Source: Candidatus Zixiibacteriota bacterium
GTDB taxonomy: Bacteria > Zixibacteria > MSB-5A5 > GN15 > JACZUZ01
Assembly (NCBI GenBank): GCA_024280835.1
Contig: JAJRPJ010000010.1
Location: 186,001-250,000, forward strand
Direction of reading: 5' to 3'
DNA length: 64,000 bases
Shown here: in pieces, positions 1 through 64,000 of the stretch
Layout of the letters: every line of letters starts with the position of its first letter
Position numbering within the stretch: position 1 is the stretch's first letter
Program-made: the position numbers and the translations under genes
Notes under the pieces: model-generated
Told to the model about the DNA's origin: nothing
The model's input: the letters and a program-made list of their open reading frames with translations, nothing else
Databases searched by the model: none

Positions 1-524
1 GCGGTTTGTTCATGCTTGATGATTTACGTGAGCTGGCGCTGTGCCGTAGTGTGCTTGAGGAGTCTGAATCAGAATATCCACAAATGCGAGATGAATTACG
101 GCGCTATGCTTTGGTGAGAGCATTGGTTCGTCGTCAAATACAAGATTTGGTTGAAGCGGTTGAGCGTGAACTTGTAGCGCGAAAGATTGAATCACTTGAT
201 GACGTTCGGGCGCAAACTGAACCGATTGCTGGTTTTTCTTCTGAGTTAGCAGTTGAACTTGATGAACTACGTTTATTCTTGCGAGATCGGCTCTATCGGC
301 ATTCGCGAGTGGTGGCTATGGCTAATCGGGGTAAGAATATTGTCCGAGAGGTTTTCAAACATTTTATTGAAACACCAGGTCGAATGCCTGAGAACTTCAC
401 TGCGCGTCTCAAAGATGAGCCACGTCCGATTGTGGTTCGTGACTATGTAGCGGGGATGACCGATCGTTATGCAGAATTGGTGTTCAAGAGCTTTGAAACT
501 GGCGCTCCTTGGCCGATTAGTTAG
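1..524 (+). CDS. dgt: dGTPase-like HD-family triphosphohydrolase, C-terminal fragment
   Basis: The reading frame is open to the left window edge, so only the C-terminal ~170 residues are seen. The end of the protein carries the pattern typical of the C-terminus of deoxyguanosinetriphosphate triphosphohydrolase-like proteins: an 'LYRHSRV' segment, a helix like 'NIVREVFKHFIE', and the terminal 'YVAGMTDRYA' block. Family members hydrolyse dNTPs to deoxynucleoside and triphosphate in the cytoplasm; the HD metal-binding residues lie upstream and are not visible. A TTG at position 6 and an ATG at 12 exist, but both fall inside the conserved fold and are unlikely to be the true start. The gene ends just before a strong bidirectional terminator. 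Exact substrate preference cannot be judged. Confidence 0.75.
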   Translation, partial: GLFMLDDLRELALCRSVLEESESEYPQMRDELRRYALVRALVRRQIQDLVEAVERELVARKIESLDDVRAQTEPIAGFSSELAVELDELRLFLRDRLYRHSRVVAMANRGKNIVREVFKHFIETPGRMPENFTARLKDEPRPIVVRDYVAGMTDRYAELVFKSFETGAPWPIS

Positions 525-581
525 GTCAGCTTGGTGAAAGTTGTTCTCTAGAGTCTGTCGACAGGCCACTATACCACTAAT

Positions 582-623
582 AAAAGAGCCACAAACCCTA
601 ATGAGGTTTGTGGCTCTTTTTTT
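582..623. terminator. Bidirectional intrinsic terminator
   Basis: A perfect 16-bp stem (582-597 with 605-620) encloses a 7-nt loop and is followed by a T run on the plus strand. On the minus strand the 5' A run becomes a U tract. It sits between two convergent genes, the dGTPase-like gene and the PEP-CTERM gene, and can serve both. Confidence 0.9.
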
Positions 624-661
624 ATCTTACTGATGGTCTTGAAAAAGTTAGGCGGCGTTTT

Positions 662-1225
662 TCAAACGTAGACCTTTTTGCGGCGACGGAAAGCCAAGGC
701 CGAGACACCGATTCCGAAGAGCAACATTGTCGCTGGCTCTGGAACTGCGGAAGCGCCAGAGCGGGCGAGTACTGCAGGATACGAATGTTGTAAGTAGCCG
801 TTGTCATCATATCCCCAAAAATCAAAATTCATGTATCCATCGCCTTGGATGCTGATAGTAAATTTGGTCAAACTCCATTGGCCGACACTACCTAGGTCAT
901 GGGTTAGGTATGATTCGATTCCAGTAGTTCTGCGACCAAATATTGACGGCGAACCCGAAGAGAAATCGGTGTCAGTATAACCATAGCCGTCAACTGCCAT
1001 TGTACCAGAGAAGGATGATCCGAAGGTCGTGGAAGCAGTCATCTGTAGATTGCTGATACTTGAGGCCGAATAAACATAGACATCAATTTCAGATGAATAG
1101 CTCACGAACGTGTTGGTAGCAACGTCATAATCTGCTCCTGGAACATAAACTAGCAAACCAGGAAAGGCCTGGGCGCTGCCTGTAAATGATAGCGCGAGGA
1201 TGAGTGTCAATAATATTTTCTTCAT
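662..1225 (-). CDS. PEP-CTERM sorting-domain surface protein
   Basis: This is a 187-residue exported protein. Residues 1-20 form a signal peptide ending 'GSAQA'. The C-terminus has the tripartite PEP-CTERM signal: 'VPEPA', then a hydrophobic helix, then 'RRRKK'. In known systems an exosortase recognises this signal and processes the protein at the envelope, often linked to exopolysaccharide or biofilm. The central part is rich in Gly, Ser, Tyr and Asp and looks like a beta-rich secreted domain of unknown role. No exosortase gene is in the window. The gene stands alone, ends at the shared terminator, and has a long AT-rich upstream region with a palindrome at 1337-1357. Confidence 0.85.
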   Translation of the reverse strand: MKKILLTLILALSFTGSAQAFPGLLVYVPGADYDVATNTFVSYSSEIDVYVYSASSISNLQMTASTTFGSSFSGTMAVDGYGYTDTDFSSGSPSIFGRRTTGIESYLTHDLGSVGQWSLTKFTISIQGDGYMNFDFWGYDDNGYLQHSYPAVLARSGASAVPEPATMLLFGIGVSALAFRRRKKVYV

Positions 1226-1336
1226 GGTGCAATTGCCCTAACTCAGATGATCTGACCCAAACTTGTGGTTCATAGTGATGTTATTAAAACGAAGTAGTAA
1301 CGATTCGGTAAAAAATGCGCGTTAAATATATGTTCA

Positions 1337-1357
1337 TTCGTCAAGTACATTGACGAA
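1337..1357. promoter_or_regulatory. Perfect 8-bp inverted repeat, candidate operator
   Basis: TTCGTCAA, a 5-nt spacer and TTGACGAA form an exact dyad about 112-132 bp upstream of the PEP-CTERM start codon. It is the only conspicuous structure in the ~410-bp gene-free stretch 1226-1635, which is otherwise AT-rich and featureless. The size and symmetry suit a dimeric regulator's binding site, but no regulator gene is adjacent, so this is inference. Confidence 0.35.
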
Positions 1358-1635
1358 CTCACATGGGAATATACATGACAAATTCAATAAGGCAATGAAA
1401 AAGTAGTAAAATATTTGAGCTAAGCTAGTTTATTTTAATAAGTTGCAAGAATTTGCAACATTACTATCTAGTATGGCCCTTAGAACGGTTATGTTAACCA
1501 GACCATGAGAGGCAGAATTGAGACTGGTTGGGGCAAATGGTGTTTCTATTCTAATCTAGGCTTAAAGATGCTGAAGATACTTGGTTTGAAAAATGGATTT
1601 AGACGGCCTAGATTTGCGTCAAATGTTTTGCTTCC

Positions 1636-2739
1636 TCAGAACTTTTCTTGATAAGAATGGCAGTATGGTTTCTTGCCATTGTGATTGTAATAGTCCTGAT
1701 GATAGTTTTCAGCTGGCCAGAACTTTTCGGCTTTGACTACTTCGGTGGCGACTGTGTGCCCTTTGTCGCGCAAGAGTCCGATTAGTTTCTCAGTGACGGT
1801 TTTTTGTTCTTCGTCGGTGTAGAAAATCGCTGAACGGTATTGCGGGCCAATATCTGGGCCTTGTCGGTTGACCTGATCTGGGTCATGAATTTCAAAAAAC
1901 AGTCGCGCTAGAGATTCGAAACTTGTTTTGGTGGGATCGTATTCGACCTCAACTGTTTCGGCATGTCCAGTGGTTCCAGAGCAGATTCGCTCATAGCTGG
2001 GGTTTTCGACATGACCGCCCATATATCCGACGCGGGCCTCAATGACACCCTCGGCTTGCTCCAAGAAATATTCAGTTCCCCAAAAACAACCGCCAGCAAA
2101 ATAAGCTTTTGCTGAGGTTGGTTGCGATTCGGTTGTTTGCTTCTCACTTGTACGCGTCTCTAGAGAATCGGGAGTTGGCGCGGTTGTTTCATTTGTGGCA
2201 GAAGTGAAACTCATTGAAATCGAATTGACACAATGGCGAGTGTTTTTGTCGGTGAGATTTTCGCCGCGGAAGACATGACCGAGGTGGGCGTCGCATTTGG
2301 CGCAAACGATTTCGGTGCGTCGACCATCGGCATCGGGTATTTCGCGGACAGCGCCTTCAATCTTATCATCAAAACTTGGCCAGCCACAGCCTGAATCAAA
2401 TTTATCGGTTGATTGGTAGAGGGGCGCATCACAGCGTTTGCAGTGATAAACTCCAGTGACTTTGTGTTGGTAATATTTGCCCGAGAAGGCCGCTTCGGTG
2501 CCTTTGTTCTCGATTACGCGTTTTTCATCTGGGGTTAGTTCGTTCATATGTGTTTTTTTAACCTTATTGTTCTCAATCTTTTTTGTTGGCTCGGTGTTTG
2601 TGGTCTGGGTTGTTTCGGTATTGCCATTGGCTCGGACTCCAAAGAGCCCAAAGACTGCCAAAGCAAATATGGCGATTATCAAGCCCGCTGGAGTTATCCA
2701 GCTAGTTCTACTAGCTATATCTCTGGGAATCTTATCCAT
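1636..2739 (-). CDS. msrBA: Membrane-anchored MsrB-MsrA fusion (peptide methionine sulfoxide reductase)
   Basis: The 367-residue protein joins both methionine sulfoxide reductases. Residues ~17-36 are a hydrophobic anchor or uncleaved signal, followed by a Thr/Asn-rich linker. The MsrB domain (~65-180) has the zinc pairs C100/C103 and C146/C149 and the catalytic cysteine C170 in 'RHCVNS'. After a second Thr/Ser linker, the MsrA domain (~211-360) has 'GGCFWG' with catalytic C218 and the downstream 'SGTTGHAE' block. MsrB reduces methionine-R-sulfoxide and MsrA the S form, so the fusion repairs both. The anchor and linkers suggest action outside the cytoplasmic membrane. An AAGGAG site lies 11 nt before the ATG. 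The B-A order is less common than A-B. Confidence 0.93.
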   Translation of the reverse strand: MDKIPRDIASRTSWITPAGLIIAIFALAVFGLFGVRANGNTETTQTTNTEPTKKIENNKVKKTHMNELTPDEKRVIENKGTEAAFSGKYYQHKVTGVYHCKRCDAPLYQSTDKFDSGCGWPSFDDKIEGAVREIPDADGRRTEIVCAKCDAHLGHVFRGENLTDKNTRHCVNSISMSFTSATNETTAPTPDSLETRTSEKQTTESQPTSAKAYFAGGCFWGTEYFLEQAEGVIEARVGYMGGHVENPSYERICSGTTGHAETVEVEYDPTKTSFESLARLFFEIHDPDQVNRQGPDIGPQYRSAIFYTDEEQKTVTEKLIGLLRDKGHTVATEVVKAEKFWPAENYHQDYYNHNGKKPYCHSYQEKF

Positions 2740-2794
2740 GTCAAGTAATACTCCTTTTGCGGCAGAATGGTTCCGCCTCGGTTAATATATGGTC

Positions 2795-2995
2795 GGGAAT
2801 TATCAACAAAACCCGCAACCGTTGCGTTGGGTCTTGCAGCGGCGCTTTTTGCCGACTGTGTCACTGACACCCAGTGGGTGTGACCCGACGCTTTCCCTTT
2901 AGGCGAGTGTCAGGTCATAATTTTCACTGTTTCATTATCAAAACGGGCGAAAATCAAGACCTGACACAACCAATCGGGACTTTATCAACAAGCCC
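2795..2995. repeat. Dispersed non-coding repeat, copy 1 (MITE- or REP-like)
   Basis: This ~200-bp intergenic element recurs at 52680-52862 in the same orientation. Shared parts include the block around 'AACCGTTGCGTTGGGTCTTG', 'TTTTTGCCG', 'CTGACACCCAGTGG', and a long hairpin in which GTGTCAGGTC pairs with GACCTGACAC. The right end reads GGGACTTTATCAACAAGCCC (2976-2995). The left end reads GGGAATTATCAACAAAACCC (2795-2814), a diverged version in the same rather than the inverted orientation. Copy 1 has ~18 extra bases in the hairpin loop. It lies upstream of cmk and has no coding content. The rest of the gap 2740-3379 holds only a weak promoter candidate. Confidence 0.85.
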
Positions 2996-3173
2996 TATGT
3001 GGCCTTTATATAAGATTACGATGAAAAGGTGGACATAGATGTGAGTTTTTGGCAAGTATTTCTGAAGGCTTGATGCTAACAGCTTGAATGACTACAAGAA
3101 ATGCCAGAAAAGTTGATCGGAGCTGATAAATCCGACAGAGGTAATAAATTGCGTCAAAATCGTCAGAAATCGC

Positions 3174-3201
3174 TTGCCATTATGGGTTTATAGCTTATCT
3201 T
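3174..3201 (+). promoter_or_regulatory. Candidate sigma-70 promoter for the cmk operon
   Basis: TTGCCA and TATCTT are separated by 16 bp, about 180 bp upstream of cmk. The hexamers are moderate matches. The same TTGCCA box with a 16-bp spacer recurs before mtaB, which slightly supports it. The long leader that would result is otherwise unexplained. Confidence 0.35.
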
Positions 3202-3379
3202 CGCGTCGCAACAGTCTGGCGGCTGTTGAGTTCTTTTTGGGCTCAATTGTTAGACTTCTCGGTATGGCCGCTAAATTATACTGTTGCAATCAGGAGGGAC
3301 CGCCCGAGAGATATGCGGCTAGGGGCTGAACGAGAGGATTCGTTTGGTGAGTCGTCGGGGTGGTTAGCGGTATGTACAC

Positions 3380-4141
3380 TTGTTCACCATAGCTATCGAT
3401 GGCCCAGCCGGGTCGGGCAAATCCACTACAGCGAAACGCGTTGCCTTGGCGCTTGGTTATTACCATTTGGATACAGGCGCTATGTATCGTGCGATTACGT
3501 ATTTGGCATTGGAGTCTTTGAGAGCCACTGCCAATGGTGATGCCTTGCATAATGCTGAGAGCCTGACTTCACTTGCGCGAGAAATTTCAGAAACCGTAGC
3601 GCTAGAGTTTTTTACTGATGAGGTTGGCGCTGAAAGTCTGCCAAACAAATCTGGTGAGGTATCAAAGTTACGTCTACTTGCTGATGGCTCAGATATTACC
3701 TCACAGATTCGGAGCGCTGAAGTTTCTGCTTCGGTTTCGGTGATTGCCGCTGACGAAGAAGTGCGCAAAGCGCTAGTTGCTCGTCAGCGGGAATTTGGCG
3801 AGCGGTTTGAAAATATTGTTGCCGAGGGACGTGATATCGGAACGGTTGTTTTTCCTGATGCGGAGTTGAAAGTATACTTGGACGCTGACTTAAAAGAGCG
3901 CGCTCGTCGTCGCGCTAAAGAAATGAACGCCAATGGTATGTCGACGACAGTTGAGGAACAAATTGAAGAGATTGCCTATCGTGATGAATTTGACAGTACG
4001 CGCGAGGCCAGTCCATTGACCCAAGCTAGTGACGCAGTCAGACTCGACACAAGCGATATGACAATTGGTGGGCAGGTTGAGGCGGTTTTGGAGCTTGTTA
4101 GTCAGCGTCAACGGTCAAGGAATGATGCAGGTTCAAAGTAG
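3380..4141 (+). CDS. cmk: Cytidylate kinase
   Basis: Cytidylate kinase phosphorylates CMP/dCMP with ATP in the cytoplasm. The P-loop 'GPAGSGKST' occupies residues 8-16 and is followed by 'HLDTGAMYRA', the nucleoside-binding 'DIT..IR' region and 'EGRDIGTVVFPDA', with a basic 'RARRRAKEM' lid helix. At 253 residues it is somewhat longer than the usual ~220-230, mostly through a loop near residues 75-95 and a short C-terminal tail. A TAG at 3365 closes the frame upstream, so the TTG at 3380 is the only workable start. It abuts plsC directly and heads the cmk-plsC-rpsA arrangement found in many bacteria. Confidence 0.95.
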   Translation: MFTIAIDGPAGSGKSTTAKRVALALGYYHLDTGAMYRAITYLALESLRATANGDALHNAESLTSLAREISETVALEFFTDEVGAESLPNKSGEVSKLRLLADGSDITSQIRSAEVSASVSVIAADEEVRKALVARQREFGERFENIVAEGRDIGTVVFPDAELKVYLDADLKERARRRAKEMNANGMSTTVEEQIEEIAYRDEFDSTREASPLTQASDAVRLDTSDMTIGGQVEAVLELVSQRQRSRNDAGSK

Positions 4142-5014
4142 ATGCAGTTGATGTTTGATATTGGTTGGACTCTTAGTCGGTTTGTTGGCTCGGTAATTAT
4201 GGGCGCAAAGACTGAAGGACAGAGCCATATTCCAAAAGAAGGCGGCTTTATTCTAGCGCCGAACCATATTAGTTATTTTGATCCGCCTTTGTGTGGTTCA
4301 TTTGTGCCTCGTCGGGTCCATTTTTTCGCCAAGAAGGAATTATATGAGAATCCTTTGATGGCGTTTATTTTGAGCCGGATTAATGTCCATCCTATCAAGC
4401 GCGGCGTATTTGATAGGGGAGCTATTACCACCGCGGTTAGGCTCTTGCAGGAAGGTAAGCCAATAGCGGTTTTTCCCGAGGGTACGCGCGGTTCTCGGTT
4501 TGAGTTTTTGGAGCCAAAAGCTGGAATTGGGATGATCGCTCGCAAGGCCGAGGTTCCGATTGTCCCGTGTTTTGTAGAGGGGACAGAGACACCTTGGGAG
4601 GCGGTTAAGCGCAATAGGCGGATTCGGATTTGTTATGGACCTCCGATTAGCGCCGATTGGATTCGTTCTCTGCCGTCCTCGAAAGAGGCTTGGCTGCAAA
4701 TAGCTGATGAGGTGATGAGCCGTTTGGTGGCTATGCGTGATGAGATTCGTGGCGAGGCCGTGGTTGACGCTCATGAGAAGGATGCAGTCCCCAAAATAAA
4801 TGCTGGAAAGATTGACAAAAGCGGTGGCAGTGTCGACTATGACGGTTCTGCCGCTGAACCATTGAGAGATATTGGTTTGAAAGATATGAGTTTAGGTAGC
4901 GACAATTCAAGTAGGGTGTCAGGGATATCAGGAGCAGAAGTTTCTGGCGAGAAGGTCGATACCCGCTCTAGAGATGACGCTGAAGTAGACGACGCCACAG
5001 AAGCGCGGCAATAA
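4142..5014 (+). CDS. plsC: 1-acyl-sn-glycerol-3-phosphate acyltransferase
   Basis: This enzyme makes phosphatidic acid by acylating lysophosphatidate at the inner membrane. The catalytic NHX4D motif is seen as 'NHISYFD' (residues ~40-46). The phosphate-binding 'FPEGTR' (~116-121) and the late 'VPIVPCFVEGTE' block complete the acyltransferase signature. The last ~80 residues are an acidic, Ser/Gly-rich tail with no recognisable domain, an addition to the normal ~200-residue enzyme. The ATG follows the cmk stop codon without a gap, implying translational coupling. Confidence 0.92.
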   Translation: MQLMFDIGWTLSRFVGSVIMGAKTEGQSHIPKEGGFILAPNHISYFDPPLCGSFVPRRVHFFAKKELYENPLMAFILSRINVHPIKRGVFDRGAITTAVRLLQEGKPIAVFPEGTRGSRFEFLEPKAGIGMIARKAEVPIVPCFVEGTETPWEAVKRNRRIRICYGPPISADWIRSLPSSKEAWLQIADEVMSRLVAMRDEIRGEAVVDAHEKDAVPKINAGKIDKSGGSVDYDGSAAEPLRDIGLKDMSLGSDNSSRVSGISGAEVSGEKVDTRSRDDAEVDDATEARQ

Positions 5015-5154
5015 GAGCAGTATTGATACAGGATTGATTGTAGATAAGAGAACAAAGAGTAATAGAAATAGTAGTACTAAACCTTTAACCAATACCCAGA
5101 AGTGGCGTTTCAGCAAACTAGAGTTGATGAAGCGTCAGGAGGAAACCCTAACCC

Positions 5155-7323
5155 ATGGCAACAGCGAAAGCTACAGCCAAGGCGGCTCCGGCCGCTAAAG
5201 CGGAAGTATCAAAGCGCAAAACAGATGTGTCGAAACGTAAGACACAACGCGCGAGCAAATCAAAAACAACCAAAGTCAAAAAAGTTGCGGGTCAAGAAGT
5301 AGCCGTAGTTGAAAAGGTTGTTGAGAAGAAAAAAGTAGAGAAGGTCTCGACGTCACGTACCAAGCGTATGTCCGAAAAGGCCCAAGCTCGCGCAGCTGCT
5401 CCTAAAAAGGAGGTCGAAGTTGCTTCAATGAAGCTGACCGACCTCGACGCGATGGAGTACACGCCAGAAGAGTATGAAACAATGCTGGCGATGTATGAAG
5501 ACACCATTCAGGACATCAAAGAAGGCGAGATTGTCACTGGTAAAATCATGGGTGTTAACCATGACCATGTGATTGTCGACGTTGGCTTTAAGTCCGAGGG
5601 AGTGATTCCGCTTTCTGAGTTCACCGACAATGGTAACATTGTAGTTGGTGACGAAATTGAAGTTTATTTAGAAGCAATGGAAGATTCCGGTGGTCAGCTT
5701 CTGCTATCGAAGCAGAAAGCTGACTTCATGCGTGTCTGGGAGAATGTCCGCGAGATACACGATGCTGGTGATTTGGTCACTGGTAGAGGTGTCAAACGTA
5801 TTAAGGGTGGTTTTGTGGTTGACATCATGGGTGTCGACGCATTCTTGCCTGGCTCACAGGTTGCGTTGCGTCAGGTGCCTGACTTTGATGCTCTAGTGAA
5901 GACTGACATTGAGGTCAAGATTATCAAACTCAACAAGAACCGTCGCAATATTGTTATCTCGCGCCGGGTTGTGCTTGAGGAGCAACGTGAGTCAATGCGT
6001 TCAGTGTTGCTTGAGGAAATCAAGAATGGCGAGACTCGTAAGGGTATTGTCAAGAACATCACTGACTTCGGTGTCTTTATTGATCTTGGCGGTGTTGATG
6101 GTCTCTTGCATATCACTGATATGTCATGGGGCAGAGTTAAGCATCCTTCTGAGCTATGTGGTCTTGGTGACGAAATCGATGTTAAGATTCTCGATTTCGA
6201 CGAAAAGACTTCACGCATTTCATTAGGTCTGAAGCAATTGACTCCATACCCATGGGATGATATTGAATCGAAATACCCGATCGGTTTGAAAACAACTGGT
6301 CGTGTGGTCTCAATCACCGATTACGGCGCATTTGTTGAGCTGGAGCAGGGTATTGAGGGCTTGATTCATATTAGCGAAATGTCTTGGACACAGCATATCA
6401 AGCATCCTTCGAAGATTATGAATGTTAATGATTCAATCGAGATTGTTGTGCTTAATGTTGATAAGGAATCTGAGAAGATTTCTCTGGGTATCAAGCAGCT
6501 TGAGGAAGATCCTTGGAAGACTATCGACGATAAATATCCTGTCGACAGGATTCTCGAAGGTAAGGTTCGCAATTTGACTGCCTTTGGCGCATTTGTTGAA
6601 CTTGAGGCTGGTATTGATGGTTTGGTGCATATTTCTGATATGTCTTGGACTCGCAGAATTCAGCATCCTTCTGAGGTGATGAAGAAGAGCGAAGACATTA
6701 CGATTAAGATTCTCAAGGTTGATCATGATAATCGTCGGATTTCTCTTGGATTCAAGCAGTTGAAAGAAGATCCATGGCCAGAGTTGGCTGGTAAGTATGG
6801 TGTTGGCGCCGAGGCGCTGGGCACTGTTACCCGCGCACTCGACCGAGGTTTGGTAGTTGAACTTGACGGTGAGGTTGAGGGTTTTGTACCTGCTAGCCAA
6901 ATCGGCAAGAAAGATGTCAAACCACCAGAATTGTATTCTGAAGGTCAGCAGGTTCCTTTGTCGGTGATTGAGTTTGATCAGTCCGCCAGAAGAATCACGC
7001 TTTCGGTTGAGGCCTATTATAAAGGTCGCGATAATGCCGAATTGGAGACATTCTTGACCAAGCAGGCCGAGGAGAAATCCAACGGCGCTATGGCTGACGC
7101 CTTAGGTGATGCGGGGTTGAGTTCTGAAGAGGCTCCGACCGAAGCAGTCGCAGAGGCGGCTCCAGTGGCTGTGGCTGAAGTAGCTGAAGTAGCCGACGTG
7201 GCTGATGAAGTGGCTGAAGAGACCGCTCCCGCTCCTGAGAAAAAGGACGAGGAAGTCGCTACAACTCCAGCTGAGAAGGCGGAGCCAGAAGTCGAGACTC
7301 CATCTGAGGACGAGCAGTTGTAG
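5155..7323 (+). CDS. rpsA: 30S ribosomal protein S1 with basic N-terminal tail
   Basis: S1 binds mRNA on the 30S subunit and helps initiation. Six S1 OB-fold repeats can be followed from about residue 124 to 640, with recurring 'G.V..I..FG.FV.L..G..GL.HIS.MSW' patterns strongest in repeats 3-5. Residues 1-~95 form an added Lys/Ala/Thr/Val-rich tail resembling histone H1 C-terminal tails, and residues ~650-722 are an Ala/Glu/Val-rich acidic tail, so the protein is 722 residues instead of ~550-580. AGGAGG at 5137-5142 lies 12 nt before the ATG and supports this start, so the tail is translated. An intrinsic terminator follows. Confidence 0.95.
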   Translation: MATAKATAKAAPAAKAEVSKRKTDVSKRKTQRASKSKTTKVKKVAGQEVAVVEKVVEKKKVEKVSTSRTKRMSEKAQARAAAPKKEVEVASMKLTDLDAMEYTPEEYETMLAMYEDTIQDIKEGEIVTGKIMGVNHDHVIVDVGFKSEGVIPLSEFTDNGNIVVGDEIEVYLEAMEDSGGQLLLSKQKADFMRVWENVREIHDAGDLVTGRGVKRIKGGFVVDIMGVDAFLPGSQVALRQVPDFDALVKTDIEVKIIKLNKNRRNIVISRRVVLEEQRESMRSVLLEEIKNGETRKGIVKNITDFGVFIDLGGVDGLLHITDMSWGRVKHPSELCGLGDEIDVKILDFDEKTSRISLGLKQLTPYPWDDIESKYPIGLKTTGRVVSITDYGAFVELEQGIEGLIHISEMSWTQHIKHPSKIMNVNDSIEIVVLNVDKESEKISLGIKQLEEDPWKTIDDKYPVDRILEGKVRNLTAFGAFVELEAGIDGLVHISDMSWTRRIQHPSEVMKKSEDITIKILKVDHDNRRISLGFKQLKEDPWPELAGKYGVGAEALGTVTRALDRGLVVELDGEVEGFVPASQIGKKDVKPPELYSEGQQVPLSVIEFDQSARRITLSVEAYYKGRDNAELETFLTKQAEEKSNGAMADALGDAGLSSEEAPTEAVAEAAPVAVAEVAEVADVADEVAEETAPAPEKKDEEVATTPAEKAEPEVETPSEDEQL

Positions 7324-7353
7324 GGTTTCTTTTTTAGATAAGTAAGTTGTTTG

Positions 7354-7392
7354 AACACCGCCTGTGAAAATATTCGCAGGCAGTGTTTTTTT
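7354..7392. terminator. Intrinsic terminator after rpsA
   Basis: A 15-position stem (7354-7368 with 7373-7387; one mismatch and one G-U pair) has a 4-nt loop and runs into seven Ts. It ends the cmk-plsC-rpsA operon and, lying between convergent genes, may also stop transcription from the minus-strand gene at 7437-8087. Confidence 0.88.
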
Positions 7393-7436
7393 GTGTTGAA
7401 ACTGGTAGGTTTCGATAGAGAACTACAAAAAAGTAG

Positions 7437-8087
7437 TCACTTTGACACTGTTGCTGTGGCGCCAATAATTGCGGCGCCGATGAGCATGTTGACGGCGTGG
7501 TTTGGCCTGCGATAGTACAACTCTGCAAGTTGGTCATCGGCAATACTGAGGGCCTTACCTGCAACCGAAGAGCCGGTCCATAGCTTTTCTTCGCAGTTGT
7601 AAAAGAGGCCGGGTCTTGCTATATCAATTTCTTTTCCGTCACTTAAGATAACTTTTTTCACAACATAGCCATCGACGCTAAGCCCCTGTGGCGATGGGTC
7701 GATGTCATTGAAATCGAAGAATATGTTGGGGAGGTACTCGGAAGATGTAGACTTACAGTCGACGGCGTTCCTAACGTAAACTCTCTCTACATTCTTTGCG
7801 AGAATACGGACTTTCACTGAGTCAGTCGTAATTCCATAGAAGTGTCGTTCGCCTTCTCGAGAGAACATAGCGCTATTGATAAAATCCACCCGCTCGCCAT
7901 CGGTTTTGACTAGAGCTATGATTCTGGAATTGTTTTGTTGTTTGGTGAATGCACGCTTGTTTGTGAATGCCTCGCTGGCGTCAATATATGTGCCAATCGC
8001 GCATCCGCTGCCCAAACCACAAACGATAAGAGCGCAAGACAGGGCCAAGTAGCTGCTTAGTCGATGAGACAATTGAGTCGTTCGCAT
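7437..8087 (-). CDS. Putative lipoprotein of unknown function
   Basis: I do not recognise a family. The 216-residue protein begins with a basic stretch and a hydrophobic segment ending 'GLGSGC', an imperfect lipobox (Gly at -3), with Cys29 as the likely lipidated residue. The body contains 'IALVKTDGERVDF' and 'VKKVILSDGKEIDIARPG', repeated beta-strand-like pieces that resemble small 'response to setting' domains of envelope lipoproteins. A hydrophobic 'MLIGAAIIGATA' segment lies near the C-terminus. It is convergent with rpsA and divergent from mtaB. Anchoring to a membrane is likely; the role is unknown. Confidence 0.6.
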   Translation of the reverse strand: MRTTQLSHRLSSYLALSCALIVCGLGSGCAIGTYIDASEAFTNKRAFTKQQNNSRIIALVKTDGERVDFINSAMFSREGERHFYGITTDSVKVRILAKNVERVYVRNAVDCKSTSSEYLPNIFFDFNDIDPSPQGLSVDGYVVKKVILSDGKEIDIARPGLFYNCEEKLWTGSSVAGKALSIADDQLAELYYRRPNHAVNMLIGAAIIGATATVSK

Positions 8088-8246
8088 TGTAGTCAGTTCT
8101 TTTCAAGTGTCTTGAAGTGTTGCCCATTGCTGTCGGCGCTGAATATACGACGCCAACGAGGACGATGTCAACCTGAGTGTCAAACTGAGTAATGTGTTGC
8201 ATGATGAGAGTGACGACAACCAAACTGGATCCAATAGGGCCGACTC

Positions 8247-8274
8247 TTGCCAATTGCTACGCTTACAGTATATT
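8247..8274 (+). promoter_or_regulatory. Candidate promoter giving leaderless mtaB mRNA
   Basis: TTGCCA (8247-8252), a 16-bp spacer and TATATT (8269-8274) precede the ATG at 8281 by only six bases. Transcription would start at or next to the start codon. No Shine-Dalgarno sequence is present upstream of the ATG, which agrees with a leaderless message. Confidence 0.55.
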
Positions 8275-8280
8275 CTGTCC

Positions 8281-9645
8281 ATGAAGAAACTTGCTACCCA
8301 TACTCTCGGCTGTCGATTGAATCAGTTTGAGACCGAAAAAATCGCCTCGCGGATTGAGCCGTATGATTTTGCGCGAGTCGAATTTGATGAGCAGGCGGAT
8401 TTGTATGTGATTAACACCTGCACTGTAACTCACAAAGCCGATGCGACTTGTCGTCAGGTTATTTCCAACGTAGCGCGCCGCAAAGGGTCTGCGAAGTTGG
8501 TGGTTGTCGGATGTTATGTCGAGTCTGACAGGCAACGTGTCGCAGACCTAGCGGGTGTTGATTTGGTGATTGGCAATCGAGAGAAAAACAAAGCCACCGA
8601 GTTGATGTCACAGATGTGGCCAAAATTGTTTGCCAAGAGAACCGAGCCAGCATGCGCTTCTGGTTCTTCTGGAGTAGCTGATTTCTATCAACGCAGTCGG
8701 GCTTGGTTGAAAATTTCAGATGGCTGTAATCAGCGTTGTAGTTTTTGCATAATTCCGACTGTGCGTGGGCCATTGCGCAACAATAGCGCCGCTAATGTGA
8801 TTCGGGATATCAATCAAATGGCGACTGCTGGCTATCATGAAGTGGTTCTAACTGGCGTGCATATTGGACATTTTAAAGATTCAAGCTGCGATGTTGGTTC
8901 GTTAACTGATTTGTTGAAAATGATTCTGGCTGAAACTGATTTATCACGACTTCGTTTGTCATCGCTAGAACCGCAAGTAGTCACTGAAGATATCATTAGC
9001 TTTATGTCAGAAAACACACAACGTGTGTGTCGTTATTTGCATTTGCCTTTGCAGTCTGGTTCTGATGCGATTCTTAGTGCGATGCGCCGTCCCTATGATA
9101 GAGCGCGGTATCTTAAGGTTATCACTTCCTTGAAAGCTGCTCTGCCTGGAATCACTATTGGCGGCGATGTGATTGTTGGTTTTCCTGGTGAGACTGATGA
9201 GGATTCTGCGAGGACCTGTGAGATTGCTGAGAGCGGCGCTATGGACTATTTGCATGTTTTTACTTACTCAGATCGAGCGGGAACCAATGCCACTGCGATT
9301 ACAGAAAAGTGTGATCCCAAAGATGTGGCGCGTCGTCACAAGCGTTTGCGGAAAATCTCCCGAGCGCGATTGTTGGAGGCGCATAAGCGCGCTATCGGTT
9401 CAACTGTCACTGCGATTTCCGAAAACCAACAGGCCGAAACCGGACGTTGGTGGGGAGTGACAGACAATTACTTGCGAGTTTTATTGCCAGATGGAATCGG
9501 CGGCAACAAAGAAATACAGACAGTCTTTGCAGACTCAATTAAGGATGATTATCTGGTAGCAGGGCCGATTTCTGTGAACACTGTATCAACTTCCTCAAGA
9601 GTTTCTATTTCTGAATCAGGTCAATCTAATATTGCCTCTGCGTAA
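8281..9645 (+). CDS. mtaB: tRNA t6A37 methylthiotransferase MtaB
   Basis: MtaB is a radical-SAM enzyme that adds a methylthio group to t6A at position 37 of ANN-decoding tRNAs. The N-terminal UPF0004 domain has 'GCRLNQFE', 'NTCTVTHKAD' and 'GCY', supplying three Cys for the auxiliary cluster. The radical SAM motif is 'CNQRCSFC', followed by 'IPTVRGPLRN'. A TRAM-like RNA-binding segment ends the protein. The frame extends to 8194, but homology begins at 'MKKLATHTLGC', so I set the start at the ATG 8281, giving 454 residues. It stands alone between a lipoprotein gene and the flagellar operon. Confidence 0.92.
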   Translation: MKKLATHTLGCRLNQFETEKIASRIEPYDFARVEFDEQADLYVINTCTVTHKADATCRQVISNVARRKGSAKLVVVGCYVESDRQRVADLAGVDLVIGNREKNKATELMSQMWPKLFAKRTEPACASGSSGVADFYQRSRAWLKISDGCNQRCSFCIIPTVRGPLRNNSAANVIRDINQMATAGYHEVVLTGVHIGHFKDSSCDVGSLTDLLKMILAETDLSRLRLSSLEPQVVTEDIISFMSENTQRVCRYLHLPLQSGSDAILSAMRRPYDRARYLKVITSLKAALPGITIGGDVIVGFPGETDEDSARTCEIAESGAMDYLHVFTYSDRAGTNATAITEKCDPKDVARRHKRLRKISRARLLEAHKRAIGSTVTAISENQQAETGRWWGVTDNYLRVLLPDGIGGNKEIQTVFADSIKDDYLVAGPISVNTVSTSSRVSISESGQSNIASA

Positions 9646-9982
9646 CTGCTTCTTTCGCTTCTTCGACTAATCGGTCAATTGATTTTTCTATTCTTGTAGA
9701 TTTCCCTCATAATTCTCTAGTTTTTCTTGTTCCCAATTACCCTCTGCGCGCTATCCGTCGATACGGAAAACTATTCCACTGGTCGGGAAATAGTTTCGAT
9801 TTCCACTCGGTTTAGAGCTCATTCCATCTCTTGCTGTATCCAGTAATACATTGCTACATAAGGCCTTAAGGTAAGTATGCGCGTAATGGCGCCACTCTTG
9901 CAAGACGTCAATCGGATAATTGTTCTTGAGCGGAAAGGCCGCTTGAGATTCTATTACAAACAGAATTATTGATTGAAGAGTT
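9646..9982. other. 337-bp spacer between mtaB and the flagellar operon
   Basis: No gene is supported here. It holds an imperfect inverted repeat, GAAAACTATTCC with GGGAAATAGTTTC (9766-9797), and a short hairpin AGCGG/CCGCT near 9933-9947. Neither has a T run, so they are not convincing terminators. The promoter of the large flagellar operon should lie here, but I see no clear sigma-70, sigma-28 or sigma-54 match. Confidence 0.4.
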
Positions 9983-10765
9983 ATGGCAGACGAAAAAAAA
10001 GACAGTTCAGCTAAAGAGTCAGAAGTCGAAGCGGGAGCAGCGGCGCCGAAGGCCAAGAGTGACATGATGATGTACATCATTGTTGCCGTTGGAGCTTTGG
10101 TGGTGACTATGAGCGTGATGCTGGGCTTGATGTCGGGTGAGCCGACTCACAGCGCGGATGCTGAAGGGGTCGAGGATGAACATGCCGAAGTGGCTGATCA
10201 CAGCTCAGACGAACTTGAAGATCAAGAGACACCTGATATTTTTTCGGAACTGGATGATTTGAGCTTCTTGGGTGATACGCTTTTCCCTGAGTTAGTCGAC
10301 TCGCATGAGTCCACAGATGGGCATGTCAGTTCAAAAGACAAGAAGAGTCATTCCAAGAAATCTAAGAAATCTGGAAAAGCTAAAGCAGATAGTCAAGGCG
10401 CCACTAGCGCTGAGGATTCGCTTGCGGCTTTGAGTTGGATTGAAGCTGAGAAGAAAAAAATTAGCAACCGTAGCAAAGCGCTTGATGAGAAGGCCAAACG
10501 GCTGGAGGCTTTGGAGCGCTCAGTTAATCAGAAGCTGATAAAAGTAGATCAAGCCGAGGCGGCGCGTTTGACTGGTCTTGCGAAACTATACAATGGCATG
10601 AAAGCCGACCAAGTGGTGCGGATGATGGTCAAACTCGATGACAAAATGATTGTGGCGATTTTGCCACGTATGAAATCGGCGCAGGCGTCGAAAATATTGG
10701 GACTGTTACCAGCCTCTCGAGGCGCAAAAATTTCACAAGCAATGATTACACTCTCTAACAAGTAA
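9983..10765 (+). CDS. motE: MotE-like flagellar protein with MgtE-N-like C-terminus
   Basis: A single membrane helix (residues ~29-50) is followed by a long acidic, then Lys/Ser-rich linker, a coiled coil (~150-195) and a C-terminal helical domain. That domain ('LYNGMKADQVVRMMVKLDD...ILPRM.SAQASKILGLLP') matches the MgtE intracellular N-domain type seen in MotE-family proteins, where it repeats FliG/MgtE-like helices. In rhizobia MotE is a periplasmic chaperone for MotC; elsewhere such proteins precede fliK in flagellar operons, as here. The domain reading is good, the exact function inferred. It is the first gene of the operon, 56 bp before fliK. Confidence 0.75.
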   Translation: MADEKKDSSAKESEVEAGAAAPKAKSDMMMYIIVAVGALVVTMSVMLGLMSGEPTHSADAEGVEDEHAEVADHSSDELEDQETPDIFSELDDLSFLGDTLFPELVDSHESTDGHVSSKDKKSHSKKSKKSGKAKADSQGATSAEDSLAALSWIEAEKKKISNRSKALDEKAKRLEALERSVNQKLIKVDQAEAARLTGLAKLYNGMKADQVVRMMVKLDDKMIVAILPRMKSAQASKILGLLPASRGAKISQAMITLSNK

Positions 10766-10821
10766 CAGAGCCTAACAAGTAACAGAAGTATTAGAAGCAT
10801 AGAAGACAAACGAGATAAACA

Positions 10822-12552
10822 ATGGCCTTAACTGCAACACAAACTTCAATCAGCGATTTATTTGCGCCGCGCGCGAATAGCAACGCTGACTCACGCCCTA
10901 GCAAGAAGCGTGACGAGCAGGCGCTATCTGGCGCAGGCGATTTTGGAGCTATGGTTGCAGACTATAGCGCCATGCCGCAGGCTAAGGCTACACGCAAAGA
11001 AACTCTCGTTGATAAGGCTAGAGATTCAAAGCAGGTGTCACGTCGCGATGATTCAACAAGAGACACGCACAAATTGTCACGCAATAGACAAGACACATCA
11101 TCTACTAAGAGAGTTACTCAAGCAGATTCAAAGACTGACACAAGCGCTTCGAAGCAGCACGTTAAGTCCTCAAAGCAGAACACTAGACAGGAATCGAATA
11201 CAGCCAAAGCGCAAGGCGCTTCTGGCACATCGCGATTGATTGAAAACACCAGTGTTGGCGGAGAAGTGTTGCAACAGGCAGTGTCGAATACACTAGGTCG
11301 CTCTCTCTTGTCAGGCTCTCCGATAGCCAAGATGACTACTAACACTGCGTTTGATGAAAACGCACTCTTAGCACAAAATTCAACCAACGGAAAACTTGAC
11401 ATTAGTGGTTTTGATTCGTCGAAACTTACTTCTATGACTGAAAATATTTTGAAAGATGTGATGGGCTCTACAAATGAGAAAGAGCAAGTCAGAAACGCTT
11501 TCAATGAGATACCGAGAGTTGGAACACTTTCAGAATTGAAAGCCGTGGCCGATCAGAAGCTTTTGGGACAACAGATTGTTGGTCAAAAGATTGTTGGTCA
11601 ACTGGGTCTAGGGCAAGAGATTCAAGGGCAGATTAGCAAGTTGGATTCTTTGAATCCTACTTCACTCTTTCAAGAATTTGATGTGCAGCAAGCTACTGCA
11701 AACGTATCGCAAGCTGAAGATGGATCCAAGTCCAACAATTTGAAAGCCCTCGATCAGCTTAGCTCTGTGAAGTCAATTGCGCCGAATGTTATGCGTGCGA
11801 TTGGGGTCAAAGACCAAGGGCGTCGTCCAGTAACAACTAACTCAAGTAAAGTTTCACCGTTGGGTCAGCAGTCGGTTAGTGGCGTGGCCAGTGACTTGAT
11901 TGGTGTCAATGGCGCTAATACTGTCACCGAAGTTACCAATCTCACTGGCAAACAATCTGGCGCAAGCGCAAATCTTCTAGGACTACAGAATCCTGCAATC
12001 GATGAAGGCTTGGTCTTGGACGGTAAGAATGTCACACTGGATGGGACCTTCCAACTGCAATCTTCCGAGACAGAATCAATTGTTGGGGCGAAAGCCAAAG
12101 CGGCTACCAGCGCTGGTAAATTAGTCATACCTGAAAAAATTGGTTCAACATTCAAAGCCGGTATGAATTCACTAAAATTGCAAATCTCACCTGAGAATTT
12201 GGGTAAAGCGCAATTGACAGTCAAGCTAATTAAGAATCACGTGCAAGGAACTCTAACGGTCTCAAGTGAAGCTGCTCGCGTTGTTGCGCTGAATTCATTG
12301 GATGCGCTTGCTGAGAGTTTGAGTAAAGAAGGTCTGACTCTCGATGCGCTGAACGTCGAAGTCTCATCCGATGGCGCTGGTCAAGGTCAGGAAGAATTAG
12401 AGCGTCGTTACAATGACATGTTGCAAAGCGGATTAGTACAAAGAGCATTTGATCGCTCAGATGATTTTACCCGACTACCGATTGCTGAACGCATCGCTAG
12501 GCCTTTGATGATGGATGTTGTTGGCGCCAGTGGAGTCAACGCGCTGGCCTAA
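10822..12552 (+). CDS. fliK: Flagellar hook-length control protein FliK
   Basis: FliK is the secreted ruler that stops hook growth and switches export specificity through FlhB. The first ~440 residues are Ser/Thr/Gln-rich and low in complexity, as expected for the extended ruler, and include a short repeat 'GQQIVGQKIVGQLGLGQ'. The conserved C-terminal domain (~445-535) has 'LKLQISPENLGKAQLTVKL' and 'ALDALAESLSKEGLTL'. At 576 residues it is longer than the ~400 of enterobacteria, which would be consistent with a long hook if the ruler model holds. It is followed by flgD. Confidence 0.88.
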   Translation: MALTATQTSISDLFAPRANSNADSRPSKKRDEQALSGAGDFGAMVADYSAMPQAKATRKETLVDKARDSKQVSRRDDSTRDTHKLSRNRQDTSSTKRVTQADSKTDTSASKQHVKSSKQNTRQESNTAKAQGASGTSRLIENTSVGGEVLQQAVSNTLGRSLLSGSPIAKMTTNTAFDENALLAQNSTNGKLDISGFDSSKLTSMTENILKDVMGSTNEKEQVRNAFNEIPRVGTLSELKAVADQKLLGQQIVGQKIVGQLGLGQEIQGQISKLDSLNPTSLFQEFDVQQATANVSQAEDGSKSNNLKALDQLSSVKSIAPNVMRAIGVKDQGRRPVTTNSSKVSPLGQQSVSGVASDLIGVNGANTVTEVTNLTGKQSGASANLLGLQNPAIDEGLVLDGKNVTLDGTFQLQSSETESIVGAKAKAATSAGKLVIPEKIGSTFKAGMNSLKLQISPENLGKAQLTVKLIKNHVQGTLTVSSEAARVVALNSLDALAESLSKEGLTLDALNVEVSSDGAGQGQEELERRYNDMLQSGLVQRAFDRSDDFTRLPIAERIARPLMMDVVGASGVNALA

Positions 12553-12611
12553 ATGCGCTTTCAATTTAGAAATAAAAACAGATTTAAGGAAAAGATAGAG
12601 AAGAGAAGAAT

Positions 12612-13292
12612 ATGGATATCGCACCAGTACAAACGACAGCCGACGGTTTGCCGGCGCCAACAGGCTCACAGAAGGATGTTGGCAAAGATGACTTCTTGAA
12701 ATTGTTCGTCACCAAGTTGAGAAATCAAGATCCACTGAGTCCGATGGAGGATTCAGAGTTTATCGCGCAGTTGGCGCAGTTTAGCTCACTTGAGCAATTG
12801 CAGAACATGAATGAGAACTTGCTCTCGTCGATTGACTGGGATGTTATTAACAATCAAACGATTAACAATTCAGTAGCCGCTGAAATTATTGGCAAAGAAG
12901 TAACGGCGAACTTGTCTGAATTGGCATTAGGAGAAGATAATACTCCTAAAATAACCTATGAACTTGAAGAGTTCGCGAGTGATGTGACAATCGATATTAT
13001 CGATTTCAATGGCGAAACAGTTCGAACAGTAAAGTTGACAGATATAGCTGGTGGTCGTAATAGTTTTGTCTGGGATGGTAACAACGACGCTGGTGACCGT
13101 ATGCCAGCAGGGTCTTACCAGCTTGACGTTTCAGCGACAACAGCCAATGGAACAACAATGGAGCCGTCACTGTCGATAGTGGGTGTAGTGACTGGGGTTG
13201 TTTATCGTGGTGGTCAGGCGTTCTTGAAGATTGACGGAGCGGAAATCGCCCTTGGCGCTGTTCGTGAGATTAACACGGACAAAGGTAACTAG
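12612..13292 (+). CDS. flgD: Flagellar hook capping protein FlgD
   Basis: FlgD caps the growing hook and promotes FlgE assembly outside the cell. The N-terminal signature 'DDFLKLFVTKLRNQDPL.PMEDSEFIAQLAQFSSLEQL' spans residues ~26-64. The C-terminal half forms the FlgD Ig-like/Tudor-like domain, with 'FVWDGNNDAGDRMPAGSYQLDV' as the typical loop (~153-174). Length (226) is normal. It lies between fliK and the small flagellar operon protein. Confidence 0.95.
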   Translation: MDIAPVQTTADGLPAPTGSQKDVGKDDFLKLFVTKLRNQDPLSPMEDSEFIAQLAQFSSLEQLQNMNENLLSSIDWDVINNQTINNSVAAEIIGKEVTANLSELALGEDNTPKITYELEEFASDVTIDIIDFNGETVRTVKLTDIAGGRNSFVWDGNNDAGDRMPAGSYQLDVSATTANGTTMEPSLSIVGVVTGVVYRGGQAFLKIDGAEIALGAVREINTDKGN

Positions 13293-13336
13293 AGACGCTT
13301 TCACGGCCACAGATGAAGTTATCTGGAGAACAAGAT

Positions 13337-13786
13337 ATGTTGAAGATTAGCAATTACAACTCGTCGGTGAATATGCTACAGCAGTTGGGCGCAAGTCCTT
13401 CGTCTGGCAAACCACGCTCACTAACCGCGGGAGCGCCAGTTGTGGCGACTCAGCAGGCTGGGAATGTGTCAAAGCCGACATTTGCCAATGAACTTTCGCA
13501 GGCCAGTGGTGTCCCTGAAGCCTCTCAGTCCAAAGAGATTCAATTCTCCAAACATGCGCTTGCCAGAATCCATAGTCGCAAGTTGGAGATGACACCTGCG
13601 AAACTCGCAGAATTGTCCACGGCAATGGACAAGGCTCAAAGCAAAGGCGCGAAAGAGACATTGATTCTAACTGACGATGCGGCATTTGTTGTGTCACCAG
13701 CAACACGCACAGTTATTAGCGCGTTTGATCGCGACAATCTTCGTGAGGGTGTGTTCACGTCAATAGATTCGGCAGTGATTCTGTAA
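13337..13786 (+). CDS. Small flagellar operon protein (TIGR02530 type)
   Basis: The C-terminal part, 'FSKHALARIHSRKLEMTPAK', followed by 'ETLILTDDAAFVVSP.TRTVISAFD', fits the conserved 'flagellar operon protein' family found between flgD and flgE in many bacteria. Its biochemical role is not established. The N-terminal ~70 residues are variable and polar. An ATG at 13313 exists in frame but lacks a ribosome site, whereas GGAG at 13325-13328 lies 8 nt before the ATG at 13337, so I use the latter (149 residues). Confidence 0.85.
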   Translation: MLKISNYNSSVNMLQQLGASPSSGKPRSLTAGAPVVATQQAGNVSKPTFANELSQASGVPEASQSKEIQFSKHALARIHSRKLEMTPAKLAELSTAMDKAQSKGAKETLILTDDAAFVVSPATRTVISAFDRDNLREGVFTSIDSAVIL

Positions 13787-14003
13787 TTGTGGGTAATCTG
13801 TAGCAATAAACAAGACAAGTACAAAAAAGATAAATAGGATAATTACTAACTAAACAAAACGACATAAAATACAGTAAGCGGGATGGCTGGACTCTGCAAA
13901 CGGTTTTGAACGAGGTAATGCCGATTGGCATGAATCAAATCGTTGGAAGAAGCAGGGAGGCCCTTATCGCTGTCTAATTGTCGGTAAGGAAGTTGAGGAA
14001 CAC

Positions 14004-15956
14004 ATGAGTTTAAGCGCATCACTATTTGCAGGAGTCTCCGGACTACGTAACCATCAGGTCCGCATGGATGTGATCGGTGACAATATTGCTAATGTCAACA
14101 CTATTGGCTTCAAGGCCAGTCGTGCGAATTTTCAGGAAGCATTAGTCCAGACTACAAAAGGCGCTGGACGCGCTACTGCTATCTCTGGTGGAACTAACCC
14201 AGTCCAACTTGGACTCGGTATGCAGGTTGCGTCAATCGATAAATTGTTTCAACAGGGTGGCTTAGAGTCCACAGGTCAAATCACTGACTTGGCGCTGCAA
14301 GGTGGTGGGTTCTTTGTGCTCTCTGATGGCACTGGTACATTCTATTCACGCGCTGGCGCATTTGGCTTTGACGCGAACTCTAGCATGGTTGATCCGTCAA
14401 CTGGCTTGTTCGTGCAGGGTAAAATGGCTGACGCTAGTGGTAATATCCCATCCACAGAACAAGTTGGAAATATTATTCTGCCGTTCGGCCAGCAAGATCC
14501 AGCCAAAGCCACTGAGGTTGTCAAATTTGCTAATAACTTGAATTCGACTTCGACTGATTCGTTTGCTTCGCTCTCAAGCTCTGGCCCTACGAACATTTCG
14601 TTGGTGACAGGTAAAGCTAAGGACGGTGTTGGCGCAACTCACACAGTCTCTATAGCTCTTCAGCCTGGTGAGACAGTCCTTCAGCCGACACAGTCATCAT
14701 TCGCTGGAACCAATCCAGCTGCTTTGACACTGACTAGCGGAACGAGTTTGAAGAATGATTTGGGTATCACAGACTTTACGCCATTTAGTTTGGCGCTTGA
14801 TGGATCTCCGAGTTCAACTCTAATTGGTGGACTGACAGATACATCAACAGTTGGTGATTTAATAAGCGCTATCAACCAACTCAATGGTGTCACAGCCTCT
14901 CTGGCAGGTGGCGAGCTTGTCATCACCCGTGACTATGCAGGGGAGGGTGCGAAGTTCAACATACAATCATCCCTTTCTTCTGGCTCAGGTGGAGATATTC
15001 TAGACAAAGTCTTTGGTGTCGCTCCAAATGCGCGTTTGACTGCCGCCAATGGTACGCCAGACCATATGCTGATTGTTGATACGATGATTCTTTCTGCGCC
15101 AGGTGTCAGTAATCCTCCTGGACCGCAAATACTTACCCCCGTTTATGATCCAGACACAGGTATGGTTGTTGGCATTTCAGGACTTGGTAGCGGTGGTGTT
15201 AATATCGAAAGTAATGTTCCGCTGTCAGCGGGAACAGCGACAATTGTAACTGAAGCGACAACACATTCGAGTTCAATCACGGTTTTTGACAGTCAAGGTG
15301 GAACTCATGCGTTGACGGTTGAATTCACCAAGCAATTTTCCACCAATACATGGAGCTGGGAAGTGAAGCTACCTAACGGTGAGGCTCCAGTTTCGGGCGC
15401 GGTTGGCGAAATATCATTCAATCCAGATGGAACCTTGCAGTCATTCACTGGTGGTTCACCTATGGTGATTGATCCAAAGAATGGCGCTGAGAACATGACG
15501 ATCCGTTTGGACGTTGGTTCAATTGGCGAATACAACGGCTTAACAGGTTTCGCCTCACCACATACTGCATCGATAATCAATCAAGATGGTTTCACCGTCG
15601 GTATTCTCGACAAGATTTCCATCGATAAATCAGGTAATATCAACGGTATCTTTACCAACGGTATCAGTCGTCGTTTGGCGCAACTGGTCTTGGCTGATTT
15701 CAACAACCAAGGCGGTTTGCTTAAGGCTGGTCGGTCATTGTTTCAGGTCTCTGCAAACTCAGGGCAAGCCGTAGTTGGAATTGCTGGTGAGACTATTTCT
15801 GGATCAATTACATCTGGGGCATTGGAGTCCAGTTCTGTTGATATCGCGGTCGAGTTTACAAATATGATTATCGCACAGCGTGGATTCCAAGCGAACTCAC
15901 GAATCATTACGACCTCGGACAGTATGCTCGAAGAACTGGTGAACCTGAAACGGTAA
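14004..15956 (+). CDS. flgE: Flagellar hook protein FlgE
   Basis: FlgE polymerises into the hook. The N-terminal rod-hook motif 'SLSASLFAGVSGLRNHQVRM' and 'NIANVNTIGFKASR' (residues 2-40), the 'GGGFFVLSDG' segment (~97) and the C-terminal 'QRGFQANSRIITTSDSMLEELVNLKR' region are diagnostic. Length is 650 residues, against ~400 in enterobacteria, because of large central domains exposed on the hook surface. GAGG lies upstream of the ATG. The 217-bp gap before it has no clear promoter. Confidence 0.95.
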   Translation: MSLSASLFAGVSGLRNHQVRMDVIGDNIANVNTIGFKASRANFQEALVQTTKGAGRATAISGGTNPVQLGLGMQVASIDKLFQQGGLESTGQITDLALQGGGFFVLSDGTGTFYSRAGAFGFDANSSMVDPSTGLFVQGKMADASGNIPSTEQVGNIILPFGQQDPAKATEVVKFANNLNSTSTDSFASLSSSGPTNISLVTGKAKDGVGATHTVSIALQPGETVLQPTQSSFAGTNPAALTLTSGTSLKNDLGITDFTPFSLALDGSPSSTLIGGLTDTSTVGDLISAINQLNGVTASLAGGELVITRDYAGEGAKFNIQSSLSSGSGGDILDKVFGVAPNARLTAANGTPDHMLIVDTMILSAPGVSNPPGPQILTPVYDPDTGMVVGISGLGSGGVNIESNVPLSAGTATIVTEATTHSSSITVFDSQGGTHALTVEFTKQFSTNTWSWEVKLPNGEAPVSGAVGEISFNPDGTLQSFTGGSPMVIDPKNGAENMTIRLDVGSIGEYNGLTGFASPHTASIINQDGFTVGILDKISIDKSGNINGIFTNGISRRLAQLVLADFNNQGGLLKAGRSLFQVSANSGQAVVGIAGETISGSITSGALESSSVDIAVEFTNMIIAQRGFQANSRIITTSDSMLEELVNLKR

Positions 15957-15977
15957 TTAAGCAAGTAAGATACGGAC

Positions 15978-16010
15978 AATCCTCGTCGAGCTAGTGTCTC
16001 GGCGGGGATT
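15978..16010 (+). other. Stem-loop in the flgE-fliL spacer
   Basis: A 13-position stem (AATCCTCGTCGAG with CTCGGCGGGGATT, mostly paired with G-U) has a 7-nt loop and begins 22 bp after flgE. No T run follows, so it is more likely an mRNA processing or stability element within the operon than a terminator. Confidence 0.4.
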
Positions 16011-16035
16011 GGTTCCGGGCATGGAGGCCCAAATT

Positions 16036-16623
16036 ATGGCAGATGATGATAAGACAGTGGTTCAAGACGGCGGAGAAGAAGCCACTCCTGCGCCAGCAGG
16101 TTCCCCGATGAAGAAGTATGGCATTATGCTGGGCATAGTGATTGTCATGGCTGTCGGAGGATACTTTGTCACTTTGAAATTTGTGAAGCCGATGGTCAAT
16201 GGAGGTGATAGCGCCGAGATGGCGGATGCTGGTGATGAGTCGGGTAACGAACACGCAGAGACAAAGAAAAAGAAGAAGAAAAAGAAAAAATCTTCTGAGC
16301 ACGGCGAAGAGGGTTCTTCTGATACCTACATCTTCAAAGTCGGCGATGTGATTGTTAATCCCGCTGGTACAGGTGGAACACGTTTCCTTTCTGCATCAAT
16401 TGGTTTTGAGGTTGAGGATGAAACGACTATGAAGCTCTTTGAAGCACGTCAGCCACAAATACGTGATGCTCTAATCACAATTCTTGGTTCCAAGAATATT
16501 GAACAATTGACAGATATGAAGCAAAAAGAAATCGCTCGTCTACAAATCAAGAAACGTGTTACTCAGCTTCTAGATACAGAAGAGTTGTTGGCAGTATATT
16601 TCACTGACTTTGTGATTCAGTAG
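16036..16623 (+). CDS. fliL: Flagellar basal-body protein FliL
   Basis: FliL surrounds the stator units at the inner membrane. One membrane helix ('KYGIMLGIVIVMAVGGYFVT', residues ~26-45) is followed by a linker with an unusual run of Lys ('KKKKKKKKK') and then the conserved periplasmic domain ending 'VYFTDFVIQ'. The frame could begin at GTG 15994 or ATG 16021, but GGAGG at 16023-16027 sits 8 nt before ATG 16036, which I take as the start (195 residues). It leads into fliM. Confidence 0.92.
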   Translation: MADDDKTVVQDGGEEATPAPAGSPMKKYGIMLGIVIVMAVGGYFVTLKFVKPMVNGGDSAEMADAGDESGNEHAETKKKKKKKKKSSEHGEEGSSDTYIFKVGDVIVNPAGTGGTRFLSASIGFEVEDETTMKLFEARQPQIRDALITILGSKNIEQLTDMKQKEIARLQIKKRVTQLLDTEELLAVYFTDFVIQ

Positions 16624-16720
16624 ATTAAAGGAATGGGTTCGAGGTAAGCGGTAAACTGTACGTTGATTAGTAAATGTTGCTTAAAAAAACAACGAATTGA
16701 AATTGAAGTAAGCGAAACAA

Positions 16721-17722
16721 ATGGCAAAGATACTTTCACAAGACGAAATTGATGCTCTATTGACGACAGTCGCCAGTGGAGATGTCACTATGGCGGATGA
16801 GGACTCTAATGATGTAGATGAACTCCTCAGGCCTGTTGTCGCTTATGACTTCAAACATCCGAATCGTGTGTCTAAGGATCAGATTCGGACGATGGAAAGT
16901 CTGCATGACAACTTTGCCGGACATTTCGGTAGTTCTTTGTCAGCGTTAATGCGCGCGATTGCAGAAGTGGAATTAGTTTCTGTTGATCAAATCACGTTCT
17001 CTGAGTTTATCATGTCACTTGTGTCGCCTTCGTGCACTTACACATTCACAGCCGATCCACTTGAAGGCGCTTGCGTGATGGATATCAGTCCCAACCTAAC
17101 TTTTAGCTTTGTCGAGCGTCTCTTTGGCGGCTCAGGTAAAGAAATGGAGTCCGAGCGGGAATTAACAGGTATTGAGCGAACAGTTATGGCCAAGATTGCT
17201 AAGGCTCTATACATAGATTTGGAAAAAGCCTGGGAGCATATTATCCCAATCAAAATAAAACAGCAGTCTTTTGAAAGTAATCCACAGTTCGTACAGATTG
17301 TCCCTCCTGGGGAAACGGTAGTCGTTGTTTCATTCCAACTCAAGTTATTCAAGACCAGCGGATTACTGAGTATTTGTTATCCCTATGTTTCTCTTGAGGG
17401 AATAATCAACAAACTCTCCGCACAAAACTGGATTGATTCGACAAAGAAGAAACTTGGCGCAACTGATAGAATTATTAACAATAAGAATTTGATGAAAGTT
17501 GGCACTGAATTGACCGCTATTTTAGGTGACGCGGACCTATCGGTGAAAGAGTTCTTGGGCGTGCGTGTTGGAGATATCATTCCACTGGATCGTCTAATTC
17601 ATCAGCCAATAGACCTGTCGTTAGGCGGCGAACTAAAATTCCGTGGTTCGCCAGGCCTCTCTGGCAAAAAGGAAGCCTGTCAAATAATTGAAGTCCTTGA
17701 TGATTCTCAAGGGGAGAAATAA
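16721..17722 (+). CDS. fliM: Flagellar motor switch protein FliM
   Basis: FliM forms the middle of the C-ring and binds CheY-P. The N-terminal 'ILSQDEIDALL' (residues 4-14) is the conserved CheY-binding peptide. The CheC-like middle domain and the C-terminal SpoA domain ('LGVRVGDIIPLDR') follow in the normal order. Length of 333 is typical. It is separated from fliN by only two bases. Confidence 0.96.
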   Translation: MAKILSQDEIDALLTTVASGDVTMADEDSNDVDELLRPVVAYDFKHPNRVSKDQIRTMESLHDNFAGHFGSSLSALMRAIAEVELVSVDQITFSEFIMSLVSPSCTYTFTADPLEGACVMDISPNLTFSFVERLFGGSGKEMESERELTGIERTVMAKIAKALYIDLEKAWEHIIPIKIKQQSFESNPQFVQIVPPGETVVVVSFQLKLFKTSGLLSICYPYVSLEGIINKLSAQNWIDSTKKKLGATDRIINNKNLMKVGTELTAILGDADLSVKEFLGVRVGDIIPLDRLIHQPIDLSLGGELKFRGSPGLSGKKEACQIIEVLDDSQGEK

Positions 17723-17724
17723 AT

Positions 17725-18342
17725 ATGTCCGAAGAGCAAGATATGAACGAACAAAATGAAGATGCCGAAAAGCAGGACGGCGCAAGTGAGCCGACTCCAG
17801 ATGATGCGGCGATTAGCGCTGATAGCGCCGATGACTCTGCCGCGTCGGATATTGTCGGTAAGAGTAATCCAGAAGATGCTGATGAGGGTGACGCTGAAGC
17901 GGCAATGCTGGCTATGATGGAAGGCGAGGAGGTCGGTGGTGATGATTCTAGTTTGGATGATCGACTGGCGGGCTTGCCAGAAGCTGCTCCGATTTCTCCT
18001 GATTCGATAAACTATTCTGAGCAAACTGCGCAACGGGCAGATTTTCAACAACTGTCTTCGGACTCTAATTCTGATGAGCCACGCTCAATTGACATGTTAT
18101 TGGATGTATCGTTGCCAATTTCAATTGAATTGGGTCGCACAAAGATGTCTATCGCCGAAATTCTGGCGCTTGGACCTGGTTCTGTAGTCGAGCTTAACAA
18201 GCTTGCAGGTGAGCCAGTGGAAGTGATGGTGAATCAGAAGACTGTGGCCTTTGGCGAAGTTGTAGTTGTGGATGAGAACTTTGGTGTTCGTATCACGCAG
18301 TTGATGTCACCAGCCGATAGAATGAAATCATTGACGCAATAG
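17725..18342 (+). CDS. fliN: Flagellar motor switch protein FliN, long acidic N-terminus
   Basis: The C-terminal SpoA domain (~residues 122-203) has 'LDVSLPISIELGRTKMSIAEILALGPGSVVEL' and 'AGEPVEV', which define FliN, the base of the C-ring. The first ~120 residues are an acidic Asp/Ala/Glu-rich, probably disordered region, so this is a FliN with an extension rather than the ~100-residue core form. No CheC phosphatase motif is seen. It is translated right after fliM and 24 bp before fliO. Confidence 0.94.
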   Translation: MSEEQDMNEQNEDAEKQDGASEPTPDDAAISADSADDSAASDIVGKSNPEDADEGDAEAAMLAMMEGEEVGGDDSSLDDRLAGLPEAAPISPDSINYSEQTAQRADFQQLSSDSNSDEPRSIDMLLDVSLPISIELGRTKMSIAEILALGPGSVVELNKLAGEPVEVMVNQKTVAFGEVVVVDENFGVRITQLMSPADRMKSLTQ

Positions 18343-18366
18343 GCGTCCGTATTTGAGGATAGAATA

Positions 18367-19044
18367 ATGCGTAACGCAATTGGAAATAGTTTTAGTTCAA
18401 CCTTGGCGAAGGCTCTGTTTTTTGGAGCGCTATTAGTGTTGGCAGTGTCATTTAGCGCAGGGAGCGCTGTGATAGCCACCGAGACAGCTACAGAAACAGT
18501 CGAAGAAGCAACCACCGAAACGGGCGCACAGGTCTCTGAGAGTTCACAGACGAAAACTACAGACGTAAGCCCCTATGGGACGAAGACAACAGCCAGCGGC
18601 AACCCCCTTTCGGGTTATGTAGCGGGAGAGAGTGTTTTCCCGAGTTTCTTGAAGATTACTTTGGCTTTGATTGCTGTCATTGCTGGTATCTATTTGACAT
18701 TGACGCTTCTCAAAAAAGTGATGGGGCGCAAGATATCCAGTGGCGGTAGCGCCAACGCCATTCAAATTATCGAAACATGTTACTTAGCTCCCAAGCGTTC
18801 GATTTCATTGGTGCGTATTGGTAGTCGGGGGGCGCTGTTGTCAGTTGCCGATAATACGATTGAAACTTTGATGGAACTCAGTCCGGATGAGACCAATGAC
18901 ATATTGGAAAAACTTAGTTCTCAGTCAGACACGCCTGATTTTCGCAAGACGCTAAGTATTGCCAAACAAAAAATTATCGACCTAAGCTCCTATGCGCTGA
19001 AAAACCGCGAGGAGTCACGGGTCGAACAAGTGAGTGTTAAGTAA
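18367..19044 (+). CDS. fliO: Flagellar export protein FliO
   Basis: FliO is a membrane factor that helps assemble the FliP ring of the export gate. It has a signal-like N-terminus (~16-37), a Thr/Glu-rich periplasmic stretch, one membrane helix ('FLKITLALIAVIAGIYLTL', ~93-111) and a cytoplasmic domain with 'IQIIETCYLAPKRSISLVRIGSRGALLSV', the FliO signature. Position before fliP supports the call. About 240 bp separate it from fliP, with no clear gene in that spacer. Confidence 0.9.
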   Translation: MRNAIGNSFSSTLAKALFFGALLVLAVSFSAGSAVIATETATETVEEATTETGAQVSESSQTKTTDVSPYGTKTTASGNPLSGYVAGESVFPSFLKITLALIAVIAGIYLTLTLLKKVMGRKISSGGSANAIQIIETCYLAPKRSISLVRIGSRGALLSVADNTIETLMELSPDETNDILEKLSSQSDTPDFRKTLSIAKQKIIDLSSYALKNREESRVEQVSVK

Positions 19045-19286
19045 GTTGTAAGTATGTGTTACAAAGTATTGGGTTGACAGGATAGTCAGACTCGATGGTA
19101 GTAATTGTTGGTTTTCTCAGTTTTATCTAACGACATCATGCGCCGACCAAGGAAGGACGGCGGGATGTCAGAGCAGTATGTCGCTGAAGCGGAGTCTTCA
19201 GGGGCTAGTGAACAATAGCAGAGATGTCTCGCCAAATGAGGTGTTCTCAAGTATTGTTCCGCAAATCACTCAATAGGATTGAATGT

Positions 19287-20045
19287 ATGCGCACACGCTA
19301 TCTCTTATATGTTTTGCTGGCCGTTATTGTGGTCCTTATTTTCAGCTCTGACGCTTCTGCGCAGACACTGCCAAAAGTGTCACTGGAAATCGGCGGCTCA
19401 GCCGATGGTCCAGATCTCTCAACTTCACTGAAAATCGTCTTGATGATGACTGTGCTGACTCTGGCGCCGTCGATTATTATCATGACAACTTCTTTTATCC
19501 GTATTGCGGTTGTGATGTCTTTCCTACGTCAGGCTATGGGCGCGCAACAAGCGCCACCTAACCAATTACTGATTGCTCTGTCATTGATAATTACATTTTT
19601 TATCATGACACCTATAGCGACACGCTCCTATGAAGACGGTGTCAAACCTTATATGGAAGAGAAAATTAGTAAGGAAGAGGCTTTTACAAAAACTATGGCG
19701 CCTCTGCGCGAATTCATGCTGATTCAAACGCGTGAAAAGGATCTCTCGTTGTTTGTCGAATTGGCGGGGATTACAAATCCAGAGGGACCAGATGATATTC
19801 CTTTACATGTGTTAATTCCAGGGTTTGTGATTTCGGAATTACGAGTGGCATTCCAGATTGCCTTTTTGATATTCATTCCGTTCTTGGCAATTGACATGGT
19901 GGTGGCTTCGGTTTTGATGTCGATGGGCATGATGATGTTGCCACCAGTAATGATTTCCTTACCGTTTAAGATATTGCTGTTCGTTTTGGTTGATGGGTGG
20001 TACTTGCTGATAAAGTCACTTGTGGAGTCATTCCACATTGGGTAG
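19287..20045 (+). CDS. fliP: Flagellar export gate protein FliP
   Basis: FliP pentamers form the core of the type III export gate. A signal peptide is seen at residues 1-25, then the typical 'SLKIVLMMTVLTLAPSIIIMTTSF' helix, 'RIAVVMSFLRQAMGAQQAPPNQLL' region and 'FMLIQTREKDL' periplasmic part, with two more helices at the end. The frame is open from 19224, but AGGA at 19275-19278 lies 8 nt before ATG 19287, giving 252 residues and a proper signal peptide. Confidence 0.96.
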   Translation: MRTRYLLYVLLAVIVVLIFSSDASAQTLPKVSLEIGGSADGPDLSTSLKIVLMMTVLTLAPSIIIMTTSFIRIAVVMSFLRQAMGAQQAPPNQLLIALSLIITFFIMTPIATRSYEDGVKPYMEEKISKEEAFTKTMAPLREFMLIQTREKDLSLFVELAGITNPEGPDDIPLHVLIPGFVISELRVAFQIAFLIFIPFLAIDMVVASVLMSMGMMMLPPVMISLPFKILLFVLVDGWYLLIKSLVESFHIG

Positions 20046-20074
20046 AACAAGCCCAAGGAAGAGTTGAGGATACT

Positions 20075-20341
20075 ATGAGTCAAGAAATGGTTGTTGCTAT
20101 TGGGCGTGAGGCGTTGACGCTGACTATGCTCGTCTCTGGGCCGATGTTGATGTTTGGGCTGGTTATTGGAGTTGTAATTTCCATCTTTCAGGCTGTAACT
20201 CAAATCAACGAAATGACGATTACTTTCGTGCCGAAAATCGTGGCTGTTGCAAGCGCATTGTTGCTGTTTCTTCCTTGGATGATCAATCTCATTGTTGATT
20301 TTACCCATCGCATGTTCGCAATAATTCCCACTCTCCACTGA
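20075..20341 (+). CDS. fliQ: Flagellar export gate protein FliQ
   Basis: FliQ is an 88-residue two-helix membrane protein of the export gate. It starts 'MSQEMVVAIGREALTL' and contains 'GLVIGVVISIFQAVTQINEMT', the family signature, and ends with 'HRMFAIIP'. The ATG 20075 has a GAGGA site seven bases upstream, and the longer frame from 19997 overlaps fliP and is not used. Confidence 0.95.
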   Translation: MSQEMVVAIGREALTLTMLVSGPMLMFGLVIGVVISIFQAVTQINEMTITFVPKIVAVASALLLFLPWMINLIVDFTHRMFAIIPTLH

Positions 20342-20359
20342 GAATTGGGATTTGGTGGG

Positions 20360-20396
20360 CGGGAAATGATTTCCTCGGCTGAGGAGGTTATTTCCG
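20360..20396 (+). other. Stem-loop in the fliQ-fliR spacer
   Basis: CGGGAAAT..TTCCTC pairs with GAGGA..ATTTCCG around a GGCT loop, with an internal bulge. A second short hairpin, GTCTC/GAGAC, lies near 20490-20506. The 285-bp fliQ-fliR gap contains no supported gene and is unusually long for this operon. Confidence 0.4.
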
Positions 20397-20626
20397 CAAT
20401 AACAGTTATCCGCGCAATTTGAGGCCTCGCAGGCCGACTCCAGCTAGTTATTCATCTTCATGTTATTCAATCACTTACAAGCAATACGTCTCAGGATGAG
20501 ACAGAGCGGCTTATGGATTGCGTTACCCCTTGTCGATGAAGGCGAATTCTACCATAGAGCGAACGTCGTATAGCGACAATTCCATCAAAAAAACTCCCGA
20601 AAACTCCAGTAATCTTGGAGGCGCCA

Positions 20627-21418
20627 ATGTTTGATTTCTTAGGCTATGGCGCTGAAAAAATGCAGGCGTTTTTGCTGGTGAACTTTCGTATCGGCGGTTT
20701 GATGCTGGCTGCGCCAATTTTGAGTCGCGGCTCGATTCCGTCGATTGTCAAAGTCGGTTTCGCAGTGCTACTAGCGATAATAATATTACCGATCGCCATG
20801 AAAAACACGTTGCCTTTGGCCACGTCACTTCCTGATCTCGCAGGCATTGGATTCAAAGAGGTTCTCGTTGGTGTGACTTTGGGCTTCATTCTGAAGCTTC
20901 TTTTCTACGCAGCAGAGATGGCAGGCTCGTTTGTTGGTTTCCAAAGTGGACTTTCAGTTGCGAGCATTGTTGATCCAACAACCAAAAACCAAGTCAATTT
21001 GCTTGGCGCGTTTTGGGTGTTAATCGCCTCAGTAATATTCTTGGCCATCGATGGTCATCACATTGTTATCTCAGGGCTTGCTGATAGCTATGCGATGATT
21101 CCAATCGGCAAGGCTACTTTTGGTCCTGATGCGTTAGACCTGTTGATGCGTCTCAGTGGCGCGGTTTTTACGATGTCACTCAAATTAGCCGCTCCGATTT
21201 TGTTGACGGTATTTCTGGTTGATGTCGCCTTGGGTGTTTTGGCCCGCACAATCCCACAAATGAATATTTTTGTAATCGGTATCCCTGTAAAAATCGCAGT
21301 GGCGTCGTTGATGATGGCGATGTCGCTTCCAGTGTTTGCCTGGGCTTTGGGACAGATGACGAATTTTCTCGATGCGCAAATGCATGTCTTTATCGGAGCA
21401 GTTGCCAGCGGCAACTAG
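20627..21418 (+). CDS. fliR: Flagellar export gate protein FliR
   Basis: FliR completes the FliPQR gate. It has several membrane helices, with 'VNFRIGGLMLAAPILSRGSIPS' near the N-terminus, 'GFKEVLVGVTLGFILKLLFYA' in the middle and 'LGVLARTIPQMNIFVIGIPVKI' near the end, all typical. GGAGG lies 5 nt before ATG 20627, giving 264 residues. It is followed at 24 bp by flhB. Confidence 0.95.
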   Translation: MFDFLGYGAEKMQAFLLVNFRIGGLMLAAPILSRGSIPSIVKVGFAVLLAIIILPIAMKNTLPLATSLPDLAGIGFKEVLVGVTLGFILKLLFYAAEMAGSFVGFQSGLSVASIVDPTTKNQVNLLGAFWVLIASVIFLAIDGHHIVISGLADSYAMIPIGKATFGPDALDLLMRLSGAVFTMSLKLAAPILLTVFLVDVALGVLARTIPQMNIFVIGIPVKIAVASLMMAMSLPVFAWALGQMTNFLDAQMHVFIGAVASGN

Positions 21419-21442
21419 AGAGGTTCTTAAGGAACTCAGGAA

Positions 21443-22510
21443 ATGGCTGACGAAAGCGCACAAGAAAAAACTGAAGAGGCGACGCCCCATCGAATGCGCA
21501 AAGCGCTGGATGATGGGCAAGTCGCCAAATCAATGGAGCTCAGCTCGGTTGCCATCGTAGGATTCGGATTCATGACGCTCTTCGCTTTGGGGCCAATGAT
21601 TAGTGATCAGATGATGTCATATATGAAACACACTTTCACTAATGCGCCATCAATGTCTGTTAGCGCTGGTTCGTTTGTTGTGATTCTACGTGATGCGATG
21701 GCGACCTTTTTCATGGCTCTCGGTCCATTTCTCCTTTCGATGGTGGTGATTGGTACTTTGATAAACATCTCGCAGGTGGGTATTCGGTTTACCACTAAAC
21801 CATTAGAGCCGAAGTTCGACAAGCTTGATCCTGTTGCTGGTCTCAAAAGAATGTTCAGCGTCAAAGTGGTCGTCGAGTATTTCCGTGACATAGTCAAAGT
21901 TCTTCTAGTCAGTTATGTGGCTTACACAATAATCATTTCAGATGTGATGAGCTTTTTTGAATTGATGGATTCATCGACCGAGCGCTTCGCGGAGCAATTT
22001 GGCTCACTAGCAGTGTGGTTGGCTTTGAAAATTGCCGCAGCTTTGCTGGCTTTGGCCGTTTTTGATTACGCCTTCCAGCGTCAGCAGCATAAGAAAAAAA
22101 TGCGTATGACCAAGCAGGAAATCAAAGAAGAGAGCAAGGACACCGATGGTAATCCTGCTCTGAAAGCGAAGATTCGCCAAATGCAACGCGAGATGACTCG
22201 TAAGCGCATGATGCAGGATGTCCCGAGCGCTGATGTTGTGATTACTAACCCGACACATTTTGCTATTGCTTTGAAATATGACAAGGACTCAATGGACGCT
22301 CCAACTGTGGTAGCTAAGGGTCAGCGCATCATAGCTCAACGGATAAAAGAAATTGCTCGCGAAGCGGGTGTGCCAGTCATTGAGAACAAGCCACTAGCGC
22401 GTTCGCTTTTCAAGGTTTGTGAAGTTGGCGCGACAATTCCAGAAAAACTCTACAAAGCTGTCGCAGAAGTCTTGGCCTATGTCTATCAACTGAAAGGCAA
22501 GTCAATCTAA
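21443..22510 (+). CDS. flhB: Flagellar export switch protein FlhB
   Basis: FlhB controls export specificity and cleaves itself. The start 'EKTEEATPHRMRKALDDGQVAKS' is the family signature. Four membrane helices follow, then the cytoplasmic domain with the NPTH autocleavage site ('VVITNPTHFAIAL', Asn ~ residue 270). Length of 355 is normal. The stop codon abuts the flhA ATG. Confidence 0.97.
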   Translation: MADESAQEKTEEATPHRMRKALDDGQVAKSMELSSVAIVGFGFMTLFALGPMISDQMMSYMKHTFTNAPSMSVSAGSFVVILRDAMATFFMALGPFLLSMVVIGTLINISQVGIRFTTKPLEPKFDKLDPVAGLKRMFSVKVVVEYFRDIVKVLLVSYVAYTIIISDVMSFFELMDSSTERFAEQFGSLAVWLALKIAAALLALAVFDYAFQRQQHKKKMRMTKQEIKEESKDTDGNPALKAKIRQMQREMTRKRMMQDVPSADVVITNPTHFAIALKYDKDSMDAPTVVAKGQRIIAQRIKEIAREAGVPVIENKPLARSLFKVCEVGATIPEKLYKAVAEVLAYVYQLKGKSI

Positions 22511-24628
22511 ATGGCCAACGAGACACAAATAGCGCCAAACGCTACTTCTGGGGCTGATGAAAAGCGTGGAGGCGTCATGGAGATGTTGCTAAAACGCTCG
22601 GATATGTTGTTAGCCTTTGGTGTGCTGGCAATCATGACTGTTTTGATTGTGCCACTTCCGTCAGGGTTCCTTGATTTTGGTTTAGCTTTCAATATCACTT
22701 TTTCGTTGGTGATATTGATGACTACCTTGTATATCAAAAAGCCACTAGAACTGTCTGTCTTCCCAGGTCTACTTTTGGTAGTGACACTATTGCGCTTGGC
22801 TCTTAATGTGGCCTCGACACGATTGATTCTTAGCGAAGGTTTCGCTGGAGATGTCATCAATACTTTCGGAAATTTTGTTATCGGCGGTAATTATGTCGTC
22901 GGTTTTATTGTCTTCACCATCCTAATTATCATTCAGTTTGTCGTTATCACCAAGGGAGCTGGAAGAATCTCCGAGGTCTCGGCGCGTTTTACTCTCGATG
23001 CGATGCCTGGTAAGCAAATGGCGATTGACGCTGATTTGAATGCAGGGTTAATCACAGAAGATGACGCCCGCTCACGTCGTGCGGAAATCTCACAAGAAGC
23101 AGACTTCTATGGCGCCATGGACGGCGCCTCGAAGTTTGTTCGTGGTGATGCTATCGCTGGAATCTTGATTACGCTCATCAATATCATCGGTGGTTTTGTG
23201 ATTGGCATGGCGATGAAGGACATGAGTATCACTGAAGCGCTACGAACTTACACGTTGCTTTCAGTTGGTGATGGCTTGGTGACACAGGTTCCGGCTTTGA
23301 TTGTCTCAGTTGCCGCAGGTTTGATTGTTACACGGGCCGCATCGGCGAAAAGTATGGGTGGTGATCTGGTTACGCAATTGACTGGTAAGCCCGATGCAAT
23401 GCTTGTCGCTGGTGGCATGCTCTTTGTTTTTGGTGTGGTACCTGGTATGCCGACTATCACTTTCTTCTTACTCGGAGCTGCAGTTGCGGCAACTGGGTAT
23501 GTAACCAAGAGGAACTTGGAGAAAGAAGCGCTAGTTGAGGCGGCAGTCTCAGATGAGCCAGTTGAAGAGCCAGTTGAAGAACGCACAGAGGACTTGCTCA
23601 AAGTTGATGCGATTGAAATAGAAATCGGTGTCGGATTGATTCCGATGGTGGATACCAATCAGGGTGGGGATTTACTTGAGCGTGTCTCGACTATCCGCAA
23701 AGAGCTCGCGATTGAGTTGGGTATCATTATTCCGCCAGTGAGAATCCGTGACAATGTAGAACTTGAATCAAATACTTATCGTATCAAAATCAATGGTGTC
23801 GAAGTCGGTCGTTTTGAATTGATGGGTGATCATCTGTTGGCCATCAATCCAGGGTATATCGAAGATAGGTTAGAAGGATTCGACACCAAAGACCCAGCTT
23901 TCTTGCTCAATGCCACTTGGATAATTCCAAATTTGAAAGAAATGGCTGAAGCGCGCGGGTATACCGTAGTCAAGCCAACAGCGGTCGCCGCAACACATTT
24001 GACTGAGATACTTCGCTCTAACTCTAGCGAATTATTGACTCGTCAGGATGTGGCGCATTTGGTTGAGAATCTCAAAGAGACTGCGCCGTCATTAATTGAA
24101 GACACAGTTCCAGCGCTGGTTACTCTTTCTCAATTGCAACGCACACTCCAAGCGCTGCTTAACGAGCGGATTCCAATTCGCGATTTAGCGACAATCCTTG
24201 AAACAATCGCAGACTATTCACAAGCCACGAAAGACCCAGAGGTTTTGGCCGAGTATGCCCGTATGGCTTTGAAGCGCAGGATTAGTGACTTGTTTCAGGA
24301 TGACCAACGCAAAATTAATGTTTTCACCATTGATCCTGTTATTGAGCAAACTCTTTCAGAAGCGTTACAGAACACTAAGCAGGGTTTGATGCTCTCACTA
24401 GCTCCGAATGTGATGGAGCAAATGATTAGTGCAATTAATCGCGAAGCACAAAAAATGTCCGACGCAGGACAAGTTCCGATTTGCCTGTGTGCGCCGAACA
24501 TACGCTTGGCTGTGCGCAAGATGGTTGAAGGCAGTAGCCCCAATTTGGCAATCATTAGCTACAACGAGATTGTCACCGACATAGAAATAGTTTCAAATGG
24601 AATAGTGAGGTTAGGCGATGGTAATTAA
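22511..24628 (+). CDS. flhA: Flagellar export protein FlhA
   Basis: FlhA forms the nonameric export ring that binds substrates and chaperones. Eight membrane helices are in the first ~340 residues, with the FHIPEP-family segments 'LRLALNVASTRLIL' and 'GRISEVSARFTLDAMPGKQMAID'. The large cytoplasmic domain (~370-705) includes 'IPPVRIRDN' and the C-terminal 'LAIISYNEI'. Length of 705 is standard. Its end overlaps the flhF start by 11 bases. Confidence 0.97.
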   Translation: MANETQIAPNATSGADEKRGGVMEMLLKRSDMLLAFGVLAIMTVLIVPLPSGFLDFGLAFNITFSLVILMTTLYIKKPLELSVFPGLLLVVTLLRLALNVASTRLILSEGFAGDVINTFGNFVIGGNYVVGFIVFTILIIIQFVVITKGAGRISEVSARFTLDAMPGKQMAIDADLNAGLITEDDARSRRAEISQEADFYGAMDGASKFVRGDAIAGILITLINIIGGFVIGMAMKDMSITEALRTYTLLSVGDGLVTQVPALIVSVAAGLIVTRAASAKSMGGDLVTQLTGKPDAMLVAGGMLFVFGVVPGMPTITFFLLGAAVAATGYVTKRNLEKEALVEAAVSDEPVEEPVEERTEDLLKVDAIEIEIGVGLIPMVDTNQGGDLLERVSTIRKELAIELGIIIPPVRIRDNVELESNTYRIKINGVEVGRFELMGDHLLAINPGYIEDRLEGFDTKDPAFLLNATWIIPNLKEMAEARGYTVVKPTAVAATHLTEILRSNSSELLTRQDVAHLVENLKETAPSLIEDTVPALVTLSQLQRTLQALLNERIPIRDLATILETIADYSQATKDPEVLAEYARMALKRRISDLFQDDQRKINVFTIDPVIEQTLSEALQNTKQGLMLSLAPNVMEQMISAINREAQKMSDAGQVPICLCAPNIRLAVRKMVEGSSPNLAIISYNEIVTDIEIVSNGIVRLGDGN

Positions 24629-25904
24629 GTCATATGTCGCGCCAAGTGTCGCCGGCGCATTGAAGATGATCCGAGCTGAGTTAGGCTCCAAAGCCGTGGT
24701 GCTTAAGACTCGCGGATTGACAGCGCGCGAAAGTGGCGTAGGTCGGCGGATGGTGGAGATAACCGCCTGTTTGGAGAATCCGAGTGTCGGAGCGCTTAGC
24801 TCATCGCTAGCGGACCCCAAAGAAGAAATCAAGACGCCGATGCAAACAGCGCCAGTTAAGCGTAGCGAAACTCTCGCGGCGCTGCAAGCCGTGGAGTTAC
24901 AATCTGCAGAGAGTGACACAAATATGAGAAATGACAAATTGCACAATGAGGTTGATGAGCCCAGTGGTAGTTCTATTTCTGGGACAGTCAATGATGAGAA
25001 CCAGAGCGATCAGGCTACACGCCCTGGTATGGTTGATATCCGAGATATGGAATCATTCGCCAAGCGGCTTGAAGAAAAGTTGGACTTGATTCTCGATACA
25101 CAACTAACTGGTGGCGCTACCAGCGAGGTTCCGTCATTGGTCGCTCCGATAGCGCGTCTCATAGCTGCTCATGATATCCCTGAACGTTTTTCGCGAGCAA
25201 TACTCAGAAGCATTATCGAGAAGATAAACTCTGGCTCTGAAGATAAATTACTCGAATACGCCGAAGAAGTGTTGGTGGCTGAATTTGCCGCTCGGTGTGT
25301 GCCTGAGATGTTGATTAGACCAGGCGATGTGGCCCTCTTTATTGGTCCCGCCGGTTCAGGAAAGACATCGGTTCTTGGCAAAGTAGCTGTCGATTTGCTG
25401 TTCAATAAGAAAATCAAAACAGAGCTCTCCACTCTTGATGATTTCAGAATTGCCGCTCAAGAGGAAATCACTAGTTGCAGTGAGGCCTTAGGAGCGGCGT
25501 ATGTCGATGCTGATGAAGTTGCCGCGACGCTCAAGCACACTATACAAGCGCCAGAGAGAGCGCTTCTTGTCGATTGCCATTCAAATATCAATGACCAGCG
25601 TCAATTCATGCGCTTGAAAGATCGCGCCGAGGCTCTCAAACCAACGGTTGTGTTCTTGGTTGTTTCTGCATTGACCAGAAGTTCAGATGTCTCTCGTTTG
25701 GTTAGACGTTTCGAAAGTTTCAATCCAACACACATTATCGCGACACATACAGATCTCACAGATACGGTTGGCGGTATCTATACCGCATCGATTGATAGTG
25801 GCCTGAAGATATGTGCGCTCACCAATAGCCCTGGGTCATTTGGCAATATGCTGCCACCAGATCCAGGAGCAATGGCGCGGCGTATTCTTGAGAGGAACAA
25901 ATAA
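24618..25904 (+). CDS. flhF: FlhF-family SRP-type GTPase with altered G motifs
   Basis: FlhF is an SRP/FtsY-like GTPase that marks flagellar position. The N-terminal 'KSYVAPSVAGALKMIRAELGSKAVVL' and the NG domain identify it. The P-loop 'GPAGSGKT' (243-250) is intact. However the G3 'DTAGR' motif reads 'DCHSN' (319-323), and the G4 'TKLD' motif reads 'THTD' (376-379); the 'DTYRIAA' box reads 'DDFRIAA'. These keep the key Asp residues but lose the Gly of G3, so hydrolysis or nucleotide choice may differ. A long low-complexity segment (~55-140) precedes the NG domain. It overlaps flhG by one base. Confidence 0.85.
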   Translation: MVIKSYVAPSVAGALKMIRAELGSKAVVLKTRGLTARESGVGRRMVEITACLENPSVGALSSSLADPKEEIKTPMQTAPVKRSETLAALQAVELQSAESDTNMRNDKLHNEVDEPSGSSISGTVNDENQSDQATRPGMVDIRDMESFAKRLEEKLDLILDTQLTGGATSEVPSLVAPIARLIAAHDIPERFSRAILRSIIEKINSGSEDKLLEYAEEVLVAEFAARCVPEMLIRPGDVALFIGPAGSGKTSVLGKVAVDLLFNKKIKTELSTLDDFRIAAQEEITSCSEALGAAYVDADEVAATLKHTIQAPERALLVDCHSNINDQRQFMRLKDRAEALKPTVVFLVVSALTRSSDVSRLVRRFESFNPTHIIATHTDLTDTVGGIYTASIDSGLKICALTNSPGSFGNMLPPDPGAMARRILERNK

Positions 25905-26809
25905 TGTTTGAAGATAGACAGTCAAACCGAATGACACAAAGGTTGACACTTAGACGCCCAACTGAAAAGGAAGGTCTCTCTGGGGCGCCAGCAATTGTGA
26001 GTATTGTTTCAGGCAAAGGCGGCGTGGGAAAATCTGTGATTGCCTACAATGTAGCCATTGCAGCTGGAAGAAACGGTATCAAGACCTTGCTCGTGGATAT
26101 GAATTGGCGCATGGGTTCACTTCACATTCTTGCCAATGCCAATGTGACCCATGGCATGGAACATGTCGTGGCTGATCATGGCTATGTGCGTGACGCTGTA
26201 GTTTCAATTGGGCAAAATGCCTCATTGCTGGCTTCGGCGTCAGTAACTGGTCAAAGCCAATGGCCCACGCAGGAGAGGTTGGCTGAATTCATAATGAATT
26301 GCCGTGCAACTCTGCAACTCTATGACCTGATCTTAATCGATACACCTTCTGGAATTCATGAGCCAATTGCGACTGTAGTTTCGCTGTCGGATGACTTTAT
26401 CGTGACTTTGAATCCTGAGCTTACCGCAATTGCCGATGGCTACGGAATGTACAAATGGCTGTTGTCACACAATCCACAAAGTGTGGGTTCGTTGCTGGTA
26501 AATCGAGTTAGTGGGGTAGCTGAGGCCAAGGATGTCACGGCGCGTTTCAATACTCTCTGTGAGAGATTTTTGGGTCAAAAGCCAATCCCGCTCGGGTTCC
26601 TGCAAGAAGATCACGCTGTTGCCGAGGCAGTGGCGCGCCAACGCTCAGTCTTCGCTGCAGCTGGAACCTCGATAATCTCCTCCCAATTATCAGCGCTAAC
26701 AGGACAAATCTCCGCTCGCCTGTTCAAAAACCGAACAGTGAGCGCAAATGATACAGGCGCGTTCCGCGCCCTCAATTTTGAACATCAACTATCCGATAAA
26801 AAGGAATAG
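25904..26809 (+). CDS. flhG: FlhG/FleN MinD-like ATPase
   Basis: FlhG limits flagellar number and works with FlhF. The deviant Walker A motif 'SGKGGVGKS' (residues ~37-45) is clear, followed by 'TLLVDMNWRMGSLHIL' where most relatives have DxDxGxxN, and 'LILIDTPSGI' as the Walker B region. A C-terminal amphipathic 'SALTGQISARLFKN' could bind membrane. Length of 301 is normal. The gene is coupled to flhF at its start and lies 5 bp before fliA. Confidence 0.92.
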   Translation: MFEDRQSNRMTQRLTLRRPTEKEGLSGAPAIVSIVSGKGGVGKSVIAYNVAIAAGRNGIKTLLVDMNWRMGSLHILANANVTHGMEHVVADHGYVRDAVVSIGQNASLLASASVTGQSQWPTQERLAEFIMNCRATLQLYDLILIDTPSGIHEPIATVVSLSDDFIVTLNPELTAIADGYGMYKWLLSHNPQSVGSLLVNRVSGVAEAKDVTARFNTLCERFLGQKPIPLGFLQEDHAVAEAVARQRSVFAAAGTSIISSQLSALTGQISARLFKNRTVSANDTGAFRALNFEHQLSDKKE

Positions 26810-26814
26810 GGCGC

Positions 26815-28038
26815 ATGGCTTCTACGGCGAAACAAACATCGATAAAGACGCGCATCGCAAAAAAGAGCGCGTCGCAAGCTCTGAGAACAACACGCCTCAA
26901 AGTGGATTCCCGCAAAACTGTTGTTGCAAAAGCAGTCAAGGCAACTGCGACAAAGTCTACATCAAAGAGAGTGATCAAAGCAGTGGCAAAAACAGCTACA
27001 AAGACAATCAAGAAAGCAGCGACAAAAGCAGCGACAAGAACAAAGATCGCATCCAAGAACGCGACAAGAACTACCACACCGACAACTAGAACGAATGTGA
27101 CCGCTAAGGTATCCAGCGTCGTTGCATCTGTCCCTGAAAGAAGACCAGTAACGATGGCAGCACAAGAGGAACATACAGTGGAAACAATCTTAACGGGCGA
27201 AGAAGTTACAGTTGATGAAATTGTCGATGAGGTGATGACCCCACAAAAGAAACGTCGTGAGCGTCGTTCTGAGTTAGCGGCGTTGGAATGGAAACGTTTC
27301 CAGCGCACAGGTTCTCCAGAGAGCAGACGTCGTTTGCTGGGTTTGTATTTGCCGTTAGTGCGCAGTGTCGCAGGTCGTATGGCAATGGGCTTTCCACGAT
27401 CGGTTGACATTCAAGATTTGATAAACACTGGTGTTTTGGGGCTCTCTGAAGCTTTCAAGAAGTTTGATCCAGACCGTGGTGTCAAATTCGAAACCTACGC
27501 AGTGCCACGTATTCGGGGAGCCATCTTAGATGAACTTCGAGCGTTAGACTGGGTGCCCCGTTCAACTCGCGCTAAAGCGCGCAATATTGATAGAGCAACA
27601 GTCTCACTTGAAAACGATCATGGCCGTCCGCCAACTGAAGATGAATTGGCGGCGCATTTGGAATGTTCTCATCAGGATTTGATGATGGCTATGGGTGATG
27701 TCAGTAGCGCCACGATTCTCTCACTTGATGAAGTGGTGTTTCGTGATGATGAGAATCGCCAGGTTCCACGTATCGAATCTGTCGAAGATAAATCTGAGAC
27801 ATCTGTTCTCAAGAAGGTTCTCAAAGAGGAGATGCGCACATTCCTAAGAGTTGCCATCAACAACCTAACCGATCAGGAAAAATTAGTAATTGCTTTGTAC
27901 TATTTTGAAGAGTTGACCCTCAAGGAAATAGGCGCTGTGATGACAATTTCAGAGTCACGCGTCTCGCAGATTCACACCAAAGGGGTTGGTAAACTTCGCG
28001 GACTCATACAGGAGCGCTACAACGGCCCTGCCGAGTGA
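26815..28038 (+). CDS. fliA: Flagellar sigma factor FliA (sigma-28) with histone H1-like tail
   Basis: Residues ~160-400 are a complete FliA: region 2 ('QDLINTGVLGLSEAFKKFDP', 'RIRGAILDELRALDWVPRSTR'), region 3 ('GRPPTEDELAAHL') and region 4 ('LTLKEIGAVMTISESRVSQIH'). Residues 1-~112 are almost only Lys, Ala, Thr, Ser and Arg, like eukaryotic-type histone H1 tails, and are not part of ordinary FliA (~240 residues). An AAGGA ribosome site lies before ATG 26815, five bases after flhG. The internal ATG 27154 has no ribosome site, so the tail is very probably translated. It should direct late flagellar gene transcription. Confidence 0.93.
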   Translation: MASTAKQTSIKTRIAKKSASQALRTTRLKVDSRKTVVAKAVKATATKSTSKRVIKAVAKTATKTIKKAATKAATRTKIASKNATRTTTPTTRTNVTAKVSSVVASVPERRPVTMAAQEEHTVETILTGEEVTVDEIVDEVMTPQKKRRERRSELAALEWKRFQRTGSPESRRRLLGLYLPLVRSVAGRMAMGFPRSVDIQDLINTGVLGLSEAFKKFDPDRGVKFETYAVPRIRGAILDELRALDWVPRSTRAKARNIDRATVSLENDHGRPPTEDELAAHLECSHQDLMMAMGDVSSATILSLDEVVFRDDENRQVPRIESVEDKSETSVLKKVLKEEMRTFLRVAINNLTDQEKLVIALYYFEELTLKEIGAVMTISESRVSQIHTKGVGKLRGLIQERYNGPAE

Positions 28039-28127
28039 CACTCGACAGCCGCTGAATCAGTTAAGAGAAACTGACGGCGCGAGGGAGAGAGATGGATGGT
28101 TCAAGTTAGATTAGTGGATTGTCGCGG

Positions 28128-28445
28128 ATGACAGGGGATGAGCGCTTGTTGAGAATAGAGCGTGTCGGTGATAAGAAGAACAACGAGAGTAATGACAAAA
28201 GTCAGTCAGATAAACACAAGAAAGACGACGAAAGTCCTAAGCAAGAGTTTGCGGCCGTGATTGTTGATGTTGGAAATTCTGCGACCGTAAAACCCAATAC
28301 AGAAGAGTCTTCAACAGAGACAAAGGTAAGCCAAGCTAAACAAACTGCCAGTTCTGGTGAGATTGAAAATAGCAAGGTTAGCCAAGATAACGATAGCAAC
28401 GATAAAAATATAGAATCGCAAGGTCACATTGACGTGACCGGATAG
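28128..28445 (+). CDS. Small hydrophilic protein after fliA, unknown
   Basis: I do not recognise a family. The predicted ~105-residue protein is highly charged, rich in Asp, Lys, Ser, Asn and Glu, and has no membrane helix. The start 'MTGDERLLRIERVG' vaguely recalls other short flagellar operon proteins. The frame opens at TTG 28119, but ATG 28128 seems likelier; no good ribosome site precedes either. It fits snugly between fliA and the next gene on the same strand, which is the main support. Confidence 0.45.
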   Translation: MTGDERLLRIERVGDKKNNESNDKSQSDKHKKDDESPKQEFAAVIVDVGNSATVKPNTEESSTETKVSQAKQTASSGEIENSKVSQDNDSNDKNIESQGHIDVTG

Positions 28446-28482
28446 GCGCTTTCGCGCCAGAACCTCGGAGGAGGAAAGAATC

Positions 28483-29037
28483 ATGTTTGACTTAGGACTA
28501 TTTGGAATTGAAATCAGTAAGGCGCTGCTCTTGCAGGTTGGCCTGAATGCCGCTGGATATCTCGCCGCAGGTGGGTTGAGTTTGGTGTTGTTCAGTTCAA
28601 TTATTAAGCGTCACCTAAAGAAAATGCTTCCAGAGGTGGTCGCGCAAAGCGCAGAGATTGTTTCGATTAACAATGAACACACCCGAAGCGTTCCGCCTAT
28701 GAGTGAGAGTACAAAAGAAATGCAGCCAACAGCATTGGCTTCCGAGCCAGTTGCTGGATTTGTTTCATTCGATTCTGTCGGTGGCAATCGCATAGCTGCA
28801 AGTCCCATGGTTGTGAACAATAGAGAAAGTGTAGAGAACGCCGTTACGCAGTATCGTGAGACAGAAAACTCTGTGGCTGGTAGTGGCGCCAACGGCTCTT
28901 ACACTCGCAATCGCGCGGATGTAATTCGTTTGGCCAAGGAAATGTTGACTGCAGGTCAATCTAGTGAGCGCGTGCGTGGTGAATTACCGATTTCAGATTC
29001 TGAGCTGCGACTGGTTGAACTTGGTGTGAGACGCTGA
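28483..29037 (+). CDS. SwrB/DUF6115-like single-helix membrane protein
   Basis: The 184-residue protein has one membrane helix near the N-terminus (~15-38), a long Ser/Val/Glu-rich linker, and a C-terminal helix-turn-helix-like segment, 'RADVIRLAKEMLTAGQSSERVR', followed by 'GELPISDSELRLVEL'. That build matches SwrB of Bacillus, which aids flagellar export gate activation, and similar small proteins after fliA/sigD. The resemblance is of architecture and gene position, so function is inferred. AGGAGG lies upstream of the ATG. Confidence 0.6.
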   Translation: MFDLGLFGIEISKALLLQVGLNAAGYLAAGGLSLVLFSSIIKRHLKKMLPEVVAQSAEIVSINNEHTRSVPPMSESTKEMQPTALASEPVAGFVSFDSVGGNRIAASPMVVNNRESVENAVTQYRETENSVAGSGANGSYTRNRADVIRLAKEMLTAGQSSERVRGELPISDSELRLVELGVRR

Positions 29038-29114
29038 CAATCAAGAGCGCTAATTGGCTTTCTCAGAGATAAATACGAGTATAAAATAGAACACAAAACA
29101 TAAAGAAGTGAATT

Positions 29115-30269
29115 ATGGAAACAGCATTTTTCAATACAGCAGTTGAATGCCCCGTTTGTAAGAAAGAGAATAATTTCGAGACGATACGGGTTGGCGCCTA
29201 TGTCGAGTCTGGGCGGGATACAGACTTTTGTCCGACTGATATCAAGTGGCGTTTTCCTGAGTATGAAAACGTTAATCCGCTAGTGTTTTTTGTGGCGACC
29301 TGTCCGAATTGTCTCTATAGCCGAGAGTTCAATGATTCATTCAAGAAATGGCAGAATGATGTCACTTTCAAGACATATCGTCTCAAGCGAGTCAAAGAGC
29401 GTCATCTCGAAGAGTTGGCGAAGGATGGTTCGATCATCAAGCGCCTCGGTGAAATGATCGACTTGAAAAAGCGTCCTAACGAAACGGCAATCGCCAAATT
29501 ACTATTGGCAGTGTATGACGAACAACTCAATGACAGACCTTCGAATTTGGATTTGGGAAGGATGTATATCCGACTTGGTTGGATATTCCGTGGTATGGAC
29601 TCATTCCCTGAAGGCGCTGTCTCTATGGCCAATACAGAAAACGCAGATATTGAATTGAAGGCTTGGTCTGAGGCGCTTCAAGCTTTGTTGAACAACCGAC
29701 AGAGTCTCTTTAGCAAGATGGATTCGTTGCTTTCAGATAAAGAGAGCCGATTTGCTACTGATGCCGAGCGTTGGCGTGAGCTTCAGGAGCGGATTTTGGC
29801 GCACGAGAACAAACTAAGTGGGCTAGAAACGGAATTATCCGAAGCGCTCAACAAACCAAATATTCAATTGGGCGAAGACGAAACTGGTGATGTCGGTTCG
29901 TCAAGTCCTGATGTGTTTTCGCTCATGGCTGCACTGAAGCAACAGTGGGATGGAGTGCCGTTGAACGAACGTGATGCGCTAAGAATGGCTGCTGAAAGTT
30001 ATACACGCGCTCTTGAAGAGGGTAAAGAAGTATCGGCAGGTAATCAGCAGGTTCAAGTGTGCTATTTGATTGCTGAAATCTCTCGCCGTATTGGTATGCA
30101 CGCTGAGGCGCGGGACTTCTTCAATAGCGTCCTAAAAGTCGGTCAAGAATTTGTACGTCGGTATCAGAGTGATAAGTCTCGAACCGCCTTGGCGCGTAGG
30201 ATATTGGAACTTGCCATGGAGCAAAGTCAAATTAACCGTGAAGCGATGAAACAGGCAGCGGTAAATTAA
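29115..30269 (+). CDS. DUF2225 family protein with two CxxC pairs
   Basis: Residues 12-15 ('CPVC') and ~63-66 ('CPNC') suggest a zinc ribbon. The N-terminal third ('FNTAVECPVCKKENNFET', 'FVATCPNCLYSREF') and the helical part after it fit the DUF2225 family of unknown function. The remaining two thirds are alpha-helical, TPR-like, with a helix pair near 'LGRMYIRLGWIFRGM' and 'VCYLIAEISRRIGMHAEARDFF'. No signal peptide, so cytoplasmic. Its place in the flagellar stretch suggests a link to motility, but none is known. Confidence 0.8.
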   Translation: METAFFNTAVECPVCKKENNFETIRVGAYVESGRDTDFCPTDIKWRFPEYENVNPLVFFVATCPNCLYSREFNDSFKKWQNDVTFKTYRLKRVKERHLEELAKDGSIIKRLGEMIDLKKRPNETAIAKLLLAVYDEQLNDRPSNLDLGRMYIRLGWIFRGMDSFPEGAVSMANTENADIELKAWSEALQALLNNRQSLFSKMDSLLSDKESRFATDAERWRELQERILAHENKLSGLETELSEALNKPNIQLGEDETGDVGSSSPDVFSLMAALKQQWDGVPLNERDALRMAAESYTRALEEGKEVSAGNQQVQVCYLIAEISRRIGMHAEARDFFNSVLKVGQEFVRRYQSDKSRTALARRILELAMEQSQINREAMKQAAVN

Positions 30270-30301
30270 GCGTCTCTGTAGAATCAAGAGTGTTCAAGAC
30301 A

Positions 30302-31066
30302 ATGGCTACACAAAGCGATTCAAAAAGAAGAAAACGACCCGAATCTTGCGTCAGCAATTTGGGCGTTGGGGATAAAATTCAAGTGCGGTTCATGAAGGAC
30401 GTGGAAAACACCACGTTTGAGACTCGTGTTGATGATTTTTCCGATAGAACTTTGTATGTGTCGTTTCCTGATGCCAAGCAAAAGCTCCGCTATGGCGAGC
30501 GTGTCGAATGTACTTTTACGCGAGATCAAGGTCTGTATAAATTTGATGGCATACTGGATACTGGAATTCACTCTGGTAGACAGTCACTAACTATTCGTGT
30601 GCTCAGCGGCGCTCGTCTAACACAGCGTCGCACCGCAGTGCGTGTGCCTGTGCGTTTGAATTTGGATATAGCCGTCATCAACAGGCCGATTGAAGATCCA
30701 GTAGACATTGACGCTTTAGAATGGGAAGAGTCAGTTTCAGATAATTTTTCATTCTCGGGGATTTTGACCAGAGCAACTCCGTCCTGTGTGGTCGGTGATT
30801 TGCTTGCTTTGCGGTTTGATAGAGAACAGTTGCCGATGGCGCCTGAGTTCATGCTGGCTTCATGGAGAAGGCTTCACCGCATGGGAAGTGTAAACTATGT
30901 GGGCTTGGAATTCATATCTCGCAGAAGCATGAAATCATACTTGATGCCAGAAGAAATTCTCTTGATTCCTGAGGAACTCAAGAAACTCAGTGAAATGATA
31001 GCCAACAAGCTCAGCGCTTATGTCTTTGAGTATGAGCTGAAGATGCGACAAGAGGGCCGATTGTAG
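30302..31066 (+). CDS. YcgR-type PilZ protein (c-di-GMP binding)
   Basis: An N-terminal YcgR-like beta domain (~15-95) is followed by a PilZ domain with the RxxxR motif in 'QRRTAVRVPV' and the (D/N)xSxxG motif in 'NFSFSG'. Both match the c-di-GMP binding consensus. In known systems such proteins slow or bias the motor. A GTG at 30290 could start four residues earlier, but ATG 30302 has AAGAG 11 nt upstream. It is the first of two PilZ genes here, and an HD-GYP phosphodiesterase lies at 55.4-57.0 kb. Confidence 0.85.
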   Translation: MATQSDSKRRKRPESCVSNLGVGDKIQVRFMKDVENTTFETRVDDFSDRTLYVSFPDAKQKLRYGERVECTFTRDQGLYKFDGILDTGIHSGRQSLTIRVLSGARLTQRRTAVRVPVRLNLDIAVINRPIEDPVDIDALEWEESVSDNFSFSGILTRATPSCVVGDLLALRFDREQLPMAPEFMLASWRRLHRMGSVNYVGLEFISRRSMKSYLMPEEILLIPEELKKLSEMIANKLSAYVFEYELKMRQEGRL

Positions 31067-31167
31067 GTCGTGCGCTAGGGATTCGCCAAAATTGGATTTC
31101 TCTGAAGCAGATTAGAAAAAAACAAAAACGAAGCTTGAATATCTAACTAGGAAAGACTGGATCAAGA

Positions 31168-31659
31168 ATGGGATTGGTAAACAAAATGCAGCTACTGGAT
31201 GGTACAGTCGAGGTGCGCTCTCCGTTCAAACTCGAAACAGACGGTAACCGTAAATACATTCGTCTGGAACTTGCTGAGCCTGTAACTTTTCGAGAGATAA
31301 AACAACCTGGTGATTCTTTTGCTCCCCAAGGGGTCGACGAACTGCGGCAGGGGAGTATTCTGAATCTGTCCTCAGGTGGAGCTTTGATTGACTCGGCAGA
31401 TGTTGTTGCTGGCGGCTCATTAATCGCAATGTCTTTTAAACTGCAAGGCGATATCGAGCTTTCAGATGTGTTAGCAATTGTTAGAAGAGTTGAAATCGTT
31501 GATGGCTCCGCACTGATGGGTGTTGCATTTGTCGGTAGAGAGCAGTTAATGGATGTGCTTTCAGGGGCCGAGCTTGAGCTATTGGATTCTCGCTTCAAGC
31601 GTTTTGAAATGCAGGCGGCAAATGTTTTAGCAGAGTTTATCACAACAGAAGAAAACTAG
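31168..31659 (+). CDS. Short PilZ-domain protein
   Basis: The 163-residue protein has 'RKYIRLE' (RxxxR) and 'NLSSGG' (NxSxxG), the c-di-GMP binding motifs, separated by the normal ~32 residues, and a helical C-terminus. It lacks the YcgR N-terminal domain. It follows the larger PilZ gene, so the two may report the same signal to different partners. Function is inferred from the domain. Confidence 0.83.
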   Translation: MGLVNKMQLLDGTVEVRSPFKLETDGNRKYIRLELAEPVTFREIKQPGDSFAPQGVDELRQGSILNLSSGGALIDSADVVAGGSLIAMSFKLQGDIELSDVLAIVRRVEIVDGSALMGVAFVGREQLMDVLSGAELELLDSRFKRFEMQAANVLAEFITTEEN

Positions 31660-31706
31660 TAAGGCAGAATGTTCGTCACGGCTAGAGAAGTGTTTGGAGT
31701 ACATAA

Positions 31707-32360
31707 ATGGAATTTTCGAAAAACATAAGAAATTTGTCAAATAGAATTGACGCCAACGGCAGGATGATTGCATTGGCTGTTTGGCTTTGTGTAAGCTTCA
31801 TCTTTGTCCAGAATTCTGGCGCAGGTAATTTGTATGCTTTGTTGCATGTGGAGAAGCCTGTTTCCGCTTGGAGTGATTCTGATTTTGCGGCCAAACTCTT
31901 GGATAGGCTTTCTGGTTATCGGGGAGTCGAATTTGAAGTGATTGCTGATTCAAATTGGCAGACAAGTCCTTCGGCGACAAATTATGTGAGTTCCGATTAC
32001 TTAGCTAAAGTTGGAGCGGAGTATCGTGCGCGCTATGTCATAGTTCTTGAGAATGTGACAGAGGAGTTGGAGACGCGCAAAGGACTTTCTATTCCACTAT
32101 TGCTTTCTCGTTATTCTGAAGTTGCTGTTCTCAGGGGTACATTGAGAATAATTGACTCAGAAAAAGGGCGGATGGTTGTGCAGAAGGATTTTGAGGTAAC
32201 ACTCAAGAGCAAATCTAGCTGGCAAGCGCTTGACGACGACCCCAATGTCTCTGGATTGCGAACGGCGGCTTCCGAGAAGCAAAGGCTATTTTCGAATCTT
32301 GAATGGCGCGCTGCCGACAAATTGGCTAATGAAATTCTCAAGAAAATGAAATTGAAGTAA
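31707..32360 (+). CDS. Exported protein of unknown function
   Basis: No family is recognised. The 217-residue protein has a hydrophobic signal-type segment (~22-40, 'IALAVWLCVSFIFVQNSGAG') after a basic N-terminus, so it is exported. The mature part alternates strand and helix, with 'ARYVIVLENVTEE' and 'AVLRGTLRIIDSEKGRMVVQKDFEV', which resembles envelope proteins that sense or assemble other components (CsgG- or FlgT-like layout), but similarity is too weak to name. It lies within the flagellar accessory stretch. Confidence 0.6.
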   Translation: MEFSKNIRNLSNRIDANGRMIALAVWLCVSFIFVQNSGAGNLYALLHVEKPVSAWSDSDFAAKLLDRLSGYRGVEFEVIADSNWQTSPSATNYVSSDYLAKVGAEYRARYVIVLENVTEELETRKGLSIPLLLSRYSEVAVLRGTLRIIDSEKGRMVVQKDFEVTLKSKSSWQALDDDPNVSGLRTAASEKQRLFSNLEWRAADKLANEILKKMKLK

Positions 32361-32444
32361 CACCCCAAAATATAACGAGTGGTTTGGCTAGTCGGTTTGA
32401 CCAACAGGAACGATCATTCGGCACATATTGGATTAGGATAGAGC

Positions 32445-32939
32445 ATGACAAATGATGATAAAACTTCTCACGAGAGTGACAAAGATGCGATTACATCGGC
32501 AAGTGTGACAAAAGCAGAATTTGGAGTCGATGACTTTACTCAGGAATCGGAAAGCACCCCTGAGGGTATTGCTAGTAGCGCCGAAGTTAAAGAACGGTTG
32601 CGTCGAGCAGACGCTCTGCAAAGCGCCAAACGAGCTTTGGATTTGGCGGATCAGCTAAAATTGGTCTCACTAAATGTCGCAATTGAATCTGCAAAAACGC
32701 GAACAGCTTCGGTAGACCTAAAACAGGTAAAGCAAGATCTTTCGACTTTGACCAACAAAGCGGTAAAAGCATCGCGTGAAATCGGGGGCATGATTAATGC
32801 CATCAATTCCGGTGAACCGATTGTGTCCAGCCAGGACAGTGATTTTCGTAAGGCAGTGCAATTGAAACAAGAGCTAAAGGCGATACTAGATCAAAGCCAA
32901 CGTGTACTTGATAGTATCGATCGACTTGAGTCTCGCTAA
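32445..32939 (+). CDS. Miniature methyl-accepting-like signalling protein
   Basis: Residues ~66-120, 'LADQLKLVSLNVAIESAKTR' and then 'VKQDLSTLTNKAVKASREIG', resemble the cytoplasmic tip of chemoreceptors ('[20 protein letters not shown]' ... 'RKLAERSAKATKEI'). The usual GRGF turn is replaced and no HAMP, ligand or membrane segment exists. The protein is thus a 164-residue, soluble, degenerate receptor-tip hairpin with an acidic N-terminus. It might bind CheW, CheA or a flagellar part. It precedes two receiver domains. Confidence 0.65.
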   Translation: MTNDDKTSHESDKDAITSASVTKAEFGVDDFTQESESTPEGIASSAEVKERLRRADALQSAKRALDLADQLKLVSLNVAIESAKTRTASVDLKQVKQDLSTLTNKAVKASREIGGMINAINSGEPIVSSQDSDFRKAVQLKQELKAILDQSQRVLDSIDRLESR

Positions 32940-33002
32940 GTTACCATGAACCCGAGACTCTAATATGAGTACAGAAATAGAAGTGGCCTGGAGGCGCTAA
33001 AG

Positions 33003-33443
33003 ATGCAAAACAAATTTAAGTTGAAGCAATGTGAAAGAATAGCTGCCTTAGCGGACAAGCGGCAGCGGACTTTTCGTGGTTTAGTCATTGATGACGAGCC
33101 ATGGGTTGGTAGTGTACTACAAGAGTTCTGTGAACTAGCGCCCGAACTCAGTGTAGATTTGTGCTACAATGGCTTGGAGGCAATCGAAAAAGCGAAAGAG
33201 TACGACTATGATTTTGCTACAGTAGATTTAGTGATGCCAGAACTCTCTGGGGTCGAAACAGTCAAGCGCTTGAAAGCGATAAATCCGCACTTGCCCATAA
33301 TGATTGTCACCGGAAATGCCACAGACAAATTGAAGCGTGAGTCTGGTTGCGCTGGCGCTCGGATTATTCTCGAAAAGCCAGTGGGGATAGAAGAATTCCT
33401 AGACAGCGTCGCCGATTTAATAGGCGAACATAGTTCAATTTGA
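33003..33443 (+). CDS. Stand-alone response-regulator receiver domain
   Basis: The 146-residue protein is essentially one receiver domain: acidic pocket 'IDDEP', phospho-acceptor Asp in 'ATVDLVMPE', Thr in 'IVTGNA' and Lys in 'LEKPV'. It has a 20-residue Lys-rich lead and no output domain, so it likely acts like CheY or as a phosphotransfer step. A second such gene follows at 33621. Confidence 0.88.
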   Translation: MQNKFKLKQCERIAALADKRQRTFRGLVIDDEPWVGSVLQEFCELAPELSVDLCYNGLEAIEKAKEYDYDFATVDLVMPELSGVETVKRLKAINPHLPIMIVTGNATDKLKRESGCAGARIILEKPVGIEEFLDSVADLIGEHSSI

Positions 33444-33525
33444 AACACAATTGAGCGCTTTTAACACCGCCGTGTGCATTCGCGGGTGACTTTTCCAATT
33501 GAAAATATCTAAATGGAATATGCTC

Positions 33526-33553
33526 TAAGCGGAATTAACTTATGGGCCGATAT
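33526..33553 (+). promoter_or_regulatory. Weak sigma-28-like promoter
   Basis: TAAG (33526) and GCCGATAT (33546) resemble the sigma-28 boxes TAAA and GCCGATAA, but the spacer is 16 instead of 15. It lies ~70 bp before the receiver gene at 33621 in a window that encodes FliA. The match is marginal. Confidence 0.25.
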
Positions 33554-33620
33554 ATATAGTGATGAACATGATAATCCATATCGACAGCATGCAATCTGTA
33601 AGAGAACTGCGGGAGGGCTG

Positions 33621-34061
33621 ATGCTTGGAAGTCTAAAAGTATTAGTTGTTGACGACGAAGAAACATTAAGAAATCTTCTGAAAAGTATTCTTGAACGTGA
33701 AGGCTATTCCGTTGAGTGTGCTCGAAGTGTCGAAGAGGCGCGCTCTGCGCTTCGCGCTAAGGAATTTCATGTGGTTGTTTCCGATATCAAAATGCCAAAA
33801 GAAAATGGCTACAAATTGCTAGAGTTCATCAAGAAGGAGTTTCCTGCTCTTGGTGTTATTCTGATGACAGGTTATGGCGACATGTACACTGTCAAAGACG
33901 CGATCCTCTTGGGGGCTGATGAGTACATTACAAAGCCATTCAAGGGGTTCGAAATTGCGGTAATAGTCGAGCGTGTCTACTGGAGAATGCGTATGCCGAA
34001 GCAAGAATCAGCTGCTCTTCTATCTGGTCCGCAAAATCCAGCATCCGACGATTCTCTATAA
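33621..34061 (+). CDS. Second stand-alone receiver domain
   Basis: This protein has 'VVDDEET', phospho-acceptor Asp in 'VVSDIKMP', 'LMTGYGD' and Lys in 'ITKPFKG', so it is an active-type receiver. A frame extending back to 33513 exists, but GGGAGGG lies just before ATG 33621, so I use 146 residues. The last ~25 residues are a polar tail, with no output domain. It probably works with the neighbouring receiver, the receptor-like protein and FapA. Confidence 0.88.
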   Translation: MLGSLKVLVVDDEETLRNLLKSILEREGYSVECARSVEEARSALRAKEFHVVVSDIKMPKENGYKLLEFIKKEFPALGVILMTGYGDMYTVKDAILLGADEYITKPFKGFEIAVIVERVYWRMRMPKQESAALLSGPQNPASDDSL

Positions 34062-34075
34062 CGGAACTTGATATT

Positions 34076-35521
34076 ATGAATGTCAAAATATCTACCTCGC
34101 AAAACGACACTGATTCAACTGCTTCTCGTATTGCCCTAGAAATCAGTAGCGATCAACTCACGGCCCGCGTTCGACTTCCGCGCTTGAAAAGCTCAGAAGA
34201 ACAGATTACCGAAGAGGAAATTCGGGATAGACTAGAGCGCGCTGGTGTTGTCTTCGGTCTGTTAGATGCAACCATTGCGATCCTACCCAAAGAGGGGCCA
34301 TTTGAGGAGCTAGTGACAATAGCTGAGGGTGAGCCGCCTGTTGCTGGGCTTGACGCGCAAATTGCCTACATGTTCGACCCAGCCCCAGATCACAGTCCGA
34401 AAGCCGATGCAACTGGGAGAATCGATTATCGTGAAGTAAATTTCTTGCAAGGTATCGAGGAGGGGCATGTGTTAATGAGAAAAACACCTGCGACTCCTGG
34501 AACTCCTGGCAAAGGTGTTTCTGGTGAAGCTATCTCTGCTGTTGAGGGTAAGGATAGGTTACTGCAAAAAGGCACCAACACCGAAGTATCCGAAGATGGT
34601 TTAGAGTTGAAAGCCACAGTTAGTGGAGCAATTGTTTTCACACGCGGCAATCAGGTGTCTGTGCGTGATGTAGTCACGATTTCTGAGGATGTTGATTACT
34701 CCACGGGGAATATTCACTCACCTGGTTCGGTGAGGATTAACGGAGATGTTAGAGCGGGATTCAAGGTCCATGCCGAGGGCGATATTGAGATTTACGGTTC
34801 CGTTGAGGATGCTGAGGTTATTGCTAAAGGCAACATTCTGATAAAGTCTGGTTTTATGGGACGCGGTGAGGGCTTGGTAAAAGCCGAAGGCAATGTGACA
34901 ATTCAACATGTCGAAGGACAGCATATTATCGCAGGGCATGACATCAAGATCGGTGGTGACGCTCTTAACGCACGCCTTGAAGCAGGTAGTAAAGTAGTTG
35001 TGACGTCTTCTGAAGGACGAATCAGTGGTGGAGAAATCATCGCCGAAAAGGAAGTCAAAGCTGCGTTCCTCGGTAGTGAAGTTTGGACAGCGACTGTCAT
35101 AAAAGTCGCTGGCGATGAGAAATTGCGTCAGGAACTTGCAGAGGTTGATGAAGAGATGGAGCGTCTGCAAGAAGACTCGGCGAGGGTCAAGAAGGCGATT
35201 TATAGTTTGGCAAGATTGGAGTTGAATGGCGCCTTGCCAGAAGCTCAGAAGGATGCGCTCGATAAATTGCGGACCTTTAGCAAGGATCTACCAGCGAATA
35301 TTGAAGGTCTTGAAGATATCAAAAGTAAGTTGACCGCAGAAATAGAGGCCTTGCAAGACGCCAAAATTATCGCCACTCATACTCTTTACCCAGGTGTCAA
35401 AGCTCAATTTGGCATCGTTTACAACGATGTCAAAGAAGAGCGCGGGCCGACTTCGATGTGTTGCTATTCGGGCCGAGTTGTGATGGATCCCTATGACGCC
35501 AAGCAGGACAAATCGCAATAA
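34076..35521 (+). CDS. fapA: FapA/DUF342 flagellar assembly protein A-like
   Basis: The 481-residue protein shows the DUF342 layout: an N-terminal domain, 'RIDYREVNFLQGIEEGHVLMRK.PATPGTPG' (~120-150), a right-handed beta-helix stretch with many Gly/Val repeats ('GSVRINGDV', 'GDIEIYGSV', 'GNVTIQHVEGQ', ~200-330) and a C-terminal coiled coil. FapA is reported in Vibrio to affect polar placement of flagella; the molecular task is not settled. It is the last gene of the flagellar stretch and no clear terminator follows. Confidence 0.85.
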   Translation: MNVKISTSQNDTDSTASRIALEISSDQLTARVRLPRLKSSEEQITEEEIRDRLERAGVVFGLLDATIAILPKEGPFEELVTIAEGEPPVAGLDAQIAYMFDPAPDHSPKADATGRIDYREVNFLQGIEEGHVLMRKTPATPGTPGKGVSGEAISAVEGKDRLLQKGTNTEVSEDGLELKATVSGAIVFTRGNQVSVRDVVTISEDVDYSTGNIHSPGSVRINGDVRAGFKVHAEGDIEIYGSVEDAEVIAKGNILIKSGFMGRGEGLVKAEGNVTIQHVEGQHIIAGHDIKIGGDALNARLEAGSKVVVTSSEGRISGGEIIAEKEVKAAFLGSEVWTATVIKVAGDEKLRQELAEVDEEMERLQEDSARVKKAIYSLARLELNGALPEAQKDALDKLRTFSKDLPANIEGLEDIKSKLTAEIEALQDAKIIATHTLYPGVKAQFGIVYNDVKEERGPTSMCCYSGRVVMDPYDAKQDKSQ

Positions 35522-35595
35522 TCCGCCGATTTCTGTATTTTTTATCTGCTTTTCCCGCACAATGGTCCGCTTTCAACATGCATTTCCCCAAGTGA

Positions 35596-35624
35596 TTGAC
35601 AATTTGGCTGTGCTCGCGTATTAT
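35596..35624 (+). promoter_or_regulatory. Sigma-70-type promoter for tRNA-Ser
   Basis: TTGACA (35596-35601) and TATTAT (35619-35624) are separated by exactly 17 bp, about 41 bp upstream of the tRNA 5' end. This is the best promoter in the window and fits a stable RNA gene. Confidence 0.85.
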
Positions 35625-35665
35625 CGAGCGAAGAGATGCCTTGTTTTTGGGTGTCGAATATAGCT

Positions 35666-35757
35666 GGGGAGATGGCCGAGTGGCTGAAGGCGGTGGATTG
35701 CTAATCCATTGTACGGTTTAGACCGTACCCCGGGTTCGAATCCCGGTTTCCCCGCCA
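35666..35757 (+). tRNA. tRNA-Ser (GCT anticodon)
   Basis: The 92-nt sequence folds as a class II tRNA with acceptor GGGGAGA pairing with TTTCCCC, discriminator G, and CCA encoded at 35755-35757. The anticodon loop has GCT at 35700-35702, reading AGC/AGU. A long variable arm (GTACGG...CCGTAC) and the GGTTCGAATCCC T-arm confirm serine identity. A strong promoter precedes it. Confidence 0.97.
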
Positions 35758-35803
35758 TTTTTCTGATTTCGGTTACTAGGCCCTACTTCACTTAAATTCC
35801 TAC

Positions 35804-38800
35804 TTACTTCAGCAACACCATTTTTCGCGTTTGGCTGATGTTTTCGCCGACTTTTAGACGGTAGAGATACATGCCTGAGGCTACTGAACTGCCGCTATTG
35901 TCTTGGCCGTCCCAGACTAGGCTGTGCTCTCCTGCTTGCATTGATTCTGAAACCAATGTGCGGAGTTTTTGGCCGAGCATATTGTAGATTGTCAGTTCAA
36001 CATCACTACGTTTTGGAAGCGAGAACTCGATTGTCGTGGTGGGGTTGAATGGATTTGGGTAGTTTTGATGCAGAGCAAAAATTGTAGGCAGAGTTGTTCC
36101 ATTATCACCGAGGCCATCACCAACATCAGTTACAAAATCAAATCTGACCACCACAAACGAACCATTGAAATCTGAAGCGTCAGCCGATAGCAGTTTGGCA
36201 TGAACGTCATCGAGAATCTCGCCCGCTTTGAGTTGATTATTGCCGATATTGTAAATCAAAACATGAGTGTTACCGTCAACGAGTCCGACCTCAAGAGTCA
36301 TACGCGAGTCGTGAGAATCTTGTTCATCATCGTCATCATCTAAGAGGGAAGTGAGGAGAATACTGTTTCCAGTATTCAAGTTGCTATCACCATGCCCCTT
36401 GTCATGGCCATTACCGTGTCCATCATGCTCGTCATCATCGTCCTCTAGTTTAACTGTCGTCTCGCCTTCAAAAACCAAGTGCAAAGCGCCAAGTCGCATA
36501 TCAGAATAGATGTCGTCACCGCGTTGAGTGATAGTGACAGTGTCGCGCTCGTGGGTTAGCTGTGATTCAGGCAACTCTTCGCTACGCATGACTCGAATCA
36601 TGTAGGTCAAGTCGGATACCGTTAGATATTTGTTGTCTGCGTTCGTATCGGTTCTATATTTATCTCCAGAGGCCTTGGCGAAAGCAGAGTCTCCTAGAGT
36701 GAAATAGTCAATGTAGAGCCGTAAATCTGTTTCCTCAAATGCAAGACAATTGCCATTTATGTCTCCTGGGAGGTCATCGTCGTTGCAGCAGATAGTTTGA
36801 ACTCCTCCATTGCTGAATTCAACAAAGCGAAGAGCTGTTACGCCAGATGGCTGAATGATGCTGTCGCAGGATAGCGGCATGCCTCCTGCTTCGAAAAGTG
36901 AATCGGTGGCGCCAGCCAAGTCGTTTCTGTGTCCTGTTTCTGGGTCATAGTTTGTTCCTATATAGTCGCGGACAGTAAGACTTTGATAGGTAGTATCTCT
37001 CTGCTGCGAATGAAGAATATTGCTATTACAGTTAGACCAATTCCAGCGGAGAGGAATGAAAAGGCACTCATGGAATCTGTCGTCTACTACAAAAATGTCA
37101 ATTACGGCTATTGTGTCACCAGACGTGAAAGTAGTTTCAGGACGAGATGTGACGCTTGCAGGTGTGGAAGAATTGAAGCTTAGTATGGTTTTGGGGCAGT
37201 CACCTGTGCAGGAGTCCGTCGATTTGATTTCAAATGAGATTGGCGCCCAACCCAGTTCTTGCAATGCAGACCCTGACAAGACGTTTTCAATCCTTATGAA
37301 TTCTGCGGAATATTGCATTTCAAATGAAAAGTCACTGATCGGTTCCGACCCTTGATCATACACGACATAAACGGATGTTCGATTGCCTGGAGGAATAAAC
37401 AATTCCAGTTCATCTGTTTGAGTTATACGGAAAGAAAACGGTATGCGATTGGTATTGTTGCCAGTGTCTAGCTTGACCGCTACTAACGAGCCATCGAAAT
37501 CCGAAGCGTCAGCTGAGAGCAATATTGTTTGAATCTGATCGAGAATCGCTCCTGCTCGTAGTAGGCTGCCATCTATGTCATAGAGTAACACATGTGTATT
37601 GCCGCCGACCATTCCGACTTTGATTGTCATTGGTGAGGAATAGACGGTGTCATACGCTGGTGCGATGAGTGCGACATCAGTTTCACCTTCAAAAACCAAA
37701 TGCAAAGCCCCAAGCGGTATGTCTGTAATGATACTATCACCACGTTGGGTGATAGTGACAGTGTCGCGCTCGTGGGTTAGATCGAAAACTGGTATAGCGT
37801 CACCCAATATGATATGAATCAAGTAAACCATATCCGAGACTGTTAGCGGGATGCCATCACCATTTACCTCGGAAGTGGCGATAGAGCCTTCTTGATGTGT
37901 GCCGAAGGCGGTTCTTCCCATAGCAAAGTATGCAGCAAACATTTCTAAGTCAGCGAGTTCAGCGCTGATGCCGTTGAGGTTGATGTCTCCACGGACATCT
38001 ATTTCATCACACAAAATTGCTGTGCCGCCGTTTTTGAAATCCACGAAACGAAGTTCTGTTCTTTCAAATCCTTGAGACGCTCCATCACATGTTAGAGGCA
38101 TCCCTCCAGGTACAGCCTGGGAGTTTGTTACACCAGTTATGTCTTGTCGAAAGTTGGTCAAAGGATCACGGCTGGACCCTACATAGTCGAATACCGATTG
38201 ACTTTGGTAAACTGTATCGGCCATCGTTGAAAGAAGCGTATTGCTGTTACAGTTTGACCAATTCCATCGAAGCGCTAAGAATTCGCAAGCAAGATTGCGG
38301 TCATTGCTAACCAGTAAGTTTACAAGCGCCAATGTGTCGCCAGGCGAGAATGTGGATGCTATTGTCGCTGAGGTTGCTTGTCCACCAGAGCTAGCGTTAT
38401 TAGCATGAATCTTAAGTAGAACATCTGGGCACAAATCGACACAAGAATCGAAGGAGGCCGTATCGTATGTGAAATTTGTCCAACCAGCTGATTGAAGTGC
38501 AGGCCCCACAGTAACGTCTCGCATTCTGTATGCCTTTGATGCGAAAGCAAACTCAAAGTCAAAGCTACTTATTGGCTCGGTTCCAGCGTCATAAATAATT
38601 GCAAGGGTCGCTATATGGCCTTGAAACTGAAAGTCCTTTTGCGAAATACGAAGAGCAAACGGCGTTTGAGCGCTAGATGATTCTTGTGAAGAGTTTTGCA
38701 CAGTTTCGCCAGCAGAAGTCGTAGCTGTTAGACTCACATTAGCGAATATTCCAGACAAGTCACCAGTAGCGGAATACTCCGAAAAGTCCGTATTGGACCA

Positions 38801-38893
38801 TGATGTCATGGCTTTGTCATTCAACGTTTGGGCGTTAATTGGTTGTGCTACAAATAGTAAGCAAGCCAATAAGCATAAATGGACGGGACGCAT
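35804..38893 (-). CDS. Large secreted protein with T9SS-like C-terminal sorting domain and internal duplication
   Basis: The ~1029-residue protein has a signal peptide ('PVHLCLLACLLFVAQPINAQ'). Two copies of a ~430-residue module follow. Each has a cohesin-like segment, a dockerin-like calcium loop region ('GDINLNG', 'GDINGNC' and 'VSDMVYLIHIIL', 'VSDLTYMIRVMR') and a beta block starting 'ERDTVTITQRGD'. The second copy carries an Asp/His/Gly-rich insert. The C-terminal ~85 residues, 'NYPNPFNPTT' through 'SGMYLYRLKVG', are a typical type IX secretion sorting domain. GGAG lies before ATG 38893, supporting this start over an upstream one. It is probably cell-surface. Confidence 0.88.
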   Translation of the reverse strand: MRPVHLCLLACLLFVAQPINAQTLNDKAMTSWSNTDFSEYSATGDLSGIFANVSLTATTSAGETVQNSSQESSSAQTPFALRISQKDFQFQGHIATLAIIYDAGTEPISSFDFEFAFASKAYRMRDVTVGPALQSAGWTNFTYDTASFDSCVDLCPDVLLKIHANNASSGGQATSATIASTFSPGDTLALVNLLVSNDRNLACEFLALRWNWSNCNSNTLLSTMADTVYQSQSVFDYVGSSRDPLTNFRQDITGVTNSQAVPGGMPLTCDGASQGFERTELRFVDFKNGGTAILCDEIDVRGDINLNGISAELADLEMFAAYFAMGRTAFGTHQEGSIATSEVNGDGIPLTVSDMVYLIHIILGDAIPVFDLTHERDTVTITQRGDSIITDIPLGALHLVFEGETDVALIAPAYDTVYSSPMTIKVGMVGGNTHVLLYDIDGSLLRAGAILDQIQTILLSADASDFDGSLVAVKLDTGNNTNRIPFSFRITQTDELELFIPPGNRTSVYVVYDQGSEPISDFSFEMQYSAEFIRIENVLSGSALQELGWAPISFEIKSTDSCTGDCPKTILSFNSSTPASVTSRPETTFTSGDTIAVIDIFVVDDRFHECLFIPLRWNWSNCNSNILHSQQRDTTYQSLTVRDYIGTNYDPETGHRNDLAGATDSLFEAGGMPLSCDSIIQPSGVTALRFVEFSNGGVQTICCNDDDLPGDINGNCLAFEETDLRLYIDYFTLGDSAFAKASGDKYRTDTNADNKYLTVSDLTYMIRVMRSEELPESQLTHERDTVTITQRGDDIYSDMRLGALHLVFEGETTVKLEDDDDEHDGHGNGHDKGHGDSNLNTGNSILLTSLLDDDDDEQDSHDSRMTLEVGLVDGNTHVLIYNIGNNQLKAGEILDDVHAKLLSADASDFNGSFVVVRFDFVTDVGDGLGDNGTTLPTIFALHQNYPNPFNPTTTIEFSLPKRSDVELTIYNMLGQKLRTLVSESMQAGEHSLVWDGQDNSGSSVASGMYLYRLKVGENISQTRKMVLLK

Positions 38894-39088
38894 AATCGTA
38901 CTCCAAAGTAAAAGGTCAAGAGAGTTTGGATGTTTTTGACATATCTGGCGGCGCAAGAGCTGACGGGCCATTGCTGTAGATACTTAAAGATAGCGCCTAA
39001 CTGTGGCATGTCAAAGCAATATCGGTTCCGAAATTGATAGGCAGTTGAGTTGGCAAAGTAATGGTGATTCGGCAAAGAACACACTTAT

Positions 39089-39685
39089 GTGGAAGAGACG
39101 AAACAACATTCCGCTAAGATTCGCTCCTCTGAGATTCACTTTGCCCTGATAATTGGGCATACCAAATTACGATCTGGGGCGATAAACCTCACTAATGGGA
39201 TAAGCGAGTTTGAATTCAATTCGCGGTTGGCCGCAATGATTGAGCATTGTTTGCGTGATAATCCTGATGTGCGAATCACAATTGTAAACCGCAAGAGCTA
39301 CAAACACTTGCCGCAAGAAGTAAACGCGCTCAAGCCTGACTTTTGTTTGAGCTTGCACTGCAATTCTTTCAACAGAAAGACTTCTGGAACTCAGACAATG
39401 TATTACTACTTGTCACATACCAGCAAGGCGCTAGCCCTAGCGCTACAAGGCTCCTTGGTAGGTTGTTTGCAATTGCGAGATAGGGGAGTTGTTGGTGTTA
39501 AGGACAGTGGTCGTGGCGCTCATCTTCTAAAGAACACCAATGTGCCATGTCTCATAGCTGAGCCATTCTTCATTGACAACGACTCAGACCTAAAACGAGC
39601 GCATGAGCGCTTTGAAAACTTAGCGCGCTCATACGCTCGTTTTATTGCCGACAGCGCAGATTCATTAATTTTGCACGAAGACTAA
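39089..39685 (+). CDS. N-acetylmuramoyl-L-alanine amidase (Amidase_3) without signal peptide
   Basis: The protein contains the zinc ligands of Amidase_3: His in 'IIGHTK', Glu in 'EFEFN', His in 'SLHCNSF', and catalytic Glu in 'AEPFFID'. It cleaves the bond between MurNAc and L-Ala in peptidoglycan. At 198 residues it is just the catalytic domain, with no signal peptide, so export would need another route, as with phage endolysins. The GTG start at 39089 has no clear ribosome site. Its stop overlaps the convergent heptahaem gene by four bases. Confidence 0.83.
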   Translation: MEETKQHSAKIRSSEIHFALIIGHTKLRSGAINLTNGISEFEFNSRLAAMIEHCLRDNPDVRITIVNRKSYKHLPQEVNALKPDFCLSLHCNSFNRKTSGTQTMYYYLSHTSKALALALQGSLVGCLQLRDRGVVGVKDSGRGAHLLKNTNVPCLIAEPFFIDNDSDLKRAHERFENLARSYARFIADSADSLILHED

Positions 39686-41199
39686 GGTTGAATACCAGAA
39701 TGACACTCCGAGCAAAGTGTTTCTTGCCACTCCTCATCGATGTCTTCAGGATGCTTGAACTCCAATCCTTCAGGTGAACTGGCCATCTCTGCAAGCTCGC
39801 CACTACCTTGAGAGAGAATACTGTGACAGGTTGTGCACTCGGTGTGCATAGTCTGGCCTGTAGTCGCTACCAGATTCTCATTGTGACAGCGGAAACATCC
39901 TGGAGAAGTGAGATGGCCGAGATTGTTCGGATAGACGTCCCAGCGAACTTTCATCTCAGGGAAGATGTTCTTTGAAAACACATCTTGTACAGTGGCAATA
40001 GCTTCTTCGATGTCACTTTGTCGGCTCGCAAGAATCTCTGGATATTCCACAGCATAGAAGTTGGTAATTCCAGTGGCAATAGAGTCGAAAGCTTCAGGTT
40101 CGGTTGAATATTCTTTGTCCATGACTTCAACCGAGATGCTTTTGATATTTGGTAAGGTCGCATCGATCCTGCCGACCGAGAGCGCAAGGTCAATGGCCTT
40201 ATCGGGTGAGTTATAAATATGGCTCGGACGGTTATGACAGTCCATGCAGTCCATAGTGCGAACCTCGAGAGTGTCACGCTCTTCTTGAGTCAGTGGATTC
40301 TCCGTATTTTCATAGACTAATGAACGACCACTCTTGCGTTCTCTAACTCTCACCCAAGCAATTTCTTGGCGTTGCTCGTCACGGCAAATGTACTCAACGT
40401 CATTGCCAACATTCATATGCCAATGAATACCAAAGTTTTGGCCAGAGCGTTCATCACCACCACCTGTTTTCAGAAGTAAATCAATCGGCCAAGATGTGTT
40501 TTGTTCGTCATATTTGAAATGATTGTAGCGTTTCTGCTGAGCGCCATAATATTTCTCTGGCCAGTGACACTGCTCGCAAGTCTCTTGCGCTGGACGCAAG
40601 TTTTTGATTGGTGTCGGAATAGGAGTTGGATACTTGTTGGTCAATACAGCATAGACCTGATAGGCCCCCGAGATTTTCGATTTAGCCCACCAACTGGCGC
40701 CGCCGCCGATGTGACATGACGCACAAGGAACACGGGCATGCGGTGAGTTTTGATAGGCGACATGTTCAGGTTTCATAACTTCATGGCAGGTTGTGCCACA
40801 AAAAGCAACAGACTCACTATAGTGGTAGACTTGGTAGCCGCCAATAGTACCCACAAACAATAGTATTACCGATGAAAATCCGACTACTTGCACAGCTCGG
40901 CGATGGCTGGGTTTGCCGAAGTCGATTTTCAGTGACGGAGGACGCCCCGTGTCTTCGCCACGTTTAATGCGACGATTTGTGCGAATGACACCTATAGGAA
41001 TTAGAACCAAACCGAGCATCAAGATCATAGGTAACACGAGGAAGAGAACGATGCCTAGGTACGGGTTGGGAGCAAAGTCGAATATCAAGTTCACTGCCCA
41101 AAAAAGCAGTATCAACATCAAGCTGACAGAGGAGACATAGGCCCCTGTCATAGTTAGCCAGTTGTAATAAGTCGTTGGTAGTTTTCTGCTGCGGTTCAT
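39682..41199 (-). CDS. Heptahaem NapC/NirT-type membrane cytochrome c
   Basis: Three membrane helices (~20-40, 47-72, 104-124) anchor a periplasmic haem domain. One CX3CH site ('CGTTCH', residues 134-139) and six CXXCH sites (CASCH, CEQCH, CMDCH, CFRCH, CTTCH, CSECH) give seven likely haems. The block 'MKPEHVAYQNSPHARVPCASCH' is characteristic of NapC/NirT/NrfH-like quinol-linked cytochromes. It likely moves electrons from quinol or the b complex outward. It is the last gene of the respiratory locus and overlaps the amidase tail-to-tail by four bases. Confidence 0.9.
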   Translation of the reverse strand: MNRSRKLPTTYYNWLTMTGAYVSSVSLMLILLFWAVNLIFDFAPNPYLGIVLFLVLPMILMLGLVLIPIGVIRTNRRIKRGEDTGRPPSLKIDFGKPSHRRAVQVVGFSSVILLFVGTIGGYQVYHYSESVAFCGTTCHEVMKPEHVAYQNSPHARVPCASCHIGGGASWWAKSKISGAYQVYAVLTNKYPTPIPTPIKNLRPAQETCEQCHWPEKYYGAQQKRYNHFKYDEQNTSWPIDLLLKTGGGDERSGQNFGIHWHMNVGNDVEYICRDEQRQEIAWVRVRERKSGRSLVYENTENPLTQEERDTLEVRTMDCMDCHNRPSHIYNSPDKAIDLALSVGRIDATLPNIKSISVEVMDKEYSTEPEAFDSIATGITNFYAVEYPEILASRQSDIEEAIATVQDVFSKNIFPEMKVRWDVYPNNLGHLTSPGCFRCHNENLVATTGQTMHTECTTCHSILSQGSGELAEMASSPEGLEFKHPEDIDEEWQETLCSECHSGIQP

Positions 41200-41230
41200 C
41201 TCGAATTACTCCCGTATGTTGTCGTGATGA

Positions 41231-41626
41231 TTATTGGTTTACGATATGTCGCCTACTTGATGTTTCTTCTTTATTTGACGCGAATCTTTCATTGTTGAGT
41301 TCAAACTGTTTGGTCATCTCTGGATTGTTGTTTCGTTTGCCGCAAACATAGAGACTAAGATTCGATTCATTCGCAGGTGACAGCTCGTCGCCATATGGCG
41401 ATCCAATTACATCCGAGTGCACAGATAGAGCAAGGCGCTCATAGATATTCGTGGGTGAGCCAGAGAATATGGTCGGGGATGTGTCATCATAACTGTCTAA
41501 GCAATCAACGGCGTCGAAGTCGGTGCCTGTCGCTCTAGTCACGGTTGTTCCGCTAACAGTCAGAATCATTGTTCCCAATATGAGAGGGAACACGTACTGC
41601 AATATTCTTTTCGTGATGCCCATCAT
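41231..41626 (-). CDS. Small exported protein between cytochrome genes
   Basis: I do not recognise a family. The 131-residue product has a signal-like N-terminus ('VFPLILGTMILTVSG') and two Cys in the mature part that could form a disulfide; there is no CXXCH. The rest is Asp/Ser/Asn-rich. GGGGGG lies close to the start codon and might be the ribosome site. It sits after a terminator-like hairpin and 31 bp before the heptahaem gene, so it may be co-expressed with it. No function can be assigned. Confidence 0.55.
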   Translation of the reverse strand: MMGITKRILQYVFPLILGTMILTVSGTTVTRATGTDFDAVDCLDSYDDTSPTIFSGSPTNIYERLALSVHSDVIGSPYGDELSPANESNLSLYVCGKRNNNPEMTKQFELNNERFASNKEETSSRRHIVNQ

Positions 41627-41727
41627 AGCCCCCCAGCATTACATGGCAGTGTCTTGTTCTTGGCTTGTCGGGAGAGCGCTTAAAAAAAGTCGTTGCCTTC
41701 TCGTATCTCCGACCCATTTAATTGATG

Positions 41728-41751
41728 TGTCTCAATGTCTCTATGTCTCTG
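41728..41751. repeat. Three tandem 8-bp repeats (TGTCTCNN)
   Basis: TGTCTCAA, TGTCTCTA and TGTCTCTG follow one another in the 268-bp spacer between the nonahaem gene and the small exported protein. They may be chance, a slippage tract or clustered binding sites. Confidence 0.55.
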
Positions 41752-41852
41752 GCTCCGCTCCTCTTAATGTTTGTGTCGTCAATAAAGGTCTACTATTGGA
41801 GCCATGAGTCAACTACTGTTCTAAAAAAACACATCACTGCTTGAGCGCCAAA

Positions 41853-41879
41853 CTCCGCCTGTGTAGTCCACAGGCGGAG
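41853..41879 (-). terminator. Hairpin terminator after the nonahaem gene
   Basis: CTCCGCCTGTG and CACAGGCGGAG make a perfect 11-bp stem with a 5-nt loop directly after the nonahaem stop codon. On the minus strand only a short TTT follows, so termination may be partial, allowing some read-through into the two genes beyond. Confidence 0.65.
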
Positions 41880-41894
41880 CGTGACTAATTTCCC

Positions 41895-43238
41895 CTATTC
41901 GCTTACATTAGAGCTTCCATTCATAGCTCGAATCTTCATGGTTAGGAGTATTGACAGAAGCAGGATTACCGACAAAGAGACTAAGAATCCCCTTTTGCGG
42001 AAATCAAAGTTTTCGAGTAATTCTTGGCCTGAAACTCCCGCTTCCTTAACTTTCTCGAGTCCCACATCTGTCACGGCGCTAACATCATCAGCGACGAATG
42101 TATGTACAAGAGCTCGGCTCTTGACAAGTTCATTCTTGGCTTCCTTAAGAGTGTAGATTGCATCTTCAGCATCCATACCAATCTTACGCGCAGAATCAAC
42201 TATATGTGAGATCGAGTCGATCTTGTTGCGTAGCGTGATGATGTGTGCGCTCATTTCTTGAGCGACAGCCCACCCTTTTGAATCACTGTCGTGACACTCA
42301 GCGCAGACGCTTTCGTCGCCGCCTGCGAGCATATCATCGGTCACCTTCTGAATGTTATGGTTACCGTGGCAAACTTCACACTCTGAAATGTCTTCATCGT
42401 CAAACGCAGCCTTATGAGGTGAAGCGACAAACATTTCTCGAATGAAGTTGTGACATTGCGCGCAAGTATTGGCAACGCCGCTTGGCTCTGGTCGACGAGC
42501 GTCATGGCTACCGTGGCAACCTGTGCAGGCCGGAGCGCCGCGATCGCCGTTTTCTAGTAACGCTATGCCATGAACACTATGTTGATACTTGTCGAATTGG
42601 TCTGTTGGTAAATCTCTACCAGCCATATAAGTCGAATCACTATGACAATTCGAACAAGTCTCAGGGATATTGCTAATATAAACAGGTGACTTAGGATCAT
42701 CAGGTGGGAGAATCCCGTGAACTCCGTGGCAACTTGTACATACAGCAACCTTGGAATCATGATTCTTGAACAACAACTTACCATGACCGGAAATCTTATA
42801 TTTGGCGAATTGATCAGTCGGTAGATTTGGGTTGAATCCGCGAATATAATTCGGGTCCGCGTGACACTTCGCGCAAAACTCGGGAATATCCTCACGTTCA
42901 GGAATTCCAACAAATCCCGCAGATTCATCCATCGCATCATCCTCATCTTCTGCGGTTGGATCACCACCATGGCAATCCGCGCAAAAAATACCACGGCGAG
43001 CGTGGATACCGTCGAGGAAATGTTCTGTCAATTCAGTGTTGTCATCATCGACTTCATTGAGATGGCAGCTAATACAAGTGTTGTCTTTCAAATGTGCGCC
43101 GATTTCCGTGTCAGATTCAGCATAGCTCAGTGTTGCAGAGGTTGTAAATAGTACCAGTGCGCAAACAATTGAAAGCGACTGATTTCTTACTTTATGAGAT
43201 TTATTCATGCGTGTTTTTTCTAAGATTGTTTGTTTCAT
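41895..43238 (-). CDS. Nonahaem membrane-anchored cytochrome c
   Basis: Nine CXXCH motifs are visible: CISCH, CADCH, CAKCH, CTSCH, CSNCH, CTGCH, CAQCH, CEVCH and CAECH. A signal peptide ('SLSIVCALVLFTTSATLSYA') precedes them and one C-terminal membrane helix ('GFLVSLSVILLLSILLTM') anchors the protein, so the haems face the periplasm. A helical segment lies between the last haem and the helix. ATG 43238 lies right after the cytochrome b stop, indicating coupling. It is the likely electron acceptor of the Rieske/cytochrome b pair, in place of c1 or f (inference). Confidence 0.9.
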   Translation of the reverse strand: MKQTILEKTRMNKSHKVRNQSLSIVCALVLFTTSATLSYAESDTEIGAHLKDNTCISCHLNEVDDDNTELTEHFLDGIHARRGIFCADCHGGDPTAEDEDDAMDESAGFVGIPEREDIPEFCAKCHADPNYIRGFNPNLPTDQFAKYKISGHGKLLFKNHDSKVAVCTSCHGVHGILPPDDPKSPVYISNIPETCSNCHSDSTYMAGRDLPTDQFDKYQHSVHGIALLENGDRGAPACTGCHGSHDARRPEPSGVANTCAQCHNFIREMFVASPHKAAFDDEDISECEVCHGNHNIQKVTDDMLAGGDESVCAECHDSDSKGWAVAQEMSAHIITLRNKIDSISHIVDSARKIGMDAEDAIYTLKEAKNELVKSRALVHTFVADDVSAVTDVGLEKVKEAGVSGQELLENFDFRKRGFLVSLSVILLLSILLTMKIRAMNGSSNVSE

Positions 43239-43240
43239 TA

Positions 43241-44299
43241 TCAACCAAGCCTTCCCCAGATTGTCATGCCGATAACGAAGGCAATCATTACCCAACCGAT
43301 AGCTGTAAAAAGTGGACTCTTCAGGCCGTTAGCTGATTTTTTGTCTATGAATGGAACAAGCAGCACAAATAGCGCAGCTAGTCCGAAGAACATCATGCCG
43401 ACCAATTCGCCTTCTATTCCGAGTATGTGCGCAGGGAGTAGTTTCAGTGATTGGAACATGAAAAGGAAATACCATTCCGGCAGAATACCGATTGGAGTCG
43501 GTGATAGTGGGTCAGCGGGGTTGCCCAAGTGAGCTGGGAAGTAATAGCTCAAACCAAGCAACACGGCCAAGACGACTAGCCAAACATTCAGGTCTCGCAA
43601 GGCAAAGTGAGGCAAGAACGGCATTGAACGGTTGTTTTTTGACTCTTGGGAGAGCGGACGACTCATACCGAGCTTTTGCACTAACAGGAGATGGATACCA
43701 ACCACACCCGCCAGCGCTAGTGGCAAAATCCAAATATGGAAAGCGAAAAAGCGTGTTAGTGTTACACCAGTGACACTTGGTCCGCCGCGTAAGAACTCTT
43801 TAATAAGATCGCCTACAACTGGGATACTGGCAGGCATTTCAGTTCCGATTTTTGTCGCGAAATAAGCTAGCTCATTCCAAGGGAGTAAATAGCCAGTGAA
43901 ACCAAGTCCCAAACAAATACCAAAGAGAGCCATACCTGTCATCCAAGTTAGCTCGCGTGGTGGGCGATAGGCTTTCAAAAGGAATGTTGAGAACAGATGA
44001 ATAAACAGCGAGAAAATCAGCAAGTTCGCTGACCAAGCGTGAATTGAGCGTACCAACCAACCAAAATTAACTTTGGTCATAATAAACTTGACTGACTCGT
44101 AGGCCAATGCCTCTGTGGGCTGATAATAAAAGAGCAAGAGTATACCAGTGATGACTTGAACTATCAGAAGGTATAGACAAATACCTCCCAAGTAATAAAA
44201 GATGGTGCGCTTATGAACAGGCACCTGCTTGTGTTTGAGCGCGTCCATAACATCATCGAGCGGGAGTCGCTCTGCTATGAAATCGATTGGGTTTCCCAT
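43241..44299 (-). CDS. Cytochrome b of a bc-like complex (b6-type haem spacing)
   Basis: The protein oxidises quinol in the membrane with the Rieske partner. Two haem pairs are seen in helices B and D: His-x13-His in 'SIHAWSANLLIFSLFIH', and His-x14-His in 'FHIWILPLALAGVVGIH', the 14/15 step typical of b6 rather than mitochondrial b. The Qo motif PEWY ('LPEWYFLF') is present. At 352 residues the gene joins b6-like and subunit IV-like parts in one chain. Start and stop lie tightly between the Rieske gene and the nonahaem gene. Confidence 0.95.
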   Translation of the reverse strand: MGNPIDFIAERLPLDDVMDALKHKQVPVHKRTIFYYLGGICLYLLIVQVITGILLLFYYQPTEALAYESVKFIMTKVNFGWLVRSIHAWSANLLIFSLFIHLFSTFLLKAYRPPRELTWMTGMALFGICLGLGFTGYLLPWNELAYFATKIGTEMPASIPVVGDLIKEFLRGGPSVTGVTLTRFFAFHIWILPLALAGVVGIHLLLVQKLGMSRPLSQESKNNRSMPFLPHFALRDLNVWLVVLAVLLGLSYYFPAHLGNPADPLSPTPIGILPEWYFLFMFQSLKLLPAHILGIEGELVGMMFFGLAALFVLLVPFIDKKSANGLKSPLFTAIGWVMIAFVIGMTIWGRLG

Positions 44300-44443
44300 T
44301 TTTCCCTTTCCTATTATTCTCTAAAACTCGTCCCTGAAACTCGGAAAACAGAATTATGTCTCGTTGAATGAGTCTCTAATTTTTGCTAGCTAGTTATTTT
44401 TGTGTACATCGTCTCTAGGTACATTGTTTCTAGTTTCAAATGT

Positions 44444-44929
44444 TTAGGCTCGCGTGACAACAATGTCGTCAGCCTGCACATCGACTTTGAACTCCTCTAA
44501 AGGGCGAGGTGGTGGACCAGAAATAACTTGGCCGTTCAGATCATATTTGCCATTATGGCAGGCGCAAAGGATATATGCCTCCTCTGGAACGTACTGAACA
44601 GTACAGCTCAAGTGGGTGCAAACCGCGGTAAAAGCCTTCAATTCGCCACTAGGTGTACGAAGCACTATCCCCGGCTCATTACCGAATCGGAAGATCTTTC
44701 CAGAGTCCACAGGGACTTCATCGATTTTAGCGGCAATAGTGCGCTTGATATTTCCACCAGCCGAGGGAGGCTGTTTTAGAAAGCGCGCAAGGGGATAGAG
44801 AATAAACCCCGCGAGCGCTGTTGAAAACCCTACCAGTGATGTCGTTAAGAAATCACGCTTGGTGGGTTGCTTGATGCTCTGCTTTTTGCCCCGATCAGTG
44901 GAACCGGACTTGTGTTGCATTTCTGCCAT
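44444..44929 (-). CDS. Rieske [2Fe-2S] subunit
   Basis: The cluster ligands are clear: 'CTHLSC' and 'CACHNG', with a Pro-rich loop 'GPPPRPL' after the second. The N-terminus has 'KRDFLTTSLVGFSTALAGFILYPLA', a Tat-like signal with KR in place of RR, kept as a membrane anchor. The protein takes electrons from quinol and passes them to the c-type partner. ATG 44929 has AGGA eight bases upstream and is preferred over ATG 44938, which is too near a ribosome site. It follows ccmF and precedes cytochrome b by 144 bp. Confidence 0.93.
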   Translation of the reverse strand: MAEMQHKSGSTDRGKKQSIKQPTKRDFLTTSLVGFSTALAGFILYPLARFLKQPPSAGGNIKRTIAAKIDEVPVDSGKIFRFGNEPGIVLRTPSGELKAFTAVCTHLSCTVQYVPEEAYILCACHNGKYDLNGQVISGPPPRPLEEFKVDVQADDIVVTRA

Positions 44930-44978
44930 AAGATTCATCCTACTAATGTCTTGCTATTAGACTTTCGTAAAGTGGTTT

Positions 44979-45040
44979 CTTTTGCTCAAAGTTAAGGTAT
45001 TGTTCAAAACTGCGTTCAAGATTACTCTTTTGCTCAAAGT
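44979..45040. repeat. Direct repeat upstream of the Rieske gene
   Basis: CTTTTGCTCAAAGT occurs exactly at 44979-44992 and 45027-45040, a 48-bp step, and each copy is followed by a diverged GTTC-containing stretch. The pair lies in the ccmF-Rieske spacer, immediately upstream of the Rieske start, and could be two operator sites or a duplicated segment. Confidence 0.6.
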
Positions 45041-45083
45041 AATGGTTTTTGTTCCCAAATGATACCTAAGAGTGAATTATTGG

Positions 45084-47405
45084 TTACCCCTTAAGTCGTT
45101 CTTTAGTTAATTGTTTTTCTCGGTTATTTGGGACAGCTGGACTGGAGGCTGTATGGGTCGTCGAATGCGAATCGGTTCTTTTGCCCGGTTTGATAGTCAG
45201 CGCCAGTCCACCGCCTAGGAATACTAACACTGAACCAATCCAAAGCAGAGAGATGAGGGGCTTTGTTGAAATCTCAACCGCCAAAACATCGGCCGACACC
45301 GAAGTTGCCATTTCTGGAACTAAGAAACCGCCACTAACAGCGAAGACTGTTCCGCCACGCGGAGCTTGTTCAAGAATCATTTCAATCGAGCCAGAGCTAT
45401 CAGGTAGAAAAGCTGGGTGAGTATGTAGCTCGCCCCCCACCATCGAAAGCGAAGGTCTCAGATCAAGCGTCTCAATTGTTTCGCCATACTGAGAACTCCG
45501 TCTGGCTTCAAGCACTGCGGTTAGTTTAGTCGCTGGACTGCTTGGTGACTTACGCAGAGCCTCGGTTCTCAGCAGGGTTAGTGAATATTCACCAATGTTA
45601 ACCTGCTCACCTTCAAGCAATTCAACTTTTCCAGATGGCATTGGAGGTGGGCCGATTCTCGAACCCAATGGCGAAATATAGACATCCATCCATAGCGACT
45701 TATCGATATATGGCTTGCGAACAACGCCAGCGTCTGGGTCTTTGTTGATGTGACGCAAACTTGCAACGAATGAACCCTTCTCATTTTCAGCTTCACCTAC
45801 ATTTTCAGAGACAGCTACCGCAAACGTAGTGTCAAGACCGAATGACTCATAGCCAGTGAATGTGAGTTGATAGGTTCCAAAAGCTACTTGGGGCTCGCCT
45901 TGTGTCAGTGTGAATTTTTCTCGTTGCTCCATGCCCGATGAGGCGGTTGCGCCGATTAGCGCCAAAGCCAAACCAATATGAATGATTGGAGCCGCTGGTA
46001 AACGACCTTGACTCATCACCACACGGAACTGCCAGAGATTGCTATACAGCGCCCAAATGCCCGAGGCGAGGATGGTAGCGTACCAGAGTGACTCCACGCC
46101 GATTCCAAATTTCATGACTAAAACAGAAACGATGAAAATGCCAAAGCCCGAGGCTAATCCTGCTCTATTGGTTATCCCCGATGTCCATTTGAAGAACGGG
46201 AATATTGCCAGCAACAATAATGTCAACAAGGCAATCGGTGTCATAGTCGCGATATAATATGAAATCTCCACCGCAGATGGGGTTTCTGTAAAGCGGGTTA
46301 ATAGTGGGGCGGAAGTTCCACCAAGTGTTAGTATGGCGCCGACAAAAAGCAACACCACGCCGAGCGTCACCATGTAGGCCATTGAACTAACAGACGAAGG
46401 CTTCTCAGGAGGTGTGACCTCTGGCCAGCGCATTGCGATTGCAATAACAGTCATGGCGCTGAAAAAGAGTAGTGAACCAATCAAGAAACTATTCAAGCCC
46501 AAGTCTACAAAGGAATGAACCGAGAAATCAGCCAAAACTCCAGAGCGTGTCAGGAATGTTCCATATAGCACAGAGAGAAAGGATAAGCTGACAGCTACAT
46601 AGGAAAATCTACGCATCCCAGCCCCGCCGCGTCTGAGCGCCAGCACATGTAATTGCGCTGTAAGCAAGAGCCAAGGTATCAGCGAAGCGTTCTCCACTGG
46701 ATCCCATGCCCAGTATCCGCCCCAACCGAGGACTTTGTAGGCCCAGTAGCCACCCATCATAAGTGATATACCAATTGTTAGCCAAGCGACAATTGTCCAG
46801 TTCCGCGAGGCGCTCTCCCAATTGGAGTAGTCCCGTGAAATAAGTGAAGACATGCCATAAGCAAATGGAACCGCCGCTGTGGCAAAACCGATGAACATTA
46901 TCGGTGGATGAATCGCCATCCAAAAATCTTGCAAGAGCGGATTCAATCCTGAACCATCGAGAGGAGCAACTGGCAAAATCTCAAAAGGAGATTTTTTGAT
47001 AAGGATTACAATCAAGGAAATGCCAACTAGTGAGACAATAGTCATCACACCATCGCGAAGTTTATCGTGACTACGAGTGAGAATCATACCGCAAACAGAG
47101 AGCATCGCCAGCCAAAGCAAGAATGTCCCAAGTTGTCCTGCCCAAAATGAAGAAATCAAAAACAAGAGAGGCAAGTCGCGTGAAGAGTATTGTGCGACAT
47201 AGCTGACAGAGAAGTCATGCGAAATAATTAAGTCAAACAATGCTGCAGTTGAGACAATGATTGCCACTGCTGAGACATTGTAGGCCAAACGAGCGTGTTT
47301 GCGGTACTGCGCCGCTCCTCTCCAGGCCAAGAGATAGAGGAATGTCGAGATAAAGAGCCCAATTGTCCCTATGTAGATTCCTAAGTCACCAATAGTCGCT
47401 ATCAT
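45084..47405 (-). CDS. ccmF: Cytochrome c maturation protein CcmF
   Basis: CcmF is the haem lyase that attaches haem to CXXCH motifs at the outer face of the inner membrane. The tryptophan-rich WWD domain is seen as 'LGWGGYWAWDPVENAS' (~residues 228-243), with 'HPPIMFIGF' and many membrane helices around it. Residues ~500-700 form a periplasmic beta domain. AGGAGGT lies before the ATG. Other Ccm factors are not in the window. Its place amid cytochrome genes agrees with the local load of haem proteins. Confidence 0.94.
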   Translation of the reverse strand: MIATIGDLGIYIGTIGLFISTFLYLLAWRGAAQYRKHARLAYNVSAVAIIVSTAALFDLIISHDFSVSYVAQYSSRDLPLLFLISSFWAGQLGTFLLWLAMLSVCGMILTRSHDKLRDGVMTIVSLVGISLIVILIKKSPFEILPVAPLDGSGLNPLLQDFWMAIHPPIMFIGFATAAVPFAYGMSSLISRDYSNWESASRNWTIVAWLTIGISLMMGGYWAYKVLGWGGYWAWDPVENASLIPWLLLTAQLHVLALRRGGAGMRRFSYVAVSLSFLSVLYGTFLTRSGVLADFSVHSFVDLGLNSFLIGSLLFFSAMTVIAIAMRWPEVTPPEKPSSVSSMAYMVTLGVVLLFVGAILTLGGTSAPLLTRFTETPSAVEISYYIATMTPIALLTLLLLAIFPFFKWTSGITNRAGLASGFGIFIVSVLVMKFGIGVESLWYATILASGIWALYSNLWQFRVVMSQGRLPAAPIIHIGLALALIGATASSGMEQREKFTLTQGEPQVAFGTYQLTFTGYESFGLDTTFAVAVSENVGEAENEKGSFVASLRHINKDPDAGVVRKPYIDKSLWMDVYISPLGSRIGPPPMPSGKVELLEGEQVNIGEYSLTLLRTEALRKSPSSPATKLTAVLEARRSSQYGETIETLDLRPSLSMVGGELHTHPAFLPDSSGSIEMILEQAPRGGTVFAVSGGFLVPEMATSVSADVLAVEISTKPLISLLWIGSVLVFLGGGLALTIKPGKRTDSHSTTHTASSPAVPNNREKQLTKERLKG

Positions 47406-47530
47406 AATTTCTACCTCCTAGTAAACTGCTCCAAGTACGCTGCTTTAAGTGAATAGTCTGTCACGGTAAATGTCTTGGGGCCCGTTTACTCGGCTTTCTG
47501 TTACTCATATTTGAGTTACTGGCATTTGAG

Positions 47531-48202
47531 TTATTTGGTGTCCGTCGCTTTTGGGCGAAGGTGCTTGATTTTGTCCCAAGCTTGGTCAAAGTCGAAACCA
47601 GCTGTTTTGCCGTCGGCAAGTTTGTAGCGTGTCGTATCCCAGAATGGACTTTCGTCATTATGACAATTGAGACACATCTTCTTTGGCTCAGGATTCAAAC
47701 CTTTACTAACAGCCAGATCATGATCTTTCATGATTTTCTTTTTCTTATAGTCCCCGCCAGCAAAATGACAGCTCTCACAACCGACACTCTCTTCAACTGT
47801 TAGTCGCGCTTTGCCTGTGGATTTCTTGACAGCTATATTAGTAGCCATAGTCTCGGTGAAATTGTAAGCAGTGCTATGACACTTGAGACATTTGCCACTT
47901 TTTTGCGGGTCCTCGACACCAGCTTCTTTGGCGGCTTTGAGACCGTCTTCGGATGCCAAAGTCTCGAAGGCTTTGGAGTGCTTTGAATCCAGCCAGATCG
48001 AATACTGTGAGCCAGCTTGTTTGCTTTTGTGGCACATCTTACACTTCTTTGCGCCAACAAAATCATGAAGCGCTTCCGCTTTTTCGTCGGCGGTGGCTGT
48101 TGTCAACAAAGTCCCACAAGCGAAAACTATCGCCGCGATTGTAATGGCGATAATATTGCGGCTTTGATGAGTAAATCTGTGATTCGTAGATGAATTTGAC
48201 AT
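47531..48202 (-). CDS. Tetrahaem cytochrome c (c554-like)
   Basis: A signal-like segment (~17-38) is followed by four CXXCH motifs (CKMCH, CLKCH, CESCH, CLNCH). The spacing, and the pattern 'GAKKCKMCHKSKQAGSQY' with 'TVEESVGCESCH', fits the cytochrome c554/c' family of periplasmic electron carriers. The protein is Lys-rich, giving a basic surface. AAGGAG lies 8 nt before the ATG. It is the second gene of the locus, after the Rrf2 regulator. Confidence 0.88.
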   Translation of the reverse strand: MSNSSTNHRFTHQSRNIIAITIAAIVFACGTLLTTATADEKAEALHDFVGAKKCKMCHKSKQAGSQYSIWLDSKHSKAFETLASEDGLKAAKEAGVEDPQKSGKCLKCHSTAYNFTETMATNIAVKKSTGKARLTVEESVGCESCHFAGGDYKKKKIMKDHDLAVSKGLNPEPKKMCLNCHNDESPFWDTTRYKLADGKTAGFDFDQAWDKIKHLRPKATDTK

Positions 48203-48223
48203 TTTCGACTCTCCTTATAAAAT

Positions 48224-48236
48224 CTACAACATGTAG
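48224..48236. promoter_or_regulatory. Short palindrome between rrf2 and the c554-like gene
   Basis: CTACAACATGTAG is a 5-bp dyad with a 3-nt centre in the 48-bp spacer before the tetrahaem cytochrome. It could be an Rrf2 operator, but it is short and does not match a known Rrf2 consensus. Confidence 0.3.
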
Positions 48237-48250
48237 GTTACTTGTCGTTA

Positions 48251-48724
48251 CTATATCTTCTGTGTCTGTTCGCTATCTGAACTCTTGTTTTCTTGTTTTT
48301 CGAGGGCAAGTTTGGCGATGATAATTTTTGATAATTCTGTCAGTGTCAATTCTTGAGACTTCTTGATGGCGTCCTTTTTGAACCGTACCCATGAGTCATG
48401 CAGGGCGCAGGGGGTCTCGTCAGTACATTTTTTCAAACCCATGACACATTGCTCTTCAAGGACTGTCAGGCTGTCAATCGCTGCAAGAATGCGATACAGA
48501 GTTATTTTAGATGGGTCGACCGCCAGCGAGAATCCGCCTGTCGGGCCTTTTGATGACTTTACAAAGCGCTTCTTAACCAATTGGCTCAGTAACTTGCCAA
48601 GAAAATATTCAGGTATAGAAAGTGTCTTAGCAAGGTCACGGACTTTAATTGTTGCATCCTTAGGAGCTGATGCGAGAAAAGCCAAGGCTTCGAGTGAGTA
48701 TGTAGTTGCCTGTGAATAGATCAT
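48251..48724 (-). CDS. Rrf2-family regulator with three-cysteine cluster motif
   Basis: The N-terminal winged helix-turn-helix ('KVRDLAKTLSIPEYFLGKLLSQLVKKRFVKSSKGPTGGF') is diagnostic. Three Cys in 'CVMGLKKCTDETPC' match the [Fe-S] ligands of IscR/NsrR/RsrR. Such proteins sense NO, redox or cluster supply. As first gene of the minus-strand cytochrome locus it probably controls it in cis. It has a good promoter at 48811-48839. Confidence 0.93.
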   Translation of the reverse strand: MIYSQATTYSLEALAFLASAPKDATIKVRDLAKTLSIPEYFLGKLLSQLVKKRFVKSSKGPTGGFSLAVDPSKITLYRILAAIDSLTVLEEQCVMGLKKCTDETPCALHDSWVRFKKDAIKKSQELTLTELSKIIIAKLALEKQENKSSDSEQTQKI

Positions 48725-48810
48725 GTTCGGCTCTTTTTTCTTATCGTCTTCTCAGTCAATACTTTCTTAGTTAACAAAGCCATAGTGGAGTTTACGACTT
48801 AGTTATCGGC

Positions 48811-48839
48811 AACTTATCCGCCGTTTATACTAATGTCAA
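48811..48839 (-). promoter_or_regulatory. Promoter of the rrf2-cytochrome locus
   Basis: On the minus strand a perfect TTGACA (48834-48839) is 17 bp from TAAGTT (48811-48816). The -10 is weak, as is common for regulated promoters. It sits ~87 bp before the rrf2 start codon, in the divergent 550-bp spacer 48725-49278. Confidence 0.55.
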
Positions 48840-48922
48840 CCTTCTTAGGTCTGTTTTTTGAAAAAAAACGCACAAAATATATAATGGCAAGTGTCAGAAT
48901 AGCTTACCTAATTGTGATTTGA

Positions 48923-48938
48923 TGGCACATTGCCAGCA
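48923..48938 (+). promoter_or_regulatory. Possible sigma-54 site or palindrome
   Basis: TGGCACATTGCCAGCA has the sigma-54 -24 box TGGCAC and a GC at the right distance for -12, but TT before the GC is replaced by CA. The same bases form a TGGCA-CAT-TGCCA dyad, so a repressor or activator site is an equal reading. It lies ~340 bp before the sensor kinase. Confidence 0.25.
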
Positions 48939-49134
48939 AGAGAGTTTGTCCATATCGAGTTAGCCTCGTGTTGCGTTGCGATTTTGGGCGAGATTTTCTT
49001 ATTTATGAGAAAATTGCAAGGAATAGGGGCTTTGAATGTGTCAAGACTACTATTAACGCAGAAACTTTGTAAGATTGTTGTCAAAGTGACTCACCGACTT
49101 TTTGGTTGAGTTAGCAATGAGCGTTGAATGATTT

Positions 49135-49143
49135 TGTTATAAT
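49135..49143 (+). promoter_or_regulatory. Extended -10 promoter element for the sensor kinase
   Basis: TGTTATAAT is a perfect extended -10 (TGnTATAAT) with no good -35 box, ~136 bp upstream of the kinase ATG. Extended -10 promoters can do without a -35. Confidence 0.5.
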
Positions 49144-49278
49144 GGATTTCTTACTATCATGTTCTCAAGGCTTTCGTGGCCATCAATGTGAAGTAGATTA
49201 ACAACAAGTTGATCACAGTTTCTGTAAGAGCCAATAGTAGACTAGCAAGATTGATGTTCTGTTGGAAGCAATTTCTTA

Positions 49279-51294
49279 ATGGATAGACAAGACAAAATAC
49301 CAGATAACCCGCAGCCGCCAAGAGATTTTTCTCGAGAGCGCAAATTGTTGATGCGTCTGGTTATGCGCACCACAATTGTCCTCGCTGGTGTTTTTGTTGT
49401 TCTGCTCATTGGTGTGGGATTGGTAATAGATCACGCTTACGTAGAGCGGAATGAAGTGGTGATGCGTCACGAGGTCTCGAATATGAAAAGTATCATCGAG
49501 AGTATCATGGAGGCGCCGTCGAAACTCAAGCGCGATAGGGTAGAGGCCTATCTCAATGGCATGTCGGGAAATGCTCAAATGGCAAACATTCGCGTCTTTT
49601 CAACGGACACAGTGATTGCCTTCTCGTCAGACACGCTTGAAGTAGGACGAAAGTTAGATCTAACTGTCGAGGATGGATGTTCCGATTGCCATGCTAATGA
49701 TTTGAAACTTGCCGAAGGTGAGCGCATCTACGCTGGCGTCAACGGCGAACGACTATACCATTTTACTCGACCAATGGTGAATAGAAAAGTTTGCCAAGAG
49801 TGTCATGACGCTGGAGATGTGATCCGTGGAATTATTGTGACTGATTTCTCATTGTCGGAACTTGATACATCAATAGCTTCAACTCGGCGTCTCTTGATTA
49901 TCTTGCTTTCGATCGTTTTTGTTCTCTTAGTTGCGTCAATCTTGATTTGGCTGAGGCGCTCACTCTACCGGCCATTGCTAGGTATTGCTGAACGACTGTC
50001 TGCAATCGCCTCGGGTGACTTTCTCTCAGAACCAAATTCGTCGAAAATCTCTAACAGAATTGGAGTCAACGATAATGTGTTAGGGGTTCTAAATGAGCAT
50101 ATCGAGAAAATGTCTGTAGATTTGCAAGGCTCATATGAACGCTTAGAAACGGCAGTTACTGAGAGAACGCAATCGTTACGTCATTCGCAAACTGAACTGC
50201 TTGCCGAGAAAGACAAGCTAAAGCTAATCTTTGATAATTCCCCTGAAGCAATAATCGGTGTCTCGGAGGATGGCACAGTACAGTTTGCAAACGAGCGGGT
50301 TGCTCAACATGTAGGTCTCAGGGTTCCCAAAATCATTGGCTCGATGGTAAATGATAGCGCTGTTTTGTCCCAAATAGTTGGTGGCGATGTTGTCAGCCGA
50401 GCTTGGAGACAATCTGGTGGCGCAGATAGCGTTTCAGGAGTTGAGAGTTATCTGGATGCAGAAGAAATCGAGAAAATATTTGAGGTTCAGGCGCGAATTA
50501 TTAACCCCGAGGGCGAGGAGCCAATGTTATTGGTGATGTTTGTCGATGGGACAATCAAACGGAAGGTGGAAGAGAATTTGCAGCGCCACGAGCGATTGGC
50601 CTCACTAGGACAACTTGCCGCTGGGGTCGCGCATGAGGTAGGCAATCCATTGTCGGCGATTTCGTCTGTCGCTCAGTTGATGCGCACAAATCCAAATCCC
50701 GAAACAACATCACACAATCTCGACCTAATTAGTTATCATATTAAACGTATCAGCGGTATTGTGCGTGGTCTTTCAGACTTCGCTCGCCGACCCACTGATG
50801 AGATAATAGAAGTAAGGATTAGTACAATTGTCTCAGATGCGCTAGAGATAACCACTTATGATCATCGCGCTAAGAATGTTAGATTCTCGCACGATTTCGC
50901 CAAGGAGGAAAAAATCCTTAGCGTGCCTCGGGATCAGTTGATGCAGGCGATGTTAAATATTATGATGAACGCGTTGGATGCAACTTCCGATGTCGAGGAT
51001 CCAGTTATCAAAGTTGTCACCAAGCAAACTAATAATGAAATGACGATAATTGTTTCAGACAATGGTTGTGGAATGTCCTCTGATACTAAGAGGCATATAT
51101 TCGAGCCATTCTATACAACCAAGGGCGAAGGCAAAGGCACAGGACTAGGCATGTTTATTACACATAGGATAATCACCCAAATGGGTGGTAGCTTGAATGT
51201 CGAGAGTTCGGTAGGAGTCGGAACAACTTTTACAATTGTGCTCGACACCGACAAGCTCAACACCAACAAGCTCAACATCGAGAAATCATCATGA
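49279..51294 (+). CDS. Sensor histidine kinase with two periplasmic haem c motifs
   Basis: Two membrane helices (~30-50 and ~204-226) enclose a ~150-residue periplasmic domain with two CXXCH motifs, CSDCH at 134-138 and CQECH at 172-176. A HAMP linker, a coiled coil, a PAS domain (~312-430), a HisKA domain with the phospho-acceptor His452 ('AHEVGNPLSA') and an HATPase domain ('DNGCGM', 'GKGTGLGMF') follow. The CXXCH pair implies covalent haem and thus sensing of redox, O2, NO or cytochrome state (inference). The stop overlaps the next gene by four bases, marking a two-component pair, and it is divergent from the cytochrome locus. Confidence 0.92.
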   Translation: MDRQDKIPDNPQPPRDFSRERKLLMRLVMRTTIVLAGVFVVLLIGVGLVIDHAYVERNEVVMRHEVSNMKSIIESIMEAPSKLKRDRVEAYLNGMSGNAQMANIRVFSTDTVIAFSSDTLEVGRKLDLTVEDGCSDCHANDLKLAEGERIYAGVNGERLYHFTRPMVNRKVCQECHDAGDVIRGIIVTDFSLSELDTSIASTRRLLIILLSIVFVLLVASILIWLRRSLYRPLLGIAERLSAIASGDFLSEPNSSKISNRIGVNDNVLGVLNEHIEKMSVDLQGSYERLETAVTERTQSLRHSQTELLAEKDKLKLIFDNSPEAIIGVSEDGTVQFANERVAQHVGLRVPKIIGSMVNDSAVLSQIVGGDVVSRAWRQSGGADSVSGVESYLDAEEIEKIFEVQARIINPEGEEPMLLVMFVDGTIKRKVEENLQRHERLASLGQLAAGVAHEVGNPLSAISSVAQLMRTNPNPETTSHNLDLISYHIKRISGIVRGLSDFARRPTDEIIEVRISTIVSDALEITTYDHRAKNVRFSHDFAKEEKILSVPRDQLMQAMLNIMMNALDATSDVEDPVIKVVTKQTNNEMTIIVSDNGCGMSSDTKRHIFEPFYTTKGEGKGTGLGMFITHRIITQMGGSLNVESSVGVGTTFTIVLDTDKLNTNKLNIEKSS

Positions 51295-52637
51295 CCAAGA
51301 GCGACCCCAAAGCAGCTAATTCGACAACCCTGTTAATAGTTGATGATGAGCGTGATTTGCGTGAACCACTAGCTAAATACTTGAGTTCGGTTGGCTATAA
51401 GACTTTCACTGCTAGTGACGGTGTTGAGGCTCTGGATGCAATTGCCAACAATGAGATAGACATTGTCCTGACTGATGTTCGCATGCCACGTATGTCTGGT
51501 ATTGACTTATTGAAGAACATCCGCAAGCGCAATTTGAATATTGAGGTTTTTGTTTTTACTGCCTACGGCACTGTTGAAACAGCAGTTGATGCCATACGCT
51601 CAGGCGCGGTTGATTACTTGTTGAAGCCTGTTATCTTCGAAGACATTCGCAATAAACTAGAAACCCATCTCAAGCGCGATGAAGAGTCTGGTGCCGAAGG
51701 TGTCTCGGCAATTATTGGTGATAGTCCTCAAATCAGATCCCTCAAAGAGCTGATACTGCAAGTTGCTGGTTCGGAATCGATGGCGGTGATTTACGGAGAA
51801 AGTGGTTCAGGTAAAGAACTCATCGCCCGCGCCCTACATACTGAGTCTCCCAGGCGTGATGGCCCATTCGTTGCAGTTAACTGTGCGGCAGTGCCAGAAC
51901 AATTGTTGGAGTCAGAGTTTTTTGGCCATGTCCGTGGGGCTTTCACAGGCGCTGTGCGTGATAAGAAAGGATTTTTTCAGCTCGCACAAAACGGAACCTT
52001 GTTACTCGATGAAATCGCCGATTTGCCACTAGCGATGCAAGCGAAGTTGCTCCGTGCTCTTGAGTCCCGCGAGGTCTATCCCGTCGGTGGCGGAACACCA
52101 ATATCGCTTAATGCCAGAGTGATAGCCGCAACAGGTAGGCCACTTGAGGAAGAAGTCAAAAAGGGCGCCTTTAGGTCTGATTTGTATTATCGAATTGCAG
52201 TGATTGAAGTCAAAGCGCCTTCTCTGCGCGAGCGCCCCGGAGACATTCCCGAGCTGGTTGGACATTTCTTACGCATACTCAGAGGTCGTGGCGCTACGAA
52301 TGTTTCGGTTTTTGCCAAGGACGCGCTTGATGCTCTATGTAGTTACAGTTGGCCTGGGAATGTGCGTGAGTTGCGAAATGTAATCGAACGATCTGTGATT
52401 CTGTCAAGAAACGCGCAAGTCGAGTTGGTTGACCTACCTGAACATTTGATTAGCGCCAGTGGAAATGACGGGTCGGTTGATGGAAATCTACGCGATGCGC
52501 GGCGAACTTTCGAAAAAGATATGATTCTCAAAACTATTGCTAGCTGCGATAACGACAAGAAACTAGCGGCGAAGCTTTTGGGTATAGGGCTCTCATCCCT
52601 CTATCGCAAAATGGAAGAACTAGGCATAGAAGGCTAG
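51291..52637 (+). CDS. NtrC-family sigma-54 response regulator
   Basis: A receiver domain has phospho-acceptor D62 ('VLTDVRMP') and Lys in 'LLKPV'. The AAA+ domain has Walker A 'GESGSGKE' and the sigma-54 contact loop 'GAFTGA'. A Fis-type helix-turn-helix ('DKKLAAKLLGIGLSSLYRKM') ends the protein. It activates sigma-54 RNA polymerase. Coupled to the haem-motif kinase, its targets are probably respiratory genes nearby, but no strong -24/-12 promoter was found in the locus. Confidence 0.96.
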   Translation: MTKSDPKAANSTTLLIVDDERDLREPLAKYLSSVGYKTFTASDGVEALDAIANNEIDIVLTDVRMPRMSGIDLLKNIRKRNLNIEVFVFTAYGTVETAVDAIRSGAVDYLLKPVIFEDIRNKLETHLKRDEESGAEGVSAIIGDSPQIRSLKELILQVAGSESMAVIYGESGSGKELIARALHTESPRRDGPFVAVNCAAVPEQLLESEFFGHVRGAFTGAVRDKKGFFQLAQNGTLLLDEIADLPLAMQAKLLRALESREVYPVGGGTPISLNARVIAATGRPLEEEVKKGAFRSDLYYRIAVIEVKAPSLRERPGDIPELVGHFLRILRGRGATNVSVFAKDALDALCSYSWPGNVRELRNVIERSVILSRNAQVELVDLPEHLISASGNDGSVDGNLRDARRTFEKDMILKTIASCDNDKKLAAKLLGIGLSSLYRKMEELGIEG

Positions 52638-52679
52638 CAAACACGATCCAATATAATACAACCCAATACGCCATAACTC

Positions 52680-52862
52680 GGGCTTGTTGATAAAGTCCGA
52701 AACCGTTGCGTTGGGTCTTGCAACGGCGTTTTTTGCCGTTGTGTTTCTGACACCCAGTGGTTGTGACCCGATGCTTTCTCTTTAAGCGAGTGTCAGGTCA
52801 CAATTTTCAAAAAGCGAAAATCAAGACCTGACACAACTCAGTGGGACTTTATAAACAAGCCC
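52680..52862. repeat. Dispersed non-coding repeat, copy 2 (complementary ends)
   Basis: This 183-bp copy begins GGGCTTGTTGATAAAGTCC (52680-52698) and ends GGGACTTTATAAACAAGCCC (52843-52862), which are complementary terminal repeats. Inside is a hairpin, GTGTCAGGTC...GACCTGACAC with ATTTTC/GAAAAT, and the 'AACCGTTGCGTTGGGTCTTG' block shared with copy 1 at 2795-2995. It lies between the NtrC-type gene and the tRNA-Gln terminator. It has no coding capacity, like a MITE or a mobilisable REP element. Confidence 0.85.
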
Positions 52863-52945
52863 AGATAGACCAGATCCCCAATATCCTCTGGGTATCCTCT
52901 AAAGTGTAGAAAAGTATTCTCCAGCAGAATAGCGGAGAAGAGGTT

Positions 52946-52965
52946 AAAAAGGGGACAACGTCCCC
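52946..52965 (-). terminator. Terminator of tRNA-Gln
   Basis: GGGGAC and GTCCCC form a tight 6-bp hairpin with an AAC loop (plus-strand view), followed on the minus strand by five Ts. It begins one base after the tRNA 3' end. Confidence 0.85.
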
Positions 52966-52966
52966 T

Positions 52967-53037
52967 CTGGCGAGCAGGGAGTCGAACCCCGATTGGAGGA
53001 ACCAGAATCCTCTGTCCTGCCATTAGACGACCCGCCA
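52967..53037 (-). tRNA. tRNA-Gln (CTG anticodon)
   Basis: The 71-nt minus-strand sequence has acceptor TGGCGGG pairing with CTCGCCA and discriminator G, typical of tRNA-Gln. The anticodon loop TTCTGGT contains CTG (plus strand 53003-53005), reading CAG. The T-arm GGTTCGACTCC and the D-arm are normal. The CCA tail is not encoded, unlike the tRNA-Ser of this window. Confidence 0.95.
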
Positions 53038-53087
53038 TTAGTTGAAGATAGGGATGATCAATTGTGTGATAGACACCCAATTGGTCA

Positions 53088-53113
53088 GGCGCTAAAATAG
53101 GTTTTTTAGCGCC
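53088..53113. repeat. Perfect 10-bp inverted repeat
   Basis: GGCGCTAAAA and TTTTAGCGCC flank a 6-nt loop between tRNA-Gln and the thiamine pyrophosphokinase gene. A second small hairpin (ACCAGC/GCTGGT, near 53149-53162) lies directly after that gene. They may end its transcript, though neither has a proper T run. Confidence 0.55.
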
Positions 53114-53163
53114 AAAGTCAAATCTGGCTTTTTCACAGCATTTTCACCAGCAAAAGCTGGTTG

Positions 53164-53835
53164 TTAGGGTTTAGTTTCAGTTGAGCTATGACGCATAAAA
53201 ACCAGCGACGAACCTTGAATCGATATCTCGCAAGAGCTTCCTAGGAGTTTATTGCTGTGCCCAGTTGTTTCTCCGCGCTTGATGATTGTGTCAGTAGCAG
53301 GGTAGCGGACGCCAGCGGCGCTGAGGCGAATCTGTGCATCGAGAGCGACAATACTGATGACTTCACTTGGGACTCCAATGAGCTTGATGGCTTTGTCCTT
53401 GATAAACCAGATACGCTCGGTGGCGCTTTGGCAAAGTACCTCGGTATCTGGGCAGAGGTCTGCGGCTCGTTGCAAGAGCATCAGGTTGCCGAGAACTTGG
53501 TCAGTTGCTGGTCCACCGCTGTAACCGCAAAGCGCGACTTTTTCAGCTCCGCGAGTGAGAGCCAATTCTATAGCCAACTCGCCGTCTGTCTTGTCCTTAT
53601 CTGTGTCAAATGTGATTATCTCACCAGTGTAATCGTCATTTGGGGCAGAGCTAGAGTCAAAATCAGCCAACACAATATCAGGATTCAATCTCAGTCGCTC
53701 AAATAGTGACCGTCCGCCATCGACAGCAATCGTACAATCGGCCTTTTCAATGAGATGGCGATAAAACGAATCTTCCTCGGCAGGATATCCGCCATTGAGA
53801 AAAATCGCATATTGAGGGCTAGAGATTTGAGACAT
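53164..53835 (-). CDS. Thiamine pyrophosphokinase
   Basis: The enzyme makes thiamine diphosphate from thiamine and ATP. Family motifs are present: 'TIAVDGG', 'PDIVLADFDS', 'FDTDKDKTDGELAIELAL' and 'GGPATDQVLGNL'. The C-terminal beta domain with 'GVRYPAT' is present too. Length of 223 is normal. It is divergent from the PGK-like gene. No TPP riboswitch is recognisable upstream. Confidence 0.9.
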   Translation of the reverse strand: MSQISSPQYAIFLNGGYPAEEDSFYRHLIEKADCTIAVDGGRSLFERLRLNPDIVLADFDSSSAPNDDYTGEIITFDTDKDKTDGELAIELALTRGAEKVALCGYSGGPATDQVLGNLMLLQRAADLCPDTEVLCQSATERIWFIKDKAIKLIGVPSEVISIVALDAQIRLSAAGVRYPATDTIIKRGETTGHSNKLLGSSCEISIQGSSLVFMRHSSTETKP

Positions 53836-54037
53836 GCTATTTCTTCTTCACTTTCAGTAGATGACTTGACAGAGAACAGAGACATTTTCATCTTCTGTAT
53901 TAGAACTGGCGTTTTTGTTACGCGCCAGTGATTAGTCTGTTACTTATATGCAACATCTCGCCCAGGATTGCCAATAATGCTGTGCCGAATTACTGGACCC
54001 AATTAAGTCGAATCAATAATTTCTAAGGATAAATTTG

Positions 54038-55408
54038 ATGATTACTGAGAAAGAGTTTGCTGAATCCCTGAAGAGGATTTTTGCGCAGGAGCCTGAACTT
54101 AACGCGCTTTCATTGGAAGAGGTTTTGGCTCCTGTTCCTTGTATCGAACAGTTGTCACTACCTGCGGGAACCAGAGTTCTGATGCGTTGTGACCTCGATG
54201 TGCCTCTGGAGAATGGCGCAGTTGTTGATGAATCACGTCTGGAATCAATTGCTAAATCAGTAAAATATGCGGTGGCGCAAGAGTGGACACCAATTCTGTT
54301 TGGTCATTTAGGTCGTGATCCACAGAATTCATTGAAGCGTGTGGCCGAGGCTCTAGGGAAACTTCTTGGAACTGAAATTGATTTTGTCGCTGATTGGATT
54401 TCTGACTCTGGTGATTCACTCGTCGATTGTTTTCGCGAAAATGTTTCGAGATATGGTTCTGGACAAGTTGTGATGCTGGAGAATACTCGTAAGTATGCTG
54501 TCGAGCGTACTTTGTGGAAATTAGCTCCTGATGACTTTGATGATGCGGTGGGCGGTCTCTATAATTTGAGCAAAGATATTTATCGAAACGTTGCCACTGT
54601 AGTTATCAATGAGGCTTTGGCGGCGTCAAATTTTGATTTCTCGTCTGTGGTGTTGCCGTTATTGATGGATAAAGTGGCTTATGGTTTCTATCTCAATGAA
54701 GAAATGACTCAGCATGTTAAAGGAGCGCGTGAATCACAGTTGGTGGTTTTCAGTGGACTGAAAATCGATAAGCTCAATGACTTAGAAAAAGTTATTGAGC
54801 GTGGCAAACTGAAAATGATAATTGCGGCAGGTTCCTTGGCAATGGCTCTCAAAAAAGCCCAAGCGCAACTTTCAGGCTCCGATTTTGGACTTGGCTTAGC
54901 CGAGGAAGACAGTGACGCTAAGTTTTTTATTGAAGAGAAGCGTATAGAGCAAGCCAAACGAATGCTCAAAGAGTGTGACAGTCTGGGAATTGAAGTTGTC
55001 TTGCCTGTGGATTTTGTGCTCAACGATGGAGAGATTAGCGCGAGTATTCCTTCAGGGAAGTCGCAGATGGATATTGGCCCAGAGTCGCGAAAGTTATTTT
55101 CCGAAAAACTTGCAGAGTTTGGCCAGACCGTAGAATCAGCGACATTGTTTTACAATGGCGTTTTTGGCAAATTCGAGGATGAGCAATTTGCTGGCGGAAC
55201 TCAGGCGTTTATCGCAGAACTAGGGAAAGCCACTGAGGCTGGAGTGCGCACCTATGTTGGTGGCGGTGAAGGGCGAATGGCGCTCTTGCGCTATGGACAG
55301 CTCTCGGATGTGAGTCATTGCTTCACAGCTGGTGGAACAATCCTAAAATCATTAGGCAATAAGCACATCGCTTATGTCAAGGCGAATTATTTGCAGAGTC
55401 AAAGATAG
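54038..55408 (+). CDS. Divergent phosphoglycerate kinase-like protein
   Basis: Blocks of PGK are in order: 'RCDLDVPLENG' (usual RVDFNVP), 'HLGRD' (91-95), 'ENTR' (149-152), 'GLKIDKL' (usual GAKVSDK), 'FYNGVFGKFE' (usual WNGPMGVFE), 'GGGEGRMALL' and 'TAGGTILKSLG'. The 'DAFGTAHRAH' loop, which supplies a 3-PG-binding arginine, reads 'NEALAASNFDF' and lacks it. There is also an N-terminal extension of ~45 residues. It may be a paralogue with altered substrate or weak activity, or an unusual true PGK. AAGGA lies eight bases before ATG 54038. Confidence 0.75.
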   Translation: MITEKEFAESLKRIFAQEPELNALSLEEVLAPVPCIEQLSLPAGTRVLMRCDLDVPLENGAVVDESRLESIAKSVKYAVAQEWTPILFGHLGRDPQNSLKRVAEALGKLLGTEIDFVADWISDSGDSLVDCFRENVSRYGSGQVVMLENTRKYAVERTLWKLAPDDFDDAVGGLYNLSKDIYRNVATVVINEALAASNFDFSSVVLPLLMDKVAYGFYLNEEMTQHVKGARESQLVVFSGLKIDKLNDLEKVIERGKLKMIIAAGSLAMALKKAQAQLSGSDFGLGLAEEDSDAKFFIEEKRIEQAKRMLKECDSLGIEVVLPVDFVLNDGEISASIPSGKSQMDIGPESRKLFSEKLAEFGQTVESATLFYNGVFGKFEDEQFAGGTQAFIAELGKATEAGVRTYVGGGEGRMALLRYGQLSDVSHCFTAGGTILKSLGNKHIAYVKANYLQSQR

Positions 55409-55436
55409 AGATTGATTATTGGTTAAAGCGCTAAGC

Positions 55437-57023
55437 CTAGAATTCGTTGATGAGATTTTGAACGCGTAGACCAGCGCGATTGTCTTTGTAGAGACTCTGA
55501 ATCGTATCTGGATTATCACGGTAAATCCGCAAGAACACTCGTGCAATATCTGGATCGAATTGTGTGCCGCTATGCTCTTCGATTTCACGAAGCGCGCGCT
55601 CTGGCTTGGCCCCGCGTCTGTAAGGTCTATCAGAAACAATAGCGTCAAAAGTGTCGGCTACCGCCAGAATACGACCCTCGATCGGTATGTCATCACCAGC
55701 TAACCCCATTGGGTAGCCATGCCCGTCGAAGCGTTCGTGATGGAAGAGAATATATGGTGACGCCGTTTTTAGGAAGTCGATTCCCTCGATTATACGAACG
55801 CCCATTTCAGGATGTTTTTGCATGATGTTGCGTTCATAATCATCAAGCGGGCCAGTCTTATTGAGAATTGCATCAGGAACACCGATTTTCCCAATGTCAT
55901 GCAAAGTTGTGCCTTGGCGCAGTTCAGCAATCTTATCTTCACCCCAACCAATTTCGCGAGCTATCAAGACAGCCATTTCACAGACACGGTCGGTGTGACC
56001 GCCAGTGTATCTGTCACGGGCTTCGATAGCATTGGCTAATGCGCGTAGAGCGTCAAGGTTGGATTCGGTCAGTCTTTCGCCAAGCAGTGTCTGGCTGATT
56101 GCCGCCGATGCGCTTGAACTCAGCAATTCCAGAAAACGCAAATCAGCGTCATGACACAAACGCCCAAATATGACATTCAACCAGCCATAAAACTCTCGGC
56201 CCGAACGCAGAGGCAAACTGACTTTGGTGCGCCTTAGACCACTTACAGTCTCGCAATTAACAACACTGCGGAAGTTCTTTCCGTCTGGCAATAGTTCAGG
56301 CATGCTCGCTAGAAAATCGCGAATGTTCAAGTCTGCGATTAAGACTGGATCGTTGGTTCTATATTGATGTGAGCAAAGAGAGTCAATTCTCTCGCTGGAT
56401 GTCTTTAGGGACAATCCAACCGCCAATGTTCCGCAGTCGCGCAAAGCGGCGTCTTTGACATGATTCAAAGTGTCGGAAATTCCGCTATCAGATAGCATGG
56501 CCGAAGATACTTTTAGAAGTCCGATTTCATCCTTGAGTCGAATGTTTTCTCTCTTAACATTCAGTGACTCAAGACCACGCATCACAACTGTTTTCAAACG
56601 CTCAAGTTTGAAAGGTTTGACAAGGTAGTCATAGCCACCTTTTTGCAATACCGAAATCGCGGTCTTGACAGTCGGATAAGCGGTCATCAGAATAACTATC
56701 GCTTCTGGATGCGCTTCAATAGTAGTGTCTAATATATCTACACCCGAAATCTCGCCAATCACTAGATCCGTTATGACCATGTCAGTGTCATGAGTTTTGA
56801 TATGTTTAGCGGCAAGCTCAGGGTCAGTAAAGCTAATGACGCTAATCCCGTCTAGACCCGTAAGGAACTCCGTGATGACACTACACAGATATGGCTCGTC
56901 ATCAACGACAACCAAGTTGCTGATATTCACCGGCATATCAGACAAAGCGTATTGACTCACGTCTGTTTGACTCACGTCTGCGCTGGTTGCTGGCTTGTGA
57001 TTTGTCTTACTCATACTGAGCAT
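55437..57023 (-). CDS. HD-GYP response regulator (likely c-di-GMP phosphodiesterase)
   Basis: A receiver domain (~35-150; Asp in 'VITDLVIGE', Lys in 'LVKPF') is followed by a GAF-like central region and an HD-GYP domain. The last carries 'HDIGKIGVPDAIL' and 'HHERFDGHGYP', with the GYP triad intact, so it should hydrolyse c-di-GMP. It is 528 residues long. It lies ~24 kb from the two PilZ genes and could modulate their ligand. No clear promoter or ribosome site was found. Confidence 0.92.
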   Translation of the reverse strand: MLSMSKTNHKPATSADVSQTDVSQYALSDMPVNISNLVVVDDEPYLCSVITEFLTGLDGISVISFTDPELAAKHIKTHDTDMVITDLVIGEISGVDILDTTIEAHPEAIVILMTAYPTVKTAISVLQKGGYDYLVKPFKLERLKTVVMRGLESLNVKRENIRLKDEIGLLKVSSAMLSDSGISDTLNHVKDAALRDCGTLAVGLSLKTSSERIDSLCSHQYRTNDPVLIADLNIRDFLASMPELLPDGKNFRSVVNCETVSGLRRTKVSLPLRSGREFYGWLNVIFGRLCHDADLRFLELLSSSASAAISQTLLGERLTESNLDALRALANAIEARDRYTGGHTDRVCEMAVLIAREIGWGEDKIAELRQGTTLHDIGKIGVPDAILNKTGPLDDYERNIMQKHPEMGVRIIEGIDFLKTASPYILFHHERFDGHGYPMGLAGDDIPIEGRILAVADTFDAIVSDRPYRRGAKPERALREIEEHSGTQFDPDIARVFLRIYRDNPDTIQSLYKDNRAGLRVQNLINEF

Positions 57024-57601
57024 ATCGACTGGTGTCTTGTGTTAGTCACTGGCGTTGTTGGGAATGTGCTTAATTACGACTGACCGTCGGGCGACTCCAA
57101 TATGGCAAAATGCGAATGTCGAAGATTGCATTGTCTTCGGCTGGTGTTTTGCATGATTTGGGAGAATTATTGTGATTCGAAGTGCGAACAATATTGGATT
57201 TGTGGCATATAAGAATAGTCGAATACTTCTTGTCTGCCAGCTCGAATTGTGTGAAATCAAGGACTTCCATTAGATTTTCATCAGAGCTGGCGATAGAACA
57301 GGCCAGTAGGAAAAAACAGTAATAGATGGCAAGAATAACTATTGGGCGCTATATTGTTATTGACTCAGGGAGAGCCACAGAGTCAAGTTCCTCACCAAAA
57401 TCTGGGTTCTGCCCTATTGTCTGTATGAGCATTGAGCAGTTCCAGACGTCAACCCCTCTCAGCGGAGAACTATTTTCGCCGACGTCTTAAGCAAAACCGT
57501 CAGAGATTCGATATATTGAAGGAAGAGCAGAGCCACTTTATCTCTTTGATATTATAGGGTGATAGAGATTGAAAGCCTTTGATTATATGGGTCAAATTTC
57601 G

Positions 57602-57690
57602 TGTTCAAGACAGTATTTGTTCAAAACAATACTCAATGAATTGTCTGAACAGTTTTGATACAAAGATATTGATACAAGAACATTGATACA
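57602..57690. repeat. Iterated short repeats before a secreted-protein gene
   Basis: TTGATACA occurs three times at an exact 14-bp step (57655, 57669, 57683) and ends 18 bp before the next start codon. Just upstream, a diverged 16-bp repeat (TGTTCAAGACAGTATT / TGTTCAAAACAATACT, 57602 and 57618) precedes it. This looks like an array of binding sites or slippage repeats. The rest of the 685-bp gene-free stretch 57024-57708 contains small dyads (TTGACTC/GAGTCAA near 57360-57394; AGACGTC/GACGTCT near 57444-57488) and no supported gene. Confidence 0.6.
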
Positions 57691-57708
57691 TAACTTTGGA
57701 GCTACCCT

Positions 57709-60090
57709 ATGTGGATAGTTGGAGATAGTGTGAAGAAGAATAAAATACATTTGGGTCTTGGACCTAGCGCTAAGATTGGCGCTAGGGCGCTTCTTGCTTT
57801 TATCTTTTGCTCATTGTTGTCGTTTACACTTTCGGCGCAGAGTGTCGTCGCGGCTACTGGCCCCTCCAAACGGCCTAATGCGCAGAACCTAACAGCTCAG
57901 CGGCTGGGCGCGAAATCCGCGCAAAATTTAGTGGTCACCAAATCTGGCGTGAGTACTTCTGCGTCGCTTATTCCAGCGGCTCCTGGTGATAGATGTGATG
58001 GTTCATTGGGTGGGGCTCCGATTTGGTTGATAGGTGGCTGGATAACTGGTGAAGAACTCTATACGGCCTATCAAGACCCTTCAATAAATTGTCCTGGAGC
58101 TTATCCATTTACGATTGATACTGTGAACATTTTCTTGGACTTTTTCCCTGGGTCAACTGATACGCTATTGCCATTTGTATACAATGTGTCAGTTGATGTT
58201 CGTGGGGTTGATACGATAACTACCCCTGGTTGCGCGATTCCAGGCCCGATACTTTTCACCGGTTCGCTTGGCTCTATTTCTATCCCGTCAAAGGATTTCT
58301 TCAATATTGCTATTCCATTGGATGTGCCCCTTGTAGTCAATGGCCCATATTTTGTTGGGATTAACTTCCCAGATGTGATTCCTGCTACTCAGGGAGTGCG
58401 GTTAGTCACCGACGAAATCGAGGCGCTGTGCGTGTCCTACAACTTTTGGGATTCGACGATTGGGTTTGTTGATCTCGGTGATGACACAGCGATAAGACAC
58501 GAGGCGTTCCTGCCAGATGACCCTTGCTATAACATTACCCCCGGTGACAGTTTGTTGTGTTTTGATTTTGATGGCCGGATGCTGCTTTGGTCCCAGGGAA
58601 TCGTTGGTGGTGAGCCGCCAGTGCCAATTCCAGGGATTGCTATTCTGGGCCCTGCCGAAAACGATAAATTATTCGGTTCCACTGATATTTGGGTCGCTGA
58701 AACGTCGGGTAGTCCAGCTATTGATAGCGCAGTGTTCTATCAGCGCACAGCTTCCACTTCTTGGTCACGAATCGGTGTTGATGCGAATCAAGACATTGCT
58801 TTTGGCCGAGGTGCGACACTTGGAGCAGGACAGGGTTTGTCCTATCTCTGGGATTTTAGCGCTGAAACCGAAGAGACACATTGGATAAAAGTTGAAATCT
58901 ATGATTCATTAGCGCAAATGGCGATTGATTCTGTTTCGGTTTTCTTGGAGCCGACACCGCCTGTTCCAATATTAACTGAGCCATCCTATTTTAGCAGATT
59001 TTGCGATACACTCAGTCTGCTCTATGATATTATCGATGAAGACCCCACCAGTATTCTCCTTTTGAAAAAGTCGGGAGATTTGCAGTTTTCTCAAACGCTG
59101 GAGACGCAGTATCAATTCGCGCTCGGTGATGTTGATGGTGACACAGCCGACGGGAATCCTGCCTCGGAAGGTGAGTTCGGAGATTTCTATGGTGGCCCTG
59201 CTGTGGGAGCGATGGCGTTGCGCTATTGGCATGACCAAGGCTTTATCCAGTCGATTAGAGTCGGTAGCGGCACCTTGACGAATGCGCAAATTGTCGAGCG
59301 TTTGGAAACATTCATGAATATTCGTGTTAACGGTGGTCTCAGCGACGAAAGTTTTGTACTCGGATTCCGTCAGTATTTGATAGTGACTGGTTTCAGCGAA
59401 TTGCGGCTTGAATTCAAACGTCAGGCCTCATATGAGACGCTACGAAACTGGACAGAGGAATTCGGTGTTTGCGCGATGATTCGCGTTGCTGGGGTCAATG
59501 GCGGCGCTGGTAATTGGTTTGCTGTTGACGGCTACGATGGATTGCCAGCCACTGCAAATAATTATCGAGTTCGTGTATCTGACCCTAGTGACGGCGCCAT
59601 CAAGACATTATTTTGGCGTGATGGATTTGATGGAGCGGAAATGTTCTATCAGGGCTCATGGAGAGCGGTTGACATAATCACTGGTCTCTTCCCAACGAAT
59701 TGGTCGACAACGGGCCGGACTACTATCGATTTCATTTTTGGACCTAGCGCTCAAGCGAGTTTCTTATTGGACTCAATGTCTAATGGTTTGACTGATGGTG
59801 GACTCTATTTTATTACTTCACAAGTGACAGACCAAAACTCTAATCTAGGTGAAAAAACAGTTCTATTAGAACTGAATTGCGCGTCATTTGCAATCGGCGA
59901 TTATGATGGCAATGGCCTAAGTAATATTGGCGATTTGGTGTATTTGATTGCTTTCCAACTTCAGGGCGGTCCTCCACCTGTTGGCGGCGCCATCCGCGGT
60001 GATGTCAATTGTGATAACGGTATCGATACTGCGGATCTAATTTTCTATATTAACTGGGTCTTTGCTGGTGGTCCTGCGCCTTGTCGTTGA
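57709..60090 (+). CDS. Secreted protein with dockerin-like C-terminus and degenerate C39-like domain
   Basis: A signal segment (~26-48) leads to a mature protein of ~745 residues. Residues ~55-300 resemble a beta-sandwich surface domain. Residues ~470-690 contain 'YGGPAVGAMALRYW' and 'NWFAVDGYD', which line up with the Cys- and His-containing motifs of C39-type peptidase-like domains but lack the Cys and His. The C-terminal ~65 residues have two calcium loops ('GDYDGNGLSNIGDLVYLIAF', 'GDVNCDNGIDTADLIFYINW') with GGPPP and GGPAP tails, a dockerin-like signature frequent in Zixibacteria-type genomes. GGAG lies 7 nt before the ATG. Confidence 0.85.
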   Translation: MWIVGDSVKKNKIHLGLGPSAKIGARALLAFIFCSLLSFTLSAQSVVAATGPSKRPNAQNLTAQRLGAKSAQNLVVTKSGVSTSASLIPAAPGDRCDGSLGGAPIWLIGGWITGEELYTAYQDPSINCPGAYPFTIDTVNIFLDFFPGSTDTLLPFVYNVSVDVRGVDTITTPGCAIPGPILFTGSLGSISIPSKDFFNIAIPLDVPLVVNGPYFVGINFPDVIPATQGVRLVTDEIEALCVSYNFWDSTIGFVDLGDDTAIRHEAFLPDDPCYNITPGDSLLCFDFDGRMLLWSQGIVGGEPPVPIPGIAILGPAENDKLFGSTDIWVAETSGSPAIDSAVFYQRTASTSWSRIGVDANQDIAFGRGATLGAGQGLSYLWDFSAETEETHWIKVEIYDSLAQMAIDSVSVFLEPTPPVPILTEPSYFSRFCDTLSLLYDIIDEDPTSILLLKKSGDLQFSQTLETQYQFALGDVDGDTADGNPASEGEFGDFYGGPAVGAMALRYWHDQGFIQSIRVGSGTLTNAQIVERLETFMNIRVNGGLSDESFVLGFRQYLIVTGFSELRLEFKRQASYETLRNWTEEFGVCAMIRVAGVNGGAGNWFAVDGYDGLPATANNYRVRVSDPSDGAIKTLFWRDGFDGAEMFYQGSWRAVDIITGLFPTNWSTTGRTTIDFIFGPSAQASFLLDSMSNGLTDGGLYFITSQVTDQNSNLGEKTVLLELNCASFAIGDYDGNGLSNIGDLVYLIAFQLQGGPPPVGGAIRGDVNCDNGIDTADLIFYINWVFAGGPAPCR

Positions 60091-60122
60091 TTTTTCCATA
60101 ATGCAGTTGCGATAAGAATTGT

Positions 60123-60180
60123 CGCAGGTCAGGTTCCGAGTTTCCTAAGTAGGAGAAATGAACCTGACCTGCGTTTTTTT
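60123..60180 (+). terminator. Strong intrinsic terminator after the dockerin gene
   Basis: CGCAGGTCAGGTTC (60123-60136) pairs perfectly with GAACCTGACCTGCG (60160-60173), a 14-bp stem with a 23-nt loop, followed by seven Ts. It works on the plus strand only, since the other side lacks a T run. Confidence 0.88.
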
Positions 60181-60219
60181 ATGGGAAGGGAGCTGTCGGG
60201 TAATGTGTTGCGCTATTAC

Positions 60220-60558
60220 CTAGATTCTCTTGCGGCTAATAGCGGCTCGAACTGCTCGTCCACTTATACTCTTGTCGATTTGGCAAACTTCGGCGAGTCT
60301 GTCGACTGCTTCGTCAAGCCGTTCCAGCCATTTCTTATCAGGGTATCTCTGCACAAGCTCGTCAGTGATTTCGTCGGCTATGACAGCAATCCATTGAGCG
60401 AACTGTTTGCGTTTGCCGATTTTCAGAAACGGCGCAAGATATTTAGCGCTTACCCAGCCAGCGGTAGCGACAACCGCTGAACCGACTCCGCCTAGAATAG
60501 CTCCGATATTGCCAAATATGAAACTCAAAATGTCTCCAAAAAATGCTAATGCTATCAT
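60220..60558 (-). CDS. Small membrane protein, holin-like
   Basis: The 112-residue protein has two adjacent hydrophobic segments near the N-terminus (~1-40) and a charged helical C-terminus ('FAQWIAVIADEITDELVQRY', 'WLERLDEAVDRLAEV'). Size and layout resemble phage holin-type proteins, but no firm family match is visible. AAGGAG lies 8 nt before the ATG, so it is a real gene. It is the last of three minus-strand genes. The holin reading is inference. Confidence 0.5.
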   Translation of the reverse strand: MIALAFFGDILSFIFGNIGAILGGVGSAVVATAGWVSAKYLAPFLKIGKRKQFAQWIAVIADEITDELVQRYPDKKWLERLDEAVDRLAEVCQIDKSISGRAVRAAISRKRI

Positions 60559-60627
60559 CGATGTTCTCCTTTAAGGATTGCAGTAGTGTAGTGTAATAGT
60601 GATTCCTTTAGTGACGGAAGTGGCGCC

Positions 60628-62016
60628 CTACCATGTTAGGCGCCAACTTGTTGAGTCGGGCGCTATCAGGCGCTTGCGAAGGATAGTTCCGTCACTGCGA
60701 ACAATTGTGAATTGATAGGTTGTGCCTGTCGGTGTTAGCGCTTCGTTCGGCAGGATATCCAAAAAGAAATATCCAGTTGAGTCTGTGGTGACGCTGATAG
60801 TGAAAGGTGAAACTATAGTTCCCGTGACACGAGCGACTCCGCCATTGAGCACAGCGCTGATAGTGGCCGATGTGTCGGGAATCCCCGCGATGTCAGTGAT
60901 ATAGCCCCATGCGCGAACCAGATTTGGTGAGGCGGGGGCGCCTGGATCGAAAGCCACAGCTTTGAGTGTATCGAGCTTTGATCCAGTGATGACGATTGTG
61001 TCATAACTTTGGAAGTTGTATCCCAATAAGCGCGCGGCTACCACAAAAGAATCCGCATCAAGGTTGAACGAGGCGATGCCGTTGTTGTTGGCTGAACCAA
61101 GGGCTATGACGGCGGTTTGGGCGATGTTTCTGACAGTGATAGCGGCGCCAGACAAGACTTGCAAGCTGCCTGAGTCTTGGGCGAGGAACGAGACAGAGAA
61201 GGCGCCTGAACCACCACTGACGCTGGAGACTTTACTGTCCAAATTGTCTCCGAAAGTTCCTGCGAGAGTATGGTTGGCGGCAGGCGTGTTCCAGACCCAG
61301 CCAGAGATAGCATTTGAGTCCATGACTCCAGATTCAAATTGTGAGGAGGAAAGAGAGCCAGCGAATTCATCAATGTCCAGCGCCAAGTCTGCAATGGCTG
61401 TGTCAGTGATGGCATTGACAGCTATGGAATCAACCGTCACTGGCGCCAGAGATGCGAAGCCATTGTCGAGAGTGTCATGTATGGCTTTGGCGTGCACCGC
61501 CGCTAGGCCAACTGAATCACCAAGATTGTCCAATTCCCAGCTGACAATTTGAAATGAGAACCGTGTCACTGTAGATAGGTTTGTTGTGGTGGCTTTGGCG
61601 ATAATCAAACCGCTGTAATACCCGGGTGAGCCAGCGCCATCAATGTCGGCGGTTTTTCGACTGTAGTAGTAGAATGTGACGCCACCAGTGATGACGCTAT
61701 CGAGACCAGTCATCGAGCTGGTTCCGCTGTCTGCAAAAACTACAGAATTGGAGTTTCCGCCACCGAAGACCAGAACATAGAATGAGTCTGCCGAGGCAGG
61801 GTTGCCGATTGAGTCCAGCGCGAGCGCTGAAACTGTGAGACTGTCTTCGGATGTTTCTCCCGTATTTGAATTATTAACGATTTGGGCGCGTGGAATTGAT
61901 GAAAGCGCTGCTATTGGTATTACAAGTAATACTACTTTGGTTAGAAGCCATGTGATGGGCCGGACTTGGCGCCAACATCGTGAATTAAGATGATGTGAAT
62001 TGATGTGATTAGTCAC
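60628..62016 (-). CDS. Exported beta-rich structural protein
   Basis: I do not recognise a known enzyme. The 462-residue product has a hydrophobic N-terminal segment (~24-44), then Ser/Thr/Ala/Asp-rich beta stretches. 'WVWNTPAANHTLAGTFG' is of a kind seen in phage tail-fibre or appendage proteins, and the C-terminal ~90 residues ('VRAWGYITDIAGIPDT', 'TDSTGYFFLDILPNE') look like a carboxypeptidase-regulatory-type Ig fold. AAGGAGG lies 11 nt before the GTG start, overlapping the end of the gene upstream, so the two are coupled. Surface or phage-structural role is inferred. Confidence 0.6.
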   Translation of the reverse strand: MTNHINSHHLNSRCWRQVRPITWLLTKVVLLVIPIAALSSIPRAQIVNNSNTGETSEDSLTVSALALDSIGNPASADSFYVLVFGGGNSNSVVFADSGTSSMTGLDSVITGGVTFYYYSRKTADIDGAGSPGYYSGLIIAKATTTNLSTVTRFSFQIVSWELDNLGDSVGLAAVHAKAIHDTLDNGFASLAPVTVDSIAVNAITDTAIADLALDIDEFAGSLSSSQFESGVMDSNAISGWVWNTPAANHTLAGTFGDNLDSKVSSVSGGSGAFSVSFLAQDSGSLQVLSGAAITVRNIAQTAVIALGSANNNGIASFNLDADSFVVAARLLGYNFQSYDTIVITGSKLDTLKAVAFDPGAPASPNLVRAWGYITDIAGIPDTSATISAVLNGGVARVTGTIVSPFTISVTTDSTGYFFLDILPNEALTPTGTTYQFTIVRSDGTILRKRLIAPDSTSWRLTW

Positions 62017-62033
62017 AGGGTTGTCTGCCTCCT

Positions 62034-64000
62034 TTATTTGTGAAAGTCGAAGTGGCTCTGAAAGAATTCGACAGTGTCTTTGTGTAGTAATGTTCGCATA
62101 AGAGTCAGTAAATCATTTTCGTCAACCACAGAGTCAGCATTAACATCCATGCGATCGTTGTAGTTCCAAATTGTAAGCTCAATGTTTTCACTGCCATCGC
62201 TTGCGAGCGCTGAGCCACCCCAAGCGCCGCGGCCTTGATAGGTGAATCCCCAATCGCGCATGATGTCGTTATCAACTTCTGCGGTTTGCTGAATGATGGT
62301 TCGGCGGCGAACACTATTGTCTTGCGGGGCGCCTGACGCGGCATAGCTCCACCAAAGGGTCAGGCGCGGTGAGTCATCGGTGGTTGGCAATGAAGCTGGG
62401 CCGCGATAGTTGAGCTCACAATTGCTGGTGTCGTAGATTGTGTCCTGACCAATAGCAAAGCCCAAGTTTGATTGTCCATCAACAATGTCCTGAAACCATG
62501 ATGCGCGGACAGGAAATTGGGTCCAGTTATCGGGAGGAGTAGCTGTCAAATTAGTGCGGACAGTGTCAGCAAGTCCCCACGGGAAGATATCTTTGGCCGT
62601 GTCTCGGGCGGCTTCTTGAGACCAAGCCGAGTCAGTTAAAAGAGAGCCGAAGCCAAAGTTCCAGAGATTGCGAGAAGTTGATGGATAGGATGGCGAAAAG
62701 CGATTGACCCAATGGTTTGTTGTGTTGGCTGTGTCGGAAACTCCGCAAGTGGAGCCGTCGTAATTGGAAGTGCCTTGATTGAAGGCCACTTGTCTGCGCA
62801 GACGAGTGACATACAAGCGGAAGTCAAAGGTTGAATCCGCGCCTTGAATATTGTAGGCATTGGTTGAGTTGAGGAACAGTGAAAATTCTACAGAGTCGAT
62901 GACAATCACAGAGTCCGTCGGCGCAGCTCCGATATAGGACAGTAGTGAGTCATAGCGTAACAATCCACCAACATGTTGTCCGTTGTCGTAGCCTGGGCGA
63001 ATAGTGTTGCCTGTGGCGACAGTGGCCATGTCGCAGGCGCCGATTTCAAACCATGTCGATTGAAGAAAGTGGTCAGCTATGCGAATCTCATTGCGTACAG
63101 CCTGGTTGGTTGTGTCGTTGACAGCGAAATAGAACAAACGTTTGAAAACGACATCCCAACCATGTGACCAACTCCATAGATTTGGGTTTGTTATTCCTGA
63201 GAATACGCGACGATTTGGCGCTGTTGCAATTCCGTCATTTAGTATGCCAGCGGAATCGACAATTACGACTGTCGCAGTGTCAGGGCCTGAAGATGAAAGA
63301 GAAAGCAAGAGCGGTTGTAGGTCACCTTGCGACGCCCCAATGCTTTGCCCGAAGGATAAGTTAGAGCCGATTATCGGAAATGAAGTGTCACCAGCGAGAG
63401 GGGCTGTCACCCAAGAGCTGCCATTGATGAGAAGTAGTTTGCTGGCGCTAGCAGAATTCGATGAGCTACCAAGGCCGTAGTTGTCTTGCTGGTTGCGATT
63501 GAAAGTGATTATTGGCACAGTAATAGCGGACATGTCATAGCCGCCGAAACTACTAGCTGTCCAGATAACCACTGCAGGAGCTATTGAGTCCCATTGTGCC
63601 TGTGAGTAATTGCGTGCCTGCAAGTCATCTATCCACTCCGGGATGAACGCGCCGCCGTCAAACGTTTGTAGGGAGTCACGAACATAATTGAACATGAGAG
63701 TGTCGGCATCCAAAGATGTTGTGTCATTGTCAACGAAGACGACTTTCAGGTCTGTCACGGTGATTGAAAACCATTGAAATTGTGGACGTCGAGTTGGAGT
63801 TGCATTTTCACTAGAGGCAAAAGTGTGATTGACTCCGTTGACACTTAAGGCAGTATCTAGTTTTAGAACTAAGCCATAGGCGCTTCCGTTGTGAATGTCA
63901 TTGGCCAAGCCTGTAGGTAGTGGAACTGGGACACTGTCGCCGCTGGCAATCAGAACACTGTCCCAAAGCGTTAATGTCCCAGCGACATTTGTAGCCCATG
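62034..64000 (-). CDS. Large beta-rich protein, N-terminus beyond the window
   Basis: The frame stays open to position 64000, so the 5' end is missing; the TTG at 63908 is not a reliable start. The visible ~655 residues are rich in Asn, Ser, Thr, Asp and aromatic residues, with no enzyme motif, as in adhesins or phage tail proteins. The C-terminal part has 'DVNADSVVDENDLLTLM', a single dockerin-like calcium loop. It is followed by the exported 462-residue protein. No secretion signal can be judged, as the N-terminus is absent. Confidence 0.6.
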   Translation of the reverse strand, partial: WATNVAGTLTLWDSVLIASGDSVPVPLPTGLANDIHNGSAYGLVLKLDTALSVNGVNHTFASSENATPTRRPQFQWFSITVTDLKVVFVDNDTTSLDADTLMFNYVRDSLQTFDGGAFIPEWIDDLQARNYSQAQWDSIAPAVVIWTASSFGGYDMSAITVPIITFNRNQQDNYGLGSSSNSASASKLLLINGSSWVTAPLAGDTSFPIIGSNLSFGQSIGASQGDLQPLLLSLSSSGPDTATVVIVDSAGILNDGIATAPNRRVFSGITNPNLWSWSHGWDVVFKRLFYFAVNDTTNQAVRNEIRIADHFLQSTWFEIGACDMATVATGNTIRPGYDNGQHVGGLLRYDSLLSYIGAAPTDSVIVIDSVEFSLFLNSTNAYNIQGADSTFDFRLYVTRLRRQVAFNQGTSNYDGSTCGVSDTANTTNHWVNRFSPSYPSTSRNLWNFGFGSLLTDSAWSQEAARDTAKDIFPWGLADTVRTNLTATPPDNWTQFPVRASWFQDIVDGQSNLGFAIGQDTIYDTSNCELNYRGPASLPTTDDSPRLTLWWSYAASGAPQDNSVRRRTIIQQTAEVDNDIMRDWGFTYQGRGAWGGSALASDGSENIELTIWNYNDRMDVNADSVVDENDLLTLMRTLLHKDTVEFFQSHFDFHK

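Follow-up and report, generated by a model that had tools for sequence, protein, structure and literature searches.

Two related non-coding repeats in a genome of Candidatus Zixiibacteriota belong to a dispersed family of elements which, judged from their sequence, are MITEs: they are short and non-coding, have inverted ends, are associated with a target duplication of fixed length and have their ends in common with an autonomous IS. We consider it very likely that these are IS1182-derived MITEs carrying a pair of REPs as cargo, moved in trans and inserting at the loops of palindromes. An IS1182-family DDE transposase, supplied in trans, would recognise the ends of about 20 bp and would favour palindromic targets, inserting the element at their loop and duplicating the 4 nt of that loop. 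The parts of this mechanism that find support in sequence are the ends common with IS1182, their polarity, the 4-bp duplications and the palindromic targets, together with the dispersed copies, the presence or absence of the element between genomes and the covarying stems of the REPs.

The window, i.e. the whole stretch of 64,000 nucleotides that was analysed (G000:C12:186001-250000), originates from a 3.31-Mb MAG of Ca. Zixiibacteriota (G000, hereafter the host genome). Sequence inspection, BLAST and alignment delineate two complete REP-carrying MITEs in it, copy 1 at 2795-2995 (+) and copy 2 at 52680-52862 (+), whose relatedness, proposed in an initial annotation made from the sequence alone, is borne out by a full-length alignment. 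The same annotation considered them a two-copy family and suggested counting the copies in the genome; with copy 2 as query, BLAST returned 59 matches, which fall on about 30 separate loci of the host genome, and the family is therefore not restricted to this pair. The host genome harbors about 17 complete copies plus numerous fragments, and 21 matches were obtained in the other genome of the same genus, G003. Neither window copy contains an ORF of at least 100 aa and both are situated between genes, in agreement with the lack of coding capacity and the intergenic placement initially reported; copy 2 is located 42 bp after a gene encoding a sigma-54-dependent response regulator and before a tRNA gene. 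A search of a plasmid collection gave no match to the element.

A complete element opens with a terminal repeat and closes with this repeat inverted; in between come, in this order, a short linker, REP A, a spacer, the inverted REP B and a second linker. The terminal inverted repeats are about 20 bp long and of type GGGCTTGTTGATAAAGTCCC or ...AAACCC. REPs are built from a GTTG tag, a 9-bp stem ending in GGTC/GACC, a conserved internal loop (for example TTG/TGT), a second stem and a loop; REP B follows the plan of REP A in inverted orientation, and the tags of the pair face outward. Across many genomes we collected 47 complete REP-carrying elements of 145-227 bp with inverted ends of about 20 bp. 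Both window copies belong to a long subfamily with an extra hairpin of about 21 bp in REP A; in copy 1, the loop of REP B is in addition enlarged.

Copy 2 comprises a left terminal inverted repeat (52680-52698, +), REP A with its GTTG start and extra hairpin insert (52705-52774, +), the inverted REP B (52790-52837, -, GTTG tag at 52837) and a right terminal inverted repeat (52843-52862, -). Its ends are complementary, as had been noted, with GGGCTTGTTNATAAAGTCC matches at 52680-52698(+) and 52844-52862(-); including a match at 2977-2995(-) in copy 1, the window contains three ends of this type, versus 0.06 expected from shuffles. Copy 1 comprises a left terminal repeat (2795-2814, +), REP A with its GTTG start and extra insert of about 21 bp (2821-2891, +), the inverted REP B (2907-2970, -, GTTG tag at 2970) and a right terminal inverted repeat (GGGCTTGTTGATAAAGTCCC; 2976-2995, -). 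Its left end had been described as lying in the other orientation. Comparison with normal ends indicates that the flip is real (GGGAATTATCAACAAAACCC) but limited to a core of about 11 bp. The terminal repeat around this core (GGG-CTTGTTGATAA-ACCC) is nearly palindromic, and the adjoining linker and REP are in normal orientation; we read the flip as a probable micro-inversion within the palindrome.

A scan of genomes for the terminal repeat shows that the family falls in Candidatus Zixiibacteriota. A composite pattern (the terminal repeat, 4-18 bp and the start of the GTTG REP) was found in 22 of 132 genomes of the phylum, distributed in 15 of 85 genera, and the reversed control pattern gave zero matches. 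Linkers are similar in length across genera and genome-specific in sequence, a pattern suggestive of a long-standing layout whose sequences continue to turn over.

A matching transposase had been proposed as a check, and the same terminal repeat is indeed present on IS1182 genes of the phylum. In other Zixiibacteriota, many contig ends show it immediately upstream of a reading frame of IS1182 type, one of these ends, in G016, being backed by a protein match, and a 1.1-kb internally shortened IS1182 in G003 has it at both ends. The transposase protein between such ends has DUF772 and DDE_Tnp_1 domains, and that of the truncated copy scores 265 bits against the IS1182 model NF033551, for a cut-off of 270. 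Sister genera contain longer IS1182s with matching ends, flanked by 4-bp duplications at L188 (GTTC), L189 (CAAG) and L190 (TTTA). The ends of IS1182 are asymmetric in L191, L193 and L194, with AAAAAG on the side of the transposase start and AAACC on the opposite side; of the 47 gene-less elements, 29 combine an AAAG end with an AAAC end and none has two AAAC ends. As they carry no transposase gene, these elements are an IS1182 derivative and not members of IS1182. Because of the shared ends, the left/right difference, the 4-bp duplications and the palindromic targets, we infer that an IS1182 transposase acts on the element and very probably moves it in trans. Neither an IS1182 gene nor a DDE_Tnp_1 protein was detected in the host genome, so its elements may now be stranded without a transposase supplier, with the caveat that a MAG can lose repeated ISs.

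The same terminal repeat also bounds or adjoins other palindromic cargo in related genomes, namely CATTGCGAGCGACC repeats (L116, L125, L130, L132, L138), CAGGTGTCTCTGCCTG repeats (L136, L142, L143) and one GTAGGCCGGCGTTCC repeat (L140); such ends seem often to carry hairpin repeats. Contigs QNAF01 (B22_G1) and JAFGAL01 (Zod_maxbin.0182_1) frequently break 50-200 bp inside the IS end, so a high-copy IS1182 fragments these MAG assemblies.

Target-site duplications, which the initial annotation had also suggested looking for, are exact and 4 bp long in the family, with none detectable at either window copy. They flank 20 of 50 terminal-repeat pairs, where mispaired flanks would give 1.0, and 21 of the 47 REP-carrying elements, where 0.7 would be expected, other lengths showing no comparable excess in either set; over half of the complete copies lack a target duplication. 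The four duplicated nucleotides tend to form the loop of a palindromic sequence, the complementarity of the arms exceeding that of all 20,000 re-pairings (p = 5e-5), as in CCCGC-GAAG-GCGGG, CCGGAC-ATCT-GTCCGG and GCGTC-TTCA-GACGC; the longer IS1182 at L189 displays the same loop pattern (CACAG-CAAG-CTGTGG). Some of the target palindromes also occur uninterrupted elsewhere in G003, versus almost none of the swapped-arm controls in BLAST. Palindromic targets are a tendency and not a rule, several duplications having flanks with few pairs. At L194, L191 and L076, the two loop copies are reverse complements or nearly so, and not direct repeats (for example CAAG/CTTA, TAAG/TTTA and GTTC/GAAG). At L011, the stop codon TAA of the upstream gene forms part of the duplicated CTAA, so the reading frame of this gene survived an insertion at its very end.

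Within the IS1182 family, IS1272 is reported to replace its stem-loop targets without duplication, and duplication of the loop was only drawn as a possible alternative (Fig. 13, pathway c; PMC5678879). The element shares its ends and their left/right asymmetry with the IS1182s of the phylum and inverted-repeat targets with IS1272 (PMC5678879), but it has no transposase gene and, where IS1272 replaces the target stem-loop, the insertions of the element leave the stem in place and double the 4-nt loop. From these sequence features, the present family looks as if it follows the alternative, loop-duplicating pathway, and we found no description of target-loop duplication in the open-access literature.

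The cargo has the features of a REPIN-like pair of GTTG-tagged REPs, with the two inverted REPs of a REPIN (REP A forward, REP B inverted) and a tag that is invariant but GTTG, versus the GTAG type of REPINs; degenerate tags such as GYAG and GTRG are reported in PMC3733652, in whose text GTTG was not found. Covariation of the stems, another check initially suggested, is strong in both REP stems. Over 37 distinct REP units, a two-stem model pairs 98.1% of cells, against 34-45% when the partner is slid, and double changes number 159 versus 48.6 in shuffles, a test inflated by the relatedness of the units. The inner stem is swapped wholesale between genomes (ATTTTC, CGACGGC, TCCCG, CGAATTCG), the GTTG tag and the GGTC/GACC base remaining fixed. 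Both the control with the slid partner and the fact that the inner stem is entirely replaced speak strongly for conserved pairing in the REPs. With further copies in the genome and covarying stems, neither of the outcomes named as refuting the initial annotation was obtained.

The host genome encodes several REP-associated tyrosine transposases (RAYTs). One of them, L037 (G000:C10:345843-346241; NF047646, 99.6 bits), is flanked by REPs (GTTGCGTCAGGTC-CTCA-GACCTGACG) that have the tag and base stem of the element REPs and no inner stem; the REPs of the element may serve, or may once have served, as substrates for a RAYT of this kind. Group 2 TnpAREP enzymes need irregular REP stems, which the bulged REP stem of the element resembles, but with one of the enzymes studied a GTTG tag abolished cleavage (PMC8266576). 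Other RAYTs of the genus (G003 C5:343-750; L033) have GTAG-tagged REPs nearby (GTAGGTCGGGAGCC..., GTAGGTCGAAACCC...), and several REP systems hence coexist in the genus. Solo long REPs were also observed (L026-L029; L079, L080, L082): L026 and L079 retain remnants of the composite; in L027-L029 the inner stem is extended and perfect (ATTTTCGC..GCGAAAAT), in contrast to that of REPs in composites.

Known REPINs and BIMEs with their RAYTs (PMC3116915, PMC2817692, PMC8266576) resemble the element in their inverted REPs, tetranucleotide tag and stem irregularity, and in being accompanied in the genome by a RAYT whose flanking REPs have a matching tag and base stem. They differ in their GTAG tag and in REPs of usually 20-40 bp, versus GTTG and two-stem REPs of 43-50 nt in the element, whose REP pair, unlike theirs, is within DDE-type ends and target duplications. 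One might envisage a doubly mobile element used by two unrelated transposases, whose ends would be served by the DDE transposase of IS1182 and whose REPs by an HUH RAYT, hairpin loops being both landing sites and favoured cargo of IS1182. We regard this as possible but rather unlikely; if true, it would provide a general route to the capture and spread of REP-type palindromes.

The orientation of the REP pair, with its outward tags, and the RAYT accompanied by REPs of matching tag and stem could also mean that the REP pair is itself the moving unit, a REPIN mobilized by a RAYT, and that the outer GGGCTTGTT...AACAAGCCC repeats are merely its palindromic target. The occurrence of solo long REPs would fit, as would the REPs inserted in palindromes in T. 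roseum and others (PMC3733652). However, the terminal repeats are part of the inserted unit, since the 4-bp duplications are located beyond them, the same ends flank IS1182 genes and other cargo, and some solo REPs are decayed composites (L026, with REP A and terminal repeat remnants). We thus judge movement of the REP pair alone highly unlikely and retain the IS1182-derived MITE.

Comparison with G003 bears on mobility. The element is missing from all 16 orthologous intervals in which both flanks could be placed, a set that includes a few loci with solo REPs or fragments; what G003 shows at these loci is a weak terminal-repeat match at L029 and isolated REP-like matches at three. The 16 include both window copies: the interval of copy 2 measures 30 bp in G003 versus 312 bp in the host genome, and that of copy 1 369 bp versus 609 bp. 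The intergenic flanks of G003 are too diverged for base-exact orthologous empty sites, and absence at a single locus could be a loss in G003. With the dispersed copies, the 4-bp duplications and the same-ended transposase family, these absences uphold the suggestion that the repeats are non-autonomous transposable elements.

The other suggestion, a structured RNA family, was retained in part. Copy 2 folded as DNA lies far below shuffles (z = -6.9) and copy 1 folded as RNA gives z = -4.9 versus shuffles, but the "long hairpin" first described resolves into a pair of like hairpins, REP A and the inverted REP B. The element does carry a family of covarying hairpins, yet these resemble REP-type DNA hairpins and not functional RNA, and an Rfam scan of the window matched tRNAs only. 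The strong fold and covariation, the intergenic position and a terminator-like site in copy 2 would suit retention for function, as a structured RNA or a regulatory element, with spread by duplication or recombination and not by transposition. The transposon ends, the target duplications, the absences at orthologous loci of the sister genome, the lack of a fixed neighbour gene and the absence of an Rfam match in the window make such an origin very improbable. In the preferred MITE, the hairpins may still have a local role, e.g. in ending transcripts.

YTAR is suggestive of IS5-type targets, and some duplications fit it (TTAG, CTAA, TTAA, CTAG), but a MITE of an IS5-group element deserves next to no credence and was dropped, since most duplications are not YTAR (GAAG, CTTG, CAAG, TCTG and others), the protein between such ends belongs to IS1182 by its best model (IS5 models giving at most 90 bits) and DDE_Tnp_1 proteins were not found in the host genome. 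The GTTG...CAAC ends also evoked integron attC sites, whose core is RYYYAAC/GTTRRRY; this was rejected on inspection, as the sequences do not fit the attC core.

REPINs, RAYTs and MITEs are established classes (PMC3116915, PMC2817692, PMC3733652), and ISs inserting into REPs were already known (PMC1525189). Bacterial MITEs such as RUP, NEMIS, ERIC and Nezha (PMC3733652) are likewise short, non-coding, intergenic and structured, with terminal inverted repeats, but their interior consists of IS remnants or unrelated sequence, whereas that of the element is a REP pair. The closest REP arrangements described are REP dimers bounded by constant palindromes, GTAG-15 of A. variabilis and CGTC-1 of H. 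neapolitanus, to which no transposase was linked (PMC3733652, section 7). As in the element, the dimers lie regularly within the same longer palindrome, of which no REP-free copy was found in those species either (PMC3733652); it was described as a surrounding or target sequence, whereas the sequence and polarity of the outer repeat of the element, together with the target duplications, link it to IS1182. In the open-access literature we found no report of IS1182-type ends enclosing a REP pair, and no paper on transposable elements of the candidate phylum Zixiibacteriota.

The element thus joins DDE-driven MITEs and RAYT-driven REPINs, repeat classes that are usually kept separate. It could account for the REP dimers within constant palindromes, for which earlier reports gave no explanation. 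It also supplies evidence from natural sequences for loop-duplicating insertion by IS1182-type ends, a pathway that becomes testable, and documents a large repeat family in the candidate phylum Zixiibacteriota.
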